From Thermosipho atlanticus DSM 15807 (GTDB lineage Bacteria; Thermotogota; Thermotogae; Thermotogales; Fervidobacteriaceae), in assembly GCF_900129985.1 (NCBI RefSeq), contig NZ_FQXN01000001.1:310001-374000 (forward strand): DNA of 64,000 bases, written 5' to 3'. The notes under the pieces are model-generated. The model was not told the origin of the DNA, ran no database searches, and saw only the letters and a program-made list of their open reading frames with translations. This document shows, piece by piece, positions 1 to 64,000 of the stretch (position 1 is its first letter; each line of letters starts with the position of its first letter). The translations under genes were made by a program, and so were the position numbers.

Positions 1-200
1 TAATTCCAGAATCAGATGAAGTAATAATTTCCACTAACAAGGGTTTACCACTTGTGCTTGAAACTGAAAATGGAATTGTTAAGAGTTTCGAAAATATAGC
101 AAAGCGAATGAAAGGTGAAGAAGTTCCAATTGAAAATGATATTTCTTTTGCAAATAAAAACTTATTTGGAAAATTTGTTTCTTTGTTTAAAAAGAGGTGA
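1..200 (+). CDS. minD: Septum site-determining ATPase MinD, C-terminal end (partial)
   Basis: Only the last 65 codons are in the window, read in the frame from base 3 to the TGA at 198-200. The tail fits the C-terminal part of MinD: a stretch on avoiding stale nucleotide states, then ENIAKRM and a final basic amphipathic segment (FGKFVSLFKKR), the type of membrane-targeting helix MinD uses to bind the inner membrane. MinD is the ATPase that recruits MinC and is released from the membrane by MinE. The Walker motifs lie outside the window. The call rests on this tail and on minE directly downstream, with a shared SD/stop region. Confidence 0.85.
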   Translation, partial: IPESDEVIISTNKGLPLVLETENGIVKSFENIAKRMKGEEVPIENDISFANKNLFGKFVSLFKKR

Positions 201-205
201 TTGAT

Positions 206-475
206 ATGTGGCTTCTCGATATATTTAAAAAGAATTCAAGGAAGCATCACTCTAAAGACGAAGCGTTAAAAAGGTTAGAAAACATGATTAGTAGGCGAAG
301 AGAGATAACTCACAAGGTTCCTATTGAGAATTTTTCAAAGAATTCTGAAGAGATTAAAAAAGAGCTTGTTAAAGTTGTTTCTGAGAAATTTCATGTTCCA
401 TTAGAGAGGGTGAAAGTTGATTGTCAAGAACAAGATGGTTACGTAATAATAGTTACAAATATAAATTTCAAATAA
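206..475 (+). CDS. minE: Cell division topological specificity factor MinE
   Basis: 89 residues, the usual MinE size. The N-terminal half (LLDIFKKNSRKHHSKDEALKRL) resembles the MinE membrane-anchor and MinD-activating helix; the C-terminal half (EIKKELVKVVSEKF, then DGYVIIVTNI) resembles the alpha/beta dimerisation domain. MinE stimulates MinD ATPase and drives Min oscillation so that division is placed at midcell. The start is taken as ATG 206 because the SD GAGGTGA (194-200), which contains the minD stop, lies 5 bases upstream; the GTG at 197 is inside the SD. Confidence 0.88.
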   Translation: MWLLDIFKKNSRKHHSKDEALKRLENMISRRREITHKVPIENFSKNSEEIKKELVKVVSEKFHVPLERVKVDCQEQDGYVIIVTNINFK

Positions 476-1137
476 TCCTGTTTTTAATTATTATTTTGTT
501 TTTATCGAGTTGTGGAGTAATAATTAATGATATCATTGGAGAAACTAGAACTTCAAAAACCGTAGAGTTAAAAATAATTTATCAGGGATTTTTCTATGGG
601 CCTGTTCCTAACTTTACTTTTAAAGACTTGCAAGAAGTAAGTATAGATTCAACAAGTAGTTTGGTGTATAATGGGACAACTTACAGTTTTACCCAAGGTG
701 AAGCTCCTCTTTTGGTTTATTCAAAAGATTCTGGTTTTTTTAATAGCGAGATTAAACCTTTAAATTTAATAGTTGAACAACAAGCGAATGTTAATTTAGC
801 TGTTAATTTGGGCGTTGAGGTTTCTTATATTAACGTTGAAACGGGAGATTCAACGCAGTTATCTTTTGATTTAACTTTATCAATATCAACTGACACTTTG
901 AATGTAAATAGATTGACTTTCATTTTGGGACTTGATGAATCAGGAAATTTGGTTTATGATGTATTAAAAGAAGATGATTGTTCTGTGATAGAGATAGCGG
1001 AAACTGAGAACAATATATATTATGTTACAAATAACGGAATTTACTATTCGACTTTGAAAGTTGATGATTCCACTCCAGTGATTTATTATCCCACATCGTG
1101 GGGAAAAGATATTTTATACTTTAAATATCAGGAGTGA
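421..1137 (+). CDS. Predicted lipoprotein of unknown function
   Basis: 238 residues. A basic N-region is followed by a hydrophobic stretch (FQIILFLIIILFLSSC) ending in a lipobox, LSS-C at about residue 31, so a lipid-anchored envelope protein is likely. The mature part is beta-rich with many Ser/Thr/Val and no family I recognise. The only start that keeps the signal peptide is TTG 421, which lies inside the last 55 bases of minE; an SD-like AGAGGGTGA at 404-412 is 8 bases upstream, so the overlap looks real. It sits between minE and a DivIC-like gene, which hints at an envelope or division role, but nothing in the sequence proves it. Confidence 0.65.
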   Translation: MSRTRWLRNNSYKYKFQIILFLIIILFLSSCGVIINDIIGETRTSKTVELKIIYQGFFYGPVPNFTFKDLQEVSIDSTSSLVYNGTTYSFTQGEAPLLVYSKDSGFFNSEIKPLNLIVEQQANVNLAVNLGVEVSYINVETGDSTQLSFDLTLSISTDTLNVNRLTFILGLDESGNLVYDVLKEDDCSVIEIAETENNIYYVTNNGIYYSTLKVDDSTPVIYYPTSWGKDILYFKYQE

Positions 1138-1141
1138 TTAT

Positions 1142-1375
1142 ATGAAAACTTACAAAAAGAAAAAAATTTCCGCATTTTTATATTCATTAATAATAGTTGT
1201 TCTTTCGTTATTTTTATTTGTGACGTTAATTAGTTCAATTATAAGATATAATGTAAATTTAAAGGAAGTAAATAGACTGGAAAAAGAATATAATACATTG
1301 AAATTTGAGTATGATAAAAAACTAGAATTGTACAATACATTGAAGAATATAGACAAAGGTAGTGATAAAGAATAA
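1142..1375 (+). CDS. Small bitopic membrane protein, FtsB/DivIC-like
   Basis: 77 residues: a short Lys-rich cytoplasmic tail (KTYKKKKIS), one transmembrane helix at about residues 11-31, then a heptad-like coiled coil (NRLEKEYNTLKFEYDKKLEL) running almost to the end. This is the architecture of the septum-formation initiator family (FtsB, DivIC, FtsL), which form coiled-coil complexes in the divisome. Sequence similarity in such short proteins is low, so the assignment rests on architecture and on position two genes after minE. An SD AGGAGTGA precedes ATG 1142, and its TAA overlaps the next ATG by one base. Confidence 0.55.
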   Translation: MKTYKKKKISAFLYSLIIVVLSLFLFVTLISSIIRYNVNLKEVNRLEKEYNTLKFEYDKKLELYNTLKNIDKGSDKE

Positions 1376-2148
1376 TGAAATATGTAGTCACAACTTCTTA
1401 TCGTCCTACTAAGGAAATGGTAGAGTTAGCTAAAAATCTTGCTTCAAAATATGGTGTTAAGTATGTAAACAGAAGACATTTAGCAAAAACGCTTCAATTA
1501 GAAAAAATAGATTTTTATTATGTTATAGACAAAAATTTGATGATTTCAATAAAGTGGGGGAATGAAAAATTTTTCTTCCATCAGGGTATAGCCAAAATAA
1601 GGATGGAAAATATTTTTCATGGTGAAAAAGATTATTTGATAGAGTCTGTTAAACCAACAAATAATTCTGTAATTTACGATGCAACATGTGGACTTGCTTC
1701 TGAAGCTTTACTTCTTGCTCATTTTGCAGAAAAAGTTGTAGCAACTGAAGGATCAATTCATATATATAGGATTGTCAAATGGGGACTTGAAAGATATAAA
1801 TCTAATGTTGAATGGATTAACAATGCTGCTAAAAAGATTGAATTAATCCATTCAAATTACAAAGAGTATATTAGAATGGTGAAGGATAATACATTTGACA
1901 GTGTGTATTGTGATCCAATGTTTGAAAATCCTATATTTGAAAGTAATAGTATCAATCCGTTAAGAGGTTTTGCGGTGTACGAGCCTTTGAATATTGATGA
2001 TATTGAAGAAATGTTAAGAATTTCCACAAAGAGAGTAGTAATAAAAACTCATAAGAAAGATTCCTTGTACAAAAATATAAAACATCTGTTTAATGAAGAA
2101 TACTTATCTAAAAAAAGTGGAGTAGTATACGGAGTTATTGTTAAATAG
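1375..2148 (+). CDS. Class I SAM-dependent methyltransferase, RsmJ-like
   Basis: 257 residues. Residues 1-90 form an N-terminal domain seen in RsmJ-type proteins. The SAM motif I reads YDATCGLASEALLLA, followed by VVATEGS at the acidic loop and the catalytic-region signature FDSVYCDPMFENP. The DPMF motif is characteristic of RsmJ (16S rRNA m2G1516 methyltransferase, E. coli YhiQ). An N2-guanine rRNA methyltransferase is therefore the best guess, though the substrate has not been shown in Thermotogales. The start codon shares one base with the stop of the DivIC-like gene, indicating translational coupling. Confidence 0.65.
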   Translation: MKYVVTTSYRPTKEMVELAKNLASKYGVKYVNRRHLAKTLQLEKIDFYYVIDKNLMISIKWGNEKFFFHQGIAKIRMENIFHGEKDYLIESVKPTNNSVIYDATCGLASEALLLAHFAEKVVATEGSIHIYRIVKWGLERYKSNVEWINNAAKKIELIHSNYKEYIRMVKDNTFDSVYCDPMFENPIFESNSINPLRGFAVYEPLNIDDIEEMLRISTKRVVIKTHKKDSLYKNIKHLFNEEYLSKKSGVVYGVIVK

Positions 2149-2162
2149 TGGAGGTGCTTTTT

Positions 2163-3050
2163 GTGGGACTATTTGGTAAATTCAAAGAGGGTCTAAAAAA
2201 AACGAGAGAAACTTTTTTTGGTAAGATAAAGAAAATATTAAAAGGCCGAAAGTTGGATAATGAAACCAAGGAAGAAATAGAAGAACTTTTAATTTTATCA
2301 GATGTGGGCTTTGAAGCTACGGAGTATATTTTAGAAAAACTGGAAACATTAGATGAAGATGATGCATATGAAGCATTAAAAAAAGTGTTAAAGGAGATTT
2401 TGGGGAATAATAATATCTTAAATGTGTCTAATAATAAACCATTTGTTATTAATATGGTGGGAGTGAATGGGTCTGGCAAAACGACTACAGCAGGAAAATT
2501 AGCTGAATATTTCAAAAAGGAGAATAAATCTGTTGTTTTGGCTGCGTGCGATACCTTTAGAGCGGCGGCAATTGATCAATTAAAGGTTTGGGCAGAGAGA
2601 ACAGGAGCAACTTTTATTTCCCATCAAAAAGGTTCTGATCCTGCAGCTGTAGCATTTGATGCGGTTAATCACGCAGTTGCTAAAGAGAAAGATGTGGTTA
2701 TACTAGACACAGCAGGTAGATTACATACGAAAACTAATTTAATGGAAGAATTAAGAAAAATAAACAGAGTAATTAAGAAAATAGTACCTGAAGCGCCACA
2801 CGAGGTCTTATTGGTAATTGATGCAGTGACAGGGCAAAATGGTTTGCAACAAGCAAAAATGTTTAAAGAGTTTGTGGACGTAACCGGTATTGTATTAACA
2901 AAATTAGATGGTACTGCAAAGGGTGGAATTGCAATAGCCATAGTTAAGGAACTTGGTATACCAATAAAATTTGTGGGATTAGGCGAGAAAATTGATGATT
3001 TAAAACCATTTAATGCTGAAGATTTTGTTAATGCGTTATTGGAGGGTTAA
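2163..3050 (+). CDS. ftsY: Signal recognition particle receptor FtsY
   Basis: 295 residues, a short FtsY without the long acidic A domain, consisting essentially of the NG domain. Visible motifs: GTPase P-loop GVNGSGKTTTAGKLA, DTFRAAAIDQLKVW (G2/insertion box), DTAGRLHTKTNLM (G3), TKLDGTAKGGI (G4) and GLGEKIDDLKPF (closing motif). FtsY docks the ribosome-SRP complex on the membrane. The start is set at GTG 2163, 6 bases after the SD GGAGGTG (2150-2156); the GTG at 2148 would overlap that SD. The basic N-terminus (GLFGKFKEGLKK) may be the membrane-binding helix. Confidence 0.95.
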   Translation: MGLFGKFKEGLKKTRETFFGKIKKILKGRKLDNETKEEIEELLILSDVGFEATEYILEKLETLDEDDAYEALKKVLKEILGNNNILNVSNNKPFVINMVGVNGSGKTTTAGKLAEYFKKENKSVVLAACDTFRAAAIDQLKVWAERTGATFISHQKGSDPAAVAFDAVNHAVAKEKDVVILDTAGRLHTKTNLMEELRKINRVIKKIVPEAPHEVLLVIDAVTGQNGLQQAKMFKEFVDVTGIVLTKLDGTAKGGIAIAIVKELGIPIKFVGLGEKIDDLKPFNAEDFVNALLEG

Positions 3051-3051
3051 A

Positions 3052-4656
3052 ATGAAAAACATTATAAAAAAAATGTTTTTTTTATCACTAGTAATATTGT
3101 TTTTATTTTCATGTAATTATGTAACATATGATGATTTTAATCAATTGAAGTTACGAGTTGATTCTTTGGAAGCAACAGTTAAAGATCATGGTGCGAGGTT
3201 GAGGAATTTAGAAAGTGAACTTTCTTCTTTAAACATTTCTCTTACAAATAGATTTAATGCTATTGAACAAAAAATATCGAATCTTGAAAAAGATAGTGAT
3301 TTTTCATATTTGGAAGATTATGTGAAACAAATTGCTTTAGAAGTTTCAAATTTGCAAAATCAATTAAATAAAGTTACTGCCGAATTAACTGCATATAGTT
3401 TAAAGACTATTATTTATAGATTAAACGAAGTTGAAAGTTTGTCGAGAAGTTTAGATCTTGAAGATGTAAAGAAAATAGTTGATGAAGCAGTTACTAAGTT
3501 TGAGAACGGGTATAACGAAATAGTTAAAATTGAGGAAAAGCTTAATGATTTAGAGTTGGCACTTTCTGCGTTGAGATCAACGGTACAAGAAATTCAAACT
3601 GTAAAAGCTGCTACAAATACAAATTATGTTATTTCAACCACGCAAATTTCAGGAAATTTTGAAAAGTTAGAATCTTTGGAGAAAAATATAAGTATCTTAA
3701 ATCAGAAGATAGAAAATTTAACAAATCAAAATACTTTACAGAGAGACTTAGCATTAATTAGGCAAATTAGTGAGGAGTTAAACTTTTTAAAACAAAGGTT
3801 TAGCGAAGAGGATATAATCGAACTTTTAAAACTCAGAGTTGGATATATTAATTATATTGTAAGACCAGGAGATACCTTATATGAGATTAGTAAAAAATAT
3901 TCTTTAGGAAGTGATGGTGTTCAGAAACTTATAAGTTTTAATGGAATTACTGATCCAAAAAAAATAATGTCGGGACAAGTTATAAAAATTCCTGTTGAAA
4001 ATCCAGAAAGTTTTGTGAAAATACCTTTGCTTGTAGCTCCTGAAGATATATTGAGTTATTTTGGTGATACTATTAATGGAGTAACTAATCTTGGAATTGA
4101 TATAAGTGCGCCTGGAAAAAAAGTCTATCCAATTTTACCCGGAAGGGTTACAGTTAAGGGTAATAATGTAATTTACGTTGATCATGGAAGTGGAATTTTG
4201 GGAATTTATAAGGGTGTAGAGAATGACTATAAGGAAGGAGACTGGGTTACTACGGATAAAACTCTTGGGAAGGTAGTAAATGTTTTTCATTTTGAACTCT
4301 GGATTGATGGTGAACCAAGAGATCCCTTCAGACTGTTTTTTTCGTATAAAGGCATTTTTAAAGTATCATTTTATACTCCTTGGGATGATGGAAAAGTTCC
4401 GGAACATCCTACATTTAAGATAACCAGGACGGGAAATGTTGCAAAAGAGTGGGTGACTGCAGCTGTTGATCCTTCAGTAATACCATTAGGTTCTTTTATT
4501 TATATTCCTTCATTAAAAAAAGTATTTGTTGCGGAGGATACAGGGAGTTCTATAAAGGGGAATAGAATAGACATATACATAGAAGATGTTTATAAGGCTA
4601 GGAAAATGGGAATAAAAGATTATAAAGTTTACGTTTTTCAGAATGGAGGTAATTGA
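3052..4656 (+). CDS. Lipoprotein with coiled coil, LysM, inactive LytM-like and 3D domains
   Basis: 534 residues. A lipoprotein signal ends at FLFSC (about residue 20). Residues 25-255 are long coiled coil. A LysM peptidoglycan-binding domain follows (YIVRPGDTLYEISKKYS, about 266-312). Residues 340-430 resemble a LytM/M23 fold (LGIDISAPG, VDHGSG, HFELWIDGEPRDPF), but the first zinc His is Asn and the HxH motif has lost its first His, so this domain is probably not catalytic. The C-terminus is a 3D domain (AAVDPSVIPLGS, AEDTGSSIKGNRIDIY), the double-psi barrel found in lytic transglycosylases of the MltA/Rpf/YabE type. It likely binds and cuts cell-wall glycan under the outer sheath. ATG 3052 follows GGAGG in the end of ftsY. 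Confidence 0.8.
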   Translation: MKNIIKKMFFLSLVILFLFSCNYVTYDDFNQLKLRVDSLEATVKDHGARLRNLESELSSLNISLTNRFNAIEQKISNLEKDSDFSYLEDYVKQIALEVSNLQNQLNKVTAELTAYSLKTIIYRLNEVESLSRSLDLEDVKKIVDEAVTKFENGYNEIVKIEEKLNDLELALSALRSTVQEIQTVKAATNTNYVISTTQISGNFEKLESLEKNISILNQKIENLTNQNTLQRDLALIRQISEELNFLKQRFSEEDIIELLKLRVGYINYIVRPGDTLYEISKKYSLGSDGVQKLISFNGITDPKKIMSGQVIKIPVENPESFVKIPLLVAPEDILSYFGDTINGVTNLGIDISAPGKKVYPILPGRVTVKGNNVIYVDHGSGILGIYKGVENDYKEGDWVTTDKTLGKVVNVFHFELWIDGEPRDPFRLFFSYKGIFKVSFYTPWDDGKVPEHPTFKITRTGNVAKEWVTAAVDPSVIPLGSFIYIPSLKKVFVAEDTGSSIKGNRIDIYIEDVYKARKMGIKDYKVYVFQNGGN

Positions 4657-4658
4657 AA

Positions 4659-5102
4659 ATGGCAGTGACCATGAAGAGTGATTATGCCTTAAGATTGTTG
4701 TTGCTACTTTCTATTGAAGGGAAAAGACTAAGTACAACAGAACTTGTAAATAAATGTAAGACACAAATTCCATATGAATTCGCTCAAAAGATTCTTTCTC
4801 AATTAGTTACTGCAGGTATTTTGGAATCTTACAGAGGCAAGTTTGGAGGCTATAAATTATCAAAAGATCCGAAAGATATAACTATATATGATGTAGTTAG
4901 TTCTGTAGATGACATGAGCACAACAATAACTTGTTTTGTAGAACCTTCCAAAATTGAGTTTCCTGAGATTTGTTCGATTAATGAAATTTGGGAAATAGTT
5001 ATGAACAGGTTTAAAGAGTCTTTGAAATCTGTTACTTTAGAAGATTTAAAGAACTCTTATTTGAAAAAGATTGAGGAATATGAAAGGAGGAAGAAAAAAT
5101 AA
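4659..5102 (+). CDS. Rrf2-family transcriptional regulator
   Basis: 147 residues. It begins VTMKSDYALRLLLLLS and continues IPYEFAQKILSQLVTAGILESYRGKFGGYKLSK, the winged-helix signature of Rrf2 proteins (IscR, NsrR, RsrR). Only two cysteines (TCF and EIC) are present and their spacing differs from the three-Cys Fe-S motif of IscR, so cluster binding is uncertain. In many genomes an Rrf2 gene precedes iscS and mnmA; here it directly precedes mnmA with no iscS between. ATG 4659 lies 8 bases after GGAGGT (4645-4650); a TTG at 4653 is closer than usual. Confidence 0.85.
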   Translation: MAVTMKSDYALRLLLLLSIEGKRLSTTELVNKCKTQIPYEFAQKILSQLVTAGILESYRGKFGGYKLSKDPKDITIYDVVSSVDDMSTTITCFVEPSKIEFPEICSINEIWEIVMNRFKESLKSVTLEDLKNSYLKKIEEYERRKKK

Positions 5103-6163
5103 AAGTAGGAATTGGTTTAAGTGGAGGAGTTGATAGTGCTGTTGCATTATATTTGCTTTTAGAACAAGGGTATGATGTAACAGCATATCATATAAAAACA
5201 GTGCCTGATTCTATTTTTTTGACTAAAAAAATTACTCATAAGGTTTGCTGTAGTCCTTCAGATACATTTGATGCAAAAAAAATAGCAAGTTTTTTTGGGG
5301 TAAAAATTAATATAGTTCATCTTGAAAAAGAATTTAGGGATACTGTTATAAAATATTTTTTAGAAGAATATAGTAAAGCGAGAACACCTAATCCATGTTT
5401 CTTTTGTAATGATTGGATAAAATTTGGAGTTTTATACGACATTATGATTAGAGACGGGATGGAATATATATCATCAGGTCATTATGCAAGAATAATTGAC
5501 GGAAAGTTATTTAAAGCAAAAAGTGTTGATAAAGACCAATCATACTTTCTTGCTTCTATTAAAAAAGAGAAACTTTCAAAGATGGTACTTCCCAATGGAG
5601 AGTATACAAAAGAAGAAATAAGAGAAATTGCCAAAAATATTGGACTTCATGTGCATGATAAAAAAGATTCTCAGGATCTCTGCTTCGTTCCTGATAGCGA
5701 TATTCCGGGATTTTTGAGTGAAAACGGAGTAAAAATAAAAAAAGGATTGATAATAGATACTTTAGGAAATGTAATAGGAACACATGTTGGTCTACAGAAT
5801 TATACGATTGGTCAGCGAAAATTGAGGATTGCTACAGGTAGAAGAGTTTATGTTAAGGCAAAAGATCCGAAAAAAAATCTTTTAATTGTTGGCGGAAAAG
5901 ACGAACTTTATTCCAAACAATTTATTGTAACTAATTTGAATTTTTTGCAAGATAAAGGTAATGATTTTACAGGGTATGTTAAAGTCAGAAAGAAATTTAA
6001 AGAAGTGCCATGTAAAGTGTACATTAAAAATGAAGTAATGTATATTGAAACTTTAGACCCCATTTTTGCAATAACACCTGGTCAAATAGCAGTCGTATAT
6101 GATGAAGATGGAGCAGTGATAGTCTCAGGAGTAATTGAAAAGGAGGGATGGAATGAAAATTAA
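5099..6163 (+). CDS. mnmA: tRNA-specific 2-thiouridylase MnmA (apparent ATA start)
   Basis: 354 residues. MnmA activates U34 of tRNA-Lys/Glu/Gln with ATP and transfers sulfur from its catalytic Cys. Visible: PP-loop GLSGGVDSAVA (residues 6-16), catalytic Cys region NPCFFCNDWIKF, GHYARI, DKDQSYFLA, second catalytic Cys in SQDLCFVPD, and NYTIGQRK. No ATG, GTG or TTG lies between the in-frame stop at 5081-5083 and the PP-loop. The first canonical candidate (TTG 5153) would delete the ATP-binding motif. The SD AAGGAGG (5084-5090) points to the ATA at 5099, 8 bases away, which overlaps the TAA of the Rrf2 gene exactly as an ATGA junction would. A single G-to-A change or a sequencing error would explain it. 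Confidence 0.9.
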   Translation: MKVGIGLSGGVDSAVALYLLLEQGYDVTAYHIKTVPDSIFLTKKITHKVCCSPSDTFDAKKIASFFGVKINIVHLEKEFRDTVIKYFLEEYSKARTPNPCFFCNDWIKFGVLYDIMIRDGMEYISSGHYARIIDGKLFKAKSVDKDQSYFLASIKKEKLSKMVLPNGEYTKEEIREIAKNIGLHVHDKKDSQDLCFVPDSDIPGFLSENGVKIKKGLIIDTLGNVIGTHVGLQNYTIGQRKLRIATGRRVYVKAKDPKKNLLIVGGKDELYSKQFIVTNLNFLQDKGNDFTGYVKVRKKFKEVPCKVYIKNEVMYIETLDPIFAITPGQIAVVYDEDGAVIVSGVIEKEGWNEN

Positions 6164-6665
6164 GACTTTGATTAATGAAGAACAGTTACAGAATAGAATA
6201 AAAGGACTAGCCAAGGAATTAACAGAGTACTATAAAAAAAGAACTGACACAATACATGCGGTTTGTGTTTTAAAAGGTGCAATACATTTTTTCACGGATT
6301 TAGTAGAGCACATAGACTTAAATGTGGAATATTCATTTATTCATGTTTCAAGTTATTCTGGTACAGAATCAACGGGTAAGATAAGGGTAAAAAGTTGGAT
6401 TGACGAACCAATTGAGGGAAAATATGTTCTTGTGATTGATGATATTCTTGATACTGGGTTGACTCTTTCGTACATTTTAGGTTATTTAAAAAGATATAAT
6501 CCTGCAGATTTAAAAGTGGCAACTTTATTAAGAAAACAGGGTAGAAATCCAGCGGTAAGTGCAGACTTTATAGGTTTTGATATAGAAGATAAATTTGTGA
6601 TTGGTTATGGACTTGATTTTGATGAAAAATATAGAAATATTCCATTTATAGGGTATCTAGAATGA
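6153..6665 (+). CDS. hpt: Hypoxanthine phosphoribosyltransferase
   Basis: 170 residues, the family length. The PRPP-binding motif VLVIDDILDTGLTL (two adjacent Asp followed by DTG) is clear, as are VLKGAIHFFTDL (loop I), SSYSGTESTGKIRV (flexible loop II) and the C-terminal FVIGYGLDFDEKYRNIPFIG. It converts hypoxanthine (and probably guanine) plus PRPP to the nucleotide in purine salvage. ATG 6153 follows AAGGAGG (6140-6146), all inside the tail of mnmA, so the two are translationally coupled. Its TGA overlaps the next ATG. Confidence 0.93.
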   Translation: MKIKTLINEEQLQNRIKGLAKELTEYYKKRTDTIHAVCVLKGAIHFFTDLVEHIDLNVEYSFIHVSSYSGTESTGKIRVKSWIDEPIEGKYVLVIDDILDTGLTLSYILGYLKRYNPADLKVATLLRKQGRNPAVSADFIGFDIEDKFVIGYGLDFDEKYRNIPFIGYLE

Positions 6666-7822
6666 AACTAACGTTAATTCTCTTAATCATTTCAATTTTA
6701 ATTGGCTTGTTTTTTGTTTCAATATTTTTTATACCCTGGTTTTCCATTTTATATTCTTTGTTTTATACTCCTCTCCCGGAGGAAACTAATTTTTTGGTTT
6801 TGGGACTCGATAAAGATATACAAGGAACAAGAAGAACAGATGTTATTTTATTTGTAAATGTTGATTTAAAAAACAATGTAATAAAAATAAGTAACATTCC
6901 GAGAGATTTAATAGTTGAAGGAAAAAAGATCAATTCATATTATCAAACAGAAGGTTTTGAAAGGTTAAAAAGTTTAGTTGAAGATTTTACAGGATTGAAG
7001 ATTGAAAAATATGCAATAGTTGATTATGATGTTATAAAGTTTATTGGCGATAGTCTTGGGCCTATCGAAATATATATCAGTGAGCCCATGAAATATACTG
7101 ATTATTCACAAAATTTATTTATAAATTTTGAACCAGGATTGCACAAGCTCAATGGCAAGCAGTTACTTGCATATTTGAGATTTAGAAAAGATTTTCGAGG
7201 GGATATAGGAAGAATTGAAAGAGAAAAATATATAATTGAAAAATTAGTTCAAGCTGCATTAAAAAAAGACCTATTTTCGCTTGCTAATATTTACAAGAAG
7301 GTATATGAAATGATAGATACAAATATAAAAACTTCTGAGTTGGTATTTTTGGCTACAAAATTTCGAAAGTCAATTCAAATAAGAAGTGTTAATTTTCCAA
7401 TAAATTATACGTCAGATGGGAATATTTACCCAGGTGACCTGGAAAGTTACAGAAATAGTTTTAAAGAAAAAGAGGAAGAAGAAAATAACTTTAGATTTTA
7501 TGTGCTTAACAATACCAAAACACAAACTAGAACTTATAACGTAAATTTATATTATATGTGGAAAGCTGCTGGCTTTATTCCTAAGGATATTTACGATTTA
7601 TCAAAGGTAAATTTTGAAGAAGATACAGTGTACATTTTAAATGATAAAATTGATGTAAAAATTATAAAGGATATAGTTAGAGTAGTGCATCCAAAAAGAA
7701 AATTTGTAATTAAGTATGCAAAAGATGAGTTAGACAAGTATTATTTGTTAATAGACACATTAACTCGTGAAAGAAATTATTTAGAATTTCCCGTTGATTT
7801 TATTGTTATTTTAACTGGATAG
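6662..7822 (+). CDS. LytR-CpsA-Psr (LCP) family cell-envelope protein
   Basis: 386 residues. One N-terminal transmembrane helix (residues 3-32) is followed by the LCP domain: NFLVLGLDKDIQGTRRTDVILF, then ISNIPRDLIV, LDGKQLLAYLRFR-like HKLNGKQLLAYLRFRKDFRGDIGRIEREK, all diagnostic of the family. A C-terminal part (NNFRFYVLNNTKTQTRTYNVN onward) resembles the LytR_C domain. LCP enzymes move polyprenyl-linked glycopolymers to peptidoglycan; what polymer a toga-bearing cell would attach is not known from sequence. ATG overlaps the hpt stop (ATGA). The 3' end overlaps endonuclease V on the other strand by 12 bases. Confidence 0.88.
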   Translation: MKLTLILLIISILIGLFFVSIFFIPWFSILYSLFYTPLPEETNFLVLGLDKDIQGTRRTDVILFVNVDLKNNVIKISNIPRDLIVEGKKINSYYQTEGFERLKSLVEDFTGLKIEKYAIVDYDVIKFIGDSLGPIEIYISEPMKYTDYSQNLFINFEPGLHKLNGKQLLAYLRFRKDFRGDIGRIEREKYIIEKLVQAALKKDLFSLANIYKKVYEMIDTNIKTSELVFLATKFRKSIQIRSVNFPINYTSDGNIYPGDLESYRNSFKEKEEEENNFRFYVLNNTKTQTRTYNVNLYYMWKAAGFIPKDIYDLSKVNFEEDTVYILNDKIDVKIIKDIVRVVHPKRKFVIKYAKDELDKYYLLIDTLTRERNYLEFPVDFIVILTG

Positions 7823-8485
7823 ATGTTCTTTTTTTATTTTTTGAGTATAAAGATGCGCAAGTCTAGTTGGCTCAGGTAATCGATATTTTGTAATAAAAGA
7901 TTTTGTTATTTTAAGACTACTTTCAAGATCAATTAAATAACCTGGGGAAATAAAAATAGGTTTAACGTTATTTCTACTTCTATAGACAATTCCTATTTTT
8001 TCACCATCATATTCTAGATATGAAAAATTTCCACGTTTTTTTCCTGGTTCTTTATAATTTCCAATTAATTTACTTTTAGCAATCCCTATCGTAGCTTTTT
8101 CTATCCATAATCCCATATGACTAGCAATTCCAAGCTTTCTTGGATGCGCAATTCCATGTCCGTCGAAAAATACAATATCAACATCTGTTTTAAGTTTTTC
8201 CCAAGCTTTTATAAATATAGGCCCTTCTCTAAAAGCTAGTAAACCAGGAATATAAGGATAACTGACTTTTTCAACGTGATGCACTATTTCTCTAATGTTA
8301 AAGTCATAATCTAAAACTACTATTACTGCCAGTCCGTATTCTTTAAAAAAAGAGAGATCTACACCAGCGACTAACGAAATTTCTTTTTCGATCTTTTCAA
8401 ATTTCAATAGTTTTTTCAGAGTACTTTGAATATCTATTGCTTTTTTGGGAGATATATTCCAGTCATGTAATTTTTTGTATAACAT
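7811..8485 (-). CDS. nfi: Endonuclease V (deoxyinosine 3' endonuclease)
   Basis: 224 residues, typical length. The RNase H-like core shows GVDLSFFKEYGLAVIVVLD (first catalytic Asp), YPYIPGLLAFREGP (the PYIPG wedge that separates strands at the lesion), VFFDGHGIAHPRKLGIASH (second Asp and metal site) and a C-terminal LPEPTRLAHL. It nicks one base 3' of deoxyinosine, repairing adenine deamination, which is frequent at high temperature. An SD GGGGGA lies upstream of ATG 8485. It ends convergently over the LCP gene. Confidence 0.95.
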   Translation of the reverse strand: MLYKKLHDWNISPKKAIDIQSTLKKLLKFEKIEKEISLVAGVDLSFFKEYGLAVIVVLDYDFNIREIVHHVEKVSYPYIPGLLAFREGPIFIKAWEKLKTDVDIVFFDGHGIAHPRKLGIASHMGLWIEKATIGIAKSKLIGNYKEPGKKRGNFSYLEYDGEKIGIVYRSRNNVKPIFISPGYLIDLESSLKITKSFITKYRLPEPTRLAHLYTQKIKKEHLSS

Positions 8486-9068
8486 AATTCCCCCTTTTTT
8501 AATGATGAATAATTTTTATACGTCTTTAATTAAACAGAAAAGGTTATAAAAAATTCATCAATTTGTCCCACACAAATATTTTACAATAATTTGTTTTCAA
8601 AATACATACATTATATATATTACATCACTTGCAAAGAAAAAAATCTTTTTTAAAACTTTCAATTCTGAAGTCTCCTTTTTTATATAAGAAATAGTACATT
8701 TGTTATGTATCTTAACGGTGAACTTCATACATTGAATACCATTTTTCACATAGCAAATTCAGTTCAATAAATAACTTAATTCCTATTTCTTAACAAGACG
8801 TTGCTGTGAAAACGTAAATGTTGTTTATTTACTAATTACGGATGGGTAAACTACTTACATTATTGGTGGAAGCTTTTGTATTCTTTGGGTTTCAGACTTT
8901 GGAAAGAAAGTGAAAATAAAGAGCTTATTTCTAAAGAAATTCGACGTGAAACATGAGTGTATTTCTCTGGAGAAAGAAAAAATAAGAAAATGATACGGAA
9001 AACTTTTAGCTCTTTTTTTGAAAATCATTTGTATACAACGACGATAGTACTTTTTTTAACAAACATTC
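8486..9068. other. Non-coding or decayed sequence upstream of the phosphoesterase
   Basis: About 580 bases with no supported gene. It is AT-rich and full of stops in all frames. One stretch (about 8815-8956, forward) reads as a 46-codon open segment rich in Trp and Tyr (YGWVNYLHYWWKLLY) with no start codon or ribosome site, which may be the tail of a lost gene. The rest shows no RNA gene, repeat or insertion-sequence end that I can see. Confidence 0.4.
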
Positions 9069-9103
9069 TTGAAAAAGTAGCATGATTTTTGTTACAATGC
9101 TAC
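9069..9103 (+). promoter_or_regulatory. Promoter with overlapping inverted repeat (candidate operator)
   Basis: TTGAAA (9069-9074) and TACAAT (9093-9098) are separated by 18 bases, a sigma-70-type promoter for the phosphoesterase at 9126. A perfect 7-base inverted repeat, GTAGCAT (9077-9083) and ATGCTAC (9097-9103), spans the spacer and the -10 box, the position of a repressor site. Confidence 0.55.
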
Positions 9104-9125
9104 TAGATAGCAAAGAGGTGATGCC

Positions 9126-9770
9126 ATGAATATACTCCTTACGGCAGACATACATGGTTCATATATAGCTGTGGAAAAACTTAGAATGATCGGAAAGTGT
9201 TTCGATCTTACAATAGTTTGCGGCGACATAACGCCAAAGATAGTTGAATATGGTGAAGATCTAAGGAAAGTTCAAAAAGAATGGTTTGAAAATGTCTTTT
9301 TGCCACTCATGGACGAAATAGATGGATATTTTATTTTGGGAAACGACGATCTTTTTGATTACAAAAGTGAAAGAATGCTGAGTGGAAATATGAAACTGAA
9401 AGGATTAAATATCCTCGCTTATGATAAGGTGCCTCCAACCAGTTTTGGAACGTACAGGGAAGTGTCAGATGAGGTAATATGGGCAGATCTGAGAGATGTC
9501 AATGTGGAAAAACCATTTGTGTTTATAACACATGCTCCCCCTCATGGAATACTCGATAGTGCACGTGGAAGAAATTTTGGAAGCGTATCACTCAAAAACT
9601 TTGTTTTCTGGAAAAAACCAATTCTTCACTGTTTTGGACATATTCACGAGTCGTTCGGGGATATTCAAAACGAACATACAGTTTTTGTAAATGCTGCATT
9701 TGAAGAAGAGCAAAGGTTTTATGTTGTCTCTATCAATGGCAACAGTCACGTGAAGGTTTTTGAACTTTGA
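9126..9770 (+). CDS. Calcineurin-type metallophosphoesterase
   Basis: 214 residues. The five metal-binding blocks are visible in order: TADIHGS (D-x-H), CGDIT (GD), ILGNDDLF (GNHD block with Asp in place of His), FITHAPPHG (His), and FGHIHES (GH-x-H). The GND-D variant occurs in YfcE/MPP-like subfamilies, so the substrate (phosphodiester, dinucleotide or protein) cannot be named. SD GAGGTGA sits 4 bases before ATG 9126. The gene stands alone between two stretches of decayed sequence and uses somewhat more C/G-ending codons than its neighbours, so it may have been acquired. Confidence 0.85.
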   Translation: MNILLTADIHGSYIAVEKLRMIGKCFDLTIVCGDITPKIVEYGEDLRKVQKEWFENVFLPLMDEIDGYFILGNDDLFDYKSERMLSGNMKLKGLNILAYDKVPPTSFGTYREVSDEVIWADLRDVNVEKPFVFITHAPPHGILDSARGRNFGSVSLKNFVFWKKPILHCFGHIHESFGDIQNEHTVFVNAAFEEEQRFYVVSINGNSHVKVFEL

Positions 9771-9881
9771 GCAAGTTATGAGTACAACAAACCATTGTTA
9801 TACTAATATCAAACTCCTTCAATACTTAAACCGTATCCTGATACGAATTTATTTGAACGACAGAAGGAGTGCCTTTTAACA

Positions 9882-10130
9882 ATGGATTATAGGACGTTCG
9901 ATGAAATGCATCTTGTGTTTGAGCACCCATATTTTTCTCCGGAAAGATTAAGGTGTGATTTTTAAAAAGCTTATTGAGTGGTTTATGCAAGTCAAGATTA
10001 ATATTTAGACGAAGTTTCCCATTTTTGCGGAAGTTAATGACGAATTCTGGATAATATGATATCTTGATAGAGAAATATAATGTATTCCAGAAAAACGCAA
10101 CCAATTTCAAAATTCAAACACATGAATTAT
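9882..10130 (+). pseudogene. Possible decayed gene remnant
   Basis: ATG 9882 opens a 27-codon frame with protein-like composition (TFDEMHLVFEHPYFSPERL) after an AAGGAG at 9864-9869, then stops at 9965. The other forward frames carry further protein-like pieces (PIFAEVNDEFWII, then EKYNVFQKNATNFKIQTHEL) broken by stops and frame changes. This pattern suggests one ancestral gene with several lesions. The family is not recognised. A reverse-strand open frame of 94 codons covers the same bases and cannot be wholly excluded as the real one. Confidence 0.28.
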
Positions 10131-10233
10131 AGAACTTTTCATTTCAGACTAATAAACAAAAATCTATTTTTCTAAAATTTATAATCTAATAAAAATTAAA
10201 AAATTAAAAATTAATTAATAAGGAGGGGTTTAA

Positions 10234-10830
10234 ATGAGTTTAAATGTGGCAAAGGTATTGGCAGGACTTGGTGTGATTTTTGGAATTTTTGGTTATATTC
10301 CTCATGTAGGTTGGTTTTTTGGTTTGATTGGTGTGATTCTCTTTTTAATAGGTATATATAACATTTCTAATATTTTGAAAAACTCGAAGATATTTAAATA
10401 TTTTTTGATTTCCATAGTTTTTGGATTTGTTTCCATAGTGATTTTTGCAATAGTAATATTTGCAGGTATGATGAATATGCTTTCCGAACATGTCGTAGTG
10501 CCTTTTGGACAAACAATGTCCTATAATTATGAAACTACAGACTACGATTTTGAGGAAGTGCATTTTGAAATGCCCTTATCTTCGATGACAAGTAATTTTA
10601 TTATAAGTTTTATTACTTTTGCGGGATTAATGATAGTGGCTGTAATATACAAAATAAAGGCATATAGGCTGCTATCAAAGTATCTATCTTTAAATATTTT
10701 TGATATGGCAGCTTCATTTTACAAATGGGGAGCTATTTTAGTTGTAGTTATGATAGGGATTGTATTAATTTTGATAGGAGATATTCTTGCTGCAGTTGGT
10801 TTCTTCTCAATTCCCGAGAATTTAAATTGA
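10234..10830 (+). CDS. DUF996-type integral membrane protein
   Basis: 198 residues with about five hydrophobic helices: two near the N-terminus (VLAGLGVIFGIFGYIPHVGW, FFGLIGVILFLIGIYNI), one at residues 52-78, one at 121-141 and one at 169-190. The start (LNVAKVLAGLGVIFGIFG) and the pattern Y-I-P-x-x-G-x-x-x-x-L-I-G-x-I-L resemble the DUF996 family of predicted membrane proteins of thermophiles, whose function is unknown. A strong SD (AAGGAGGGG) precedes ATG 10234. No operon partner; the next gene is 305 bases away. Confidence 0.6.
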   Translation: MSLNVAKVLAGLGVIFGIFGYIPHVGWFFGLIGVILFLIGIYNISNILKNSKIFKYFLISIVFGFVSIVIFAIVIFAGMMNMLSEHVVVPFGQTMSYNYETTDYDFEEVHFEMPLSSMTSNFIISFITFAGLMIVAVIYKIKAYRLLSKYLSLNIFDMAASFYKWGAILVVVMIGIVLILIGDILAAVGFFSIPENLN

Positions 10831-10934
10831 ACTCTTTAAAAATGCGAAAAATATTTTAAAATCAATATGTGTATGTAAAATAAAAAGATCGAAAAGAGAA
10901 GAGGTAAGGGAAGTGTAACTTGAAGAAAGGGGAT

Positions 10935-11001
10935 ATCATCCTGAAAGACGTAGAGATGAAGGTTCTCATTCTTTGGTATTCCACACCTTAGAATGACGAA
11001 A
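10935..11001. repeat. Short interspersed palindromic repeat, copy 1
   Basis: The ends are imperfect inverted repeats: TCATCCTGAAAG at the left and, read on the reverse strand, TCATTCTAAGGT at the right. An inner pair CATTCT (10967-10972) and AGAATG (10990-10995) can form a hairpin. The right part (about 10961-11001) aligns with 14411-14455. It resembles the widespread ATTCTGAGG...AAGAATC class of small repeats found between genes in many bacteria. It lies in the 305-base gap before the S41 peptidase gene; the rest of that gap shows only a -10-like TATAAT at 11066-11071 and a weak AT-rich hairpin with a T-run near 11011-11032. Confidence 0.55.
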
Positions 11002-11135
11002 AGAATCAGAACGATGATAGTAATATCATTTTTCTTGATAGAGACACAAATACAACATTTTTTGATATAATATTAAATTACATATAAAATATTTTCACGT
11101 AATCTAATAAACATAAGAGCAAAGAGGAGCATATT

Positions 11136-12521
11136 ATGGAAAAATTTATATTATACTTTTTACTTATTACAATTCCTGTTATTTTAATTTTATCAGCAAC
11201 AATATATCACTTTTCTCTTCAGAAGTCACCTTATGACTTCAAAGAACAACTATCCGTTAATACTATAATGACAAAAGAAGAAATGGAAATCGATTTAAAT
11301 TACTTGGTAAATACTTTGAGAGATGTTCACCCAAAAACAGTTAATGGTTTTAATAAAGAACAAATTCATATAATAAAAAAAGCATACGAAAAAATTCAAA
11401 ATCCAATGAGTGTTGGAGAATTTTATTTCATACTTAACGAAGTAATATCTTCATTAAAAGATGCTCATAGTATGATATGGATTAATACCACAAAAGAAGA
11501 TAGAATCATAAATTTACCAATGATATGGTTAGAGGATGGAATGTATATAAAAGAAGACGTAAACAACCTAAAAAAAGGTGACAAAATTATCTCCATTGGA
11601 GGAAAAACGGAAAATGAATTACTAATAAAACTCCAAAAGATAATACCTGCTGAGAATCAACAGTGGGTTAAAGTAATGGGTAAAATTAATCTTGTTAAAG
11701 AACCTTTTTTAAATTATCTTAGGCTGATAAATAATGGTTATGTAGATATAGTAGTTCAAAGAAATGGCCAGAAAATAAAAACAAAACTTCCTTTGACAAA
11801 ACAACCAACATATCCAAACAACAACAACTATAAAATGTGGGTAAGCTATAAAATATACCCAGAAAAATCGCTTGGAATTTTCCGGCTTGACAAGTGCATT
11901 TACAACGAAGTATACAAATCAACATTAGAAAACTTTTTCAAAGAAGTTTCAAAATATAACATAAAGAATATAGCAATAGATGTAAGAAAAAACACAGGAG
12001 GTGACTCTCGAGTTATAGACGAATTCATGAAATATATTGATATAGATAAATATTTATTCTACACAGGTGATATAAGGTTTTCAAGACAAGCCAGCAAGCA
12101 AAGAGGTTATATAAGGAAAAAAGGATATAAATCATATCCAAAAAGAGTTATTATTAACAAAAAAATTCAAGATCACGATTTAATATACAACGGTAAAATA
12201 TATGTTCTAACTTCTTTTTATACTTTCAGTTCTGGGAACTGGTTTGCAGTAGTTATAAAAGATAATAAATTAGGAACGATAATAGGCGAGCCAACAGGAA
12301 ACCAACCATCCAGCTATGGAGACATTTTAAGGTTTCAACTACCAATTTCAGGATTTAAATTTTATGTATCCCACAAAAAATGGGTGAGGCCTAACATTAG
12401 TAATGATCCGGAGGACTGCCTGCATCCTGATATCGAAGTTTATACAACGATAGAAGATATACTGAATAAAAAAGATCCACAAATAGAGAGACTTATAAAA
12501 ATTATAGATAAAAAACCATGA
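11136..12521 (+). CDS. Membrane-anchored S41-family peptidase
   Basis: 461 residues. An N-terminal hydrophobic segment (ILYFLLITIPVILILSATIY) anchors or exports it. Residues 45-130 resemble the N-terminal helical part of S41 peptidases (DLNYLVNTLRDVHPKT). A PDZ-like part follows (LKKGDKIISIGGK), and the tail-specific-protease core carries IDVRKNTGGDSRVIDEF and YVLTSFYTFSSGNWFA, where the Ser of the SSG is the expected nucleophile, then IIGEPTGNQPSSYGD. These are the C-terminal processing protease motifs; the Ser-Lys dyad Lys is not assigned. It is convergent with the YciI-like gene. Confidence 0.8.
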   Translation: MEKFILYFLLITIPVILILSATIYHFSLQKSPYDFKEQLSVNTIMTKEEMEIDLNYLVNTLRDVHPKTVNGFNKEQIHIIKKAYEKIQNPMSVGEFYFILNEVISSLKDAHSMIWINTTKEDRIINLPMIWLEDGMYIKEDVNNLKKGDKIISIGGKTENELLIKLQKIIPAENQQWVKVMGKINLVKEPFLNYLRLINNGYVDIVVQRNGQKIKTKLPLTKQPTYPNNNNYKMWVSYKIYPEKSLGIFRLDKCIYNEVYKSTLENFFKEVSKYNIKNIAIDVRKNTGGDSRVIDEFMKYIDIDKYLFYTGDIRFSRQASKQRGYIRKKGYKSYPKRVIINKKIQDHDLIYNGKIYVLTSFYTFSSGNWFAVVIKDNKLGTIIGEPTGNQPSSYGDILRFQLPISGFKFYVSHKKWVRPNISNDPEDCLHPDIEVYTTIEDILNKKDPQIERLIKIIDKKP

Positions 12522-12529
12522 AAAAAGTA

Positions 12530-12823
12530 TCAATAACCGTTTTTATTAGAAAGAACAACTAACTCCCACTCGAACAGTTTATAAGTATACAATTTTCTTT
12601 TTATTATAGGATCATTGTTTGCAATTTCCATAGCTTCATCTAAATCTTTTGCTTCAAAAATAATCATTCCACCATCTTCATTTAAGAAACCTCCGCCAAT
12701 AAAATACCTCTTAGCTGCAACATCGTTTAAATATTTTAAATGATCTTCAAAATCTGTTGGTCCAAATTTACTATCTTTAATTCTATAATCTATTCTAACG
12801 AACAATCTATCACCTTTTTTCAT
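12530..12823 (-). CDS. YciI-like protein
   Basis: 97 residues with a ferredoxin-like fold. The motif FVRIDYR..., HLKYLNDVAAKRYFIGGGFLNEDGGMIIFEAKDLDEAMEIANNDP is that of the YCII family, whose members carry a conserved His (here H28) and Asp near an active-site-like cleft but mostly lack a known reaction. SD GGGGGAA precedes ATG 12823. It is the last gene of a reverse-strand series that begins near 18556. Confidence 0.8.
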   Translation of the reverse strand: MKKGDRLFVRIDYRIKDSKFGPTDFEDHLKYLNDVAAKRYFIGGGFLNEDGGMIIFEAKDLDEAMEIANNDPIIKRKLYTYKLFEWELVVLSNKNGY

Positions 12824-12845
12824 ACAAATTCCCCCTTTTCAGCAA

Positions 12846-13385
12846 TCATAAATTTTCTTTTAACTCTTTTAAAAACTCCCTTGCAAATTCTTCTTTATCG
12901 CTATAGAGATTCTGTGTTTCTGGAAGGTGAGGCTTGAATTTTCCAAGTATGTTTTTTTCAATATACTCTATTGTTTCTTCTAATACTTGACCTCTTAAAG
13001 TACCAGTAATTAAGGATTTCACAATTAAAAAAGTCTTACCTCCTTCAATTAAGTGAGCATCATGAAGGATTTTGCCTTCTAATGTTATAGGAGTTTTTTC
13101 CTTTTGGGATTCCCAGGAAACCTGAATTATCTTACTAATTTTTTCCTTTGACAATCCTTTAGTTTTAAGAAATTTCAATATCTGTTTTTCTTTTTCATAA
13201 ACGATTCCATGAAAATAAGCGCCATATATAATTAAATCCATGTCTATTTTGTCTTCATAATGTGTTGCTAACATCTTTGCCATTTTAAGAATTCTTTTTA
13301 TATGTGATAAATCATGCATCACATCTTTATAGGTATAAAAAGGTCTAACAAAATTTTCCAACTCTTCAACCGTTAAATTTTTCAA
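12846..13385 (-). CDS. HD-superfamily phosphohydrolase-like protein with altered HD motif
   Basis: 179 residues. It resembles the YedJ-type HD family: MHDLSHIKRILKMAKMLA (first metal His), then AYFHGI where AxLHDI is expected, then LHDAHLIEGG (final Asp). The metal-binding HD doublet therefore reads HG, so activity may be reduced or lost. Start set at TTG 13385, 6 bases after GAGGTGA (13392-13398); the GTG at 13394 lies inside that SD. The SD also contains the stop of the upstream metallopeptidase gene, showing coupling. Confidence 0.7.
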   Translation of the reverse strand: MKNLTVEELENFVRPFYTYKDVMHDLSHIKRILKMAKMLATHYEDKIDMDLIIYGAYFHGIVYEKEKQILKFLKTKGLSKEKISKIIQVSWESQKEKTPITLEGKILHDAHLIEGGKTFLIVKSLITGTLRGQVLEETIEYIEKNILGKFKPHLPETQNLYSDKEEFAREFLKELKENL

Positions 13386-13395
13386 AATAATCACC

Positions 13396-14256
13396 TCACT
13401 CAGATAAATAAGCTAATACTTCTTTTTTTATTATCTCAAAATTTAATCGAGCTAAGTCTTCAAAACAGTATTTTTGATCTAATTTCTTTATTAACTCTGC
13501 TCCTAAAAAATAACCAGCATCACTGATACCTAAAACTTCAAACCAATCTCCAAAAAAGTTTTTTGTGTCTCCTACTTCCAAGGCCTCTCTGTATAATTTT
13601 TTTAAAGCCCTCCTTTTTTCATTACATTGTTCTATCCACTTTTTCCCCCGAGAATCTATGTTTTTTCCTAATAACTTGTTTTGATAAAATTGTGCAAATC
13701 CTTCTTCATATATTCTCCAAACTCCCAAATTGTATTTAGTTTTTTTAATCTTTTTTGGTAAATCATCTTCTCCTCTCAACTCAAAATGTATCACATGACA
13801 TAATTCATGGGCTACAAGTGGTTCTAATTTTTCCAACGTATGCCATTTAAGTTCAGCAATTTTTTCAATTCCAAACAATATTGCCCTTTTTCCTTCATAT
13901 TTATCTACCCAGCCAGCACTATTACCAAGTCCGCAATATAGTACCACATTCAATTCTAAATTTAAATTAAACACCTCAAAAATTTTCTTACTTGTTTTGT
14001 TAATTATTTGCACTATATTTTGATATGCTTGAATCATTTTTTTGTAATTTTTCTCAATATTGTTAAAAACATGTTTTTTTGCTATTTCTTGCCAGTTATA
14101 CCCATTTAACTCGTAATCTTCTTTTATTTTTCTCTCAAGTTCAGGATATTTGGATATATACTTTTTGTCCCATAGTTCAACTTTTTCATTCACAGATAAA
14201 TCTAATTTATTACAAAAAACTTTTCTAAATTCTTGAAATGTATCAATAATTTTCAT
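13396..14256 (-). CDS. Predicted zinc metallopeptidase, DUF2268-like
   Basis: 286 residues. The zincin motif HELCHVIHFELR gives HExxH, and a downstream RIYEEGFAQF supplies a Glu suited as third ligand, the gluzincin arrangement. The surrounding pattern (LEPLVAHELCHVIH, YEEGFAQFYQNKLLG, GDWFEVLGISDAGYFLG) resembles the DUF2268 predicted Zn-dependent proteases. No signal peptide is visible, so it is probably cytoplasmic. ATG 14256 is chosen over GTG 14259 for its 8-base distance from AGGGGGAA. Substrate unknown. Confidence 0.7.
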   Translation of the reverse strand: MKIIDTFQEFRKVFCNKLDLSVNEKVELWDKKYISKYPELERKIKEDYELNGYNWQEIAKKHVFNNIEKNYKKMIQAYQNIVQIINKTSKKIFEVFNLNLELNVVLYCGLGNSAGWVDKYEGKRAILFGIEKIAELKWHTLEKLEPLVAHELCHVIHFELRGEDDLPKKIKKTKYNLGVWRIYEEGFAQFYQNKLLGKNIDSRGKKWIEQCNEKRRALKKLYREALEVGDTKNFFGDWFEVLGISDAGYFLGAELIKKLDQKYCFEDLARLNFEIIKKEVLAYLSE

Positions 14257-14410
14257 CACTTAAATTCCCCCTAATAACTTTTTTTTTATAATACTCTCCG
14301 AAAAACTAAACAAAAAAACAAACACCTTTATGCGAAACCAAGCGTTTTTTTAAACGGCACTCAGGATATTGTAACTTGTAAATATCTATTTTATCCTTTT
14401 TATACTTATC

Positions 14411-14455
14411 GGTTCGACATTCTTTGTCGCTTTGCACCTCAGAATGGCAAAAAAG
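14411..14455. repeat. Short interspersed palindromic repeat, copy 2
   Basis: Inverted arms CATTCT (14418-14423) and AGAATG (14441-14446) flank a GC-richer centre. It aligns with 10961-11001 over about 43 bases, sharing GGTTC, CATTCTTT and the CACCT(C/T)AGAATG block. On the reverse strand it reads as the common CATTCTGAGG...AAAGAATG small repeat. It lies 20 bases past the stop of the adenosine deaminase gene and may act as its 3' hairpin. Confidence 0.55.
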
Positions 14456-14475
14456 GAAAAATGTTGAAATATATT

Positions 14476-15414
14476 TCAGATTAATCCATTCATTCTAATT
14501 ATATTTAACTCTTCTGCTGAAAAAACTCCATGCTCATACAACAACAAAAACTCTTCTGATACACCATTTTGGAATACTATAACATCATCTGTATTCACAG
14601 TTACCTTTATACCACTATCAAATAATTTTCTTATTGGGTGTTTTTTTATACTATCTACTCTGTTCAACATATAATTGCTTGTCGGACAAATGTTTAGCTG
14701 AATGTTATTTTTTTGCAAAAAACTCATAACAGATTTTGATTTAACCGCTGTTATTCCGTGTTGTACCTCGTTTAATTCAAGAATTTCTACCGTTTCCTGG
14801 ATGCTATCAGCATTCCCAAACTCTCCAACGTGTGCTTTTAATTTTAAACCTTTGGATTTTGCCATTTGATATAACCGTTTAAAATTTTTTGCTGGCTGTG
14901 CAAGTTCATCTCCATATAAATCAACAGACTTAAAATAGTCGAAGTCAAGATAAGGTTCAAACCATTCAATCAGAAGGTCTTCGGAAACACTTCTATTGAA
15001 TCCCAATTCAGGTATAAAGTTTACTTCTGGTGCGTATTTTTGGTGGAGTTTCTTCAATGTCTTAATCAATTGCTTAGCTGATCCATTATAAAAATGCCTG
15101 AAATAAACATCTATGCTCATTTCTAACTTAATTACCCCATCCATTTTTGCCTGTACAAAAGCCGCCTCTATTGCTTTTTCAAAGCCAGATGTTCCTTGTA
15201 CATATGGAAGATAATTTTTGCTGACCCAGTCTTCCATTTCCTCAATGCTGGTGATTCTTTTAGTTAACCTTGGAATTTTTCTTCCAAGCCACTTTTCTAT
15301 ATAGTCAAGATTACCTCCCAGGATTGCATGATTATGAAGATCACTTTTTGGAATTTTTCTTAATTTTTTTATATCTTTATCCTCAAGTGCTTTGATAAAC
15401 TGTCTTGTATACAT
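14476..15414 (-). CDS. Adenosine deaminase-family protein
   Basis: 312 residues. Metal and substrate motifs of the ADA family are present: KSDLHNHAILGGN (HxH), LKAHVGEFG (His and catalytic Glu), VQHGITAV (His), and KVTVNTDDVIVF (Asp pair). It likely deaminates adenosine or a related purine nucleoside. ATG 15414 follows a clear GGGGAGGAG; an in-frame GTG/ATG further upstream lacks this. The protein ends soon after EELNIIRMNGLI, about 20-30 residues earlier than usual, and a palindromic repeat starts 20 bases beyond the stop, so the last helix may have been lost. Confidence 0.82.
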   Translation of the reverse strand: MYTRQFIKALEDKDIKKLRKIPKSDLHNHAILGGNLDYIEKWLGRKIPRLTKRITSIEEMEDWVSKNYLPYVQGTSGFEKAIEAAFVQAKMDGVIKLEMSIDVYFRHFYNGSAKQLIKTLKKLHQKYAPEVNFIPELGFNRSVSEDLLIEWFEPYLDFDYFKSVDLYGDELAQPAKNFKRLYQMAKSKGLKLKAHVGEFGNADSIQETVEILELNEVQHGITAVKSKSVMSFLQKNNIQLNICPTSNYMLNRVDSIKKHPIRKLFDSGIKVTVNTDDVIVFQNGVSEEFLLLYEHGVFSAEELNIIRMNGLI

Positions 15415-15480
15415 TGTTCTCCTCCCCATATCAATTTTGTCAACAATTATATAACACATTAAAAACTTACTTAATTTAAA

Positions 15481-16233
15481 TTACAAATTCCCATTTAAAA
15501 ATCTTATGGCTATATTTCTGAAAAACTTCTTTTTACTTATCATAAGCGGGTGATTTCCATCAGATGTAAATATTGTCAATGATGTTTTTATTTTCTTTGC
15601 AACTTCAAGTAATTTTTTATCAATATCATTTATTAAATTATCTTTTAAACTTCCAGTAATAAGTACAGGGCATGTGATTTTATCTAAATTATTTTTGAAA
15701 TTGTCACCATACTTTTTAGCATAATTGATCAACATTTTACTATCAGCATCTACTACCGTTTCCCACTCTTCTCCATGCATTGATTTCCAGAATTGATCTA
15801 CGCCATTTCTTTTTGCAATCTCTCTTTCATCCTTTATTTTGTAAGCTTCTTGCAACGTCAATTTTTCTCCAATAAAACTATCTGCGATAACTTTGTTGAC
15901 AATTTGAGAGTTATAAATCGCAAAGTTGAGCCCCAAAATGGCTCCTCCACTAACCCCTAAAATATTTATTTTATTTAGATTTAACTTATCACATAGCTTT
16001 GATAGGATTTTTACGTTCTCATACCAATAATCCTCAGGAAACACTTTTAATCTTTTCGATTTTCCATGTCCTATCATATCAATCAATATTACTTTATAAT
16101 ATTTTGAATAATACAAAGCTTCTTCTTTTAACATTATAGATGAAGCCGTATTACCATGAATCATTAACAATGGTTCCCCGTTGCCCATTGTTTCATAATA
16201 TAAGCTGTATCTATTATAATTAATATATCCCAT
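15481..16233 (-). CDS. Alpha/beta-hydrolase fold protein
   Basis: 250 residues, a typical short alpha/beta hydrolase. Oxyanion motif MIHGNTAS (HG), then DMIGHGKSKR, nucleophile elbow LGVSGGAILG (G-x-S-x-G), acid in ITGSLKDNLI and catalytic His in SDGNHPLMIS. All three triad residues are in place, so an esterase, lipase or related hydrolase is likely; the substrate is unknown. SD GGGGGA lies before ATG 16233. It sits alone between the deaminase and the pyrophosphatase-Nudix gene, with about 110 bases on the upstream side. Confidence 0.85.
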   Translation of the reverse strand: MGYINYNRYSLYYETMGNGEPLLMIHGNTASSIMLKEEALYYSKYYKVILIDMIGHGKSKRLKVFPEDYWYENVKILSKLCDKLNLNKINILGVSGGAILGLNFAIYNSQIVNKVIADSFIGEKLTLQEAYKIKDEREIAKRNGVDQFWKSMHGEEWETVVDADSKMLINYAKKYGDNFKNNLDKITCPVLITGSLKDNLINDIDKKLLEVAKKIKTSLTIFTSDGNHPLMISKKKFFRNIAIRFLNGNL

Positions 16234-16344
16234 TGAATCCCCCTATCTATTTTTAACTTGTTAAAGTAATACTACGCTATTCTAATGCCTTTATTTTGAC
16301 GCTTGGCTATACCTCTTTTACAGATTACATTTAAATTTATGTGA

Positions 16345-17097
16345 TCACAACATATCGATTAGTTTCCTTGGATAAAGTATTTCCTTCCCTTCTTTGAATT
16401 CCTTTATACTGACCCATTTTGCCACATTCGGGAAAATATCTGCTGTAATTTTTATTTCTTCTTTTTTATATATTTTGTCTTCTACTTTTAATTCATAAAT
16501 TCTGCACATTTCATGACATTTATAACCTTCAAGTTCAAAGAAATTTTCAATTGTAACCTTATATTCTACCTCATAAATTTCACAATTTAACTCTTCTTTT
16601 ATTTCCCTTCTTATAGCATCGTCACTTTTTTCCAGAAACTCAATACCTCCCCCTGGTAAATAATAATATTTACCAATTTTTAAATCATTTTCTTCAATTA
16701 CAAGAATTTTCTCTTTATATCTAATAATGCCTCTTACTGTATTTCTTATAGATTGCTTTAAATAATCATATGCAAAAATCTCTATATCAAAAAACCTTTC
16801 CTGAAATTCTGTTAGTACTCGAATTTCCTCTTTGCTGTACAAACTTTCTTCACTTGCCACCACAAGCTTATCTTCCTGATCATTTTTTCGGTGAATTACT
16901 CCTATTACCTTACCTATATACTCATCTATTGGCTCATAAACCCCCAATATATAAGCATCTATTGCTTCTCCATCACTTGTTATAGAATCTGGTATATATC
17001 CATAATTTACTGGATAATAAAATCCATAGTCAGGATGCTTAGAACCTATAGGTCTGTCAATTTTCACTTTTACTTTTTTACCTAAGAACTTTTTCAT
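16345..17097 (-). CDS. Fusion of inorganic-pyrophosphatase-like and Nudix domains
   Basis: 250 residues. Residues 1-110 resemble family I soluble pyrophosphatase: KVKIDRPIGSKHPDYGFYYP, VNYGYIPDSI, SDGEAIDAYILG and a later DKLVVA. The metal signature D-x-D-x-x-D appears as D42-G-E44-A-I-D47, so one Asp is Glu. Residues 120-250 are a Nudix hydrolase: the box GGIEFLEKSDDAIRREIKEEL at about 150-170 fits G-x5-E-x7-R-E-U-x-E-E. The Nudix half would cut a nucleoside diphosphate-X bond, and the first half could hydrolyse PPi or only bind. I do not know this pairing as a standard family. GGTGA precedes ATG 17097. Confidence 0.8.
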   Translation of the reverse strand: MKKFLGKKVKVKIDRPIGSKHPDYGFYYPVNYGYIPDSITSDGEAIDAYILGVYEPIDEYIGKVIGVIHRKNDQEDKLVVASEESLYSKEEIRVLTEFQERFFDIEIFAYDYLKQSIRNTVRGIIRYKEKILVIEENDLKIGKYYYLPGGGIEFLEKSDDAIRREIKEELNCEIYEVEYKVTIENFFELEGYKCHEMCRIYELKVEDKIYKKEEIKITADIFPNVAKWVSIKEFKEGKEILYPRKLIDML

Positions 17098-17128
17098 AAT
17101 TTCACCATCCCACGTTATTTGCTTTCAA

Positions 17129-17586
17129 CTATTTCAGTTTAGCTATTTTCAGTTTAAAATATGTGCTAAAAGTATGAACAATAACAAACAACACAGCCAA
17201 ATAATTGTAAATTTTTAAATTTCCTAACATTCCTATAGCAATTAACCAAGCAATAGATGTATATGCCGGCGCCAAAAGTCCTAATGCACTCTTACTCCAA
17301 TAGCTGTTTGAAAAATATATAACCATCAGCCATGAAATAAAATAAATTGTAACTCCTATAACATATAAAATGATATATTTTGTGAGGTTTAACGCAGATA
17401 CATCAAAATTCATAAATACTGGAACAATGAAAACAATTGCTCTTAAAATATTTTCCAACCAATCTAACTTTGCAAACTTTACTTTGGAAATTATATAACC
17501 AACTTTTTCTAATTTATGCGAAAAAACAAATTCCAGAGAAATATTGGAACTAATAGTAAAAAACAATTACTTAAAATTGCGCTCAA
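17129..17586 (-). pseudogene. Small polytopic membrane protein gene with a frameshift
   Basis: A strong SD GGAGG (17595-17599) lies 8 bases before TTG 17586, which opens a hydrophobic frame (AILSNCFLLLVPIFLWNLFF) that stops after 25 codons. The next frame, open to 17129, continues seamlessly with SHKLEKVGYIISKVKFAKLD and three or four further membrane helices. The switch falls in a run of six T (reverse strand, 17521-17526); seven T would join the two. The intact protein would be about 152 residues. Either a true mutation or a homopolymer sequencing error. Family not recognised. Confidence 0.65.
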
Positions 17587-17613
17587 AATCTTTTCCTCCA
17601 ATACAAATCACAT

Positions 17614-18213
17614 CTATTGTTTATTATTTATTATTACTGGTTCGCATCGCCCCTCTTTTATAGCACTAACTAAATCATTAATACTATCAATATCATCAAA
17701 AAAACGAGTCCCTACCTTGAACAAATCATCAATATTATGAGCGTCACTGCCACCCGTTTGCGTTTTTTTATATGCTTTTGCTAATTCTTTTGCTTGTAAC
17801 CAACATTTATATGCTACTTTTCCGTTGTATACTTCTATTGCATCCACCAGACTAATAATCTCACTTGCAAGTTTTTTATCGTTAACTCTACAGACCCCAT
17901 ACCCTGAAAACGGATGTGCAGCTATAATAATTCCCCCAGATTTATGGACATAACTTACAAATTCGAGGAAATCATTTCTCAACTCAACACAACTTTCAGG
18001 TGCACCAAACACTATAAAATCACCGTAATCATTAAGCACCTCTATCCCAGAAAATATAGATACTCCATTAATCTTCCCACTTATATTGTATAAACAATTG
18101 TGCTCGGTGATTGCCAGAGAAATGCCTAAAACTTTAGCTTTTTTCACATAATCATCCAATTTCAAATTAGTATTTTTTGACAATTCACAATGATTATGTA
18201 AGTCAATTATCAT
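17614..18213 (-). CDS. PHP-domain metal-dependent phosphoesterase
   Basis: 199 residues. The PHP motifs appear in order: IDLHNHCELSKN (H-x-H), LAITEHNCLY (H), IFSGIEV (E), IIAAHPFSGYG (H) and TGGSDAHN (D-x-H). This matches stand-alone PHP phosphoesterases (YciV/TrpH-like, short form), which cleave nucleotide or dinucleotide phosphoesters with several metals. GGGAGAG precedes ATG 18213. It is one of several small hydrolases on this strand between 12530 and 18556. Confidence 0.85.
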   Translation of the reverse strand: MIIDLHNHCELSKNTNLKLDDYVKKAKVLGISLAITEHNCLYNISGKINGVSIFSGIEVLNDYGDFIVFGAPESCVELRNDFLEFVSYVHKSGGIIIAAHPFSGYGVCRVNDKKLASEIISLVDAIEVYNGKVAYKCWLQAKELAKAYKKTQTGGSDAHNIDDLFKVGTRFFDDIDSINDLVSAIKEGRCEPVIINNKQ

Positions 18214-18250
18214 TTAAGTCTCTCCCATTCTAACGATAATAATACTAATT

Positions 18251-18556
18251 TTAGGCTAATTGCTTTAATAAAATAACCCTTTCTTCCACAATCTTTCTAT
18301 GTTCTTCTTCCGTCCATTTAGGATTTTTATTTTTCCAGAACTTTTCACACGGAATCTCTTCACATTGTCCACAATGTTTCAATCCCTTGTTGATCACACT
18401 GCATTCATAAAAATCGCAAATCTCAAGGTTTACCTCATGCAACCAGCACGGCTTCCCTTTTATTGCGAAACATCCTCCACAGCTTTTACCGAAAAGCCTG
18501 CAATCACTACAAATACATCCACATACTCCTACTACTTTTTTTTCCATTTTTTCCAT
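18251..18556 (-). CDS. Cysteine-rich DUF3795-like protein
   Basis: 101 residues with twelve cysteines, arranged as GVCGCICSDCRLFGKSCGGC, KPCW, EICDFYEC, HCGQCEEIPC. This is the DUF3795 pattern, suggesting zinc or Fe-S binding; no reaction is known. The C-terminal third is a charged helix (WTEEEHRKIVEERVILLKQ). A strong SD (AAAGGGGGAA) precedes ATG 18556, making it the first gene of the reverse-strand accessory run. Confidence 0.8.
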   Translation of the reverse strand: MEKMEKKVVGVCGCICSDCRLFGKSCGGCFAIKGKPCWLHEVNLEICDFYECSVINKGLKHCGQCEEIPCEKFWKNKNPKWTEEEHRKIVEERVILLKQLA

Positions 18557-19217
18557 AAAAATTCCCCCTTTTGTTTATTAAAAACCAAATGTCAACCTTT
18601 TAATTTACTGTATACTTTCTTAAACAATAAGCACAACAAAATCTCAGTAATAATTTAAACTTATTTAACTCCTAAATTTAAAATCATCACCTAATATTTT
18701 TACACATTAAAACTGTTCTATTTACTTTTTTAAAAAGTAAGGAATTTTAAATCTATTTGTAGTTATATTTATAAAATAAAGCTAACATAATAATCAAATA
18801 TCAATAGTATAATAAAAAAAAGTAATATAAGCGCATTATATCACAAACAATTACCTTGATAATATGAATGTTATTTTAATTTTTTGATTAATTTTTGTCG
18901 ATGTTCAATGAATATTTCATATGACAAATAGAAAAAACAGAACGATTTGAGAAATTTTGTGCATTTTATATAGCAATTCCATATCCTGTACAAAAATCTG
19001 AATAAATCAATGATTGCTTTACACCTAACGTAAAATAGTTTTTTGCAATCAATGAAATAGAAGAACTAAAAAGATGCATAGAGTAATAGTTCTAAAAAAG
19101 GAAAGAAAAATTGGTGAAACAAATATTTCTAAATATAGTTATTGTAAAATAGAGGAAACAATATTGTGTTATATTTTACCAATAAAATTATATTAGTATT
19201 ACCTGTATTATCCTACT
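18557..19217. other. Gene-free AT-rich stretch
   Basis: About 660 bases with stops in all frames. I see no RNA gene, insertion-sequence end or tandem repeat. The one structure is a 7-base inverted pair TGATTGC...GCAATCA near 19012-19055 with a long loop, too weak to call. The stretch separates the accessory run from the housekeeping block that begins with DUF72 and may hold the promoter of the DUF3795 gene. Confidence 0.5.
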
Positions 19218-19931
19218 TTATACTGAATTAATGATATTTTTCAAAAGCTTTGCATCTTTCAAAGCAAAACCATTAAAATCGTTATTAAAATAAACGTAAG
19301 TTTCACAATTAAATTCCAAAATTTTTGTCACAAAGTTTTTTAAAAGTTTTTCACCATATTCTGACGCGTACAATTTTTTAGGGCCGTGGAATCTAATATA
19401 AACAAAATTGGCAGTTTTTAACCACATACTTTTGTATCTTGAAGAATCACTGATACAAAATGCTATATTATTCTTCTGTAATAAGCTGAAAATGTTATCA
19501 TTAAACCAGGATGGATGTCTCAATTCAAGTGTATGTTTTATATTTTTCGGAAGAATGTCGATAAATTCTGATAGAAGTACTTTATCTTCTTTCAAAGAAG
19601 GAGGCAATTGCCAAAGAATAACTTTTAATTTTTCATTTAATAGTTTTATTCTATCTATGAATTTTCTAAAATATTCATTGACATCTTTTAATCTTTGTTT
19701 ATGTGTAATAATTCTTGGGCCTTTTAAGGAAAAGACGAAATTCTCAGGAGTTTTTTTGTACCAGCTTTTAACGATGCTTTCAAAAGGCAATCTGTAAAAA
19801 GTTGAATTGATTTCAACTGTGTTGAATTGTACACTGTAAAAATTCAACCATTTACTTCTTTCAAGGCCTTCTGGATAAAAAATTTTTTGCCAATGATCAT
19901 AACTCCATCCGGAAGTTCCTATGTAAAACAT
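19218..19931 (-). CDS. DUF72 (YecE-like) protein
   Basis: 237 residues. Family hallmarks: IGTSGWSYDHWQKIFYPEGL at the N-terminus, FNTVEINSTFYRLP, FVFSLKGPRIITH, LWQLPPSL, LELRHPSWF, and YVYFNNDFNGFALKDA at the end. DUF72 proteins form a TIM barrel with conserved acidic and aromatic residues and no established reaction. It follows the YhcC-like radical SAM gene by 7 bases and is probably in the same transcript. Confidence 0.9.
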   Translation of the reverse strand: MFYIGTSGWSYDHWQKIFYPEGLERSKWLNFYSVQFNTVEINSTFYRLPFESIVKSWYKKTPENFVFSLKGPRIITHKQRLKDVNEYFRKFIDRIKLLNEKLKVILWQLPPSLKEDKVLLSEFIDILPKNIKHTLELRHPSWFNDNIFSLLQKNNIAFCISDSSRYKSMWLKTANFVYIRFHGPKKLYASEYGEKLLKNFVTKILEFNCETYVYFNNDFNGFALKDAKLLKNIINSV

Positions 19932-19938
19932 TTTATCA

Positions 19939-20889
19939 CTACTTTTTAAATTTTTCAGTTTTTGGAGTATACCAACTTAAAAACTTTTCTCCTTGGTAGG
20001 TATCTTTTTCAATGAGCCTTTTTTCAATCATGTTTATAATCTGTATTTTTGGTATATTCCAATTCCCAAATATTGTTCCATCTTTTGGCGGATCTGCAAC
20101 TAATCTGTGAATAACAATTTTGGGGGATAAATATTCAAGAAATCTTATAACTCTTTCTATATAATTTTCAAGTGTCCCTATAAATACTTCTCCTTTTTTG
20201 TACATCTTACCTAAAAGTGTGTTATCTACTATATAAAGGGAGTGAATTTTTACTCCATCAACTCCAAGTACTGATAATATTTTTGCTGTTTCAATAACAT
20301 CCAACATGTTATCTTGTGGAAAGTTTAAAATTACATGAGATACAAGTTCAAAACCTCTATTTTTGATCTTAATTGCTGCATTTATATATTCAGCAAGTGT
20401 ATGTCCTCTATTCATCTTTGTTAAAGTATGATAATTTGCTGTTTGTAAACCCATCTCTATTGATACATCAATTGTGTTTCTGAGTTCTTCCAAAATATCA
20501 AGTATTTCATCTGAAATACAATCTGGTCTTGTTGAAATAGAAATTTGGACTATATCATCGTCTATAGCCTGAAAGTAGAGTTCTTTCAATTTTTCTACTG
20601 GCCCATAGGTGTTAGAAAAATTTTGAAAGTAAGCTATAAATTTTTTTGCTCCTTTATTTACGTATCTTTTTTTCATTTCTTTTATTTGAGATTTTATATC
20701 CATATCACTTATAGTAGTAAACCCACTTCCTGTTTCATCACAAAACAGGCATCCAGGTTTTCCGTTTTCACGATTGGGACAAGTAAACCCTGCATTTATA
20801 GGTAATCTATATACCTTAACTCCATATTTTTTCTTTAATTCAACGCTTAATTTTCTATACCTATAACCTTTTTGTAGGAAATCAAAAAT
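19939..20889 (-). CDS. TIGR01212/YhcC-type radical SAM protein (apparent ATT start)
   Basis: 316 residues. The N-terminal third carries the unusual cluster motif of this family, INAGFTCPNRENGKPGCLFC, followed by DETGSGF; later SISTRPDCISDEILD and EMGLQTANYHTLTKMNRGH are typical. Residues after 240 include IVIHRLVADPPKDG. The first ATG (20703) would remove all cluster cysteines. Upstream, the frame opens at a TGA near 20914 and holds no ATG, GTG or TTG. The SD GGAGGT (20899-20904) lies 9 bases before ATT 20889, the only plausible initiator. It overlaps the end of mtaD by 43 bases. Role possibly in tRNA or sulfur chemistry; not established. Confidence 0.85.
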   Translation of the reverse strand: MFDFLQKGYRYRKLSVELKKKYGVKVYRLPINAGFTCPNRENGKPGCLFCDETGSGFTTISDMDIKSQIKEMKKRYVNKGAKKFIAYFQNFSNTYGPVEKLKELYFQAIDDDIVQISISTRPDCISDEILDILEELRNTIDVSIEMGLQTANYHTLTKMNRGHTLAEYINAAIKIKNRGFELVSHVILNFPQDNMLDVIETAKILSVLGVDGVKIHSLYIVDNTLLGKMYKKGEVFIGTLENYIERVIRFLEYLSPKIVIHRLVADPPKDGTIFGNWNIPKIQIINMIEKRLIEKDTYQGEKFLSWYTPKTEKFKK

Positions 20890-22082
20890 TTCTTGTAAAC
20901 CTCCTTTTTGTCAATTGTAGGAAATTTTCCATCAAAATAGATAAATTTTCCATTTACCATAGTTGCATATATTTTTGGTGAAGAATGTATAATATGGTTT
21001 TTAATATTTTCAATGGGCATAAAAGAAGGATTATCTAAATCAAAAATGGTTAAATCTGCATATGCTCCTTCTTTTATTTCTCCACCTTCTAGTTTTAATG
21101 CTTTATATCCATTTAAAGTAAGCATTTTAATTACTTCATCGACTTTCATGTTTTCGGGATTGTTCTTTTTTTGAAGTAAAGTTGATAAACGTGCTTCAAA
21201 TAATACATCCAAAGAGTTATTACTTGCCGCTCCATCAGTTCCAAAAGAAATGTTTAGGTTATTTTTCAGCATTTTCGTGATTGGAGCAATACCGTTTCCA
21301 AGTTTTAAATTGCTTGATGGGTTGTGAGAAATATAAACATTATGTGACTTCAATAACTCAATGTCCTTATCATCAACGTAAACACAATGGACAGCTAATA
21401 GATGATTGTCAGCTATTCCTGTATCGAGAATTTCTTTTAAATTAAATTTTTCTTTTTCCCAGGAATTTTCAAACAAATGCATAGTAACAAGCAAATTATT
21501 ATCTTTTGAAATCTTAGCGATTTCTTTTAAATATTTTGTTGAGCAGCTATATGGAGCATGAGGACCAAGCCCTACAAAAATTCTACTGTCAAAGTTATTC
21601 CATTTTTCATATAATTTTAAATTTTCAAAAAGTCTGCCATTATCTTCACCATTAATGTCAACAAGACCTCTAGTTAAGACAGCTTTTATTCCAAAATCTG
21701 CTACAGCTTTTGCAACTGAATTTTCAAACATGTACATATCACAGAATGCAGTTATGCCATGTGATGCCATTTCCATCAAAGAAATAAGTGTAGCCCAATA
21801 AACAATTTCATCATTTAATTTCTTTTCAAGAGGCTCAATTGTTTTAAATAACCAATCATTAAATGGTAAATCTTCTGCGATTCCTCTGAAAATTGACATT
21901 GCTACATGTGTGTGTGTATTAATAAGTCCTGGAATGACCAATTTATCAGTTAAATCGACAATTTCAATATCATCAAATATATTTACTCCAATTTCTTTAA
22001 TTTTTCCATTGGAAATTTTGATATCCAGTCTTTCAGGTTTGGCTGAATAATCTTTTAACACTAAAGCATTTTTTAAAATCAT
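20847..22082 (-). CDS. mtaD: 5-methylthioadenosine/S-adenosylhomocysteine deaminase
   Basis: 411 residues. The amidohydrolase metal sites are clear: GLINTHTHVAMSIFRGIAED (H-x-H), TMHLFENSWE (His-Glu), AVHCVYVDDKD (His), and SFGTDGAASNN (Asp). The sequence closely follows the Thermotoga TM0936 type (DLPFNDWLFKTIEPLE, GLGPHAPYSCS), an enzyme shown to deaminate MTA and SAH. It recycles the by-products of SAM chemistry to inosyl compounds. Its ATG overlaps the stop of rsfS, so it is translated with that gene. Confidence 0.92.
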   Translation of the reverse strand: MILKNALVLKDYSAKPERLDIKISNGKIKEIGVNIFDDIEIVDLTDKLVIPGLINTHTHVAMSIFRGIAEDLPFNDWLFKTIEPLEKKLNDEIVYWATLISLMEMASHGITAFCDMYMFENSVAKAVADFGIKAVLTRGLVDINGEDNGRLFENLKLYEKWNNFDSRIFVGLGPHAPYSCSTKYLKEIAKISKDNNLLVTMHLFENSWEKEKFNLKEILDTGIADNHLLAVHCVYVDDKDIELLKSHNVYISHNPSSNLKLGNGIAPITKMLKNNLNISFGTDGAASNNSLDVLFEARLSTLLQKKNNPENMKVDEVIKMLTLNGYKALKLEGGEIKEGAYADLTIFDLDNPSFMPIENIKNHIIHSSPKIYATMVNGKFIYFDGKFPTIDKKEVYKKFLISYKKVIGIEN

Positions 22083-22417
22083 TATTTTGACTCCTTAATT
22101 TTTTTAGCATCGATCCATAATCCTTCAAGATCATAAAATTCTCTTCCCTCTTTTGTAAAAATGTGGATAACAATATCTCCAGCATCGATAATTAACCAAT
22201 CGTAATTGTCACCTTTATCATAATAAATAATTTGTTTTCCTATTTCGTTTAACAGTTCCAAAAAAGTTTCTCTTAAACTTTTCATATGTGGAGTACTATT
22301 GGCAGTTAAGATAACGAAATAATCAGTTGGAACGTTTGTTGAGGACATATCTAATATAACTGGTTCAACAGCTTCTTTTTCTAGTAACTTTTCCCAAATT
22401 TTTTCAATAATGTCCAA
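22082..22417 (-). CDS. rsfS: Ribosomal silencing factor RsfS
   Basis: 111 residues, family length. Diagnostic: ILDMSSTNVPTDYFVILTANSTPHMKSL, then DNYDWLIIDAGDIVIHIFTKEGREFYDLEGLW. RsfS binds L14 (uL14) and blocks joining of the subunits when nutrients are short. TTG 22417 is the start: GGAGGTG in the end of folC lies about 7 bases upstream and no ATG fits. Downstream is mtaD. Confidence 0.94.
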   Translation of the reverse strand: MDIIEKIWEKLLEKEAVEPVILDMSSTNVPTDYFVILTANSTPHMKSLRETFLELLNEIGKQIIYYDKGDNYDWLIIDAGDIVIHIFTKEGREFYDLEGLWIDAKKIKESK

Positions 22418-22423
22418 TCTTTT

Positions 22424-23728
22424 TCACCTCCGCATGATATCCCATTCTTCACTTATTTTTCCTTTTTCCAGATAATTTCTCACATATCCAACAAGGTAAA
22501 ATGAACCAACTACAATTTTTAGGTCGGCATCAATACTTTTAACATTTTCTAAAGCTTCAATTGGATCGCTAATGAAAGAAACCTCTTTCGAGTATTTTTT
22601 AGCTATCTCATATGTTTCAAACGAATTTGTCGCTCTGTGTGAAGGAGGAGTTGTAATAATGATTTTTTCAAAAAGTGGACAAATCTTTGATAAAATTTGT
22701 TCTTTATCTTTATCGTCTAATAAACCTACGATTCCAATTTTATTTCTGTCTTTAAAGTAAAGATTTATATTTTCAATAAATTTTTCAGTTGCTTGAGGAT
22801 TATGTGAACCATCTAGTAGAAATCCTTTAAATAGCTCAAACCTACCAGGTATAAAAGCATTTTTGAAGGCGAGTTTTACTTTACTTTCTTCTAAATTTTT
22901 ATGAAACAATTCAAAGATCTTAATAGCTATAGCAGCGTTAACCGGTTGATGAGTACCGTTAAGGGTGATTTCGATATTTTTAAAAGTATTTTCTCCATAA
23001 TAGTTTATAATGTTTCGGTTAAAGTTATAACTTACAACTTCAAAATCAAAATCACGATATAATTCATATACCTTAGCGTTTTTTTCTTTTGCAACTTGAT
23101 AAATAACTTCTTTTGCTTTTTTAGGAACATTTCCAATTACAAGTGGAGTATTTTCTTTTATTATTCCTGCTTTTTCAAATGCTATTTTCTCTATTGTATC
23201 TCCCAATATCTTTGTATGTTCAAGGGATACAGTAACTATAGAAGATACTTCAGGGTTTATAACATTTGTAGCATCGTATCTTCCGCCGAGTCCAACTTCT
23301 ACTGAAGCAGAATCAACTTTTTCGTCTTTGTCTATTTGAAAAGCAAGAGCAGTAGCAAATTCAAAAAAACTTGGCGAATAATCTTGACCTTTTAAATCCA
23401 TTTTTTCCGCTTCTAATTTGACTTTTTTAAAGCTTTCTAAGAATCTTTCTTTTGTAGTGAATTTTCCATTAATAGGAAATCTTTCCAGTATTGTGGATAG
23501 ATGTGGAGAAATATAACCACCAGTTTTGTAACCATGTTCTACCATCAAATAATGGGAAAAAGTAGTGACACTACCTTTTCCGTTAGAACCGGTTATGTGT
23601 ATGCTTTTAAAAGTTTTTTCGGGATTACCAAGCCTGTTTAGTAATTCTTTAATTCTATACAAACCTAATTTTATTTTTCCATATGGTCTTTGAAAATATA
23701 AATATTTTAATGCTTCAATAAAATCCAT
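22424..23728 (-). CDS. folC: Folylpolyglutamate synthase/dihydrofolate synthase
   Basis: 434 residues. P-loop ITGSNGKGSVTTFSHYL (Mur-ligase type), EVGLGGRYDATNVI, TIEKIAFEKAGIIK, NGTHQPVNAAIAI, FLLDGSHNPQATEKF and IVGLLDDKDKEQI are all present, covering the ATPase and C-terminal domains. It adds Glu to folates and, in many bacteria, also to dihydropteroate. An SD (AGAGGGG) precedes ATG 23728; valS ends 12 bases upstream, and the SD of rsfS lies in its last codons. Confidence 0.94.
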   Translation of the reverse strand: MDFIEALKYLYFQRPYGKIKLGLYRIKELLNRLGNPEKTFKSIHITGSNGKGSVTTFSHYLMVEHGYKTGGYISPHLSTILERFPINGKFTTKERFLESFKKVKLEAEKMDLKGQDYSPSFFEFATALAFQIDKDEKVDSASVEVGLGGRYDATNVINPEVSSIVTVSLEHTKILGDTIEKIAFEKAGIIKENTPLVIGNVPKKAKEVIYQVAKEKNAKVYELYRDFDFEVVSYNFNRNIINYYGENTFKNIEITLNGTHQPVNAAIAIKIFELFHKNLEESKVKLAFKNAFIPGRFELFKGFLLDGSHNPQATEKFIENINLYFKDRNKIGIVGLLDDKDKEQILSKICPLFEKIIITTPPSHRATNSFETYEIAKKYSKEVSFISDPIEALENVKSIDADLKIVVGSFYLVGYVRNYLEKGKISEEWDIMRR

Positions 23729-23739
23729 TTTTACCCCTC

Positions 23740-26334
23740 TTATTTAAGAGAATCAACTAAAAGTTTGATTTTGTTGATTTTTTCTTCAATGTTTTTTAGT
23801 TTTTCTTTTGTTTCATTTACTATTTCTTCAGGGGCACCTTCTAAAAACTTTTTGTTGGATAGTTTTTTTCTAAACTTTTCTGCATCTCGTTCAAGTTTTT
23901 CGATTTTCTTTGTTAACCTTTCAATTTCAGAGTTGATGTCAATTAAGTCTCCCAATTCAACGTAAACTTCTATATCACTATCAATGTATGCGTTTGCACT
24001 TTTTTCTGGTTTTGAGTCTGAAATACTAATGTTATCTACGTTAGCTAAAAATTTGATATAGAGTTTATCTTCATCTGAAATTTCATTGTTGATTGTAATA
24101 TTAACCTTTTTACTTTGAGGAATATTAATTTCTGCTTTTACATTTCTTATTCCCCTAATAATTGCTATTAGTAGATTGAAATGATTTTCAGCGTTGTTAT
24201 CGATTAAAGTTTCTTCATACTCAGGCCATTTAGAAATGGTAATTGATTCACTTGCTACTGGAAGTTTCTGCCATAGTTCTTCTGTAATAAATGGCATAAA
24301 TGGATGAAGAAGTTTTAAACTAGTATCTAGTACTTTTACGAGTACATTTTGAACAAGGTGTCTTTCTTCAGTTTTAAGTCTAGGTTTTACAGATTCGATA
24401 TACCAATCACAAAGTTCATCCCAAAAGAAATTGTAAATTGCTTTTGCTGCTATATTAAATTCATAATTTTCAATGGCCTTTGTGACGTTTTTAATTGTTT
24501 TTTGCGTTCTAGAGAGGATCCACCTGTCGGCCAGTTTTAAATTGTCTAGTGGAACTTCTTTATAATCATCGAGGTTTAAAATTACAAATCTTGTAGCGTT
24601 CCAAATTTTGTTCGCAAATTTTTTATTATTATCAATATAGTTTATATCGAGATTAATGTCTCTTCCCTGGGCTGCCATCAGAGCAAGTGTGAATCTCATT
24701 GGATCGGCTCCATATTTGTCTATAATTTCAATTGGATCAATACCATTTCCAAGTGATTTACTCATTTTCCTTCCATATTTGTCTCTTACTAGTTGATGAA
24801 TATATACATCTTTAAATGGTTTTTCATCCATGAATTCGTATCCCATCATAATCATTCTAGCAACCCAGAAGAAAATAATATCAAATCCTGTTACCAAAAC
24901 ATCAGTTGGATAGAAAATTTTTAAATCTTCAGTTTTCTCAGGCCACCCTAGAGTGCTGAAAGGCCAAAGAGCAGAAGAGAACCATGTGTCTAATACATCT
25001 TCGTCTTGTTTGAGATGCTTACTTCCACATTTTTCACATTTTTCGATTTCAGTTTCTGAAACGTTTATATGTCCACAATCTTGACAATACCAAATCGGTA
25101 TTCTGTGTCCCCACCATAATTGTCTACTTATACACCAATCTCTTATTTCATACATCCAATTTAAATATACTTTTTTCCATCTTGTTGGATAAAACTTTAC
25201 TTCTCCTTCTTCAACAGCTTTTATGGCTCTTTTGGCAAGAGGTTTCATGCTTACGAACCATTGATCCATCAACATTGGTTCAATAACAGTGTCACATCTA
25301 TAACAATGACCAACTGAATGTTTAATATCTTCGATTTTCATAAGATATCCTTCTTTTTCAAGATCTTCTACAACAGCTTTTCTTGCTTCATATCTATCTA
25401 AACCTTGGTATTTTCCACCATTTTCATTTACTATCATATCCTCTGTAAAGATATTGATGAATTCTAGGTTATGTCTTCTTCCTATTTGGTAGTCATTTGG
25501 ATCATGTGCAGGAGTTACTTTAAGCGCTCCTGTTCCAAATTTTGGATCTGCGTGGACATCGCCAATTATTTTTATTTTTCTTCCAACTAAGGGCAATATT
25601 ACTTCTTTACCAATTAAATGTTTATACCTTTCATCTGAAGGATGTACTGCTACAGCAGTGTCGCCTAACATAGTTTCAGGTCTTGTAGTTGCTATAATTA
25701 TTTCTCCATTACCATCAACAAATGGATATTTTATAAAATAGAGTTTTCCATCATGTTCATGGTATTCAACTTCTTCATCAGATAATACTGTTTTACATCT
25801 TGGACACCAATTGACTATATATTTTCCCTTGTATATTAACCCTTTTTTATATAAAGAAACAAAGACCTTCCTTACAGCTTTTGAAAGACCGTCGTCTAAA
25901 GTAAACCTTTCTCTTGACCAATCAACGGAAGCACCAATTGCCATTATTTGTTTTTTTATTGTGTTTCTGTATGTATTGGCCCAATCCCAAACTATCTCTA
26001 AAAATTTTTCTCTTCCTAATTCTTCTCTTTTTTTTCCCTTAGTTTCTAAAAATTTCTCAACTGCTGTTTGCGTAGCTATACCTGCATGATCTTCTCCAGG
26101 TATCCAAAGCGTTTTATATCCTTGCATTCTTTTAAATCTTACTAAGATATCTTGTAATGTAATATTTAATGCGTGTCCCATGTGAATTTTACCTGTAATA
26201 TTTGGTGGTGGAATTACAATTGAATATTTAGGACCATCATTTCTTGGAGTAAAATAATCATTTTCGAGCCAATATTTGTACCATTTTGTTTCTATATTTT
26301 GTGGGTCATATCTTGTACCAATTTCATTGTTCAT
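23740..26334 (-). CDS. valS: Valyl-tRNA synthetase
   Basis: 864 residues, complete. Class I signatures: PPPNITGKIHMGHALN (HIGH) and GRKMSKSLGNG (KMSKS). The zinc-type motif CPRCKTVLSDEEVE, the CP1 editing domain (TTRPETMLGDTAVAVHP), CYRCDTVIEP, and the C-terminal coiled coil (RLTKKIEKLERDAEKFRKK) identify ValRS. A GGAGGTG lies 8-10 bases before ATG 26334. Divergent from rnfC; a -10-like TATAAT for this strand is at 26424-26429. Confidence 0.97.
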   Translation of the reverse strand: MNNEIGTRYDPQNIETKWYKYWLENDYFTPRNDGPKYSIVIPPPNITGKIHMGHALNITLQDILVRFKRMQGYKTLWIPGEDHAGIATQTAVEKFLETKGKKREELGREKFLEIVWDWANTYRNTIKKQIMAIGASVDWSRERFTLDDGLSKAVRKVFVSLYKKGLIYKGKYIVNWCPRCKTVLSDEEVEYHEHDGKLYFIKYPFVDGNGEIIIATTRPETMLGDTAVAVHPSDERYKHLIGKEVILPLVGRKIKIIGDVHADPKFGTGALKVTPAHDPNDYQIGRRHNLEFINIFTEDMIVNENGGKYQGLDRYEARKAVVEDLEKEGYLMKIEDIKHSVGHCYRCDTVIEPMLMDQWFVSMKPLAKRAIKAVEEGEVKFYPTRWKKVYLNWMYEIRDWCISRQLWWGHRIPIWYCQDCGHINVSETEIEKCEKCGSKHLKQDEDVLDTWFSSALWPFSTLGWPEKTEDLKIFYPTDVLVTGFDIIFFWVARMIMMGYEFMDEKPFKDVYIHQLVRDKYGRKMSKSLGNGIDPIEIIDKYGADPMRFTLALMAAQGRDINLDINYIDNNKKFANKIWNATRFVILNLDDYKEVPLDNLKLADRWILSRTQKTIKNVTKAIENYEFNIAAKAIYNFFWDELCDWYIESVKPRLKTEERHLVQNVLVKVLDTSLKLLHPFMPFITEELWQKLPVASESITISKWPEYEETLIDNNAENHFNLLIAIIRGIRNVKAEINIPQSKKVNITINNEISDEDKLYIKFLANVDNISISDSKPEKSANAYIDSDIEVYVELGDLIDINSEIERLTKKIEKLERDAEKFRKKLSNKKFLEGAPEEIVNETKEKLKNIEEKINKIKLLVDSLK

Positions 26335-26455
26335 TAATTAGCACCTCCTGAATTGTTTATATTATCTATTTTTTTATATTCTTTTAAAATTTTTCATTTC
26401 AGTTACTTTTTGGATTTATAAAAATTATATCATAAAAATAAAGGGCTAAAAAGAG

Positions 26456-26486
26456 TTTAAAGGGAACAATAAATTTATGATATAAT
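26456..26486 (+). promoter_or_regulatory. Probable rnf operon promoter
   Basis: A perfect -10 box TATAAT lies at 26481-26486. The best -35 (TTTAAA, 26456-26461) is 19 bases away and weak, so the pair is only moderately convincing. It is 50 bases upstream of the rnfC start. Confidence 0.5.
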
Positions 26487-26536
26487 CTTAGCGGAGATTT
26501 TTTGTGGTTTTAAAAATAAATAAGGAGGTGTGGTAG

Positions 26537-27853
26537 TTGAGACTTGCTACTTTTAAGGGAGGAGTTCATCCCCCTTATAGAAAAGAGCTATCTCAAGATA
26601 TTGCTATTCAAAAAGCTCCTTTGCCTGACAAAGTCGTAGTTTTTATGCAACAACATGCTGGAGCACCTGCGAAACCAATTGTTAAAATTGGAGAAAAAGT
26701 TAAAACTGGTCAGATAATTGCTGAACCTGGAGGTTTTATATCTTCATATATACATTCTCCAGTAACTGGTACGATAACAGAAATAAAAAAAGTTTCAAAT
26801 GTGATTTTTGGAGTAGCAGTTGAAGCTATAACAATTGAAAGGGATTCGGAAGACGAATGGGAATTGTTACCACACGGAGATTATAACAAATTTAGTAGAG
26901 AGGAATTGTTAGAAATTGTAAAAAAGGCTGGAATAGTAGGACTTGGAGGCGCAATGTTCCCAACACATGTAAAGCTCAATCCACCAAAAGATAAAAAAAT
27001 TGATACTTTAATTATCAATGGTGCTGAATGTGAACCATATTTAACCATTGATCATAGAATGATGCTTGAAAAAAGTGAGGAAATTTTAATAGGGATAAAA
27101 ATTGTTAAAAAAATATTGGGAGTAAAAAATGTTTATATAGGTATTGAAGAAAATAAAAAAGATGCAATTGAGCATCTTAAGAATGCTTGGAGAGGGCAAG
27201 TGATTGTAGTACCACTTGAAACCAAATATCCTCAAGGTGCGGAAAAACAATTAATTTATGCTATTACAAAACGAAAAGTTCCAAGAGGTGGCTTACCAAT
27301 GGATGTAGGAGTGGTAGTACAGAATGTTAGTACTATGTATGCTATCAAAGAAGCTGTAGTAGATGGAAAACCTTTAGTAGAAAGAGGGCTAACAATTACT
27401 GGTGAGGCAGTGAATAAACCTGGAAATTGGTGGGTCAGAATAGGAACACCTATTTCTTGGATTATAAACAACTTAGGTGGGGGATTTAAAGAAGGGTTAG
27501 AGGAAATTAAAGTTCTCATGGGTGGACCAATGATGGGAATTCCTATCAATAATATTGAAACACCTATAGTTAAGGGAAACAATGGGATAACTTCTTTGAT
27601 TCCTGAAAAACAAAATGGAACTTTTTGTATAAGATGTTCATATTGTGTAAGTGTATGTCCAATGGGTCTTCAACCTTATCTATTAGATTTACTTGGTAAA
27701 AAAAGGAGATATGATGATGCTGTTCAAATTGGTTTGTTAGATTGTATTGAGTGTGGTTCATGTTCCTATATTTGTCCTGCGAAAATTGAACATGTAAAAA
27801 CTATAAAATTGGCTAAGAAGGTTTATAAAGCCCTGAGAGGGGGGAAAAGATAA
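26537..27853 (+). CDS. rnfC: Electron transport complex subunit RnfC
   Basis: 438 residues. RnfC is the peripheral subunit that takes electrons at NADH/FMN and passes them through two [4Fe-4S] clusters. Visible: FKGGVHPPYRKELSQ, the NADH/FMN region GIVGLGGAMFPTHVKL and INGAECEPYLTIDHRMM, then CIRCSYCVSVCP and CIECGSCSYICP for the clusters. Start TTG 26537, after AAGGAGGTG. First gene of rnfCDGEA; no rnfB follows, but an RnfB-like gene lies at 56715. Confidence 0.95.
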   Translation: MRLATFKGGVHPPYRKELSQDIAIQKAPLPDKVVVFMQQHAGAPAKPIVKIGEKVKTGQIIAEPGGFISSYIHSPVTGTITEIKKVSNVIFGVAVEAITIERDSEDEWELLPHGDYNKFSREELLEIVKKAGIVGLGGAMFPTHVKLNPPKDKKIDTLIINGAECEPYLTIDHRMMLEKSEEILIGIKIVKKILGVKNVYIGIEENKKDAIEHLKNAWRGQVIVVPLETKYPQGAEKQLIYAITKRKVPRGGLPMDVGVVVQNVSTMYAIKEAVVDGKPLVERGLTITGEAVNKPGNWWVRIGTPISWIINNLGGGFKEGLEEIKVLMGGPMMGIPINNIETPIVKGNNGITSLIPEKQNGTFCIRCSYCVSVCPMGLQPYLLDLLGKKRRYDDAVQIGLLDCIECGSCSYICPAKIEHVKTIKLAKKVYKALRGGKR

Positions 27854-28818
27854 TGAAATTGATCACAGGAAATGCTCCACACTTAAGAAATAAAGACACA
27901 ACTTCAAAAATAATGATAGATGTTATTATTGCTTTAATTCCTGCATTAATTGGCGCATGGTATTTCTTTGGGTTTTATGCATTTTTCTTAGCAATATTGG
28001 GAGCTATAATTGGTGAAGGATTCGAATATTTTATAATGAAAGTTTTGAGAAAAGATAAAAACTTTGTTCCTAATGGAAGTGCAGCAGTAACAGGAATTTT
28101 GTTAGCAATGAATGTAAGTCCGGCTACTCCATGGTGGGTGATGCTAATTGGATTGATTTTTGCACTAGGTGTTGCTAAACATGCTTTTGGTGGTCTTGGT
28201 ATGAATATTTTTAATCCGGCACTTGCAGGAAGAGCATTTTTATTGATTTCTTTTCCAGTTTATATGACAACTTGGTATAAACCGGTATTAAATTTTTCCA
28301 AATGGATTGATGTTCAAACTACAGCGAGTCCCCTTGCGATTTTAAAAGAGAAAGGTTTTTCATCTATAAATGTGAGCTATTTAGATCTATTTTTTGGTAA
28401 CAGGGCAGGTTCAATAGGTGAAACAAGTGTTTTGCTTTTATTAATAGGTTTTGCTTATCTAGTGATAAGAAAAAGAATAAAGTTGGTGATTCCAATTTCA
28501 TATGTAGGAACAGTTTTTCTTTTGTCTAGTATCTTTTACATTGCAAATCCTGAGAAGTTTGGAACGCCGCTTTTTCACATTCTCAGTGGTGGTTTAATGC
28601 TAGGTGCACTTTTCATGGCGACTGATATGGTAACAAGTCCAATGACTCCAAAAGGTCAAGCAATATTTGGTTTTGGATGTGGATTAATGACACTACTCAT
28701 TCGATACTTTGCGGGATATCCAGAAGGGGTATCACTTTCAATTTTATTAATGAACGCTTTTGTACCACTAATTGATCGTTATACACAACCTCAAATATTT
28801 GGTGAGGTGAAATCATGA
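27853..28818 (+). CDS. rnfD: Electron transport complex subunit RnfD
   Basis: 321 residues with eight to ten membrane helices. The start ITGNAPHLRNKDTTSKIM and the FMN-attachment motif DVQTTASPLAILK, where a Thr before the A-SPL carries the covalent flavin, identify RnfD (NqrB homologue). NIFNPALAGRAFLL and ATDMVTSPMTPKG are further family blocks. The ATG overlaps the rnfC stop by one base. Confidence 0.95.
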   Translation: MKLITGNAPHLRNKDTTSKIMIDVIIALIPALIGAWYFFGFYAFFLAILGAIIGEGFEYFIMKVLRKDKNFVPNGSAAVTGILLAMNVSPATPWWVMLIGLIFALGVAKHAFGGLGMNIFNPALAGRAFLLISFPVYMTTWYKPVLNFSKWIDVQTTASPLAILKEKGFSSINVSYLDLFFGNRAGSIGETSVLLLLIGFAYLVIRKRIKLVIPISYVGTVFLLSSIFYIANPEKFGTPLFHILSGGLMLGALFMATDMVTSPMTPKGQAIFGFGCGLMTLLIRYFAGYPEGVSLSILLMNAFVPLIDRYTQPQIFGEVKS

Positions 28819-29495
28819 AAGAGATTTTAAAGACGGGATTTACACTAATGGTTTTTACTTTAATTGCTGGTTTAGCTTTAGGGTTAATCTATCAGGTGAC
28901 AAAAGGATCTATAGACAATGCAGAACTTCAGAATACACTTAAAGCTGTGAAGTTTGTGCTTTCTGAGAATGGAAAGTTGATGGTTAGCAAGGACTTAATA
29001 GAAGAAAGAATAAATAAAACATTAAAAGAAAAAGTAAAAGAAGTGTATAAAACCGATAAAGCTACGGTTTTAACTCCTGTATTAAAATTTAATACTGAAA
29101 AAGGTTTAATATATGTTTTAAAGGCCTATGGAATTGGCTATGGTGGTAAAGTAATTACAATTGCCTCCTTTATTGTTAACAATTGTAGAATAGATCTTCA
29201 CGCAATTAAAGTTATTGAATATTCTCAAGAAACACCGGGCTTGGGGGCGAAAATTGCTGAAGAAGAAGCTCAGGAAAGATTTTATCCCATCCCATATGAG
29301 GGTTTAAAGAATGGAGTTAAGGTAGATAAAGATGCGGGAAAAACAAATTTGAAACCAGAAGAAGCAAAGAAAATAGGAGTAGTAAAGATTAGTGACGTTA
29401 TGACAGGAGCAACAATTACTCCAAGAGCGGTTGCAAATTCTATCCAAGCAATGTTTGAATATTTGAAAACGGAGGTGAAAAATAATGCCCAATAG
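28815..29495 (+). CDS. rnfG: Electron transport complex subunit RnfG
   Basis: 226 residues: one N-terminal membrane helix (TLMVFTLIAGLALGLIYQV) and a periplasmic FMN-binding domain. The covalent flavin site is the Thr of DVMTGATITPRAV (S/T-G-A-T consensus); ETPGLGAKIAEEE is the other family block. It overlaps rnfD by 4 bases and rnfE by 11. Confidence 0.94.
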   Translation: MKEILKTGFTLMVFTLIAGLALGLIYQVTKGSIDNAELQNTLKAVKFVLSENGKLMVSKDLIEERINKTLKEKVKEVYKTDKATVLTPVLKFNTEKGLIYVLKAYGIGYGGKVITIASFIVNNCRIDLHAIKVIEYSQETPGLGAKIAEEEAQERFYPIPYEGLKNGVKVDKDAGKTNLKPEEAKKIGVVKISDVMTGATITPRAVANSIQAMFEYLKTEVKNNAQ

Positions 29496-30099
29496 ATCCT
29501 GGAAAGAATTTTCTAAGGGGTTTATAGCTGAAAATCCGACTTTTGTTCAAGCGTTGGGAATGTGTCCAACACTTGCGACTACGACTAGTGCTAAGAATGG
29601 TTTAGGAATGGGACTTGCAACGATGGTAGTTCTTGTTATGTCAAATATGGTCATTTCTCTTTTGAGAAAAGCTGTACCTGAAAAAATAAGAATTCCAATT
29701 TTCATCACTGTTATTGCTTCTTTTGTTACAATAGTAGATCTTGTAATGCATGCTTTTGCATATGATTTATGGAAAACATTGGGATTGTTTATACCATTAA
29801 TTGTTGTCAATTGTCTTATTATGGGACGTGCTGAGGCGTTTGCATCCAAGAATAATTTATGGTATTCGACTTTGGATGGTCTAGGAATGGGATTAGGTTT
29901 TACAGCGAGTTTGACGTTATTAGGGGCGATAAGGGAATTATTAGGGAGTGGCACTTTATTTGATATTACTATTTGGGGAAAAGCATTTAATGTATTTATA
30001 ATGATTCTTCCACCTGGAGCATATTTAACTTTGGGACTTTTAGCTGCTCTTTTTACTTTTATAGGTATGAAGAAAAAAGAAAGGAGGAGCAGTAGATGA
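29485..30099 (+). CDS. rnfE: Electron transport complex subunit RnfE
   Basis: 204 residues, six-helix membrane protein of the RnfA/RnfE (NqrD/E) family. The RnfE-specific start FSKGFIAENPTFVQALGMCPTLA carries the conserved Cys that, with its partner, binds an intramembrane Fe-S centre. Later: RAEAFASKNNLWYSTLDGLGMG and GSGTLFDITIWG. GGAGGTGA lies in the end of rnfG. Confidence 0.95.
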   Translation: MPNRSWKEFSKGFIAENPTFVQALGMCPTLATTTSAKNGLGMGLATMVVLVMSNMVISLLRKAVPEKIRIPIFITVIASFVTIVDLVMHAFAYDLWKTLGLFIPLIVVNCLIMGRAEAFASKNNLWYSTLDGLGMGLGFTASLTLLGAIRELLGSGTLFDITIWGKAFNVFIMILPPGAYLTLGLLAALFTFIGMKKKERRSSR

Positions 30100-30671
30100 A
30101 GATATTTTTAATTTTACTTTCTGCAATGCTTGTTAATAACTATGTTTTTAATAGATTTCTTGGAATATGTCCATTTTTGGGTGTTTCCAAGAAAACAGAT
30201 ACAGCGGTTGGAATGGGTTTGGCAGTTACTTTTGTACTTGTTATGTCCTCCACAATTTCATGGTTAATAGATCAGTTGTTAATTTCTTTAGGGCTTGAGT
30301 TTTTAAGAACAATTGCTTTTATTCTTGTAATAGCTTCTTTTGTCCAATTTGTTGAAATGTTTCTGAAGAAAAATAATCCAAATCTTTATGAATCACTTGG
30401 GATTTTTTTACCGTTAATCACAACAAACTGTATTATTTTGGGTGTAGCGATAATTAACAGTATGACTACTTACACTCTTTTAGAATCCATCTTCAATGCT
30501 TTAGGAGCAGGTTTAGGATTCTTACTCGCTCTTGTTATATTTAGTGCTATACGCGAAAAAATGGAATTATACGATCTTCCAAAACCATTCGAAGGTTTAC
30601 CAATAGCACTTATAACAGCATCTCTATTATCATTAGCATTTATGGGATTTCAAGGAATGATTAAGTTATAA
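30096..30671 (+). CDS. rnfA: Electron transport complex subunit RnfA
   Basis: 191 residues, six helices, homologous to RnfE in inverted topology. NNYVFNRFLGICPFLGVSKK (with the conserved Cys), FLPLITTNCIILGVAI (second Cys) and SAIREKMELYDLPKPFEGLPIALIT are diagnostic. RnfA-E together with B, C, D and G couple ferredoxin oxidation and NAD reduction to Na+ or H+ export. Its ATG overlaps the rnfE stop. It is the last gene of the cluster, with no obvious terminator before the tRNA promoter. Confidence 0.95.
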   Translation: MKIFLILLSAMLVNNYVFNRFLGICPFLGVSKKTDTAVGMGLAVTFVLVMSSTISWLIDQLLISLGLEFLRTIAFILVIASFVQFVEMFLKKNNPNLYESLGIFLPLITTNCIILGVAIINSMTTYTLLESIFNALGAGLGFLLALVIFSAIREKMELYDLPKPFEGLPIALITASLLSLAFMGFQGMIKL

Positions 30672-30673
30672 TC

Positions 30674-30702
30674 TTGAATAATGTTTCTGTATTTGATATA
30701 AT
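30674..30702 (+). promoter_or_regulatory. Promoter of tRNA-Gly
   Basis: TTGAAT (30674-30679) and TATAAT (30697-30702) with a 17-base spacer. The mature tRNA starts 25 bases beyond the -10, leaving a short 5' leader for RNase P. Confidence 0.75.
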
Positions 30703-30726
30703 AATATTGGTTTTAAATGACTTTAA

Positions 30727-30802
30727 GCGGGCGTAGCTCAGTTGGTAGAGCATCAGCTTCCCAAGCTGAGGGCCGCGGGTTCGAGTCCCGTCGCCCGCTC
30801 CA
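30727..30802 (+). tRNA. tRNA-Gly (anticodon CCC)
   Basis: 76 bases including encoded CCA. Acceptor GCGGGCG pairs with CGCCCGC (30792-30798); D-arm GCTC..GAGC; anticodon stem TCAGC/GCTGA with loop TTCCCAA, giving anticodon CCC that reads GGG; T-arm GCGGG TTCGAGT CCCGT. Promoter upstream and terminator 5 bases downstream make it a separate transcription unit. Confidence 0.97.
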
Positions 30803-30807
30803 GGTGA

Positions 30808-30829
30808 GGGCTATAAGCCCATTTTTTTT
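30808..30829 (+). terminator. Rho-independent terminator of the tRNA-Gly unit
   Basis: Stem GGGCT (30808-30812) and AGCCC (30816-30820) with a 3-base loop, followed by A and eight T. Confidence 0.85.
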
Positions 30830-30845
30830 AATAGGGGGAATTTAT

Positions 30846-32114
30846 TTGACAGTTGATGCGATTATTGCATTGATAGTTTTTGTAGTAGTTTATTATTTAA
30901 TCATTTCTGAAAAAGTTCACAGATCGATTGCTGTGGTTTTGGGAGCTTTTACTTTAACATTTTTTGGTATTTTTGAAGATCCTGATTATTTATTTAAAAA
31001 CTATGTAGATTTTGATACTATTTTTCTTTTGATTGGTATGATGCTTTTAGTGTCAACTATTAAAGATGTTGGTTTTTTTGAGTTTGTTGCTTTCAAAATA
31101 ATTAAATTGTCAAAAAACTCGTTAGTTAGAATTTTTTTAATGATGAATATTTTTGTGGCTTTTTTATCTGCTTTTGTTGACAATGTAACTACAATTATGA
31201 TTTTTATTCCAATTACGCTTGCAATAGCTGACGCAGCTGAAATTTCACCTATTCCTTTGGTTTTTTCAGAAGTTTTAAGTTCAAACATTGGTGGAACTGC
31301 TACACTTATCGGTGATCCTCCTAATATTTTGATTGGTAACGCTGCCGGTTTGAATTTTAATGATTTTATATTAAATACTGCATTTCCTTCTTTTCTTTCA
31401 TTGTTTCTGATTTTAGCGTTTTTATTTTTTACTCATAAAAAAACTTTTACGAGAAAACTTGACTTTAATTTGGAATCCGTTTCAATTTCGAAAATTAACC
31501 TTATAAAATCTTTAGTTTTATTGATTACAGTATTAATACTTTTTGTGTTTCAAGAGCAACTTGGCATTAACAATTCAGTGATTGCATTTGGTATGGGTTT
31601 TGTTTCCGTACTTGTGATGAATCCAAAAAATATAGAGAAACAATTTACTGAAATTGAATGGGGGACAATATTCTTTTTTATAGGACTTTTCATTATTACT
31701 GGTGCATTAGAAGATACAGGAATTTTAAAACAAATTGCAATATTTTTCAGTGAAAAGTTTGGAGAATCACCAAAATTGTTTGGTATGCTGTTGATAGTTA
31801 TGTCGTTTATAATTAGTGGATTTTTTGATAACATTCCATTTACTGCGACAATGATTCCTATAATAAAAATGCTTCCTGGTATTAACGTTGCTTTTAGTAA
31901 TTTAACACCTTTTTGGTGGGCGTTATCTTTAGGTGTTTGTTACGGAGGTAATTTGACCCCTATAGGTGCATCAGCAAATATAGTTGCTTTAACTATGCTG
32001 TTGAAATATTCCAATACGAAGGTATCTTTTAAAGATTTTATGAAATTTTCACTAGTTCCTTCGCTTATTTCACTTGCTGTAGCTATCCTATATATTGAAT
32101 ATAGGTATTTATAA
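30846..32114 (+). CDS. ArsB/NhaD/CitM-superfamily ion transporter
   Basis: 422 residues with about eleven membrane helices. VDNVTTIMIFIPITLAIADA, SSNIGGTATLIGDPPNILIG and SGFFDNIPFTATMIPI are the repeated D-N-(V/I)-(T/P) and G-G-T-A-T-x-I-G-D-P-P-N-I blocks of the ion-transporter superfamily that includes ArsB and NhaD. The substrate (Na+/H+, arsenite, dicarboxylate) cannot be fixed. TTG 30846 is 6 bases after AGGGGGA; a longer frame reaching back through the tRNA is spurious. Confidence 0.85.
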   Translation: MTVDAIIALIVFVVVYYLIISEKVHRSIAVVLGAFTLTFFGIFEDPDYLFKNYVDFDTIFLLIGMMLLVSTIKDVGFFEFVAFKIIKLSKNSLVRIFLMMNIFVAFLSAFVDNVTTIMIFIPITLAIADAAEISPIPLVFSEVLSSNIGGTATLIGDPPNILIGNAAGLNFNDFILNTAFPSFLSLFLILAFLFFTHKKTFTRKLDFNLESVSISKINLIKSLVLLITVLILFVFQEQLGINNSVIAFGMGFVSVLVMNPKNIEKQFTEIEWGTIFFFIGLFIITGALEDTGILKQIAIFFSEKFGESPKLFGMLLIVMSFIISGFFDNIPFTATMIPIIKMLPGINVAFSNLTPFWWALSLGVCYGGNLTPIGASANIVALTMLLKYSNTKVSFKDFMKFSLVPSLISLAVAILYIEYRYL

Positions 32115-32169
32115 AAAAAACATTATGGAAAATGTAAGTAACAAAAAGGGAAAATAGTGGAGTGAGAGC

Positions 32170-33117
32170 GTGTTTTGGATATTATTTGGTTTAGTTATTG
32201 GGATGTCTTTATTGATAAAAGGTGCTGACTGGTTAGTTGATGGCGCAGTTTCAATTGCTTTAAACATGGGAATTTCGAAGTTAATTGTAGGTCTTTCCAT
32301 TGTAGCGTTCGGAACATCCGTTCCTGAACTAGTTGCATCTGTAATTTCTGTTATAAAAGGTCATTCTAGTGTATCAATTTCAAATGTTGTTGGGAGTAAT
32401 ATGGCAAATATTGCTTTATGTCTTGCTCTTGCAGCATTAATCTCAACTATAAATATTAAGAAAAAAACAGTAACAGTTGAGATGCCTTTTATGCTCCTTT
32501 CTACACTAGTCTTTTCTTCATTACTATTAAGGGACAATTCATATATTTTAAAATGGAATGATGGAATAGTTTTTCTTTCATTTATGATAATTTTTATTTA
32601 TTATTTAGTTTCTAATGCGAGAGATGTTATCGAAGAAGAATTAACAGCTGAAGTAAAAGGTATTCATAAAACTTCAATTTCAATTTTATTAGTTATAATT
32701 GGTATCGCTGGAATTTCAATAGGAGGCGAGCTTACAATCAGAAATGTAGTTGAACTTGCAAGAATGTTCAATTTAAGTGAGACTTTAGTTGGTTTAACAA
32801 TTGTAGCAATTGGTACTTCTCTTCCTGAACTTGTAGTCAGTATTACTTCAGTAATCAAGGGCGAAGGGGATATTTTAGTAGGTAATATCGTTGGAAGCAA
32901 TATTTTTAATATTTTACTGATTATAGGTATAAGTTCATTAATTGGTAATTTGACAGTTGATGTTTCTAATTATTTTATTGATTTAATGGTTGTTAACTTA
33001 GTTTCTATTTTGTTATTATTAATTTCAATTTTAAAGAAAAAACTTACGAGGATTGATGGATTCATTTTCCTTTCAATATATATTCTTTATATTTTATTTA
33101 TTGCCTTCAGAGGTTAG
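32170..33117 (+). CDS. Sodium/calcium exchanger (CaCA/YrbG family)
   Basis: 315 residues, ten helices as two inverted halves. Both alpha repeats are present: VAFGTSVPELVASVISVIKG...NVVGSNMANIALCL and VAIGTSLPELVVSITSVIKG...NIVGSNIFNILLII, carrying the ion-binding Glu and the G-S-N motif. YrbG-like proteins exchange Na+ (or H+) for Ca2+. GTG 32170 follows GGAGTGAGAG. Confidence 0.92.
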   Translation: MFWILFGLVIGMSLLIKGADWLVDGAVSIALNMGISKLIVGLSIVAFGTSVPELVASVISVIKGHSSVSISNVVGSNMANIALCLALAALISTINIKKKTVTVEMPFMLLSTLVFSSLLLRDNSYILKWNDGIVFLSFMIIFIYYLVSNARDVIEEELTAEVKGIHKTSISILLVIIGIAGISIGGELTIRNVVELARMFNLSETLVGLTIVAIGTSLPELVVSITSVIKGEGDILVGNIVGSNIFNILLIIGISSLIGNLTVDVSNYFIDLMVVNLVSILLLLISILKKKLTRIDGFIFLSIYILYILFIAFRG

Positions 33118-33120
33118 TGA

Positions 33121-34581
<1,461 letters not shown>

Positions 34582-34595
34582 CAAAGGAGGTAAAT

Positions 34596-36032
34596 ATGAA
34601 CAAGGTGAGTAACTTTCCGCTTCCCAGTTGGGTTTATGATACTGTTATTTATGAAATTTTCCCTGATAGATTTTATATTGGTCGTGGAAAGACGGTGAAA
34701 GATAAAAGAAATTTGTATGAAAAGCGTGGTGGAAGAATAGAAGAATGGAATGTTCCTCCAAAAAGAACAGAGAACCATGATCATGTTAATGTTTTTTATG
34801 GAGGAGATTTATGGGGAATTGTCGAAAAGATCGATTATTTAAAAGATTTAGGAGTGAATGCTATTTATTTAACTCCTATTTTTTTAGCCTCATCAAATCA
34901 TAAATACGATACAATTGACTATTTTAGAGTTGATCCTCAGTTTGGCGGATTACCTGCTTTGAAAAGATTAATAAAAGTGGCTCATGAAAACGGAATTAAA
35001 ATTATTCTCGATGGTGTATTCAACCATGTTGGGAAAGAACATGTATTATTTAAAAGGGCTATGAAAGGGAATAAAAAATACAAGAATATGTTCATATTTT
35101 ACGAAAATCATTACAGAGGCTGGTGGGGGACTTCCTCTTTACCAGAACTTCATTTGGAAGAAATCAAAGTTAAAGAATATATAGTTGAAGTTATAAAAAA
35201 ATATTTAAATTTAGGGATTGATGGTTGGCGCCTTGATTGTGGGCAAGATTTAGGTCCCGAAATGAACCGGTTTTTGACTGCAAAGGTTAAGGAATTTTCT
35301 GCTGAAAAATATCTTGTAAGTGAATTATGGACATACCCTGCAGGTTGGGATATGGTTGATGGAATTATGAATTATCACTTTGGTACAACTGTAATAGACT
35401 ATCTTTTGGGTAAAAACCCAAACGCAGGATACTATCTTGAGAAAGCATTTAAAGAAACTTCAAATATTTTTGGTTGTTGGAACATGCTTGATAGTCATGA
35501 TACCGAGCGACTTGCAAGTGTAATAAAAGATAAGTTTTTACGTAAAGCAGCTATCCTTCTACAATTTACTTATCCGGGAGTTCCAGTGGTCTATTATGGC
35601 ACCGAGATAGGGATTGATGGAGGTTCAGATCCAGAATGTAGAAAAACAATGGAATGGGATAAGAAAAAATGGGATGAAGAGTTACGCGATTTTTATAAGA
35701 TGATGATAAAGTTGAGAAAAACAGAACCTGCCTTGAGGTACGGTGCTTTTGAACTTCTTTCTAACGAGCCATTAGTATTTTTACGAAAATCACCAATGGT
35801 CTTGGATCAGGTTATTGTTTTTGTCAACAAGGGACAAGAAACAGAAATCTCAGTTACGGTACCTGATAATAGACTTTTAAGTGGCACTAGATTTGTCGAT
35901 TTATTATCTAACAATGAAGCATATATACGAGGTGGTACGTTAAGGTTAAAACTTCCAGAAAATTCTTTTGGAATTTTCAAGGTAGAGAATAAGGTTGTTA
36001 GGGGATATGATCAATATAAAAGAATAAGTTAG
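34596..36032 (+). CDS. GH13 alpha-amylase-family glycosidase
   Basis: 478 residues, no signal peptide, so cytoplasmic. GH13 regions: DGVFNHVG (I), GIDGWRLDCGQD (II, nucleophile Asp), LVSELWTYP (III, acid/base Glu) and MLDSHDTERL (IV, Asp). The start SWVYDTVIYEIFPDRFYIG and NVFYGGDLWGIVEKIDYLKDLG are typical of cyclomaltodextrinase/neopullulanase-type enzymes, but the N-terminal CBM34 domain of those is missing. It probably trims imported maltodextrins. AAAGGAGG lies 5-6 bases before ATG 34596. Confidence 0.88.
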   Translation: MNKVSNFPLPSWVYDTVIYEIFPDRFYIGRGKTVKDKRNLYEKRGGRIEEWNVPPKRTENHDHVNVFYGGDLWGIVEKIDYLKDLGVNAIYLTPIFLASSNHKYDTIDYFRVDPQFGGLPALKRLIKVAHENGIKIILDGVFNHVGKEHVLFKRAMKGNKKYKNMFIFYENHYRGWWGTSSLPELHLEEIKVKEYIVEVIKKYLNLGIDGWRLDCGQDLGPEMNRFLTAKVKEFSAEKYLVSELWTYPAGWDMVDGIMNYHFGTTVIDYLLGKNPNAGYYLEKAFKETSNIFGCWNMLDSHDTERLASVIKDKFLRKAAILLQFTYPGVPVVYYGTEIGIDGGSDPECRKTMEWDKKKWDEELRDFYKMMIKLRKTEPALRYGAFELLSNEPLVFLRKSPMVLDQVIVFVNKGQETEISVTVPDNRLLSGTRFVDLLSNNEAYIRGGTLRLKLPENSFGIFKVENKVVRGYDQYKRIS

Positions 36033-36041
36033 GTGAATAAT

Positions 36042-36746
36042 GTGAAATCATATCATTATTATGATAGAATAGCTTGTTTTTATGATCAGATGTACGAAGA
36101 AGCTATATGGGTAACCTTAAGAAAGGCAGTAAAGTATTATATTGAAAATACTATTAAGGGTAAAAAATATGAGAGTGTTCTTGATGTTGGTACGGGTACA
36201 GGGTATTGGATTTCATTCTTTTTGGAAAAGAATTTAAGTATTACCGCGGTAGAGCCTTCAAAAAAAATGATTGAATTAGCTAAGAAAAAGTATAGGTCTA
36301 ATGTAAAGTTTTTCAATATGAGAATTGAGCAGTTTATTTCTGATAAGAAATTTGATATAGTCAACGCTCAAGGTGATGTGTTAAGTTATGTTGAAAATTT
36401 AGAGCAAGTAATGGAAAAAATAAGTGATTTGATGAGAAAAGATGGGGTTTTATTTGCAACTGTTGATAGTTATTACTATATGAAAAAATTAATTGAAAAA
36501 GATGGAACAAAGTATGACATTAAAAAATTTGAAAAAACTCATATTACTACAGTTGGTTCGCAATATGGCAGCTTTGAATCGCGCTGCTTTACTTTAGAGG
36601 ATATTTTAAAACTTGAAAAATATGGTTTTAAAATATTAGAAATCAGGGGTTGTGGAGTATCAGAGAATTTTGTAGAGGAAATAAAAAACTCTAAAAAAGA
36701 AATAAAAAATGCGGAGCATATTTATTTTTCTTTACTAAAACGGTAA
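36042..36746 (+). CDS. Class I SAM-dependent methyltransferase
   Basis: 234 residues. Motif I VLDVGTGTGYWISFFLE, motif II ITAVEPSKKMIELAKKK, motif III FDIVNAQGDVLSYVENLEQ define a Methyltransf_11/25-type enzyme. The substrate is unknown. GTG 36042 is chosen because AGGTGA (36031-36036) is its SD; the GTG at 36033 lies within that SD. It overlaps the EamA gene (reverse strand) by 25 bases at its end. Confidence 0.8.
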   Translation: MKSYHYYDRIACFYDQMYEEAIWVTLRKAVKYYIENTIKGKKYESVLDVGTGTGYWISFFLEKNLSITAVEPSKKMIELAKKKYRSNVKFFNMRIEQFISDKKFDIVNAQGDVLSYVENLEQVMEKISDLMRKDGVLFATVDSYYYMKKLIEKDGTKYDIKKFEKTHITTVGSQYGSFESRCFTLEDILKLEKYGFKILEIRGCGVSENFVEEIKNSKKEIKNAEHIYFSLLKR

Positions 36747-37594
36747 TTGTAGTAATTAACTCCCCATACACCTAGTATGATTAATATCATTCCGATAATG
36801 TGATTAAAGGAGATTTGCTCATTTCTAAAAATAGCTCCAGCAAAAACTGAAATTACTGTTGTGAGATTAGCAAAAATTGAAGATTGAGCTGGCGAAACTT
36901 TAGATAACATGTAGTTAACAAGAAAAAAGGCGATAGAAGAGGATAAAATTCCAAGGTATACGGCAGAAATTAATACGTGAGTATTTGTTAATGCAGTATA
37001 ATCAAGTTCTTTTCGAAGAAAAGCTAAAATATTAAAGAAAATAGCTCCAGTAAACATCATGAATGAAGTAATTTCGATGGGTTCAAATTCTTTAGAAAAT
37101 TTTCTTGAAGTGAAATTGTAAAAAACTGCGGAAAAAACTGCTCCAAGAATTAATAAATCACCTTTGATGTTCCCTTTTAAACTATTGAACCCTATGATTA
37201 TAACAACCCCAAAGAAACTTGTGAAAACGAACAAAAAATTGATTTTTTTTATTTTTTCCTTTAAAACAAATGGAGTTAAAAATGTTATAAATATTGGAAT
37301 AGAAGCTATTAAAATTCCGGCTTCGGACGATGGAACGAATACTAAACCGGAAGTTTCAAACAGAAAGTATAAAATAGGTTGAAATAAAGCAACAATTAGT
37401 AACTTAAAATAATTTTTCTTTTGAAAGCGAATCAATTTTAGAGAAAGTAAGGTTAACATAAAAAAACTTGCAATAGAAAATCTAATTGCGATAAAATTCA
37501 TTGGTGAGGTATAATCAAGTGCATTTTTTGTAAAAAGAAATGATAGTCCAAATATAAAAGACATTGAAATACCGGAAATAATTACTTTAAAAAT
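36722..37594 (-). CDS. EamA/DMT-superfamily transporter (apparent ATT start)
   Basis: 290 residues, ten helices as two EamA halves: FIFGLSFLFTKNALDYTSPMNFIAIRF opens the first, and LGAVFSAVFYNFTSRKF the second; GILSSSIAFFLVNYMLSKVSPAQSS and GVWGVNYY close it. Substrate unknown. ATG 37564 has no ribosome site and cuts into helix 1. AGGAGGG (37601-37607) lies 6 bases before ATT 37594, in frame, which gives the usual N-terminus (IFKVIISGIS before FIFG). Convergent with the methyltransferase gene. Confidence 0.82.
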   Translation of the reverse strand: MFKVIISGISMSFIFGLSFLFTKNALDYTSPMNFIAIRFSIASFFMLTLLSLKLIRFQKKNYFKLLIVALFQPILYFLFETSGLVFVPSSEAGILIASIPIFITFLTPFVLKEKIKKINFLFVFTSFFGVVIIIGFNSLKGNIKGDLLILGAVFSAVFYNFTSRKFSKEFEPIEITSFMMFTGAIFFNILAFLRKELDYTALTNTHVLISAVYLGILSSSIAFFLVNYMLSKVSPAQSSIFANLTTVISVFAGAIFRNEQISFNHIIGMILIILGVWGVNYYNYRFSKEK

Positions 37595-37687
37595 AATAAT
37601 CCCTCCTGTAAATTAAACTAATTTTTAATATTTGCGAATATGTTATTGCAAAAATTCTGTATAATTAGTTTTAGTTGGTATTTAAAA

Positions 37688-39007
37688 TTATTTTCTTAAA
37701 AATTCTTTTAACCATACAGCGCTTTTCTTAAGATATCTTTTTTGAGTTTTGTAATCAACATAGACGATTCCAAAACGTTTTGAATAACCTTTTTCCCATT
37801 CAAAATTATCAAGTAATGACCATACAAAGTAACCTCTCAAATCTATACCATCTTCAATTGCTTCTAGAGCTTTTTCGAAATGTTTTTCTAGATATTTCAC
37901 TCTGTAATCATCATTTATAATATCATTTTGTAGCTTATCTGGACCAGCCATTCCATTTTCTGTTATGTACAATGGAAGGCCGTACCTTCGATGGATTTTT
38001 CTTAACATGTCATATAATCCTTCAGGATAGATTTCCCAGCCCATTTCCGTTTTAGGCAAAATACCTTCTACGTTTTTGTACAAATATGGACTGGTTGGAT
38101 CATATTCTACTAACTGCCTCGTGTAATAGTTTACGCCGAAAAAGTCAATTGGTTGAGAAATTATATCCATATCAGTTTCGGGTATTTCGAGACCTAATTG
38201 TTTGAATAAACCTTTGGCATTCTCAGGGAATTTTCCAAAAATAATAGGATCGTGAAACCATCCATTAACTATTTCGTCAACCAAAATAGCAGCTTGAAAG
38301 TTTTCTTCACTTTCTTTTGCAGGCTCAATCTTTGAGACAACGTTTGTAATGCCAATTATTCCATCTTTTACAATTTCTCTAAAAATTTTTACTGCGTATC
38401 CGTGAGCTCTTAGGAGATTGTGAGCAGCTATGATTGTTTCTTGAATGTTTGTATGACCTGGGGCATGTTTGCCCATGAAATAACCCAAATAAGAAGAACA
38501 CCATGGTTCATTTAGTGTTATCCAATGTTTTACCCTGTCACCTAAAATTTCAAACATTAAAGCTGCATAATCTTGGAAATATAAAGCAATATCAGGGTTT
38601 AACCAGCCTCCCTTTTCATACAAGTAATATGGTAGATCCCAGTGGTATAAAGTGATGAATGGTGTAATATTGTTTTCAAGAAGTGTGTCAACAAGTTTAT
38701 TGTAAAAATCAAGACCTTTTTGATTCTTTTTTTGGTTAGAAAATAATACACGAGGCCATGAAATAGAAAATCTATAGCCATTAAAACCAATTTCTTTCAT
38801 TATTTGAACGTCTTCATTGTAACGATGATAATGATCACAGGCAACATCTCCATTTTCATTATTTTGAATTTTACCCGGTGTATGGGAGAATACATCCCAT
38901 ATTGAAGGTTCTCTTCCATCTTCATTGACAGCACCTTCAATTTGATAAGCTGAAGTTGCAGTTCCAAAAATAAAATTCTCAGGGAACTCGCTTCGTTTTA
39001 TAGCCAC
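37688..39007 (-). CDS. bglA: GH1 beta-glucosidase
   Basis: 439 residues. GH1 signatures: FPENFIFGTATSAYQIEGA at the N-terminus, HWITLNEPWCSSYLGY (acid/base Glu) and LPLYITENGM (nucleophile Glu), then SLLDNFEWEKGYSKRFG. No signal peptide; cytoplasmic hydrolysis of cellobiose or other beta-glucosides and galactosides. GTG start at 39007 after GGGGGTGA. Divergent from fabF. Confidence 0.95.
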   Translation of the reverse strand: MAIKRSEFPENFIFGTATSAYQIEGAVNEDGREPSIWDVFSHTPGKIQNNENGDVACDHYHRYNEDVQIMKEIGFNGYRFSISWPRVLFSNQKKNQKGLDFYNKLVDTLLENNITPFITLYHWDLPYYLYEKGGWLNPDIALYFQDYAALMFEILGDRVKHWITLNEPWCSSYLGYFMGKHAPGHTNIQETIIAAHNLLRAHGYAVKIFREIVKDGIIGITNVVSKIEPAKESEENFQAAILVDEIVNGWFHDPIIFGKFPENAKGLFKQLGLEIPETDMDIISQPIDFFGVNYYTRQLVEYDPTSPYLYKNVEGILPKTEMGWEIYPEGLYDMLRKIHRRYGLPLYITENGMAGPDKLQNDIINDDYRVKYLEKHFEKALEAIEDGIDLRGYFVWSLLDNFEWEKGYSKRFGIVYVDYKTQKRYLKKSAVWLKEFLRK

Positions 39008-39033
39008 AATTTCACCCCCACTTGTTTTACATA

Positions 39034-39063
39034 ATTATATCATTCAATTTAGGAAATAGTAAA
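39034..39063 (-). promoter_or_regulatory. Probable bglA promoter
   Basis: On the reverse strand TTTACT (39058-39063) and TATAAT (39034-39039) are 18 bases apart, 27 bases upstream of the bglA GTG. No obvious operator is seen next to it. Confidence 0.5.
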
Positions 39064-39087
39064 GATAAGGTCATTAAATGAGTTTGC

Positions 39088-39116
39088 TTGACTTAAGAAA
39101 GTTAAATTGATATAAT
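39088..39116 (+). promoter_or_regulatory. Promoter of the fab cluster
   Basis: TTGACT (39088-39093), 17-base spacer, TATAAT (39111-39116): a near-consensus sigma-70-type promoter 33 bases before fabF. No FapR-like palindrome stands out around it. Confidence 0.8.
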
Positions 39117-39148
39117 TTTTAAGAACGATAGAATTTGGGGGTGAGTAA

Positions 39149-40375
39149 ATGAATAGAGTAGTTATAACAGGTTTTGGAACTATTAATCCTATTGCACAGA
39201 ATGTAAAGGAATTTGAAAAATCGTTAAGAGAAATGAAAATAGGGATTGATAGAATTTCGAATTTTGATCCAAGTGATCTTTCGGTACAAATTGCTGCTGA
39301 GGTGAAAGATTTTGACCCAACGAAATTTATCGATAGGAAATTATCAAAACGAATTGACAGATATTCTCAATTTGCTCTTGTTGCTGTAAAAGAAGCTGTT
39401 GAAAATTCGGGTATTAATTTTGAAAATTTAGAAAAAAGAGTAGGTGTTATTTTTGCAAGTGGGATGGGTGGCTACTTAACCATTGAGCAACAAAGTAAAG
39501 TCTTGAATGAAAGAGGACCATCAAGAGTTAGCCCATTCATGATACCAATGTTATTAGCAAACATGGCTAGTGGTGTTATTTCCATGGTGTATGGATTAAA
39601 AGGTCCAAATTTTACACCAGTAAGTGCTTGTGCAAGTTCTGTTCACGCAATTGCAATGGGAACAATGTTAATTAGACATGGGTATGCGGATGTAGTTATA
39701 GTAGGAGGTAGTGAAGCAACCATTGCTCCACTCCCTATTGCGGGATTTGCAGCAATGAGAGCTCTTTCTACTAGAAATGATGAGCCTCAAAAAGCTTCCC
39801 GCCCATTTGATGTTGATAGAGATGGTTTTGTAATGGCAGAAGGTGCTGGGGCTTTAATACTTGAATCCGAGGAAGTTGCGAAAAAAAGAGGAGCTAATAT
39901 CATTGCAGAAGTAAAAGGATTTGGAATGAATGATGATGCATATCATTTTAGCGCACCTGATCCTGAAGCCCGGGGTTCTACTGAGGTAATGAAACTTGCT
40001 TTGAAAGATGCCAATATGTCGCCAGAGGAAATTGATTTAGTCAGTTGTCATGCCACCAGTACACCAGTTGGTGATGAACTTGAAGCAAAGGCAATTTTAA
40101 ATGTTTTTGGAAATACTGATGTTTTTGTAAATTCTACAAAATCATTGGTTGGTCATTTGCTCGGTGCGGCTGGAGCTGTAGAAACGATTGCAGCTTTAAT
40201 TGAGATGCAGAATAATTTTGTGCATGGAATGCCAAATTTGGAGAAACCTGATGAATTATCTTCAAATCTAAATTTAGTGAAAGAAACAAAAGAAGCTAAA
40301 ATTAGAAATTTCTTAAAAAATTCTTTTGGATTTGGTGGTCATAATGCATGTGTTATCATTGGGAGGTATGAATAA
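39149..40375 (+). CDS. fabF: Beta-ketoacyl-ACP synthase II
   Basis: 408 residues. Thiolase-fold condensing enzyme with catalytic triad: Cys in PVSACASSVHAIA, His in SCHATSTPVGDELE and His in KSLVGHLLGAAGAVE. VVITGFGTINPIA and FGFGGHNACVIIGRYE are the FabF ends. It elongates acyl-ACP with malonyl-ACP. ATG 39149 follows GGGGGTGA. First gene of fabF-fabZ-fabK-bioY-fabD. Confidence 0.96.
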   Translation: MNRVVITGFGTINPIAQNVKEFEKSLREMKIGIDRISNFDPSDLSVQIAAEVKDFDPTKFIDRKLSKRIDRYSQFALVAVKEAVENSGINFENLEKRVGVIFASGMGGYLTIEQQSKVLNERGPSRVSPFMIPMLLANMASGVISMVYGLKGPNFTPVSACASSVHAIAMGTMLIRHGYADVVIVGGSEATIAPLPIAGFAAMRALSTRNDEPQKASRPFDVDRDGFVMAEGAGALILESEEVAKKRGANIIAEVKGFGMNDDAYHFSAPDPEARGSTEVMKLALKDANMSPEEIDLVSCHATSTPVGDELEAKAILNVFGNTDVFVNSTKSLVGHLLGAAGAVETIAALIEMQNNFVHGMPNLEKPDELSSNLNLVKETKEAKIRNFLKNSFGFGGHNACVIIGRYE

Positions 40376-40376
40376 T

Positions 40377-40784
40377 ATGACGAAAGAAGAGATAATGAAG
40401 ATTTTACCACATCGAGATCCAATTTTATTGGTCGATAGGGTAATAGAAAAAGGTGAGGATTATATTATTGCTGAAAAAGAAATAAAAATTGATAATCCAA
40501 TTTTTAAAAGTCATTTTCCTGATTATCCGATTTATCCGGGTGTGTATATTATTGAAGGGTTAGCACAAGCAGCTGGATTATTATTGCTAAAAGGTAATGA
40601 AATACCATTGTTTTTAGGTATAGATTCCGCTAGATTTAAGGCTGAAGTTAGACCGGATTGTATTTTAAGATATGAAGTAAAATTAAAGGAAAGAAAAGGA
40701 GTTATTGTTTTTGTAGACGCTAAAGCATACGTAGGAAAAAAATTGGTTACAAAATCCCAGCTTATGCTTGGTATTAAGGAGTGA
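40377..40784 (+). CDS. fabZ: 3-hydroxyacyl-ACP dehydratase FabZ
   Basis: 135 residues. Hot-dog fold with KILPHRDPILLVDRV, then SHFPDYPIYPGVYIIEGLAQAAG, holding the catalytic His and Glu. It dehydrates 3-hydroxyacyl-ACP to the trans-2-enoyl form. ATG 40377 lies 9 bases after GGGAGGT, which is in the last codons of fabF; ATG 40368 is too close. Confidence 0.95.
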   Translation: MTKEEIMKILPHRDPILLVDRVIEKGEDYIIAEKEIKIDNPIFKSHFPDYPIYPGVYIIEGLAQAAGLLLLKGNEIPLFLGIDSARFKAEVRPDCILRYEVKLKERKGVIVFVDAKAYVGKKLVTKSQLMLGIKE

Positions 40785-40788
40785 TTAT

Positions 40789-41721
40789 ATGAATAGAGTT
40801 TGCGAATTATTTGGAATAAAGTATCCAATACTCATGGGTGGTATGTCTTGGGCTGGAACACCTAAACTTGCAGCGGCAGTTTCTGAAGCTGGTGGGTTAG
40901 GTATTATTGGAGCTGGACCAATGAGAAGAGATGAACTCCGAAAGGCAATCGAAGATGTAAGAAAATTAACTGACAAACCTTTTGGTGTGAATATCATATT
41001 GGTTTCACCGTATGCTGATGAATTAATTGAAACAGTTATTGAATGTAAAGTTCCAATTGTCACCTTTGGAGCTGGAAATCCCACAAAATATGTAAAAGAA
41101 TTGAAAAGAAATGGGATAAAAGTTGTTCCGGTTGTTGCATCAGACAGTCTAGCGAGAATGGTCGAGAGAAGCGGAGCAGATGCAATAATAGCGGAAGGAA
41201 TGGAATCTGGGGGCCATATTGGTGAAGTTACGACAGTTGTTTTAGTAAATGCTGTAGCAAAAAAGGTAAAAGTACCTGTAATAGCAGCTGGAGGGATTGT
41301 TGATGGTAGGGGAATGGCAGCTGCTTTTGCTTTAGGGGCTGAAGGTATACAAATGGGAACAAGATTCATTGCAAGCAAAGAAGCAGATACACATGAAGAA
41401 TTTAAAAAATTGATATTAAGATCAGGTATTCGAGATACAGTAATTACTGGTGCAAAATTAGGTCATTCTGCTCGTGTAATAAAAACTATATTTGCTAAGA
41501 AGGTGAAAGAGTTAGAAGTTACAAGCCCAGACGAAGCAGAAAAAATCCTTGTAGGAAGTTTAAGAAAAGCCGTATTAGATGGTAATCTTGAAGAAGGTTC
41601 TTTTATGGCGGGGCAGTCAGCAGGTCTTATTGATGATTTGAAAAGTGTGGAAGAAATTATTAAAGAAATTATTGAAGAATTTTATAGAACGACAAAAAAG
41701 CTCGAGGAGGTAAAATTTTGA
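40789..41721 (+). CDS. fabK: Enoyl-ACP reductase II (FMN-dependent)
   Basis: 310 residues. Nitronate-monooxygenase-fold flavoprotein: YPILMGGMSWAGTPKLAAAVSEAGGLG, GVNIILVSP, GADAIIAEGMESGGHIGE (with the FabK EGMESGGHIG block), VPVIAAGGIVDGRGMAAAFALGAEGIQMGTRF. It carries out the last reduction in each elongation cycle; FabK replaces FabI here. ATG 40789 follows AAGGAGTGA. Confidence 0.94.
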   Translation: MNRVCELFGIKYPILMGGMSWAGTPKLAAAVSEAGGLGIIGAGPMRRDELRKAIEDVRKLTDKPFGVNIILVSPYADELIETVIECKVPIVTFGAGNPTKYVKELKRNGIKVVPVVASDSLARMVERSGADAIIAEGMESGGHIGEVTTVVLVNAVAKKVKVPVIAAGGIVDGRGMAAAFALGAEGIQMGTRFIASKEADTHEEFKKLILRSGIRDTVITGAKLGHSARVIKTIFAKKVKELEVTSPDEAEKILVGSLRKAVLDGNLEEGSFMAGQSAGLIDDLKSVEEIIKEIIEEFYRTTKKLEEVKF

Positions 41722-42224
41722 GATCTAATAACATAACAAGAATTTCCTTATTTGTAGCATTGACTATTGTAGGAGCGCAGATTTCTATACCAATTGGTAG
41801 TGTTCCAATTACTTTACAAGTTTTGATGGTATTCTTAACAGGTTATCTTTTAACTCCGAAAATGGCATTTTTAGCCCAGTTAGTTTATCTTTTGATGGGA
41901 ATTATTGGTCTTCCTGTGTTTTCTAATTTTTCTGGAGGAATTGCGCATATTTTAGGGCCTACAGGAGGATATCTTTTAGCTTTTCCTTTAGCTGCTATGA
42001 TAGTAGCTTTTTCAAAAAACAGTTTAAGTTCGAAAATTTTGTTTGGAATTTTAGGATTATCAACAATTTACCTTTTTGGAGTTCTGGTTTTGTCATTTTA
42101 CCTTAAGAGCTTTAGTAAAGCTTTGATGGTGGGAGTTATTCCTTTTATTTGGATTGATCTTTTGAAATTGACGACAGGAATTTTGGTTTCGGAGAAGTTG
42201 TATATGTTGGAGGTGAAACAATGA
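41718..42224 (+). CDS. bioY: BioY biotin transporter S-component
   Basis: 168 residues, six membrane helices. ALTIVGAQISIPIGSVPITLQVLMVFLTGYLL and GGIAHILGPTGGYLLAFPLAA are the BioY family blocks. It binds biotin and either works alone or with the ECF energising module, whose genes are not in this window. TTG 41718 overlaps the fabK stop (TTGA), after AGGAGGT. Its place inside a fab cluster fits the need for biotin by acetyl-CoA carboxylase; birA is at 54472. Confidence 0.93.
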   Translation: MRSNNITRISLFVALTIVGAQISIPIGSVPITLQVLMVFLTGYLLTPKMAFLAQLVYLLMGIIGLPVFSNFSGGIAHILGPTGGYLLAFPLAAMIVAFSKNSLSSKILFGILGLSTIYLFGVLVLSFYLKSFSKALMVGVIPFIWIDLLKLTTGILVSEKLYMLEVKQ

Positions 42225-43111
42225 AAGCTTTCTTGTTTCCAGGTCAGGGTTCTCAATATTCTGGAATGGCTAATGATTTTTCAATCTATCCTGATTGGGA
42301 AGAATATAGTGAAAAAGCTCAGAAAATATTAAATTTGGATTTAATAAATATAATGGATGGTGATGAAGAAATTTTAAAAATAACTGAAAATGCTCAGCCG
42401 GCAATTTTTTTAACTAGTTATGTTGCATATAAATATTTAGAAAGAAATGGGATAGTCCCCGAAATTGTTGCAGGACATAGTTTAGGTGAATACACCGCTT
42501 TTGCCGTTGCTGGTGTTTATGATTTTGAAATGGGAATTTATTTAGTTAGAAAGAGAGGAGAATACATTTCGGAAGCAATAGAACCAGGTAAAGGTAGTAT
42601 GGCAGCGGTTTTAAGGGTTAGTCCAAAAGAAGTGAAAAAAATGATCAAGGAATATGAAGAACTTTATATTGCAAATTATAATTCTTCAACTCAAACAGTA
42701 ATAAGTGGGTTGAAAACGTCTATACTCAGATTTCTGGATGATTGTAAGAAAAAAGGTATTAGAGCAACTGAACTTCCTGTATCTGGACCCTTCCATTCGC
42801 CGTATTTAGAAAGTGCAAAAGAGAAAATGGCAAGAGAAATAGAACACGTTAAATTTAAAGAGCCACGTTTTCCAATTGTTCTAAATAGTACAGCTAGAGA
42901 ATCTAAAGATCCTGAGGAATTGAAACATTATTTGCTCGAACAAATTTCAGGTCCAGTATATTGGTACCAATCGGTTTTAAGAATGGTTGAACTGGGAGTA
43001 ACTAGTTTTATAGAAGTTGGCCCAAAAAATATTCTTTCAAATATGTTAAAAAGAGAACGTTTGAACATTGTACACTTTGATAAAATTCAATTTGAACAGG
43101 TAAATTCTTAA
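42221..43111 (+). CDS. fabD: Malonyl-CoA-ACP transacylase
   Basis: 296 residues. FLFPGQGSQYSGMAND, AGHSLGEYTAFAVAGV with nucleophile Ser, and SGPFHSPYLESAKEKM with catalytic His. It loads malonate onto ACP. It overlaps bioY by 4 bases (ATGA) and is followed by a strong terminator, so it ends the operon. fabG, fabH and acpP are not in this cluster. Confidence 0.96.
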   Translation: MKAFLFPGQGSQYSGMANDFSIYPDWEEYSEKAQKILNLDLINIMDGDEEILKITENAQPAIFLTSYVAYKYLERNGIVPEIVAGHSLGEYTAFAVAGVYDFEMGIYLVRKRGEYISEAIEPGKGSMAAVLRVSPKEVKKMIKEYEELYIANYNSSTQTVISGLKTSILRFLDDCKKKGIRATELPVSGPFHSPYLESAKEKMAREIEHVKFKEPRFPIVLNSTARESKDPEELKHYLLEQISGPVYWYQSVLRMVELGVTSFIEVGPKNILSNMLKRERLNIVHFDKIQFEQVNS

Positions 43112-43132
43112 AACAAAGATGTGATTTAAAAA

Positions 43133-43160
43133 GGCTCCATAAAAAAATGGAGCCTTTTTT
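43133..43160 (+). terminator. Rho-independent terminator after fabD
   Basis: Perfect 8-bp stem GGCTCCAT (43133-43140) and ATGGAGCC (43147-43154) with an A6 loop, then six T. Confidence 0.92.
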
Positions 43161-43229
43161 ATTTTTATTGACTTAGTTGGAATAATGTATAATAATAAAA
43201 GTAGCAATTATTATTTAAGGGGTGATATT

Positions 43230-43685
43230 ATTAAATTTCTGGATTTTACTGTTTTCAGTTTTATCATCACTTCTATTTTGGGAAATGTTTTTTATTTTAT
43301 AAATACAAGTGTTTCCAATGTATTTGTAACTTTTTCTATTGTGTTTTTTAATTTACTTTTATTTTTATACTCATTTTATTTAAAAAAATTGAAGATAGCC
43401 AATTTGTTTTCACTGTTTTTTGCTATATTGATTATTGACTTATTTTCATTACTTCCTTTGTATTTAACGAAATCTTATTTTACATGGGCATTAGCCCAGT
43501 TTTTTTCTTTCATTTTGACACTTGTTTATCTTCGGTTATTAATAGTGATAATTAAATCGAAAAAATCAGTTATTAAAATGCTAATCTTTTCATTTGTTAC
43601 TTTAGGTGTATATATTTTTTATTTCTTTTATTCTCTTTCTAATGAGTTTAAAGAATTTTGTTTACAGAAGAGGGCGAAAACATGA
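43230..43685 (+). CDS. Small polytopic membrane protein (apparent ATT start)
   Basis: 151 residues, four membrane helices, very Phe/Leu-rich, no family recognised. The longest frame begins at ATG 43185, but TTGACT (43168-43173) and TATAAT (43188-43193), though only 14 bases apart, suggest a promoter whose transcript starts after that ATG. AAGGGGTGA (43217-43225) lies 4 bases before ATT 43230, the spacing seen at the phosphoesterase gene, and gives the start IKFLDFTVFSFII. No ATG, GTG or TTG fits. Its TGA overlaps the next ATG. Confidence 0.55.
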   Translation: MKFLDFTVFSFIITSILGNVFYFINTSVSNVFVTFSIVFFNLLLFLYSFYLKKLKIANLFSLFFAILIIDLFSLLPLYLTKSYFTWALAQFFSFILTLVYLRLLIVIIKSKKSVIKMLIFSFVTLGVYIFYFFYSLSNEFKEFCLQKRAKT

Positions 43686-44263
43686 AAATAGAAAGAGAGA
43701 AAAAATATTTAATACCTGAAAATTTAGCGGAGGATTTGAAAAGTAAAAGTGTTTTGAAAATAGGGGTAATACAATGGTATATTGATGATAAAAATTTTTT
43801 GATTGACAAATATTATGTGGGCAATAAATATAGATTAAGATTAATAATTGACAAAAATTTTAATAAACAATGGAGTATTGCAATTAAAAGAGATCTAAGA
43901 AAATTTGAAAGAGAGGAAATAGAATTTGAAATTCCCGAAACAGAGATTAACATAAATGCTTTAAAACAATACAAATTAACAGCTAAAATAAGATATTACC
44001 TTACATTACCTAATTCTGATCCTGAGATAGTGTTGGATGAATTTTTAAGAGTAGATAAAGTGATAGAATTTGAAATAAGATATTTGCTTGAAATAGAAAC
44101 CTTTAAAAATTTTGAAGAGATAGAAAAAGAAAATAATCTAGTTGGATTTGAAGTAAAAGATTTTAAAAAGTTTACTAATGAAAAACTTGCAAAAGGCTTT
44201 AGTATTGAAACTTTAAAATTAATTGATTTGGTTTATCAATTTTTGGTTAAAAATGAAGGATAA
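43682..44263 (+). CDS. CYTH-like domain protein
   Basis: 193 residues. It opens KIEREKKYLIP, the E-x-E-x-K signature of the CYTH (CyaB/thiamine-triphosphatase) superfamily, with further alternating charged strands (KYRLRLIID, QWSIAIKRDL, EREEIEFEIP, VIEFEIRYLLEIE) that would line the triphosphate tunnel. A triphosphatase or related role is likely; the substrate is unknown. The start ATGA overlaps the preceding membrane gene. Confidence 0.65.
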   Translation: MKIEREKKYLIPENLAEDLKSKSVLKIGVIQWYIDDKNFLIDKYYVGNKYRLRLIIDKNFNKQWSIAIKRDLRKFEREEIEFEIPETEININALKQYKLTAKIRYYLTLPNSDPEIVLDEFLRVDKVIEFEIRYLLEIETFKNFEEIEKENNLVGFEVKDFKKFTNEKLAKGFSIETLKLIDLVYQFLVKNEG

Positions 44264-44425
44264 AGTATTGGCGAACAAGTATTAATACTGCAATAACTAA
44301 GATAAAGAAATTTTAAGATAATTGTTAATAATCATGTCTAATTTTGAAAAATTCTGTATATACGAAAGTGAAACTAGTTGTGATATTATATAATTGAAAA
44401 TTTAACGCACAAAGGAGGAAGACAA

Positions 44426-45385
44426 ATGAAAAAAATTGCCGTCATGACAAGTGGAGGAGATGCTCCCGGTATGAATGCTGCTATAAGGGCTGTTGTTAGA
44501 TACGCAGTTAATAACGATATAAAAGTTGTTGGTATAAAAAGAGGATATGCAGGTCTTTTAGATGAAGATTTTGTAGAGATGGAGTTTGCCTCTGTTGGAG
44601 GAATTATGGAAAAAGGTGGAACTATTCTTAGAAGTAGTAGATGTCCTGAATTTGTGAGGAAAGAAACGCGAGCAGAGGCTGCAAAAATTTTGGCTAAGCA
44701 TGGTATCGAAGGTCTTATTGTAATTGGGGGTGAGGGAAGTCTGCATGGAGCAATGTTTTTAGAAGAAGAGCAGAAAATACCAGTTGTTGGGATTCCTGGA
44801 ACAATAGACAATGATATAGCATTTACAGATATGAGTATAGGTGTTGATACGTGTTTAAATACAGTTGTTGATGCAATACAAAAGCTTAAGGATACAGCCT
44901 CATCTCATGAACGTGCATTTATTGTTGAAGTTATGGGGCGTTCTTCAGGTTATATTGCCGCTGTTTCAGGACTTGTTACTGGAGCAGAAGCAATAGTAAT
45001 TCCTGAAATTCCCGTGAATTATGAAGCGTTGGGAAACAAGATTTTAAAAGAAAGAGAAAGAGGAAAAATTAATTGTATAGTAGTAGTTGCTGAAGGTGCA
45101 GCAAGTGCATATACAGTTGCAAGACACCTTGAGCACAGGATTGGCTACGAGACAAGGATAACTATTTTAGGCCATATTCAAAGAGGGGGGTCACCAACAG
45201 CTTTTGATAGACTTTTAGCTTCTCGTATGGGTGTTACCGCTGTTGAATATTTGAAAAGGGGTATAAGTTATGTAATGACAGCCCTACAGGGTGGAAAGAT
45301 TGTACCTGTTAAATTGGACGAAGTATTAAAACAAAAGAAAACGTTAAATATGGAATTAGTGGAGTTGACCGCTTTACTTTCATGA
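44426..45385 (+). CDS. pfkA: ATP-dependent 6-phosphofructokinase
   Basis: 319 residues, bacterial PfkA size. Motifs: [29 protein letters not shown] (ATP site with G-G-E-G-S), [21 protein letters not shown] (catalytic Asp), [13 protein letters not shown] and [18 protein letters not shown]. The Gly of GGEGS (not GGDGS/D) supports ATP rather than PPi use. It commits sugar to glycolysis. AAAGGAGGA precedes ATG 44426; a -10-like TATAAT is at 44389-44394 without a good -35. Confidence 0.96.
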
Positions 45386-46659
45386 TTTTGAAAAATGCAT
45401 ATATTTGGCATAATGGAATTTTTGTAAGAAGAGATCTCTATATAAAAAATGGAAATTTTGTGGCTAAGTTAGAAAATCCTGAAAGGGAAATAAACCTGGA
45501 AGGTAAGTACGTCTTTCCAGGTTTTTCTGATTCTCATGCACATGTTTTAGGAGTAGGAATTAAATCTCTAACTTTGAATTTAGAGGACAATGATATTGAA
45601 CAGGTTTTACACTCAAACAGGGAAATAGTTATTGGTAGAGGTTGGAGTGAACTTCCCAGCGATGTTAGTAAACTTAATGATTTAAAGAAACCTGTAATAT
45701 TGATTAGACGGTGTGGACATGTAGCATGGATTAATAAATATGCCATGAGCTTTTTGAAATGTAATGATCATTTTATATATGAAGAGGAATTAGAAAAAAT
45801 TTGGAAATTACTCCCTGAAGAATTTTATGTTAAAGCATTTGAAAGAGGTCAAGAAGAATTTCTGAAAAAAGGTATTACTAGTGTTCATTCTGATGATTTA
45901 CATGGTGTTTCTTTTGAAACACTTTTAAGATTACTAAGAGAAAGTAAATTAAGGATATATGAGAAATTATATACTTCAGAACCTTGGAAGTATGAATACG
46001 GTACAATTGGAATTTCAAAAATCTTTGGAATTAAAGTTTTTGCAGACGGTTCACTGGGTGGAAAAACTGCATATTTATCGAAGCCTTATGTTAACTCAGC
46101 AAATTATGGAAAATTTACTCTTCCAGAGAATTTTAAGGAAATAGTAAAGTTTGCAAATAATAACGGTTTACAAGTTTGTGTTCATACTATAGGTGATGAA
46201 GCATTAACTAGAGTGTTAGAACTTTTAGGAAAAAATTATGGGCATAGAATAATACATGCCCAAATAATAAAAAAATCTGATTTTTCAAAACTTCAAAATT
46301 TTGTGTTTTCGATTCAGCCTCACTTTTTTATTGAAGACCAAAAAATAATTAATTATATTCCAAAAGGCAATTTTTTACTATATCCTTTTAAACAAATGTT
46401 CAATAATGGGATAAAAATCGCATTTTCTAGCGATGCGCCAGTTTCACCCCACGATCCTAGGTATGTTATAGAAGGAGCATTAAAAATTGGTTTTACGTTA
46501 GAAGAATCTATTAAGTTGTATACAGAAGCTTCTGGAATGATAATTAATGAAAATATTGGAAAATTACATCCAGGATTTAAAGCAGATTTTGTAGTATATA
46601 GTGATAAAAGTTTAACAAACATTGAAGCAGTGTATGTTAATGGAGAAAAAGTATATTAA
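45382..46659 (+). CDS. Amidohydrolase-3 (YtcJ-like) family protein
   Basis: 425 residues. [13 protein letters not shown] (H-x-H), [16 protein letters not shown] (family-3 marker), [11 protein letters not shown] (His), and [19 protein letters not shown] (Asp) define the metal site. Such enzymes hydrolyse N-acyl or formamide bonds, but the substrate is unknown. It overlaps pfkA by 4 bases (ATGA), so it is co-expressed, and its end overlaps hydE on the reverse strand by 4 bases. Confidence 0.85.
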
Positions 46660-47693
46660 ACTGCTGAATATTTTATCCTAAAGCCATGAGTTTCTCCTAC
46701 TTTTCTATTTAATCCTTTAATCATTGCTCTAACACAATCTATGCAAGCTGTATCTGCTTCGAATAAGCAAATTTTATTTGGATATAAAGTGTAATTTGGG
46801 CGATAAGGATTGGGAGTCAGGTTCGGCATTATTACATTTGCCCCACATTTCAATGCTAGTTGTCTGCCAAATGGGTGAATACTTCCCATTGCAGTGGTAG
46901 CTGGTATATTGGCTGTTGGTATTAAAATTCTTGCTAAAGCAATTACTTTTAGAGTAGTGTTTAAATCACCACCTTTTTCACTCTTCAATGGAGTATCTGG
47001 ATTTGGAATGAAGGGACCAATACCTATCATATCTGAATCAAGTTCTCTTAGAAAAATTAAATCTTTTGCAAGTTCTTTAGGGCCCTGTCCAGGTAATCCG
47101 ACCATACACCCTGCTCCTACTTCATATCCTAGTTCTTTTAATTTGAATAAATGTTTTTTTCTGTTTTCAAAAGTATCACTGGGATGAAGTTTTTTATACA
47201 GCTTTGAATCTGCTGTTTCATGTCTCATTAGATATCTATCTGCTCCTGCTTCTTTCCAAATTTTATATTCTTCAAATTCTCTTTCTCCAATACTTAAAGT
47301 AACAGCTACTCCTAATTTTTTTATTTCAATAATTAGATCTTTGATAATTTCAGTTGTGTAAAATGGATCTTCTCCAGACTGAAGAACAATAGTTTTAATA
47401 TTTCTTTCGGCAATTAGTTTAGCACGTTCTAGAATTTCTTCGGGTTTCATTCTATATCTTTTTAAGTTTTTATTTTGTTTTCTAAGTCCGCAATATAGAC
47501 AATCCATTTTGCAAATATTAGAAAATTCAATGATTGCCCGTATATGAACTTCGTTTCCTACATATTTTTTTCTTATTTGATCGGCAAGTTCAAATATTTG
47601 CTGGTCGTATTTATCTGTAGAAAGCAAATAGACTAGTTCTTCATATGTAATTGAATCTTTTTTTGTTTTTAATTTATTTATAATTTCTGACAA
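46656..47693 (-). CDS. hydE: [FeFe]-hydrogenase maturase HydE
   Basis: 345 residues. Radical SAM cluster motif CKMDCLYCGLRKQN (C-x3-C-x2-C), IVLQSGEDPFYT, RYLMRHETADSKLYKKLHPSD, GCMVGLPGQG, GPFIPNPDTPL are those of HydE (TM1269 type), which helps build the 2Fe subcluster of the H-cluster. TTG 47693 lies 6 bases after GAGGTGA (47700-47706). The start overlaps the small gene upstream by 20 bases. Confidence 0.94.
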   Translation of the reverse strand: MSEIINKLKTKKDSITYEELVYLLSTDKYDQQIFELADQIRKKYVGNEVHIRAIIEFSNICKMDCLYCGLRKQNKNLKRYRMKPEEILERAKLIAERNIKTIVLQSGEDPFYTTEIIKDLIIEIKKLGVAVTLSIGEREFEEYKIWKEAGADRYLMRHETADSKLYKKLHPSDTFENRKKHLFKLKELGYEVGAGCMVGLPGQGPKELAKDLIFLRELDSDMIGIGPFIPNPDTPLKSEKGGDLNTTLKVIALARILIPTANIPATTAMGSIHPFGRQLALKCGANVIMPNLTPNPYRPNYTLYPNKICLFEADTACIDCVRAMIKGLNRKVGETHGFRIKYSAV

Positions 47694-47934
47694 TTTTAAT
47701 CACCTCGTTGAGTAATTGATTAAATTCAATATCTTTAGTGTTTACATTTTCACCGAAGATTACATAGTTTTCATTTTCCCACAAAATTTCTGGTGGGAGA
47801 TAGTATTCTTTTCCTGCTTTTAGTCCTTCAATATATGATATGCGTCTGCCTATTTTTTGACACACCCAAATTTTACATTGATATTTTTCTGCTATTTGAT
47901 TTAAAGTATTTTTTAGTTTCTTAAAATCTAACAT
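47674..47934 (-). CDS. Small conserved-context protein between hydG and hydE
   Basis: 86 residues, no signal peptide or membrane helix; no family recognised. The visible pattern is KYQCKIWVCQKIGRRISYIEGL with two Cys six apart, then basic and aromatic residues. ATG 47934 is taken, 5 bases after AGGTGA in the end of hydG; the gene overlaps hydG by 14 bases and hydE by 20. Such tight packing between two maturases suggests a role in hydrogenase assembly or its control. In Thermotoga the order TM1266-hydG-(small gene)-hydE appears, as I recall it, to be the same. Confidence 0.6.
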   Translation of the reverse strand: MLDFKKLKNTLNQIAEKYQCKIWVCQKIGRRISYIEGLKAGKEYYLPPEILWENENYVIFGENVNTKDIEFNQLLNEVIKIVRNYK

Positions 47935-49336
47935 CTCTTTCACCTTTGTCTATTTTTTCAAGACCTTCTATGATTTTTGACCTTTGATTTTCAGAAATTT
48001 TATTAAGTTCGATTTGTATTTTTTCTTTTCCAAGAAGTTTGGTTTGTTTTGAAGCATAGTCATTTAGATATTCGTTTAAAGTAAATAGAGCATTAGGAGT
48101 ACAAAATCTTTTAACAAAACCAGGAATTGCAAATTCCATGAAATGTTCACCGGTTCTTCCGGCTCTGTAACATGCGGTACAGAATGAGGGTATATAATTT
48201 TCTCTTAACAACTCATATATTACTTCATCTAAAGTTCTTGTATCACCAAGTATAAATTGACTTTTTTTAACTACCTCAGGATCCGTTTCCGAATATGATC
48301 CGACACCAATACTTGAACCTGCATCAATTTGTGAAACTCCAAGTTTTAAAACTTCTTTTCGTATTTGAATAGGCTCCCTTGCAGTTAAAATCAATCCTGT
48401 GTATGGTACAGCAAGTCTTAATACAGCAACTAAACGCTTAAAATCTTCATCATTTACTTGATATGGAGGTCTTTCAGCTATAGGTGTTCCAACTGCAGGT
48501 TCAATTCTTGGAAAAGAGATTGTATGTGGCCCTACGCCAAATCTTTCTTCAAGATGAATTGTATGATAAATAAGCCCCATGACTTCAAATTTCCAATTGT
48601 ACAATCCAAATAGAGCACCTATGCCAACGTCATCTATTCCAGCAAGCATTGCTCTATCAAGGCCGTATAATCTCCAAGCAAAATTTGATTTTGGCCCTCT
48701 AGGGTGCATTTTTTTGTATGTTGGATAATGATATGTTTCTTGAAAGATTTGGTAGGTTCCGATTCCTACTTCTTTAATTAACTTATATCCATCAATTGTT
48801 TGTGGTGCTGCATTTACATTTACTCGCCTAATTTCTCCATTACCAAGTTTTGTATTGTATATAACATCGATAGTTTTTGAAATAAATTCGGGTGAGTATT
48901 TTGGATGTTCACCATATACTACTATAAGTCTTTTATGACCTTTTGAAACGAGCGCTTTAACTTCGTTTCTAAGTTCATCTAGGGACAAAGTTTTTCGAAT
49001 TACATCTTTGTTTGAAATTCTGAATCCACAGTATTCACAATCATTTACACATTCGTTTCCAATATATAATGGTGCAAAAAGAACAATTCTGTTTCCGTAA
49101 ACTTTTTCTTTGAGTGTTCTTGCAGCATGGAAAATTTCTTCCCATTGTTCTTTGTTTTTTGCATTTAAAAGTGTTGCAACTTCATCTGGTTCTAACCTTT
49201 GTTTTGATAAAGATTTTTGGAGTATCTCTTTGATTTTGAAGTCATCAGGATCTGAATTTTCTTCAAGTAATCGATTGATTTCTTCTTCATTTACAAAAGT
49301 TCTTTCTTGCTCATTTTCTTTCACAAAAACATACAT
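47921..49336 (-). CDS. hydG: [FeFe]-hydrogenase maturase HydG
   Basis: 471 residues. Radical SAM motif CVNDCEYCGFRISN (C-x3-C-x2-C), QETYHYPTYKKMHPRGPKSN, and a C-terminal second cluster motif CTACYRAGRTGEHFM (C-x2-C) that supplies the CO/CN-bearing Fe. HydG splits tyrosine to make CO and CN. ATG 49336 lies after GGGGTGA; a 9-residue upstream extension is unlikely. Upstream is the TM1266-like gene, which ends 11 bases before. Confidence 0.96.
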   Translation of the reverse strand: MYVFVKENEQERTFVNEEEINRLLEENSDPDDFKIKEILQKSLSKQRLEPDEVATLLNAKNKEQWEEIFHAARTLKEKVYGNRIVLFAPLYIGNECVNDCEYCGFRISNKDVIRKTLSLDELRNEVKALVSKGHKRLIVVYGEHPKYSPEFISKTIDVIYNTKLGNGEIRRVNVNAAPQTIDGYKLIKEVGIGTYQIFQETYHYPTYKKMHPRGPKSNFAWRLYGLDRAMLAGIDDVGIGALFGLYNWKFEVMGLIYHTIHLEERFGVGPHTISFPRIEPAVGTPIAERPPYQVNDEDFKRLVAVLRLAVPYTGLILTAREPIQIRKEVLKLGVSQIDAGSSIGVGSYSETDPEVVKKSQFILGDTRTLDEVIYELLRENYIPSFCTACYRAGRTGEHFMEFAIPGFVKRFCTPNALFTLNEYLNDYASKQTKLLGKEKIQIELNKISENQRSKIIEGLEKIDKGERDVRF

Positions 49337-49346
49337 ATTATCACCC

Positions 49347-49592
49347 CTAATTTGTAATTGCAATACTTTTCACTTTTACACTTTTTATCTGCCCCAATTT
49401 ACCTGTAAAGCTGCCTAGTTTGTCGTTGTTCGCCTTAAAAATTAAAAATATGACTGCCATATTTTCTTTTTCTAATGGATAACCAACTCTCAATTTGATA
49501 TATTTTGCAAATTGATGAAGAAGTTCATTAACTTTATCATACGCATCGTCCCTGTTATGAACAATTATATCTATTGTGTAGTACCTTTCCAT
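49347..49592 (-). CDS. TM1266-like hydrogenase-system regulator
   Basis: 81 residues. MERYYTIDIIVHNRDDAYDKVNELLHQF, VGYPLEKENMAVIFLIFKA and LGSFTGKLGQI match the TM1266 family (iron-only hydrogenase system regulator), a NikR-C/ACT-like fold with no DNA-binding domain. It may sense a metabolite or act on the maturases. Its ATG (49590-49592) and SD (GGAAGGGGG) are embedded in the switch structure described at 49593-49703. Confidence 0.88.
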   Translation of the reverse strand: MERYYTIDIIVHNRDDAYDKVNELLHQFAKYIKLRVGYPLEKENMAVIFLIFKANNDKLGSFTGKLGQIKSVKVKSIAITN

Positions 49593-49703
49593 AAAAATCC
49601 CCCTTCCTTTTTCGACACCAAGGAAGGGGGAATTATTATACTTAATATACTTACTTTCTCCCCTTTCCTTGGTGTCAGGATTACTCCCTTCACCTCAGAA
49701 AGG
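49593..49703 (-). promoter_or_regulatory. Candidate riboswitch/attenuator leader of the hydrogenase-maturation genes
   Basis: Reverse-strand RNA, 5' to 3'. (1) 49703-49662: stem CCUUUC/GAAAGG, 3x3 internal loop UGA/AAG, stem GGUG/CACC, internal loop AAG/UGA, stem GGA/UCC, GUAA tetraloop. (2) The segment 49676-49659 (GACACCAAGGAAAGGGGA) pairs with 49631-49614 in 17 of 18 positions, using the 3' half of (1). (3) 49631-49622 (UCCCCCUUCC) pairs perfectly over 10 bp with 49607-49598 (GGAAGGGGGA), which holds the SD and is followed by U5 and AUG. Helix 1 excludes 2, and 2 excludes 3. Ligand-bound 1 would thus let 3 form (off); free RNA would form 2 (on). No known class recognised; no strong promoter seen, so transcription may come from hydA. 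Confidence 0.75.
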
Positions 49704-49739
49704 AATATTAACTTTTATTTGTTACAAGTTTAAATACAA

Positions 49740-51491
49740 TTAACTTGACATAGCTTTATCTTTGTTTTTTGTCCTATCAGTGTAATATGTGTGTAGTAAT
49801 TTGTGAGCAATATGACTATATGGTTTTTCAAGAAATTCTGCATATAGTTTTTGGACATCTGGATTCTCATGAGATCTTCTAAGTGTGCTTCTTTCATCAA
49901 TTGTGTAAATTGCATTAGCACGTTTTTGTAAAATCTCTGGATCAAGACTTTTTGGTTGTCCTCCACCGCCAATACATCCTCCAAGACAAGCCATTATTTC
50001 AACAAAATCGTAATATCTTCTACCATCTTTCATATCATCAAGTAATCTTTTAACACTTGCCGTACCGTGAGCAATTGCAACTTTGAATTTCTTACCTTTA
50101 ATATCAATTTCAGCTTCTCTTATTCCTTCTAATCCTCTAACAGCCGTAAATTCAAGTTTTGGAAGTTTTTCTTCGGTTAAGATTTCATATGCAGTTCTAA
50201 GAGCTGCTTCCATAACTCCACCAGTTACGCCAAAGATTGCACCTGCTCCTGTTGATGTACCAAGTGGGTTATCGTATTCTTCGTCAGGTAATCCCATGAA
50301 ATTGATTTCTTTAAATTTGATTAATTTAGCAAATTCTCTTGTTGTAATTACATAATCTGTTGCTTTGATTTCTCTTCCATCTTCCAACTTTATTTTTTGC
50401 TGAGGTCTTGTTATCTCGTCTTTCTTTGCGGTACAAGGCATAATTGACACAACAACTATATCTTCCGGATCTACTCCGATTTTCTTAGCAAAATATGTTT
50501 TAATAACAGAACTCATCATTTGCTGAGGAGACTTTGCGCTTGAAACATTATTTATAAATTCAGGATATTGCTTTTCAAGAAGATTTATCCACCCTGGACA
50601 ACAGCTAGTAAACATTGGGAATGGTCCACCCTCTTTTAATCTGTGAATTAATTCCGTTCCTTCTTCCATAATTGTAAGGTCAGCTGCAAAATTTGTATCA
50701 AATACGTAATCAAAACCAAGCCGTTTTACAGCTGCAACCATTTTTCCAGTACTAATTGAACCTGGTTCCATTCCGAATTCTTCACCAATTGCTACTCTAA
50801 CAGCAGGTGCTGTTTGAGCAATAAGAATTTTATCTTTTCTTTCGATTAATCTCAAAACTTTTTTCCAATCAGGTGTTTCGTATATTGCACCGACAGGACA
50901 AAGGTTAGCACACTGACCACAAGAAATACAATCAGTTTCATATACTGGTACATCAAAAGCAGTTTGTGGGATCGTTTTATAACCCCTTTCAATCATTGAA
51001 TAAATGTTCATACCTTGAATTTCGCTACATACTCTAACACATCTTTGACATTTAATACATCGTGAAAGATCTCTTTGAATGGAAGGGCTACTGTCATCAA
51101 AAACGTCAGATAAATCAGTGGGAGGAAATAATGGTCTTACGTCATATATATGCACAAGCTTTTTTAGCTCACATCTTTGATCAGCTTCACAATACATACA
51201 GTCATTTGGATGATTTGCCATTATTAAAGAAAGATTAAATTTTATAGAGTTTACTACTCTATCAGAGTTGGTTTTTATTTTCATGCCATCATATACTTTT
51301 GTTGTACATGCAGGTTGAAGTGTTCTAGCCCCTTCGATTTCAACCACACAAACTCTACAAGCCCCAATTGGTTCAAGTTCAGGATGATGACAAAGCGTAG
51401 GAATCTGCAAACCTATTTTCTGAGCAGCTTCTAGTACTGTTATGTTTTCAGGGACTTCGTATTCTTTGTTGTTTATAAAGATTTTTACCAT
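49740..51491 (-). CDS. [FeFe] hydrogenase, CpI-like
   Basis: 583 residues. Domains: [2Fe-2S] ferredoxin (residues 1-75; CHHPELEPIGACRVC), a His-Cys3 cluster (HPNDCMYCEADQRCEL), two [4Fe-4S] sets (CIKCQRCVRVCS, CISCGQCANLCP), then the H-cluster domain: FTSCCPGWINL (L1, about residue 300, with the proton-relay Cys), IMPCTAKKDE (L2, about 355) and MACLGGCIGGGGQP (L3, about 500). The short tail lacks extra domains, so it resembles monomeric clostridial CpI or T. maritima TM0201, and no HydB or HydC partner is adjacent. GAGGAGGGA precedes ATG 51491; a TATAAT for this strand is at 51592-51597. Confidence 0.93.
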   Translation of the reverse strand: MVKIFINNKEYEVPENITVLEAAQKIGLQIPTLCHHPELEPIGACRVCVVEIEGARTLQPACTTKVYDGMKIKTNSDRVVNSIKFNLSLIMANHPNDCMYCEADQRCELKKLVHIYDVRPLFPPTDLSDVFDDSSPSIQRDLSRCIKCQRCVRVCSEIQGMNIYSMIERGYKTIPQTAFDVPVYETDCISCGQCANLCPVGAIYETPDWKKVLRLIERKDKILIAQTAPAVRVAIGEEFGMEPGSISTGKMVAAVKRLGFDYVFDTNFAADLTIMEEGTELIHRLKEGGPFPMFTSCCPGWINLLEKQYPEFINNVSSAKSPQQMMSSVIKTYFAKKIGVDPEDIVVVSIMPCTAKKDEITRPQQKIKLEDGREIKATDYVITTREFAKLIKFKEINFMGLPDEEYDNPLGTSTGAGAIFGVTGGVMEAALRTAYEILTEEKLPKLEFTAVRGLEGIREAEIDIKGKKFKVAIAHGTASVKRLLDDMKDGRRYYDFVEIMACLGGCIGGGGQPKSLDPEILQKRANAIYTIDERSTLRRSHENPDVQKLYAEFLEKPYSHIAHKLLHTYYTDRTKNKDKAMSS

Positions 51492-51698
51492 CGTATCCCT
51501 CCTCTATTGCTAAAAGATTTTTTTCACAATATATTTTGAAAATAATTTAATTTTTTCGTGTTAAGCATAATTGATTTTATTCTTCATGTAAATTATATCA
51601 CAAAGTTGAAAAAAATAAAGTGATAAAATTATTAGGATTGTAAATGTTAATAAATTTATTTAGAAATAACTTTATATAAAGTGAAAATTTTACACAAG

Positions 51699-52580
51699 TT
51701 AATAAAGTCTATCTAAAATATATGCCCAAATTGGAATTGTGAAAATCGAAAGTATGGTAGTAACAAATACGCTGAGACTCGTTAATGAAGTATTTCCTCC
51801 TAAATTATCAATTAAGAGAACACTATTAACTGCTACTGGCATGGCGCTTTCTAAGACAAATACTTTAGACAATTCAAAATCCATTTTGTAAAAATAGACA
51901 TATGTTAATGAAAAAGCTGGGATAATTAATAGTCTAAGGATAGTACTAAAAGAAACAGCCATGAGCGAAGATTTTTCTAATTTAATTTTTGACAAAGAGA
52001 GTCCAACGAATAAGAGCAGAAAAGGAATAGCGGAATTTTTAATCATTAAAATTGTTTCTAGAAAAAGATTTGGGAGCATCTTATAATTAATACCGTTTAT
52101 TCCTAAAATATAAGCAATAATTATTGTATATACATAAGGGAGCTTTAAAACATTCTTGATATTTACTTTCACTCCTATGAAAATTGGGAGAATAATTGAA
52201 GCAATAATTATATTCATGACAGAATAAACAACGCCATAAGACATTGCTTTTTCTCCCCATAATGAAAAGAGAATAGGATATCCTAAATATCCTGAATTTA
52301 CGTATATTCCTGAAGTTAAAATTACATCTTTGTTATTTTTTGAAAATCTTGAAATTATAAGAGAAACAAGAAAAATTAAAAGTATACCTATACCATAGTT
52401 TTTAAGATTTGAAAAAGATGGCGGATAATCATTTATAAATGTAAAGGCAATTACAGTTGCCATTAACCAAAGTGCTATTCTTGAGATTATTTTTAAGTCA
52501 AAGGGGAAGATTTTCCCATAAATAAAGCCAATAAGTATGATCAAAAATGGTGGCAAAATGCTATTAAAAACGTCAAACAT
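51699..52580 (-). CDS. AEC-family (auxin efflux carrier-like) transporter
   Basis: 293 residues, about ten helices. PPFLIILIGFIYGKIFPFD at the start, NSGYLGYPILFSLWGEKAMSYGVVYSVMN, FLLLFVGLSLSKIK and ESAMPVAVNSVLLI are AEC blocks. Members carry malate or other small anions; substrate not known here. Its ATG overlaps the stop of the small gene upstream. Last gene of the murJ-to-AEC run. Confidence 0.87.
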   Translation of the reverse strand: MFDVFNSILPPFLIILIGFIYGKIFPFDLKIISRIALWLMATVIAFTFINDYPPSFSNLKNYGIGILLIFLVSLIISRFSKNNKDVILTSGIYVNSGYLGYPILFSLWGEKAMSYGVVYSVMNIIIASIILPIFIGVKVNIKNVLKLPYVYTIIIAYILGINGINYKMLPNLFLETILMIKNSAIPFLLLFVGLSLSKIKLEKSSLMAVSFSTILRLLIIPAFSLTYVYFYKMDFELSKVFVLESAMPVAVNSVLLIDNLGGNTSLTSLSVFVTTILSIFTIPIWAYILDRLY

Positions 52581-52825
52581 TATTTCTCAACACTCCAAAT
52601 TATATTTTCCTTATCTAAGATTTCTTTAATTTCTTCTGGAATTATTACATTTCCTCTCTTAAATGTTTCGAGAATTAAGTCTTTGGGTAATGATGTTTCA
52701 ATCCATAATTCTTCGATTGAAACTTTTTCGAGGCCTCTGTTAGCAAGATTTTGTAAAACGTTTGAAATTGCTTTTTCATACCTTTCCCAAAGAATGTTGT
52801 ATTCTTTTAACTTTTTTTCATTCAT
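52580..52825 (-). CDS. Small hypothetical protein
   Basis: 81 residues, mostly alpha-helical and charged (ILWERYEKAISNVLQNLANRG), with a winged-helix-like middle (KVSIEELWIETSLPKDLILETFKRG). No family recognised. GGAGGTATC in the end of rnc serves as SD for ATG 52825, and the stop overlaps the AEC start, so it is a real coupled gene. Confidence 0.6.
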   Translation of the reverse strand: MNEKKLKEYNILWERYEKAISNVLQNLANRGLEKVSIEELWIETSLPKDLILETFKRGNVIIPEEIKEILDKENIIWSVEK

Positions 52826-53535
52826 TTTTTTGATACCTCCTCTAAAAGTTTTTTATAAGCGATTTCGGCTGCCCTTTTTTCAGCTTCCTTTTTGGAAGAA
52901 CCCATTCCAGTAGCATAGACCTGGTTGTTTACAAGCACAGTAGCTTTAAATTCTTTTTCAATTTCTTCAACAATATATGTTGGAAGCACTTTAAAAAATT
53001 CTTGAGTTAGTTCTTGTAATTTTGTTTTGTAGTCGAAAATTCTTTTTCCCTCGAGAAATAGAAGAATATATTCATTGAGTAGTGGAGTAAAAAGTTCACT
53101 AGTAAGATTTAAATCTTTTCCTGAATCGATGTAAACAGCGGCTGTTAAAGCTTCAAATACATCGGCTAAAATAGATTTTTTATTTCTTCCTCCACTTATT
53201 TCTTCCCCTTTTCCAAGTAAGATGTATTTGCCTAAATTTAATTTTTGTGCAATTTCCGAAAGAACATCTTCACTAGCAACAGCAGCTTTTATTTGAGCCA
53301 TTATGCCTTCTGGTAAGTTTGCAAAATTTTCATATAATTTTGTACATACTAACAATTCAACTACTGCATCACCTAGAAATTCGAGTCTTTCATACGAAGG
53401 TAGTTCTTCAGTTTTTAACTTACGTTCATTTACGTATGATGTATGTCTTAAAGCAGTGAACAAGAGCTCTTTTGATTTAAATTTATATCCGATGGTTTTT
53501 TCAAGTTCTTCGATTCTTCCTGATAATTTTTCCAT
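52822..53535 (-). CDS. rnc: Ribonuclease III
   Basis: 237 residues. The nuclease domain shows YERLEFLGDAVVELLV (signature) and KSILADVFEALTAAVYIDSG with the metal-binding Asp and Glu; the C-terminal dsRBD has FKVLPTYIVEE and GSSKKEAEKRAAEIAYKKLL. It processes pre-rRNA and dsRNA. ATG 53535 lies within the 3' end of the upstream PP-loop gene (88 bases overlap), preceded by GGGGTGGAAGA. Confidence 0.95.
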   Translation of the reverse strand: MEKLSGRIEELEKTIGYKFKSKELLFTALRHTSYVNERKLKTEELPSYERLEFLGDAVVELLVCTKLYENFANLPEGIMAQIKAAVASEDVLSEIAQKLNLGKYILLGKGEEISGGRNKKSILADVFEALTAAVYIDSGKDLNLTSELFTPLLNEYILLFLEGKRIFDYKTKLQELTQEFFKVLPTYIVEEIEKEFKATVLVNNQVYATGMGSSKKEAEKRAAEIAYKKLLEEVSKK

Positions 53536-54479
53536 TCTTCCACCCCGACAACCTGGATTGTTCTAAGTTTGTTGTTTTTGGATTCTTTCCATTCAATTTT
53601 TATTGGCACGGCAAATTCTGGTTGTAATTTCCCAATATGAATCCAATATTTTGATTCTTCGACTCTATAAATTGAAGGATTAGCAATTACTTTCAATATT
53701 AATGGTTTTTTTGCAATTATTACTTCATCTATTACATCTAATTTTTCAATCTTTTTTGCAATTTCATCAATGTTATCTACTAATGGTTTAACATTTATAA
53801 TTGCAATATTTTTAGATAAAGGACCAACAATCTTGACATTGGCAATTTCCATATTTTTTGGTAAATTTTCTAAGAGTATCTCATTAGCAAGCGAAACAGC
53901 TTTTCCATGATAGTCAAGATTTGTCATGATTTTTAATAAATGCTTTAATTTACATCCTTCTCTTTCAGCATGTTCACCAATTCTTTCTAAAGTAAACGAA
54001 TAGAATTCAAGTATTTTCCAAATTGTTTTTTTGTCCAAATCTCCGAGAGGAGCATACATTCCATTGAATAATTTCAAACCAGTTTTTCCCCAACTATCAC
54101 TTGAGTTTGAGCCAGTAATAACTAAACGATCTTTCGCATAATTTTTAACTGTGTTCATCTTTACAATTTTTGTACACATATTGCACGAAGGTCCAAATCT
54201 CCAAATCTCTTTTTGCTTAAGAGATTCTACGAAAGTAACTTTCAGCCCCATTTTACTAGCTGATTTTTTAACTATTTCTATACTTCTTTTATAGGTGAAT
54301 GGTCCATATACTACATTAACAAGTTCTACATTCTTTGCACCAATAGCATCTCTTGTCAATAAACTGGCAACTGTACTATCTAAACCTCCTGAAAAAGCCA
54401 CAATTACTTGTTTATTACCATAACTTTCAATGGTGTTTTTTATGTCACTCTTTAAATCTTCGACTAACTTTTCAATCAT
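53448..54479 (-). CDS. PP-loop ATPase, LarE/ExsB-like
   Basis: 343 residues. Adenylation motif VIVAFSGGLDSTVASLL at the N-terminus; FGPSCNMCTKIVKMNTVKNYA gives a C-x2-C pair typical of sulfur-handling PP-loop enzymes; ITGSNSSDSWGKTGLKLFNG follows. It may transfer sulfur or amide nitrogen to a nucleotide or cofactor; the substrate is unknown. ATG 54479 follows AAGGAGG. The last 29 codons overlap rnc and have a low-complexity polar look (NLKKPSDINLNQKSS), as if the reading frame had been extended. Confidence 0.7.
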   Translation of the reverse strand: MIEKLVEDLKSDIKNTIESYGNKQVIVAFSGGLDSTVASLLTRDAIGAKNVELVNVVYGPFTYKRSIEIVKKSASKMGLKVTFVESLKQKEIWRFGPSCNMCTKIVKMNTVKNYAKDRLVITGSNSSDSWGKTGLKLFNGMYAPLGDLDKKTIWKILEFYSFTLERIGEHAEREGCKLKHLLKIMTNLDYHGKAVSLANEILLENLPKNMEIANVKIVGPLSKNIAIINVKPLVDNIDEIAKKIEKLDVIDEVIIAKKPLILKVIANPSIYRVEESKYWIHIGKLQPEFAVPIKIEWKESKNNKLRTIQVVGVEEWKNYQEESKNLKKPSDINLNQKSSCSLL

Positions 54480-55188
54480 CAAATTCCTCCTTTTCAAGTT
54501 CATGAATACTTGTAATTTTTTTCTTTTTAAGTCCGTTTGAAATAATTATATAATCATCTTCAATTTTTTCAATGATGTAGTTTTCTTTATTTGGTTTTAT
54601 AGAATCTCCTTCTTTAAATGTAAGAAATTTCTTCCATATTCTTGTTAATATGTGAGGAGTCTTTCTATATTTTAAATAATAGGTATTAAATCTTTTTAGA
54701 AAAAGATTTAAAAAATTTGAAATGTTAATATTTTTTCCAATAACTTCTGAAAGCGAAACTGCTATATCTTTTAATTCATTAGGAATTTCATTATTAATAT
54801 TTATTCCGATTCCTACTATCAATGCTAAGAGTTTTGAATTTTTATATTCACTTTCGGTTAATATACCTGCAAGTTTTTTGTTGTTTACATAAATATCATT
54901 TGGCCATTTAATTTGAGCATCTACTTTGTATTTTTTCAAAATTTTAATTATGGTAATTGAAGAAAGTTTTGTAAAAAAATGTGGAGAAATATTTTTTTTA
55001 GGTTTCAAAAGTATAGAAAACCATAAACCACCTTTTGGAGAATACCAAGTTCTTCCTTTTCTTCCTTTTCCATTTATTTGTTCAATAGCAACAACAACTG
55101 TACCATTAATAAAATTTTCATAATTTTTCTTCAGATAATCATTTGTACTGTTTGTCTTTTCAAGAATTATTATTTTGTCTCCTATCAA
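54472..55188 (-). CDS. birA: Biotin-protein ligase BirA (no DNA-binding domain)
   Basis: 238 residues. EKTNSTNDYLKKNY, GKGRKGRTWYSPKGGLWFS (biotinyl-AMP loop), IKWPNDIYVNNKKLAGILTE are the catalytic motifs. There is no N-terminal HTH, so it ligates biotin to the acetyl-CoA carboxylase carrier but does not repress. TTG 55188 follows GGAGGTTTT; it overlaps the end of murJ by 29 bases and the PP-loop gene by 8. Confidence 0.94.
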   Translation of the reverse strand: MIGDKIIILEKTNSTNDYLKKNYENFINGTVVVAIEQINGKGRKGRTWYSPKGGLWFSILLKPKKNISPHFFTKLSSITIIKILKKYKVDAQIKWPNDIYVNNKKLAGILTESEYKNSKLLALIVGIGININNEIPNELKDIAVSLSEVIGKNINISNFLNLFLKRFNTYYLKYRKTPHILTRIWKKFLTFKEGDSIKPNKENYIIEKIEDDYIIISNGLKKKKITSIHELEKEEFDD

Positions 55189-56602
55189 TTAAAAACCTCC
55201 AAATGCTCTTTTTGTAGAAGAAGAATATGAATATAAAATATATTACTAGAGCTACTACGATCTGTAAAAGAAACCAGTATTTATTTTTTACAAAATTCAA
55301 CAAGAAAATAGCTATTCCCATAACAGTCGAGGAAAAGATAATTTTTATTGAATCTTTTCCTGGAAATGTTTTAATTTTTAGCAGTAAAAAAGAAAAACCA
55401 ATAATTCCGGAAATACTTGTAGCAATTGCAACACCAAAAGGTCCATATTTTAATCCCAATATTATATCTAGTATAATATTAGAAATTGAAACAATAACAG
55501 TTGCGTAGAATGGAGTTTTCATATTTTTCATTCCATGGAAACTTCTTGATATTGTAGCATACATGGCATAGAATGGTAAACCAATTACGTAAGCGATTAA
55601 AACCAATGCGGTAATTTTAGTATCTTTTGCTGTGAATTCACCATGTTCGTAAAAGAATTTAATTATTGGTCTTGAAAGTAAAATTAATCCCACAGTTGAA
55701 GGAATTGTAAGTAACATTGTTGAAGTTAAAGCTTCATTTAAGTGTTTGGTGAATTTGCTTTTGTTGTTGGAAACCTTTGATAGAACTACAGTTGAAACAG
55801 AGACAGCAAACAATCCATACGGTAAAAGATAAAATCTTGAAGCATATTGAAGATAGGAAATTCCACCTTTTCCAAAATAGGAAACTACGTTCATATCAAC
55901 AATAGTATTAAGTTGAGAAATTGTCATTGCTGCAAATGACGGAGCAAATAATTTTAAAAAATGTGGGAAATATTCAAGTGTTAAATAATATCTATGTTCG
56001 AATATTTTTTTTGAAAGTCCCAAAAACATAAAAATATTGCCGATTAAAAAACCAAAAGTGGGGCCCAATATTCCAAATTTTATTGAAAATAGTATACCAA
56101 TAATAATTGTAATATTTGAAAAGGCTGGTGTTAAAGCTGGCCAAAAAAATTTTTGTTTTGTATTATAAATTGAATAAGCAATTCCCCATAGAAATATGAA
56201 ATAAATTGTTGGAGCGGTAATTTTTACAAGCTTAATGGCTAACAGTTTTGTTTCGAGAGGAGAACCAGAACCAAATAATATTACAACTATATTTGGATAT
56301 AAATAGAGTAAGATAAGAATACAAAAGATTATTAACGAGAATCCATTGATCACAGATGATAAAAATCTGTCTTTTTCTTCTTTATCTTCTATTTCTGAAT
56401 ATAATGGTACGAATGCTGAAGACATTGCCCCTTCAGCGAAAACTTTTCTTAGAAAGAAAGGAAACATGACAGAAATAAAATAAGCATCTAAGAAATAAGA
56501 TGCCCCAAAATATTCTGCAAAAAGAATGTCTCTAAATAAACCAAGTATTCTTGAAAGAAATGTTGCTACAGAAAAGAATATACTGTGAATTAATATTGAC
56601 AT
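55160..56602 (-). CDS. murJ: Lipid II flippase MurJ
   Basis: 480 residues, about fourteen helices. FFSVATFLSRILGLFRDILFAEYFG at the start, MFPFFLRKVFAEGAMSSAFVPLYSE and ISRSFHGMKNMKTPFYATVIV are MviN/MurJ blocks; the conserved Arg residues of the N-lobe cavity are in the first block. It moves lipid II across the inner membrane for peptidoglycan synthesis. GGTGA precedes ATG 56602. First gene of the reverse run to the AEC transporter. Confidence 0.95.
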   Translation of the reverse strand: MSILIHSIFFSVATFLSRILGLFRDILFAEYFGASYFLDAYFISVMFPFFLRKVFAEGAMSSAFVPLYSEIEDKEEKDRFLSSVINGFSLIIFCILILLYLYPNIVVILFGSGSPLETKLLAIKLVKITAPTIYFIFLWGIAYSIYNTKQKFFWPALTPAFSNITIIIGILFSIKFGILGPTFGFLIGNIFMFLGLSKKIFEHRYYLTLEYFPHFLKLFAPSFAAMTISQLNTIVDMNVVSYFGKGGISYLQYASRFYLLPYGLFAVSVSTVVLSKVSNNKSKFTKHLNEALTSTMLLTIPSTVGLILLSRPIIKFFYEHGEFTAKDTKITALVLIAYVIGLPFYAMYATISRSFHGMKNMKTPFYATVIVSISNIILDIILGLKYGPFGVAIATSISGIIGFSFLLLKIKTFPGKDSIKIIFSSTVMGIAIFLLNFVKNKYWFLLQIVVALVIYFIFIFFFYKKSIWRFLIDRRQNNNS

Positions 56603-56652
56603 TTAATCACCTTTTAATAAGTTTTTTCTTAACTAATTATACCATTTAAATG

Positions 56653-56682
56653 TTAACAATTCTATGTTAAATATGGTAAAAT
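56653..56682 (+). promoter_or_regulatory. Promoter of the rnfB-like/dprA/panC unit
   Basis: TTAACA (56653-56658) and TAAAAT (56677-56682), spacer 18 bases, 33 bases before the rnfB-like GTG. Confidence 0.5.
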
Positions 56683-56714
56683 AAAAACGAAGACTTTTGA
56701 CGGAGGTGGCGAAA

Positions 56715-56996
56715 GTGGTAGTTTTATATTCTGCATTAGTAATGGGTGCATTAGGCCTAGCTTTTGGACTTTTTCTAGCATATAGTAATGAAAAATTCAA
56801 AGTTGAAGCAGATCCAAGAGTAGAAATGATTATAAACGTTTTACCTGGAATTAATTGTGGTGCTTGTGGCTATCCAGGTTGTGAAGGTTATGCAAATGCA
56901 ATTGTAAAAAAAGGAGACGCTATTGATAAATGTTTGCCTGGTAAAAAATCAGGGGTTCAAGAAAAAATTAAAGAGATTTTGGATAGTAATAAATGA
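56715..56996 (+). CDS. rnfB: RnfB-like protein lacking the ferredoxin domain
   Basis: 93 residues. An N-terminal membrane helix (LYSALVMGALGLAFGLFLAYS), then EADPRVEMIINVLPGINCGACGYPGCEGYANAIV and CLPG: Cys 48, 51, 56 and 73 give the four-Cys Fe-S cluster of the RnfB N-terminal module. Typical RnfB continues with two [4Fe-4S] ferredoxin motifs; here the protein stops 20 residues after Cys73. GTG 56715 follows GGAGGTG. It lies 26 kb from rnfCDGEA, in a unit with dprA, and is the only RnfB candidate in the window. Confidence 0.8.
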   Translation: MVVLYSALVMGALGLAFGLFLAYSNEKFKVEADPRVEMIINVLPGINCGACGYPGCEGYANAIVKKGDAIDKCLPGKKSGVQEKIKEILDSNK

Positions 56997-57817
56997 CTAA
57001 ATCAGAAATAGTATTGTTAGCTAAACTTGGATATTCAATAGAAGAAATTGAAAAAATATCTCTAGTGAATAACTTAAATTGTTTAAAAGACAAAGGTGTA
57101 AAAAATAAAGAAATTTTAAATAAGATAAATGAAGGTTTGAATTCTGGAGAATATAGTATATTGACTTATTGGGATGATGAATATCCAGATAAGTTAAAAA
57201 ACATATGGAATCCACCTATTTTCCTTTTTTACAAAGGAAATATTTCTTTATTAAATGAAAGTTCTCTAGCTGTAGTGGGTACCAGAAAAATATCAAAATA
57301 TGGTTATAAAGTAACAAAATATTTTGTTGATTACTTAAAAAAGAACTTTGTTATTGTAAGTGGTATGGCTTTAGGTGTTGATTCTGTAGCTCATTGGAAT
57401 GCATTAGGTAACACTGTAGCGGTATTAGGCTCGGGTGTGAATGTATGTTACCCGAAAAGTAATGAACGTTTATATAACAAGATCTTGGAAAATGGGTGTG
57501 TTTTAAGCGAATACTATCCGTGGGAAAAACCTAAAAAGGAATATTTCCCTATGAGAAATAGAATTGTTTCAGGGATAACTGATGGTGTTTTAATAGTGGA
57601 AGGTAAAATTAAGAGTGGAACGATGATCACAGCAAAGTTTTCTTTAGAGTTTGGTAGAGAAGTATTTGCAATTCCTGGAGATATTTTTAATGAAAATTCT
57701 GAATGTCCTAATTTTTTGATTAAGAATGGGGCTATTCCAGTTACAAAACCGGAAGATATTGTTGATTATTTGCAATTTGAAAGGGGAATAATGTATGAAA
57801 ACGGTCACGAACATTAA
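56993..57817 (+). CDS. dprA: DNA processing protein DprA
   Basis: 274 residues. Rossmann-like core with [86 protein letters not shown] and [23 protein letters not shown], all diagnostic. DprA loads RecA on incoming ssDNA in natural transformation. It overlaps the rnfB-like stop (ATGA) and panC by 23 bases. Confidence 0.95.
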
Positions 57818-58628
57818 TGAAATGAAAACAATTGTGAACAATTTGTACAAAAAAAAATCGATTGGCTTTGTCCCGACAATGGGTTATTTGCATGAAGGTC
57901 ATTTGTCCCTTATAAAGTATGCAAAGAAAGAAAATGATGTAGTAGTTGTAAGTATTTTTGTTAATCCAACACAATTTGGGCCTAATGAAGATTACAACAA
58001 TTATCCAAGAAATTTGGAGAGGGATTTAAAACTTTTAGAAGATTTAGAAGTGGATTATGCCTTTGTTCCAGATGTTAGTGAAATGTACCCTTCTGATTTT
58101 TCTACTTTTGTTGAAGAAACAGAACTTTCTAAATATCTATGTGGTGCCTCAAGACCCGGACACTTTAGAGGAGTATGTACTGTGGTCACAAAGTTGTTTA
58201 ATATTGTAAAACCGACGAGAGCATATTTTGGCCAAAAGGATGCTCAGCAATTTAGGGTTTTAAGACGAATGGTTAGAGATTTGAATATGGATGTTGAAAT
58301 GATTGAGTTACCAATTGTTAGGGAAGAAGATGGTTTGGCCATGTCTTCACGTAATATTTATCTTACACCCGAACAAAGAAAAGCAGCAACGAGATTGTAC
58401 AAATCTTTACTTAAAGCAAAAGAATTAATTGAAATGGGAATAAAAGATGCTTCAAAAGTAAAAAACGAGATGAAGAAGATTTTAGACCATCCGTTGCTGA
58501 AAATTGATTATATTGAAATAGTGGATGAACAAACTTTAAAACCTGTAGAAAAAATAGAAAATAAAGTGATTGTTGCTCTAGCTGTTTTTGTTGGTAGAGC
58601 AAGACTAATAGATAATATTATTATTTAA
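57795..58628 (+). CDS. panC: Pantothenate synthetase
   Basis: 277 residues. [19 protein letters not shown] (HIGH-like), [47 protein letters not shown] and [11 protein letters not shown] (KMSKS-like) are present. It joins pantoate and beta-alanine. ATG 57795 is inside dprA, with AAAGGGGA just upstream. Confidence 0.95.
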
Positions 58629-58641
58629 TGGAGGGATTTTG

Positions 58642-60759
58642 TTGATTTACAAACTAAAATATGGAATTCCTGACGTAGGTAGTGAGGCAATAATTAATGA
58701 GAAAAAAGTAATAAATTTATCGCCTAATGAAAAAGGTTTGTATAAGGTTGAAGGGCTATTTGAAGATTTACAAATTATAAAAAACGATGAATCTGAAGAA
58801 TTAATTGTTATAAGAAAAGTGTTAGAAGGAAAAGTTTTCGGTTTTGGTGATAAAGTTGGGCCTTTTAATAGATGGGGAAAAAAGTATATTTTTTGGAATA
58901 CAGATAATTATACCCACCATCCAGGTGCTGATCCTTTGTATAAAAGTTTCCCTTTTAATATTTTTATCAATGATAATCAAAAATATGGAATTTTTACTGA
59001 TTATCCGGGATATTTAGAGATAGATTTAGGTAGTGAGGGAAAAAGTGAGATAGTTTTTAAAATAAGAGGCTCAGGGTTTAATCAATATGTCATAGTAGGA
59101 AATTCCGTTCGTGACATTTTAAGTCAATATTTATATTTAACAGGTAAAAATATTGCTTTTCCAAAATGGGCTTTTGGTTATCAACAAAGTAGATGGAGCT
59201 ATTTTTCTGATAAAGAAGTTTTGGAAGTTGCTAAAAAATTTAGAGAGAAGAAAATACCTTGTGATGTAATTTATCTTGACATTGATTACATGGATGATTA
59301 TAAAATTTTTACTTGGAATGAACGGAACTTTTCAAATTATAAAAATATGCTAAGAGAATTGCACAACAATGGGTTTAAAATTTCTGCAATTTTAGATCCA
59401 GGAGTAAAGGTAGAAAAAGGATATAAGATATTCGAAGAAGGAAAGGACAAATATTTTTTAAAAGATATAGATGGAAAGGATTTTGAGGGGGCTGTATGGC
59501 CAGGTAGAGTTAGATTTCCGGATTTTAGGGATAGGAAAGTTAGAAAGTGGTGGGGACAGAAAGTAAAACAACTACGCGAAGAAGGTATAGATGGTTTTTG
59601 GAATGATATGAATGAGCTCTCTATATTTGCCACAGAAAAGGATATAGAGGAAATGAAGTCAATTATCAAAAAAATGAAACTTGAGGATGGAATAAATATT
59701 GCTATAAAAGCTGGAATGATTGGAGAGATTGGTAGGCGCGTAAAAGTTGAAAATATAATCCATTTGGATGGAATTAAACATTATAAAATAAAAAATATAT
59801 ATGGATTTAATATGATTAGAGCTTCATATGAAGGATTTGAGAAGAAAGAGAGGAAGATGATAATTACACGTTCTGCGTATTCAGGTGTTCAAAGATATGG
59901 TGGTGTTTGGACGGGTGATAATCATAGTTGGTGGGAACATATTCAACTTGAAATAAGTAGAATAATGTCCTTGGGGTTAGTTGGAGTATTTTACAATGGG
60001 TGTGATGTAGGAGGTTTTGGGGGTGATGTGAACGCAGAATTGTTAGTAAGGTTTATGCAATTTGGTAGTTTTATACCTATGTTTAGAAATCACTCAGCTA
60101 TAGGTACAAGAAGACAAGAGCCATGGTGTTTTGGAGAAAAATATGAAAAAATAATGAAAAAAACAATCGAATATAGATATATGCTTTTACCATACATTTA
60201 TAGTGAATATATGATAGGTGTTTTTAAGAATATTCCCTTAGTTACACCTTTATTTTTCCATTTTGAAAAAGATAAAATGACATTTGATGTAGACGATCAG
60301 TTCATGCTTGGAAGAAGTGTTATTGTTGCCCCAATTTATAAACCTGGACAACGTAGTAGGTTAGTTTATTTACCTAAAAGATCACTGGATTTGAATAAGA
60401 GAGTATTCTTGAATAAAGGTTGGCATGAAGTAGAAGCACCTCTAGAAGTGATACCTCATTTTTTAGTTGACGGTAGGATTTTACCAATTCAAGAGCCAAT
60501 GAATTATGTTGATGAGAGAGAAAGTGACTTTACAGTTATTGTGAGTGCTTATAATAATAAAGCTATAGGTTATTATTATGAAGACGATGGAAAAACAGAA
60601 AATTATAAAAAAGGAATGTATAATCTGTATAAAATCACGTATGATAAAGGGAAAATAGAAGTTCTGAAGATTAGGGAAAATTATATACATATGAAGAAAG
60701 TGTGGAACTTTAGAATTTATACAAAAGAAGGTTTGAAAGAAATAAGTTTAAAAATATAA
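58642..60759 (+). CDS. GH31 alpha-glucosidase
   Basis: 705 residues. GH31 motifs: [34 protein letters not shown] (nucleophile Asp in WNDMNE), [18 protein letters not shown] (acid/base Asp), [23 protein letters not shown]. No signal peptide, so it works on imported oligosaccharides; substrate specificity (maltose, isomaltose, xylose) is not fixed. TTG 58642 is 6 bases after GGAGGG; TTG 58639 is an alternative. Confidence 0.92.
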
Positions 60760-60779
60760 AATATTCAGGAGGTGTCGGA

Positions 60780-62876
60780 ATGGATTTTCGAGAATGGCAA
60801 CGGGAAATATTTGGACGGAAAATGGTAGTTCAATATGGAAAAGTAGCAAAACAATCGGCAGGGTCAATATGGTTAAGATTTGGGGATAGTATTGTTTTGG
60901 CGACAGTTAATATCTCAGATAGGGTTGTTGAAGGAATCGATTTTGTGCCATTAACTGTCGAATATCAGGAAAAATTTTATGCTGCGGGGAAAATTCCAGG
61001 TGGTTTTATAAAAAGAGAAGGAAGACCCACAGAATCAGGAATTCTTTCTTCACGGCTAATTGACAGACCTATAAGACCTTTATTTCCAAAATATTTAAGG
61101 AATGATGTGCAATTAATTGTAACAGTCCTTTCAGTGGATAATGATTCGCCACCAGATGTGGCTGGGATAACTGCAGCTTCATTGGCACTTAATATTTCAA
61201 AAATACCATTTGATGGAATTGTTGCAGGTGTGAGAATAGGGTACGTAGATGGAGAATTCGTAGTTTTTCCAACTGAAGAGCAATTGGAAAAGAGTAAGTT
61301 GGATTTAGTAGTAGCTGGTAGTAAAGAAGCTATTACCATGGTAGAAGGCGAAGCAAAAGAAATCAGTGAAGAAGAAATGGTCAAAGCATTGATGACTGCA
61401 CATGATGCGATAAAGAAAATAATAGATTTCGAAGAAGAAATACTCAGAGAATTCAATGTTGAAAAAATGAATATAGAAGAACCGAAACCAAATGAAGTTT
61501 TGCTTGAAGAGTTTGAAAAATTACTTGATGAAAAGGAATTGAAAGAAAGACTATTGACAAAAGAAAAGCTAGAAAGGTCGGCGAAATTGAAGGAGTATAG
61601 AGATAATCTATTGGAAAAAATTTTTGAGAAAAATCCAATCGAGGATGAAGAGGAGTTAAAAATTCAAGAGAATTTATTAAAAGAACTTTTTGATGAAAAA
61701 GCAAAAAAACTGATGAGGAAGATAATAATAAATGAAGGTATAAGAGCTGATGGGAGAAAACCTGATGAAATAAGACCAATTACATGCGAATTAGGATTGT
61801 TGCCAAGGACTCACGGTTCTGCATTGTTTACTCGTGGAGAAACTCAGAGTTTAGGAATAGTTACATTGGGTGCTCCTATGGAGGAACAAATTGTTGATAC
61901 CTTAACTGAAGAAGGAACTAAAAGATTTATACTTCATTATAATTTCCCTCCGTTTTCAGTTGGGGAAGTAAAACCATTAAGAGGACCTGGCAGGCGAGAA
62001 ATAGGGCATGGGCATTTAGCTGAAAGAGCCTTAAAAGCTGTTGCACCTTCTGAAGATGATTTTCCATATGTTATTAGGGTAGTTTCAGAGATATTAGAAT
62101 CTAATGGTTCGTCATCAATGGCAACTGTTTGTTCTGGTTCTTTAGCTTTAATGGATGCTGGGGTTCCTATAAAAACGCATGTTGCGGGAGTCGCAATGGG
62201 TCTTATAATTGAAGAAGGTCAAGCTGTAATTTTGACCGATATTCAAGGATTAGAAGATCATTGGGGAGATATGGATTTTAAAGTAGCTGGTACAAGGGAA
62301 GGCATAACTGCTTTTCAAATGGACTGTAAAGTAGCAGGTGTAGGAGAAGATTTATTAAAGCAAGCTTTAGAACAGGCAAGAGTAGCAAGAATGAAAATTC
62401 TTGATATTATGTTCGAAACTATAGAGAAACCAAGGGAAACTCTTTCACCTCACGCTCCATTAATTGTAAATATTCAGATTGATCCTTTAAAAGTTGGTGA
62501 GTTAATAGGTCCGGGTGGAAAAGTGATAAAGTCTATAGTTAAAGACTATGATGTGGAAATTTCTATTGATGATAAAACGGGTAAAGTATCTGTATATGGT
62601 AAAGACCAAGAAAAAGTAAATAATGCTGTCGAGTATATAAAAAGTATAACTAAGGACGTTGAAGTTGGAGAGTTTTATGATGGGAAAATTATAAGAATAG
62701 AACCTTACGGTTTGTTTGTGGAAATTTTACCGGGAAAAATAGGCTTAGCACATGTAAGCAAATTAGGTAAAGACTCGAAAGTATTTACTAAAAAATATAA
62801 AATAGGAGATAATATAAAAGTCGTTGTAGTAAATATTGATGAAAACGGAAGAATTCAATTAGGAAAGTCTGAATAA
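60780..62876 (+). CDS. pnp: Polynucleotide phosphorylase
   Basis: 698 residues. Two RNase PH domains ([25 protein letters not shown] and [45 protein letters not shown]), the alpha domain between, then KH ([21 protein letters not shown]) and S1 ([33 protein letters not shown]). It degrades mRNA from the 3' end with phosphate. AGGAGGTG precedes ATG 60780. Confidence 0.97.
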
Positions 62877-62907
62877 AAACAAGATAAATAGAGGAGAGGT
62901 TTAATCT

Positions 62908-64000
62908 ATGAAATGTTACAAATTTAATGATGGAATAGAATTATATTTTTATCCTATGGAAAATATTAGATCTGTTACTATTGCATTTAATGTGGGTGTG
63001 GGGTCAGTATATGAATCAGAAGATGTATCAGGTATTTCACATTTTATTGAACATCTTTCATTTAGAGGAACTAAAAATTACCATATGAAAGAATTAAAGT
63101 TAAAAGTTGAATCGGTGGGAGGATTATTGAATGCTTGGACGGATAAAGAAAATACAGTTTATTATGCAAAAGTCCCATCGTTTCATGCATATGAAACTTT
63201 TAAGGTATTAAAAGATATTGTTTTTAACCCTCTATTTAAAGAAAAAGATTTAGAATTAGAAAGACAAATAATTTATCAGGAATATTTATCACATGTTGAA
63301 GATCCAGTAAGTAATGTGTTTGATTTGATGTATGAAAATGCAATAGACGGTCCACATTCTAAACCAGTAATTGGTCGCGAGGAAACAATTAAGAAGATTA
63401 AGTTGGAAGATGTAGAAAGTTTTCATAGAGAATATTATAATCCTTATAATATTAAAGTAATAATAGTTGGACACGTTGATGAAAATGATCTGGAAAAAAT
63501 AAAAGAGGAATTGAAAATTTCCAAAGGGTTTAAAACTACAAAACATAGTTCAAAAGTTAAAACGGGGATATTGAAAGGAAAAGTATTGAAAAACAGCCAG
63601 CAGATACATCTTCTTTATGTCAAGCCAGGTTTTTCACTTGAAAGTGAAGAAAGATTCCCAGCAATGATTTTAAATACGTTACTTAGTAGCGGTATGAGTT
63701 CTTTTTTGTTTGATGAAATAAGAGAAAAACGTGGGTTAGTTTATGATATTTATACAATGAATATATTTCAAAAAGATTGGGGAATATTTTTGTTGTATGC
63801 TGCTACTTCAACTGATAAACTGGATACTTTCCATTCAGAATTGTTTGATATTTTTTCTAATTTTAATTTGAGTGATCAATTATATGATTATGGCTTGAAA
63901 AGATTAATTGGAAAACTGGAACTTTCAACTGAAAGTACAGCAACATTAACAAACATGATTATTGATTATTTAACAAATGATGTTAAACCTTTAACACCGA
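62908..64000 (+). CDS. M16-family zinc peptidase, N-terminal part (partial)
   Basis: 364 residues up to the window end. Inverted zinc motif SHFIEHLSFRGT (H-x-x-E-H) at about residues 48-52 with the distal Glu in LERQIIYQEYLSHVEDP. FNVGVGSVYESEDVSGISHF, FKGT-like RGTKNYHMKELK and GRSSFLFDEIREKRGLVYDIY-like SGMSSFLFDEIREKRGLVYDI are processing-peptidase blocks, the last from the second, inactive lobe. Close to the pnp-linked YmxG/PqqL-type peptidases. GAGGAGAGG precedes ATG 62908, 31 bases after pnp. Confidence 0.92.
   Translation, partial: MKCYKFNDGIELYFYPMENIRSVTIAFNVGVGSVYESEDVSGISHFIEHLSFRGTKNYHMKELKLKVESVGGLLNAWTDKENTVYYAKVPSFHAYETFKVLKDIVFNPLFKEKDLELERQIIYQEYLSHVEDPVSNVFDLMYENAIDGPHSKPVIGREETIKKIKLEDVESFHREYYNPYNIKVIIVGHVDENDLEKIKEELKISKGFKTTKHSSKVKTGILKGKVLKNSQQIHLLYVKPGFSLESEERFPAMILNTLLSSGMSSFLFDEIREKRGLVYDIYTMNIFQKDWGIFLLYAATSTDKLDTFHSELFDIFSNFNLSDQLYDYGLKRLIGKLELSTESTATLTNMIIDYLTNDVKPLTP

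Follow-up and report, generated by a model that had tools for sequence, protein, structure and literature searches.

Much of the hydrogen made by anaerobic microbes comes from [FeFe] hydrogenases and, to our knowledge, little is known of how cells control the level of the HydEFG machinery. The question raised by the locus studied here is whether the RNA leader that precedes the hydrogenase-maturation genes of Thermosipho atlanticus is a regulatory switch and, if so, what would operate it. The leader lies on the minus strand at 49593-49703 of the window, the whole 64,000-nucleotide stretch of DNA that was analyzed. A preliminary description made from the letters of the window had proposed a new riboswitch.

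The maturation operon

The first gene after the leader encodes an 81-residue TM1266-like protein (49347-49592, minus strand, as are all the genes given here; NCBIfam TIGR03959, Pfam PF21699). It is followed by the H-cluster maturase gene hydG (TIGR03955; 47921-49363, the 5′ end being that of the open reading frame list and the true start uncertain), a small gene (47674-47943) and a second H-cluster maturase gene, hydE (TIGR03956; 46656-47693). The product of the small gene matched nothing in Pfam or NCBIfam and, among the loci examined, genes of its type were met only in Thermotogota; small genes of similar size lie between hydG and hydE in several families of that phylum (L085, L093, L096). 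The upstream neighbor is hydA (49740-51491), which encodes an [FeFe] hydrogenase of group A6, and in Thermosipho the leader lies 37 nt behind it. A promoter search listed no match in this short gap, and hence transcription of hydA probably reads through into the leader. The earlier proposal that the TM1266-like gene, hydG, the small gene and hydE are switched apart from hydA holds in this genus. The hydF gene of the same genome has no copy of the RNA.

Three mutually exclusive helices in the leader

Direct reading of the minus strand, folding, covariance modeling and pair counts all gave a 42-nt sensor, or anti-antiterminator, hairpin at 49662-49703 with the sequence CCUUUC-UGA-GGUG-AAG-GGA-GUAA-UCC-UGA-CACC-AAG-GAAAGG. 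Its outer stem P1 pairs 49703-49698 with 49667-49662 and is followed by a first internal loop (UGA 49697-49695 facing AAG 49670-49668), the 4-bp stem P2 (GGUG 49694-49691 with CACC 49674-49671), a second internal loop (AAG 49690-49688 facing UGA 49677-49675) and P3 (49687-49685 with 49680-49678), which is closed by the GUAA tetraloop 49684-49681. Each strand of the hairpin carries UGA-N4-AAG. The 3′ half-site and the 3′ strand of P1 also constitute the 5′ strand of an antiterminator (49659-49676), the 3′ strand of which is 49614-49631. Part of the latter (49631-49620) doubles as the 5′ arm of a terminator (49593-49631) having a 12-bp stem (49631-49620 with 49609-49598). The terminator 3′ arm contains the likely Shine-Dalgarno (SD) sequence AAGGGGG, and its U5 tract (49597-49593) abuts the AUG start codon at 49592. 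Three mutually exclusive helices and a terminator with a U-tract is the arrangement of an attenuator.

These structures agree closely with the preliminary description. The hairpin with two 3x3 loops, a 4-bp stem and a GUAA loop matched the minus-strand sequence exactly, the 18-bp antiterminator said to contain one mismatch pairs at 17 of its 18 positions (49676-49659 with 49631-49614), and the 10-bp terminator-like helix pairs at all ten (49631-49622 with 49607-49598) and was given as 12 bp by RNAfold. The folding energy of the leader was -46.7 kcal/mol (z = -4.68); a set of 200 dinucleotide shuffles averaged -28.1 ± 4.0, and not one of them folded as well. Upon stepwise folding the antiterminator structure was the minimum free energy fold until the 3′ arm of the terminator was almost complete, and in the nearly full-length leader the OFF and ON folds differed by only about 1 kcal/mol (-45.9 versus -44.8). 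The leader is a balanced switch.

Covariation and dyad symmetry of the hairpin

Compensatory changes in related leaders, the evidence upon which the preliminary description had made its proposal depend, were found and the covariation was strong. In an alignment (A5) of 51 sequences from several phyla, which was fitted to the covariance model and so leans towards the structure, 91.3% of the cells pair versus 71.2% upon shuffling and 35-59% when the partners were slid, and 145 cells had changed on both sides versus 53.8 in shuffles. The covariation score was 0.431 as compared with 0.161 ± 0.012 for shuffles (none of 500 equaled it) and at most 0.138 for slid partners. The bias is tempered by half-site anchors that hardly vary, and the score of the original MAFFT alignment (A1) was already raised (0.296 versus 0.142). 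Parsimony on the TM1266 protein tree called for a minimum of 5 and 7 changes of Watson-Crick class at two pairs of P2, 5 at one of P1 and 10 at one of P3, that is, several independent compensatory changes per pair as in a structured RNA family.

The hairpin is composed of two like half-sites, UGA-N4-RAG, arranged as a dyad about the 4-bp stem. The half-site consensus is the same in both: a U.G pair (48 of 51 and 47 of 51 sequences), then G.A or A.A, and third A.R. Read on opposite strands, the two internal loops are identical in sequence, and they are separated by 4 bp beyond which the order is mirrored; the site is therefore pseudo-twofold and would suit a homodimeric protein. The G.A pairs suggested a kink-turn, a motif that requires a 3-nt bulge; the loops are symmetric (3x3) and have no such bulge, and this candidate was rejected.

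Distribution and regulon

The TM1266-like gene was present in 18 of the 20 genomes examined from this family, and in 15 of the 18 the hairpin was found 58-166 nt upstream of the orthologous gene. In the other three (G001, G003, G005) hydA is immediately followed by TM1266, and the RNA is upstream of hydA instead. The hairpin covariance model R1 gave 78 matches in 64 of 103 Thermotogota genomes, which were assigned to genes by the coordinates of TM1266, HydG, HydF and the flanking reading frames. All but one precede [FeFe]-hydrogenase genes: 52 lie before TM1266, 13 before hydF, 8 before hydG (TM1266 being sited elsewhere), 3 before hydA and 1 before hydE, the exception (L092 of G036) preceding an ABC transporter gene.

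A second model (R2) was applied to 80 TM1266 loci from many phyla and gave sense-strand matches just before TM1266 or the next hydG in Omnitrophota, Clostridia, a Syntrophus MAG, Auribacterota and others. The Thermoanaerobacteria yielded 19 credible genomes, all having the RNA directly before hydG with TM1266 elsewhere. Most TM1266-bearing Clostridia gave no covariance-model match, and a relaxed scan showed degenerate forms upstream. Caldicellulosiruptor-like genomes have a diverged form beyond the reach of the model (CUGA-CUUA-GAGG .. CUGA-UAAG-GAGG) before TM1266, and other putative Clostridia have degenerate forms such as CUGA-CCGC-AAGG .. CUGA-GCGG-AAAGG (L306). A strict regular expression found 13 upstream matches in the 80 loci (0.06 expected), missing many of the members outside Thermotogota, and the relaxed scan found 33 in 108 versus 12 in 540 shuffles and none in 540 background windows, its recovery still being incomplete. 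Matches in Caldicellulosiruptor-like genomes that fell within rpoC-like reading frames (L265, L266, L268), and those before a murD-like gene (L236, L238), were judged to be due to chance. We regard it as virtually certain that this regulatory RNA family is real and belongs to the [FeFe]-hydrogenase regulon; it is ancient and common to several bacterial phyla.

Several neighbors of the RNA deserve mention. A copy precedes a membrane protein resembling an ECF-transporter S component at L289 (G270), and in the Thermotogae genome G023 (L132/L142) an ECF-transporter S-like gene is directly before TM1266; such neighbors may hint at a ligand or its precursor. In Sedimentibacter and relatives (L155, L208, L164) the gene after TM1266 encodes a substrate-binding lipoprotein with the look of an SsuA/NMT1-type ABC transporter. 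The RNA of G277 (L287) precedes a gene resembling aspartate ammonia-lyase, and an aspartate ammonia-lyase-like gene follows hydF at four Thermotogota loci (L084, L086, L101, L102). At five Clostridia loci (L176, L207, L283, L288, L289) a second element, CUGACGAGAUGG .. UUAUCGAAGGGGG, plus a terminator comes after the hairpin or replaces it, and is possibly a tandem copy.

Comparison with known RNA classes

The preliminary description called for an Rfam search. At permissive E-values no Rfam 15 family reached its gathering score over the element, either in the window or at 17 other loci from several phyla, and only sub-threshold chance matches were returned. The PyrR-binding leader (RF00515) is similar in layout, having a protein-stabilized anti-antiterminator hairpin, an antiterminator and a terminator, and in being autogenous and located ahead of the gene of its regulator. 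A full-length match of RF00515 to the window scored 28 bits (E = 2.4) versus a gathering score of 54 bits. Moreover, the RNA of the window has its own half-site sequence, dyad symmetry and another regulon: it precedes TM1266 rather than pyrR, and the family lies before TM1266, hydG, hydF, hydA or hydE rather than pyrimidine genes. We therefore rejected a PyrR binding site, the likeness being one of layout alone. The hydrogenase RNA shares with metabolite riboswitches a single conserved core joined to interchangeable terminator or SD platforms, but differs in that the core is small, symmetric and without an Rfam match. In the open literature that was searched we found no description of the RNA or of TM1266 regulation; subscription papers lay outside the search and could hold an earlier description. 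The family is apparently undescribed so far.

The TM1266-like protein and its co-distribution with the RNA

The TM1266-like protein of the window scored well above the family cut-offs (100.7 versus 60.8 bits for TIGR03959; 95.2 versus 27 bits for PF21699). Its predicted structure is a single bab-bab domain (pLDDT 96.5) that takes up all 81 residues and superimposes on T. maritima TM1266 (2NZC) with a TM-score of 0.95. The model also matched the regulatory C-terminal domains of NikR (TM-score about 0.8) and ACT domains. NikR contacts DNA via an extra domain; as modeled, TM1266 is a NikR/ACT-type sensor domain and nothing more, so that a DNA-binding domain has no place in it. Two points count against a role in RNA binding: ACT-type domains mostly bind small molecules, and the proteins closest to TM1266 in structure included no free-standing regulator that binds RNA.

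TM1266 was present in all 64 Thermotogota genomes that have the RNA, and 67 genomes of the phylum exceeded the TM1266 cut-off. Five genomes (G066-G070) encode HydG, HydE and HydF and have neither TM1266, even at an E-value of 0.1, nor a hyd-linked RNA; a genome of the same genus (G071) has both at a syntenic site. The five losses fall in one clade and were probably a single deletion that took RNA and TM1266 together. TM1266 was found in 18 of the 19 RNA-containing Thermoanaerobacteria, the exception being fragmented, and with 8 of 9 credible Clostridia matches, in groups where TM1266 is common anyway; in G294 and the fragmented G157 the RNA was found and TM1266 was not detected. This co-occurrence has limited power because TM1266 is common in HydG-containing genomes (65 of 70 in Thermotogota and at least 34 of 36 in Thermoanaerobacteria). 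Most TM1266-containing Thermotogota genomes also encode a distant second paralogue that scores below the family cut-off (about 20-37 bits; L019-L023 among others).

The operon is regulated in T. neapolitana, as shown by RNA-seq of cells under CO2, where TM1266 (5.98), hydG (6.39) and hydE (7.52) rise together, by some 6- to 7.5-fold, and hydF is at 1.28 (PMC7039931); data of this kind do not tell the mechanism.

Expression platforms and direction of control

In nearly all of the terminator-type Thermotogota leaders the 3′ arm of the hairpin is complementary to the 5′ arm of the terminator. Across all phyla this complementarity exceeded that of 98% of shuffles in 62 of 88 leaders. In Omnitrophota the 5′ arm pairing with the terminator was only partly supported because the parsing of terminators was crude. 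A different platform is found in Thermoanaerobacter (before hydG) and in family f8, where the SD sequence lies inside the 3′ arm of the hairpin itself and the RNA precedes TM1266, hydF or a short open reading frame ahead of hydG. At four f8 loci of the last type (L085, L087, L089, L091) the 3′ arm carries the SD sequence of an apparent short open reading frame (about 13 codons in L085), with a terminator-like hairpin next and hydG after it, an arrangement resembling that of a leader peptide. From both platforms we infer that the stabilized hairpin is the OFF state.

What holds the hairpin?

From the computed RNA, its conservation, covariation and exclusive folds, the regulon and the co-distribution, we infer binding by TM1266, the direction of control and a ligand as follows. 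The leader is a cis-regulatory attenuator of a widespread family in which the hairpin competes with an antiterminator to which it contributes its own 3′ arm. Holding the hairpin would let the terminator form, end the transcript at the start codon and bury the SD sequence; when the hairpin is free, the antiterminator would form and TM1266, hydG, the small gene and hydE would be expressed. A dimer or tetramer of the TM1266-like protein would hold the hairpin, and a ligand bound in the ACT/NikR-like domain would gate the protein. The H-cluster assembly genes would thus be under PyrR-like feedback, with TM1266 repressing its own regulon. Judged from the genomic evidence we consider this statement as a whole probable. 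Four observations make TM1266 the likelier factor: the half-sites form a dyad, the RNA stands autogenously before TM1266, further copies precede hydG, hydF, hydA and hydE, and both RNA and TM1266 are missing from the five HydEFG genomes. In addition, the TM1266 gene is the first of the controlled operon, and the model of its product has no DNA-binding domain.

A true riboswitch, in which the hairpin is itself the receptor for a small molecule or metal (such as an H-cluster assembly product or substrate) and TM1266 is merely the first gene of the regulon, seems unlikely to us. It would account for the strictly conserved unpaired UGA/RAG residues and covarying stems, which are typical of aptamers, for the location of the RNA ahead of biosynthetic and in single cases transporter genes, and for a switch logic like that of metabolite OFF switches. 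However, the core is very small and has no multibranch junction or detected pseudoknot, its twofold symmetry suits a dimeric protein, and TM1266 accompanies the RNA in every Thermotogota carrier whereas the HydEFG genomes without TM1266 have no RNA. Of the "new riboswitch" of the preliminary description, the new structured switching leader of the maturation genes stands, and a riboswitch in the strict sense is less likely than control by a protein factor, which the description had itself listed among the possible ligands; a PyrR-like attenuator is in our analysis the best reading.

The protein side comes from genomics only, and the operon encodes other small conserved proteins (47674-47943 in the window), so another RNA-binding protein might hold the hairpin, with TM1266 a co-regulated sensor. 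We think this quite improbable, since the small gene has no family match and was met here only in Thermotogota while the RNA spans several phyla, and we found nothing else that follows the distribution of the RNA in the way TM1266 does. The faintest chance is given to a plain intergenic terminator that sets the ratio of hydA to the maturation operon without sensing. The position 37 nt behind hydA in this genus and the U-tract end are as such a terminator would have them, but it would need neither a symmetric hairpin nor a conserved antiterminator, and in other genera the leader heads independent operons, before hydG, hydF, hydA or hydE, or a buried SD sequence replaces the terminator.

Significance

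The apparently undescribed RNA family marks the [FeFe]-hydrogenase regulon across phyla and offers a testable role for TM1266, a "putative regulator" of solved structure that has no DNA-binding domain. Extending the PyrR-like attenuator beyond the window, we lean towards TM1266 being an RNA-binding repressor that acts on the dyad UGA-N4-RAG hairpin as a general feedback on H-cluster assembly, transcriptional or translational, in Thermotogota, Clostridia, Omnitrophota and other anaerobes. If true, TM1266 would represent a new class of RNA-binding regulator, and the switch would provide a handle for tuning hydrogen production in laboratory thermophiles.
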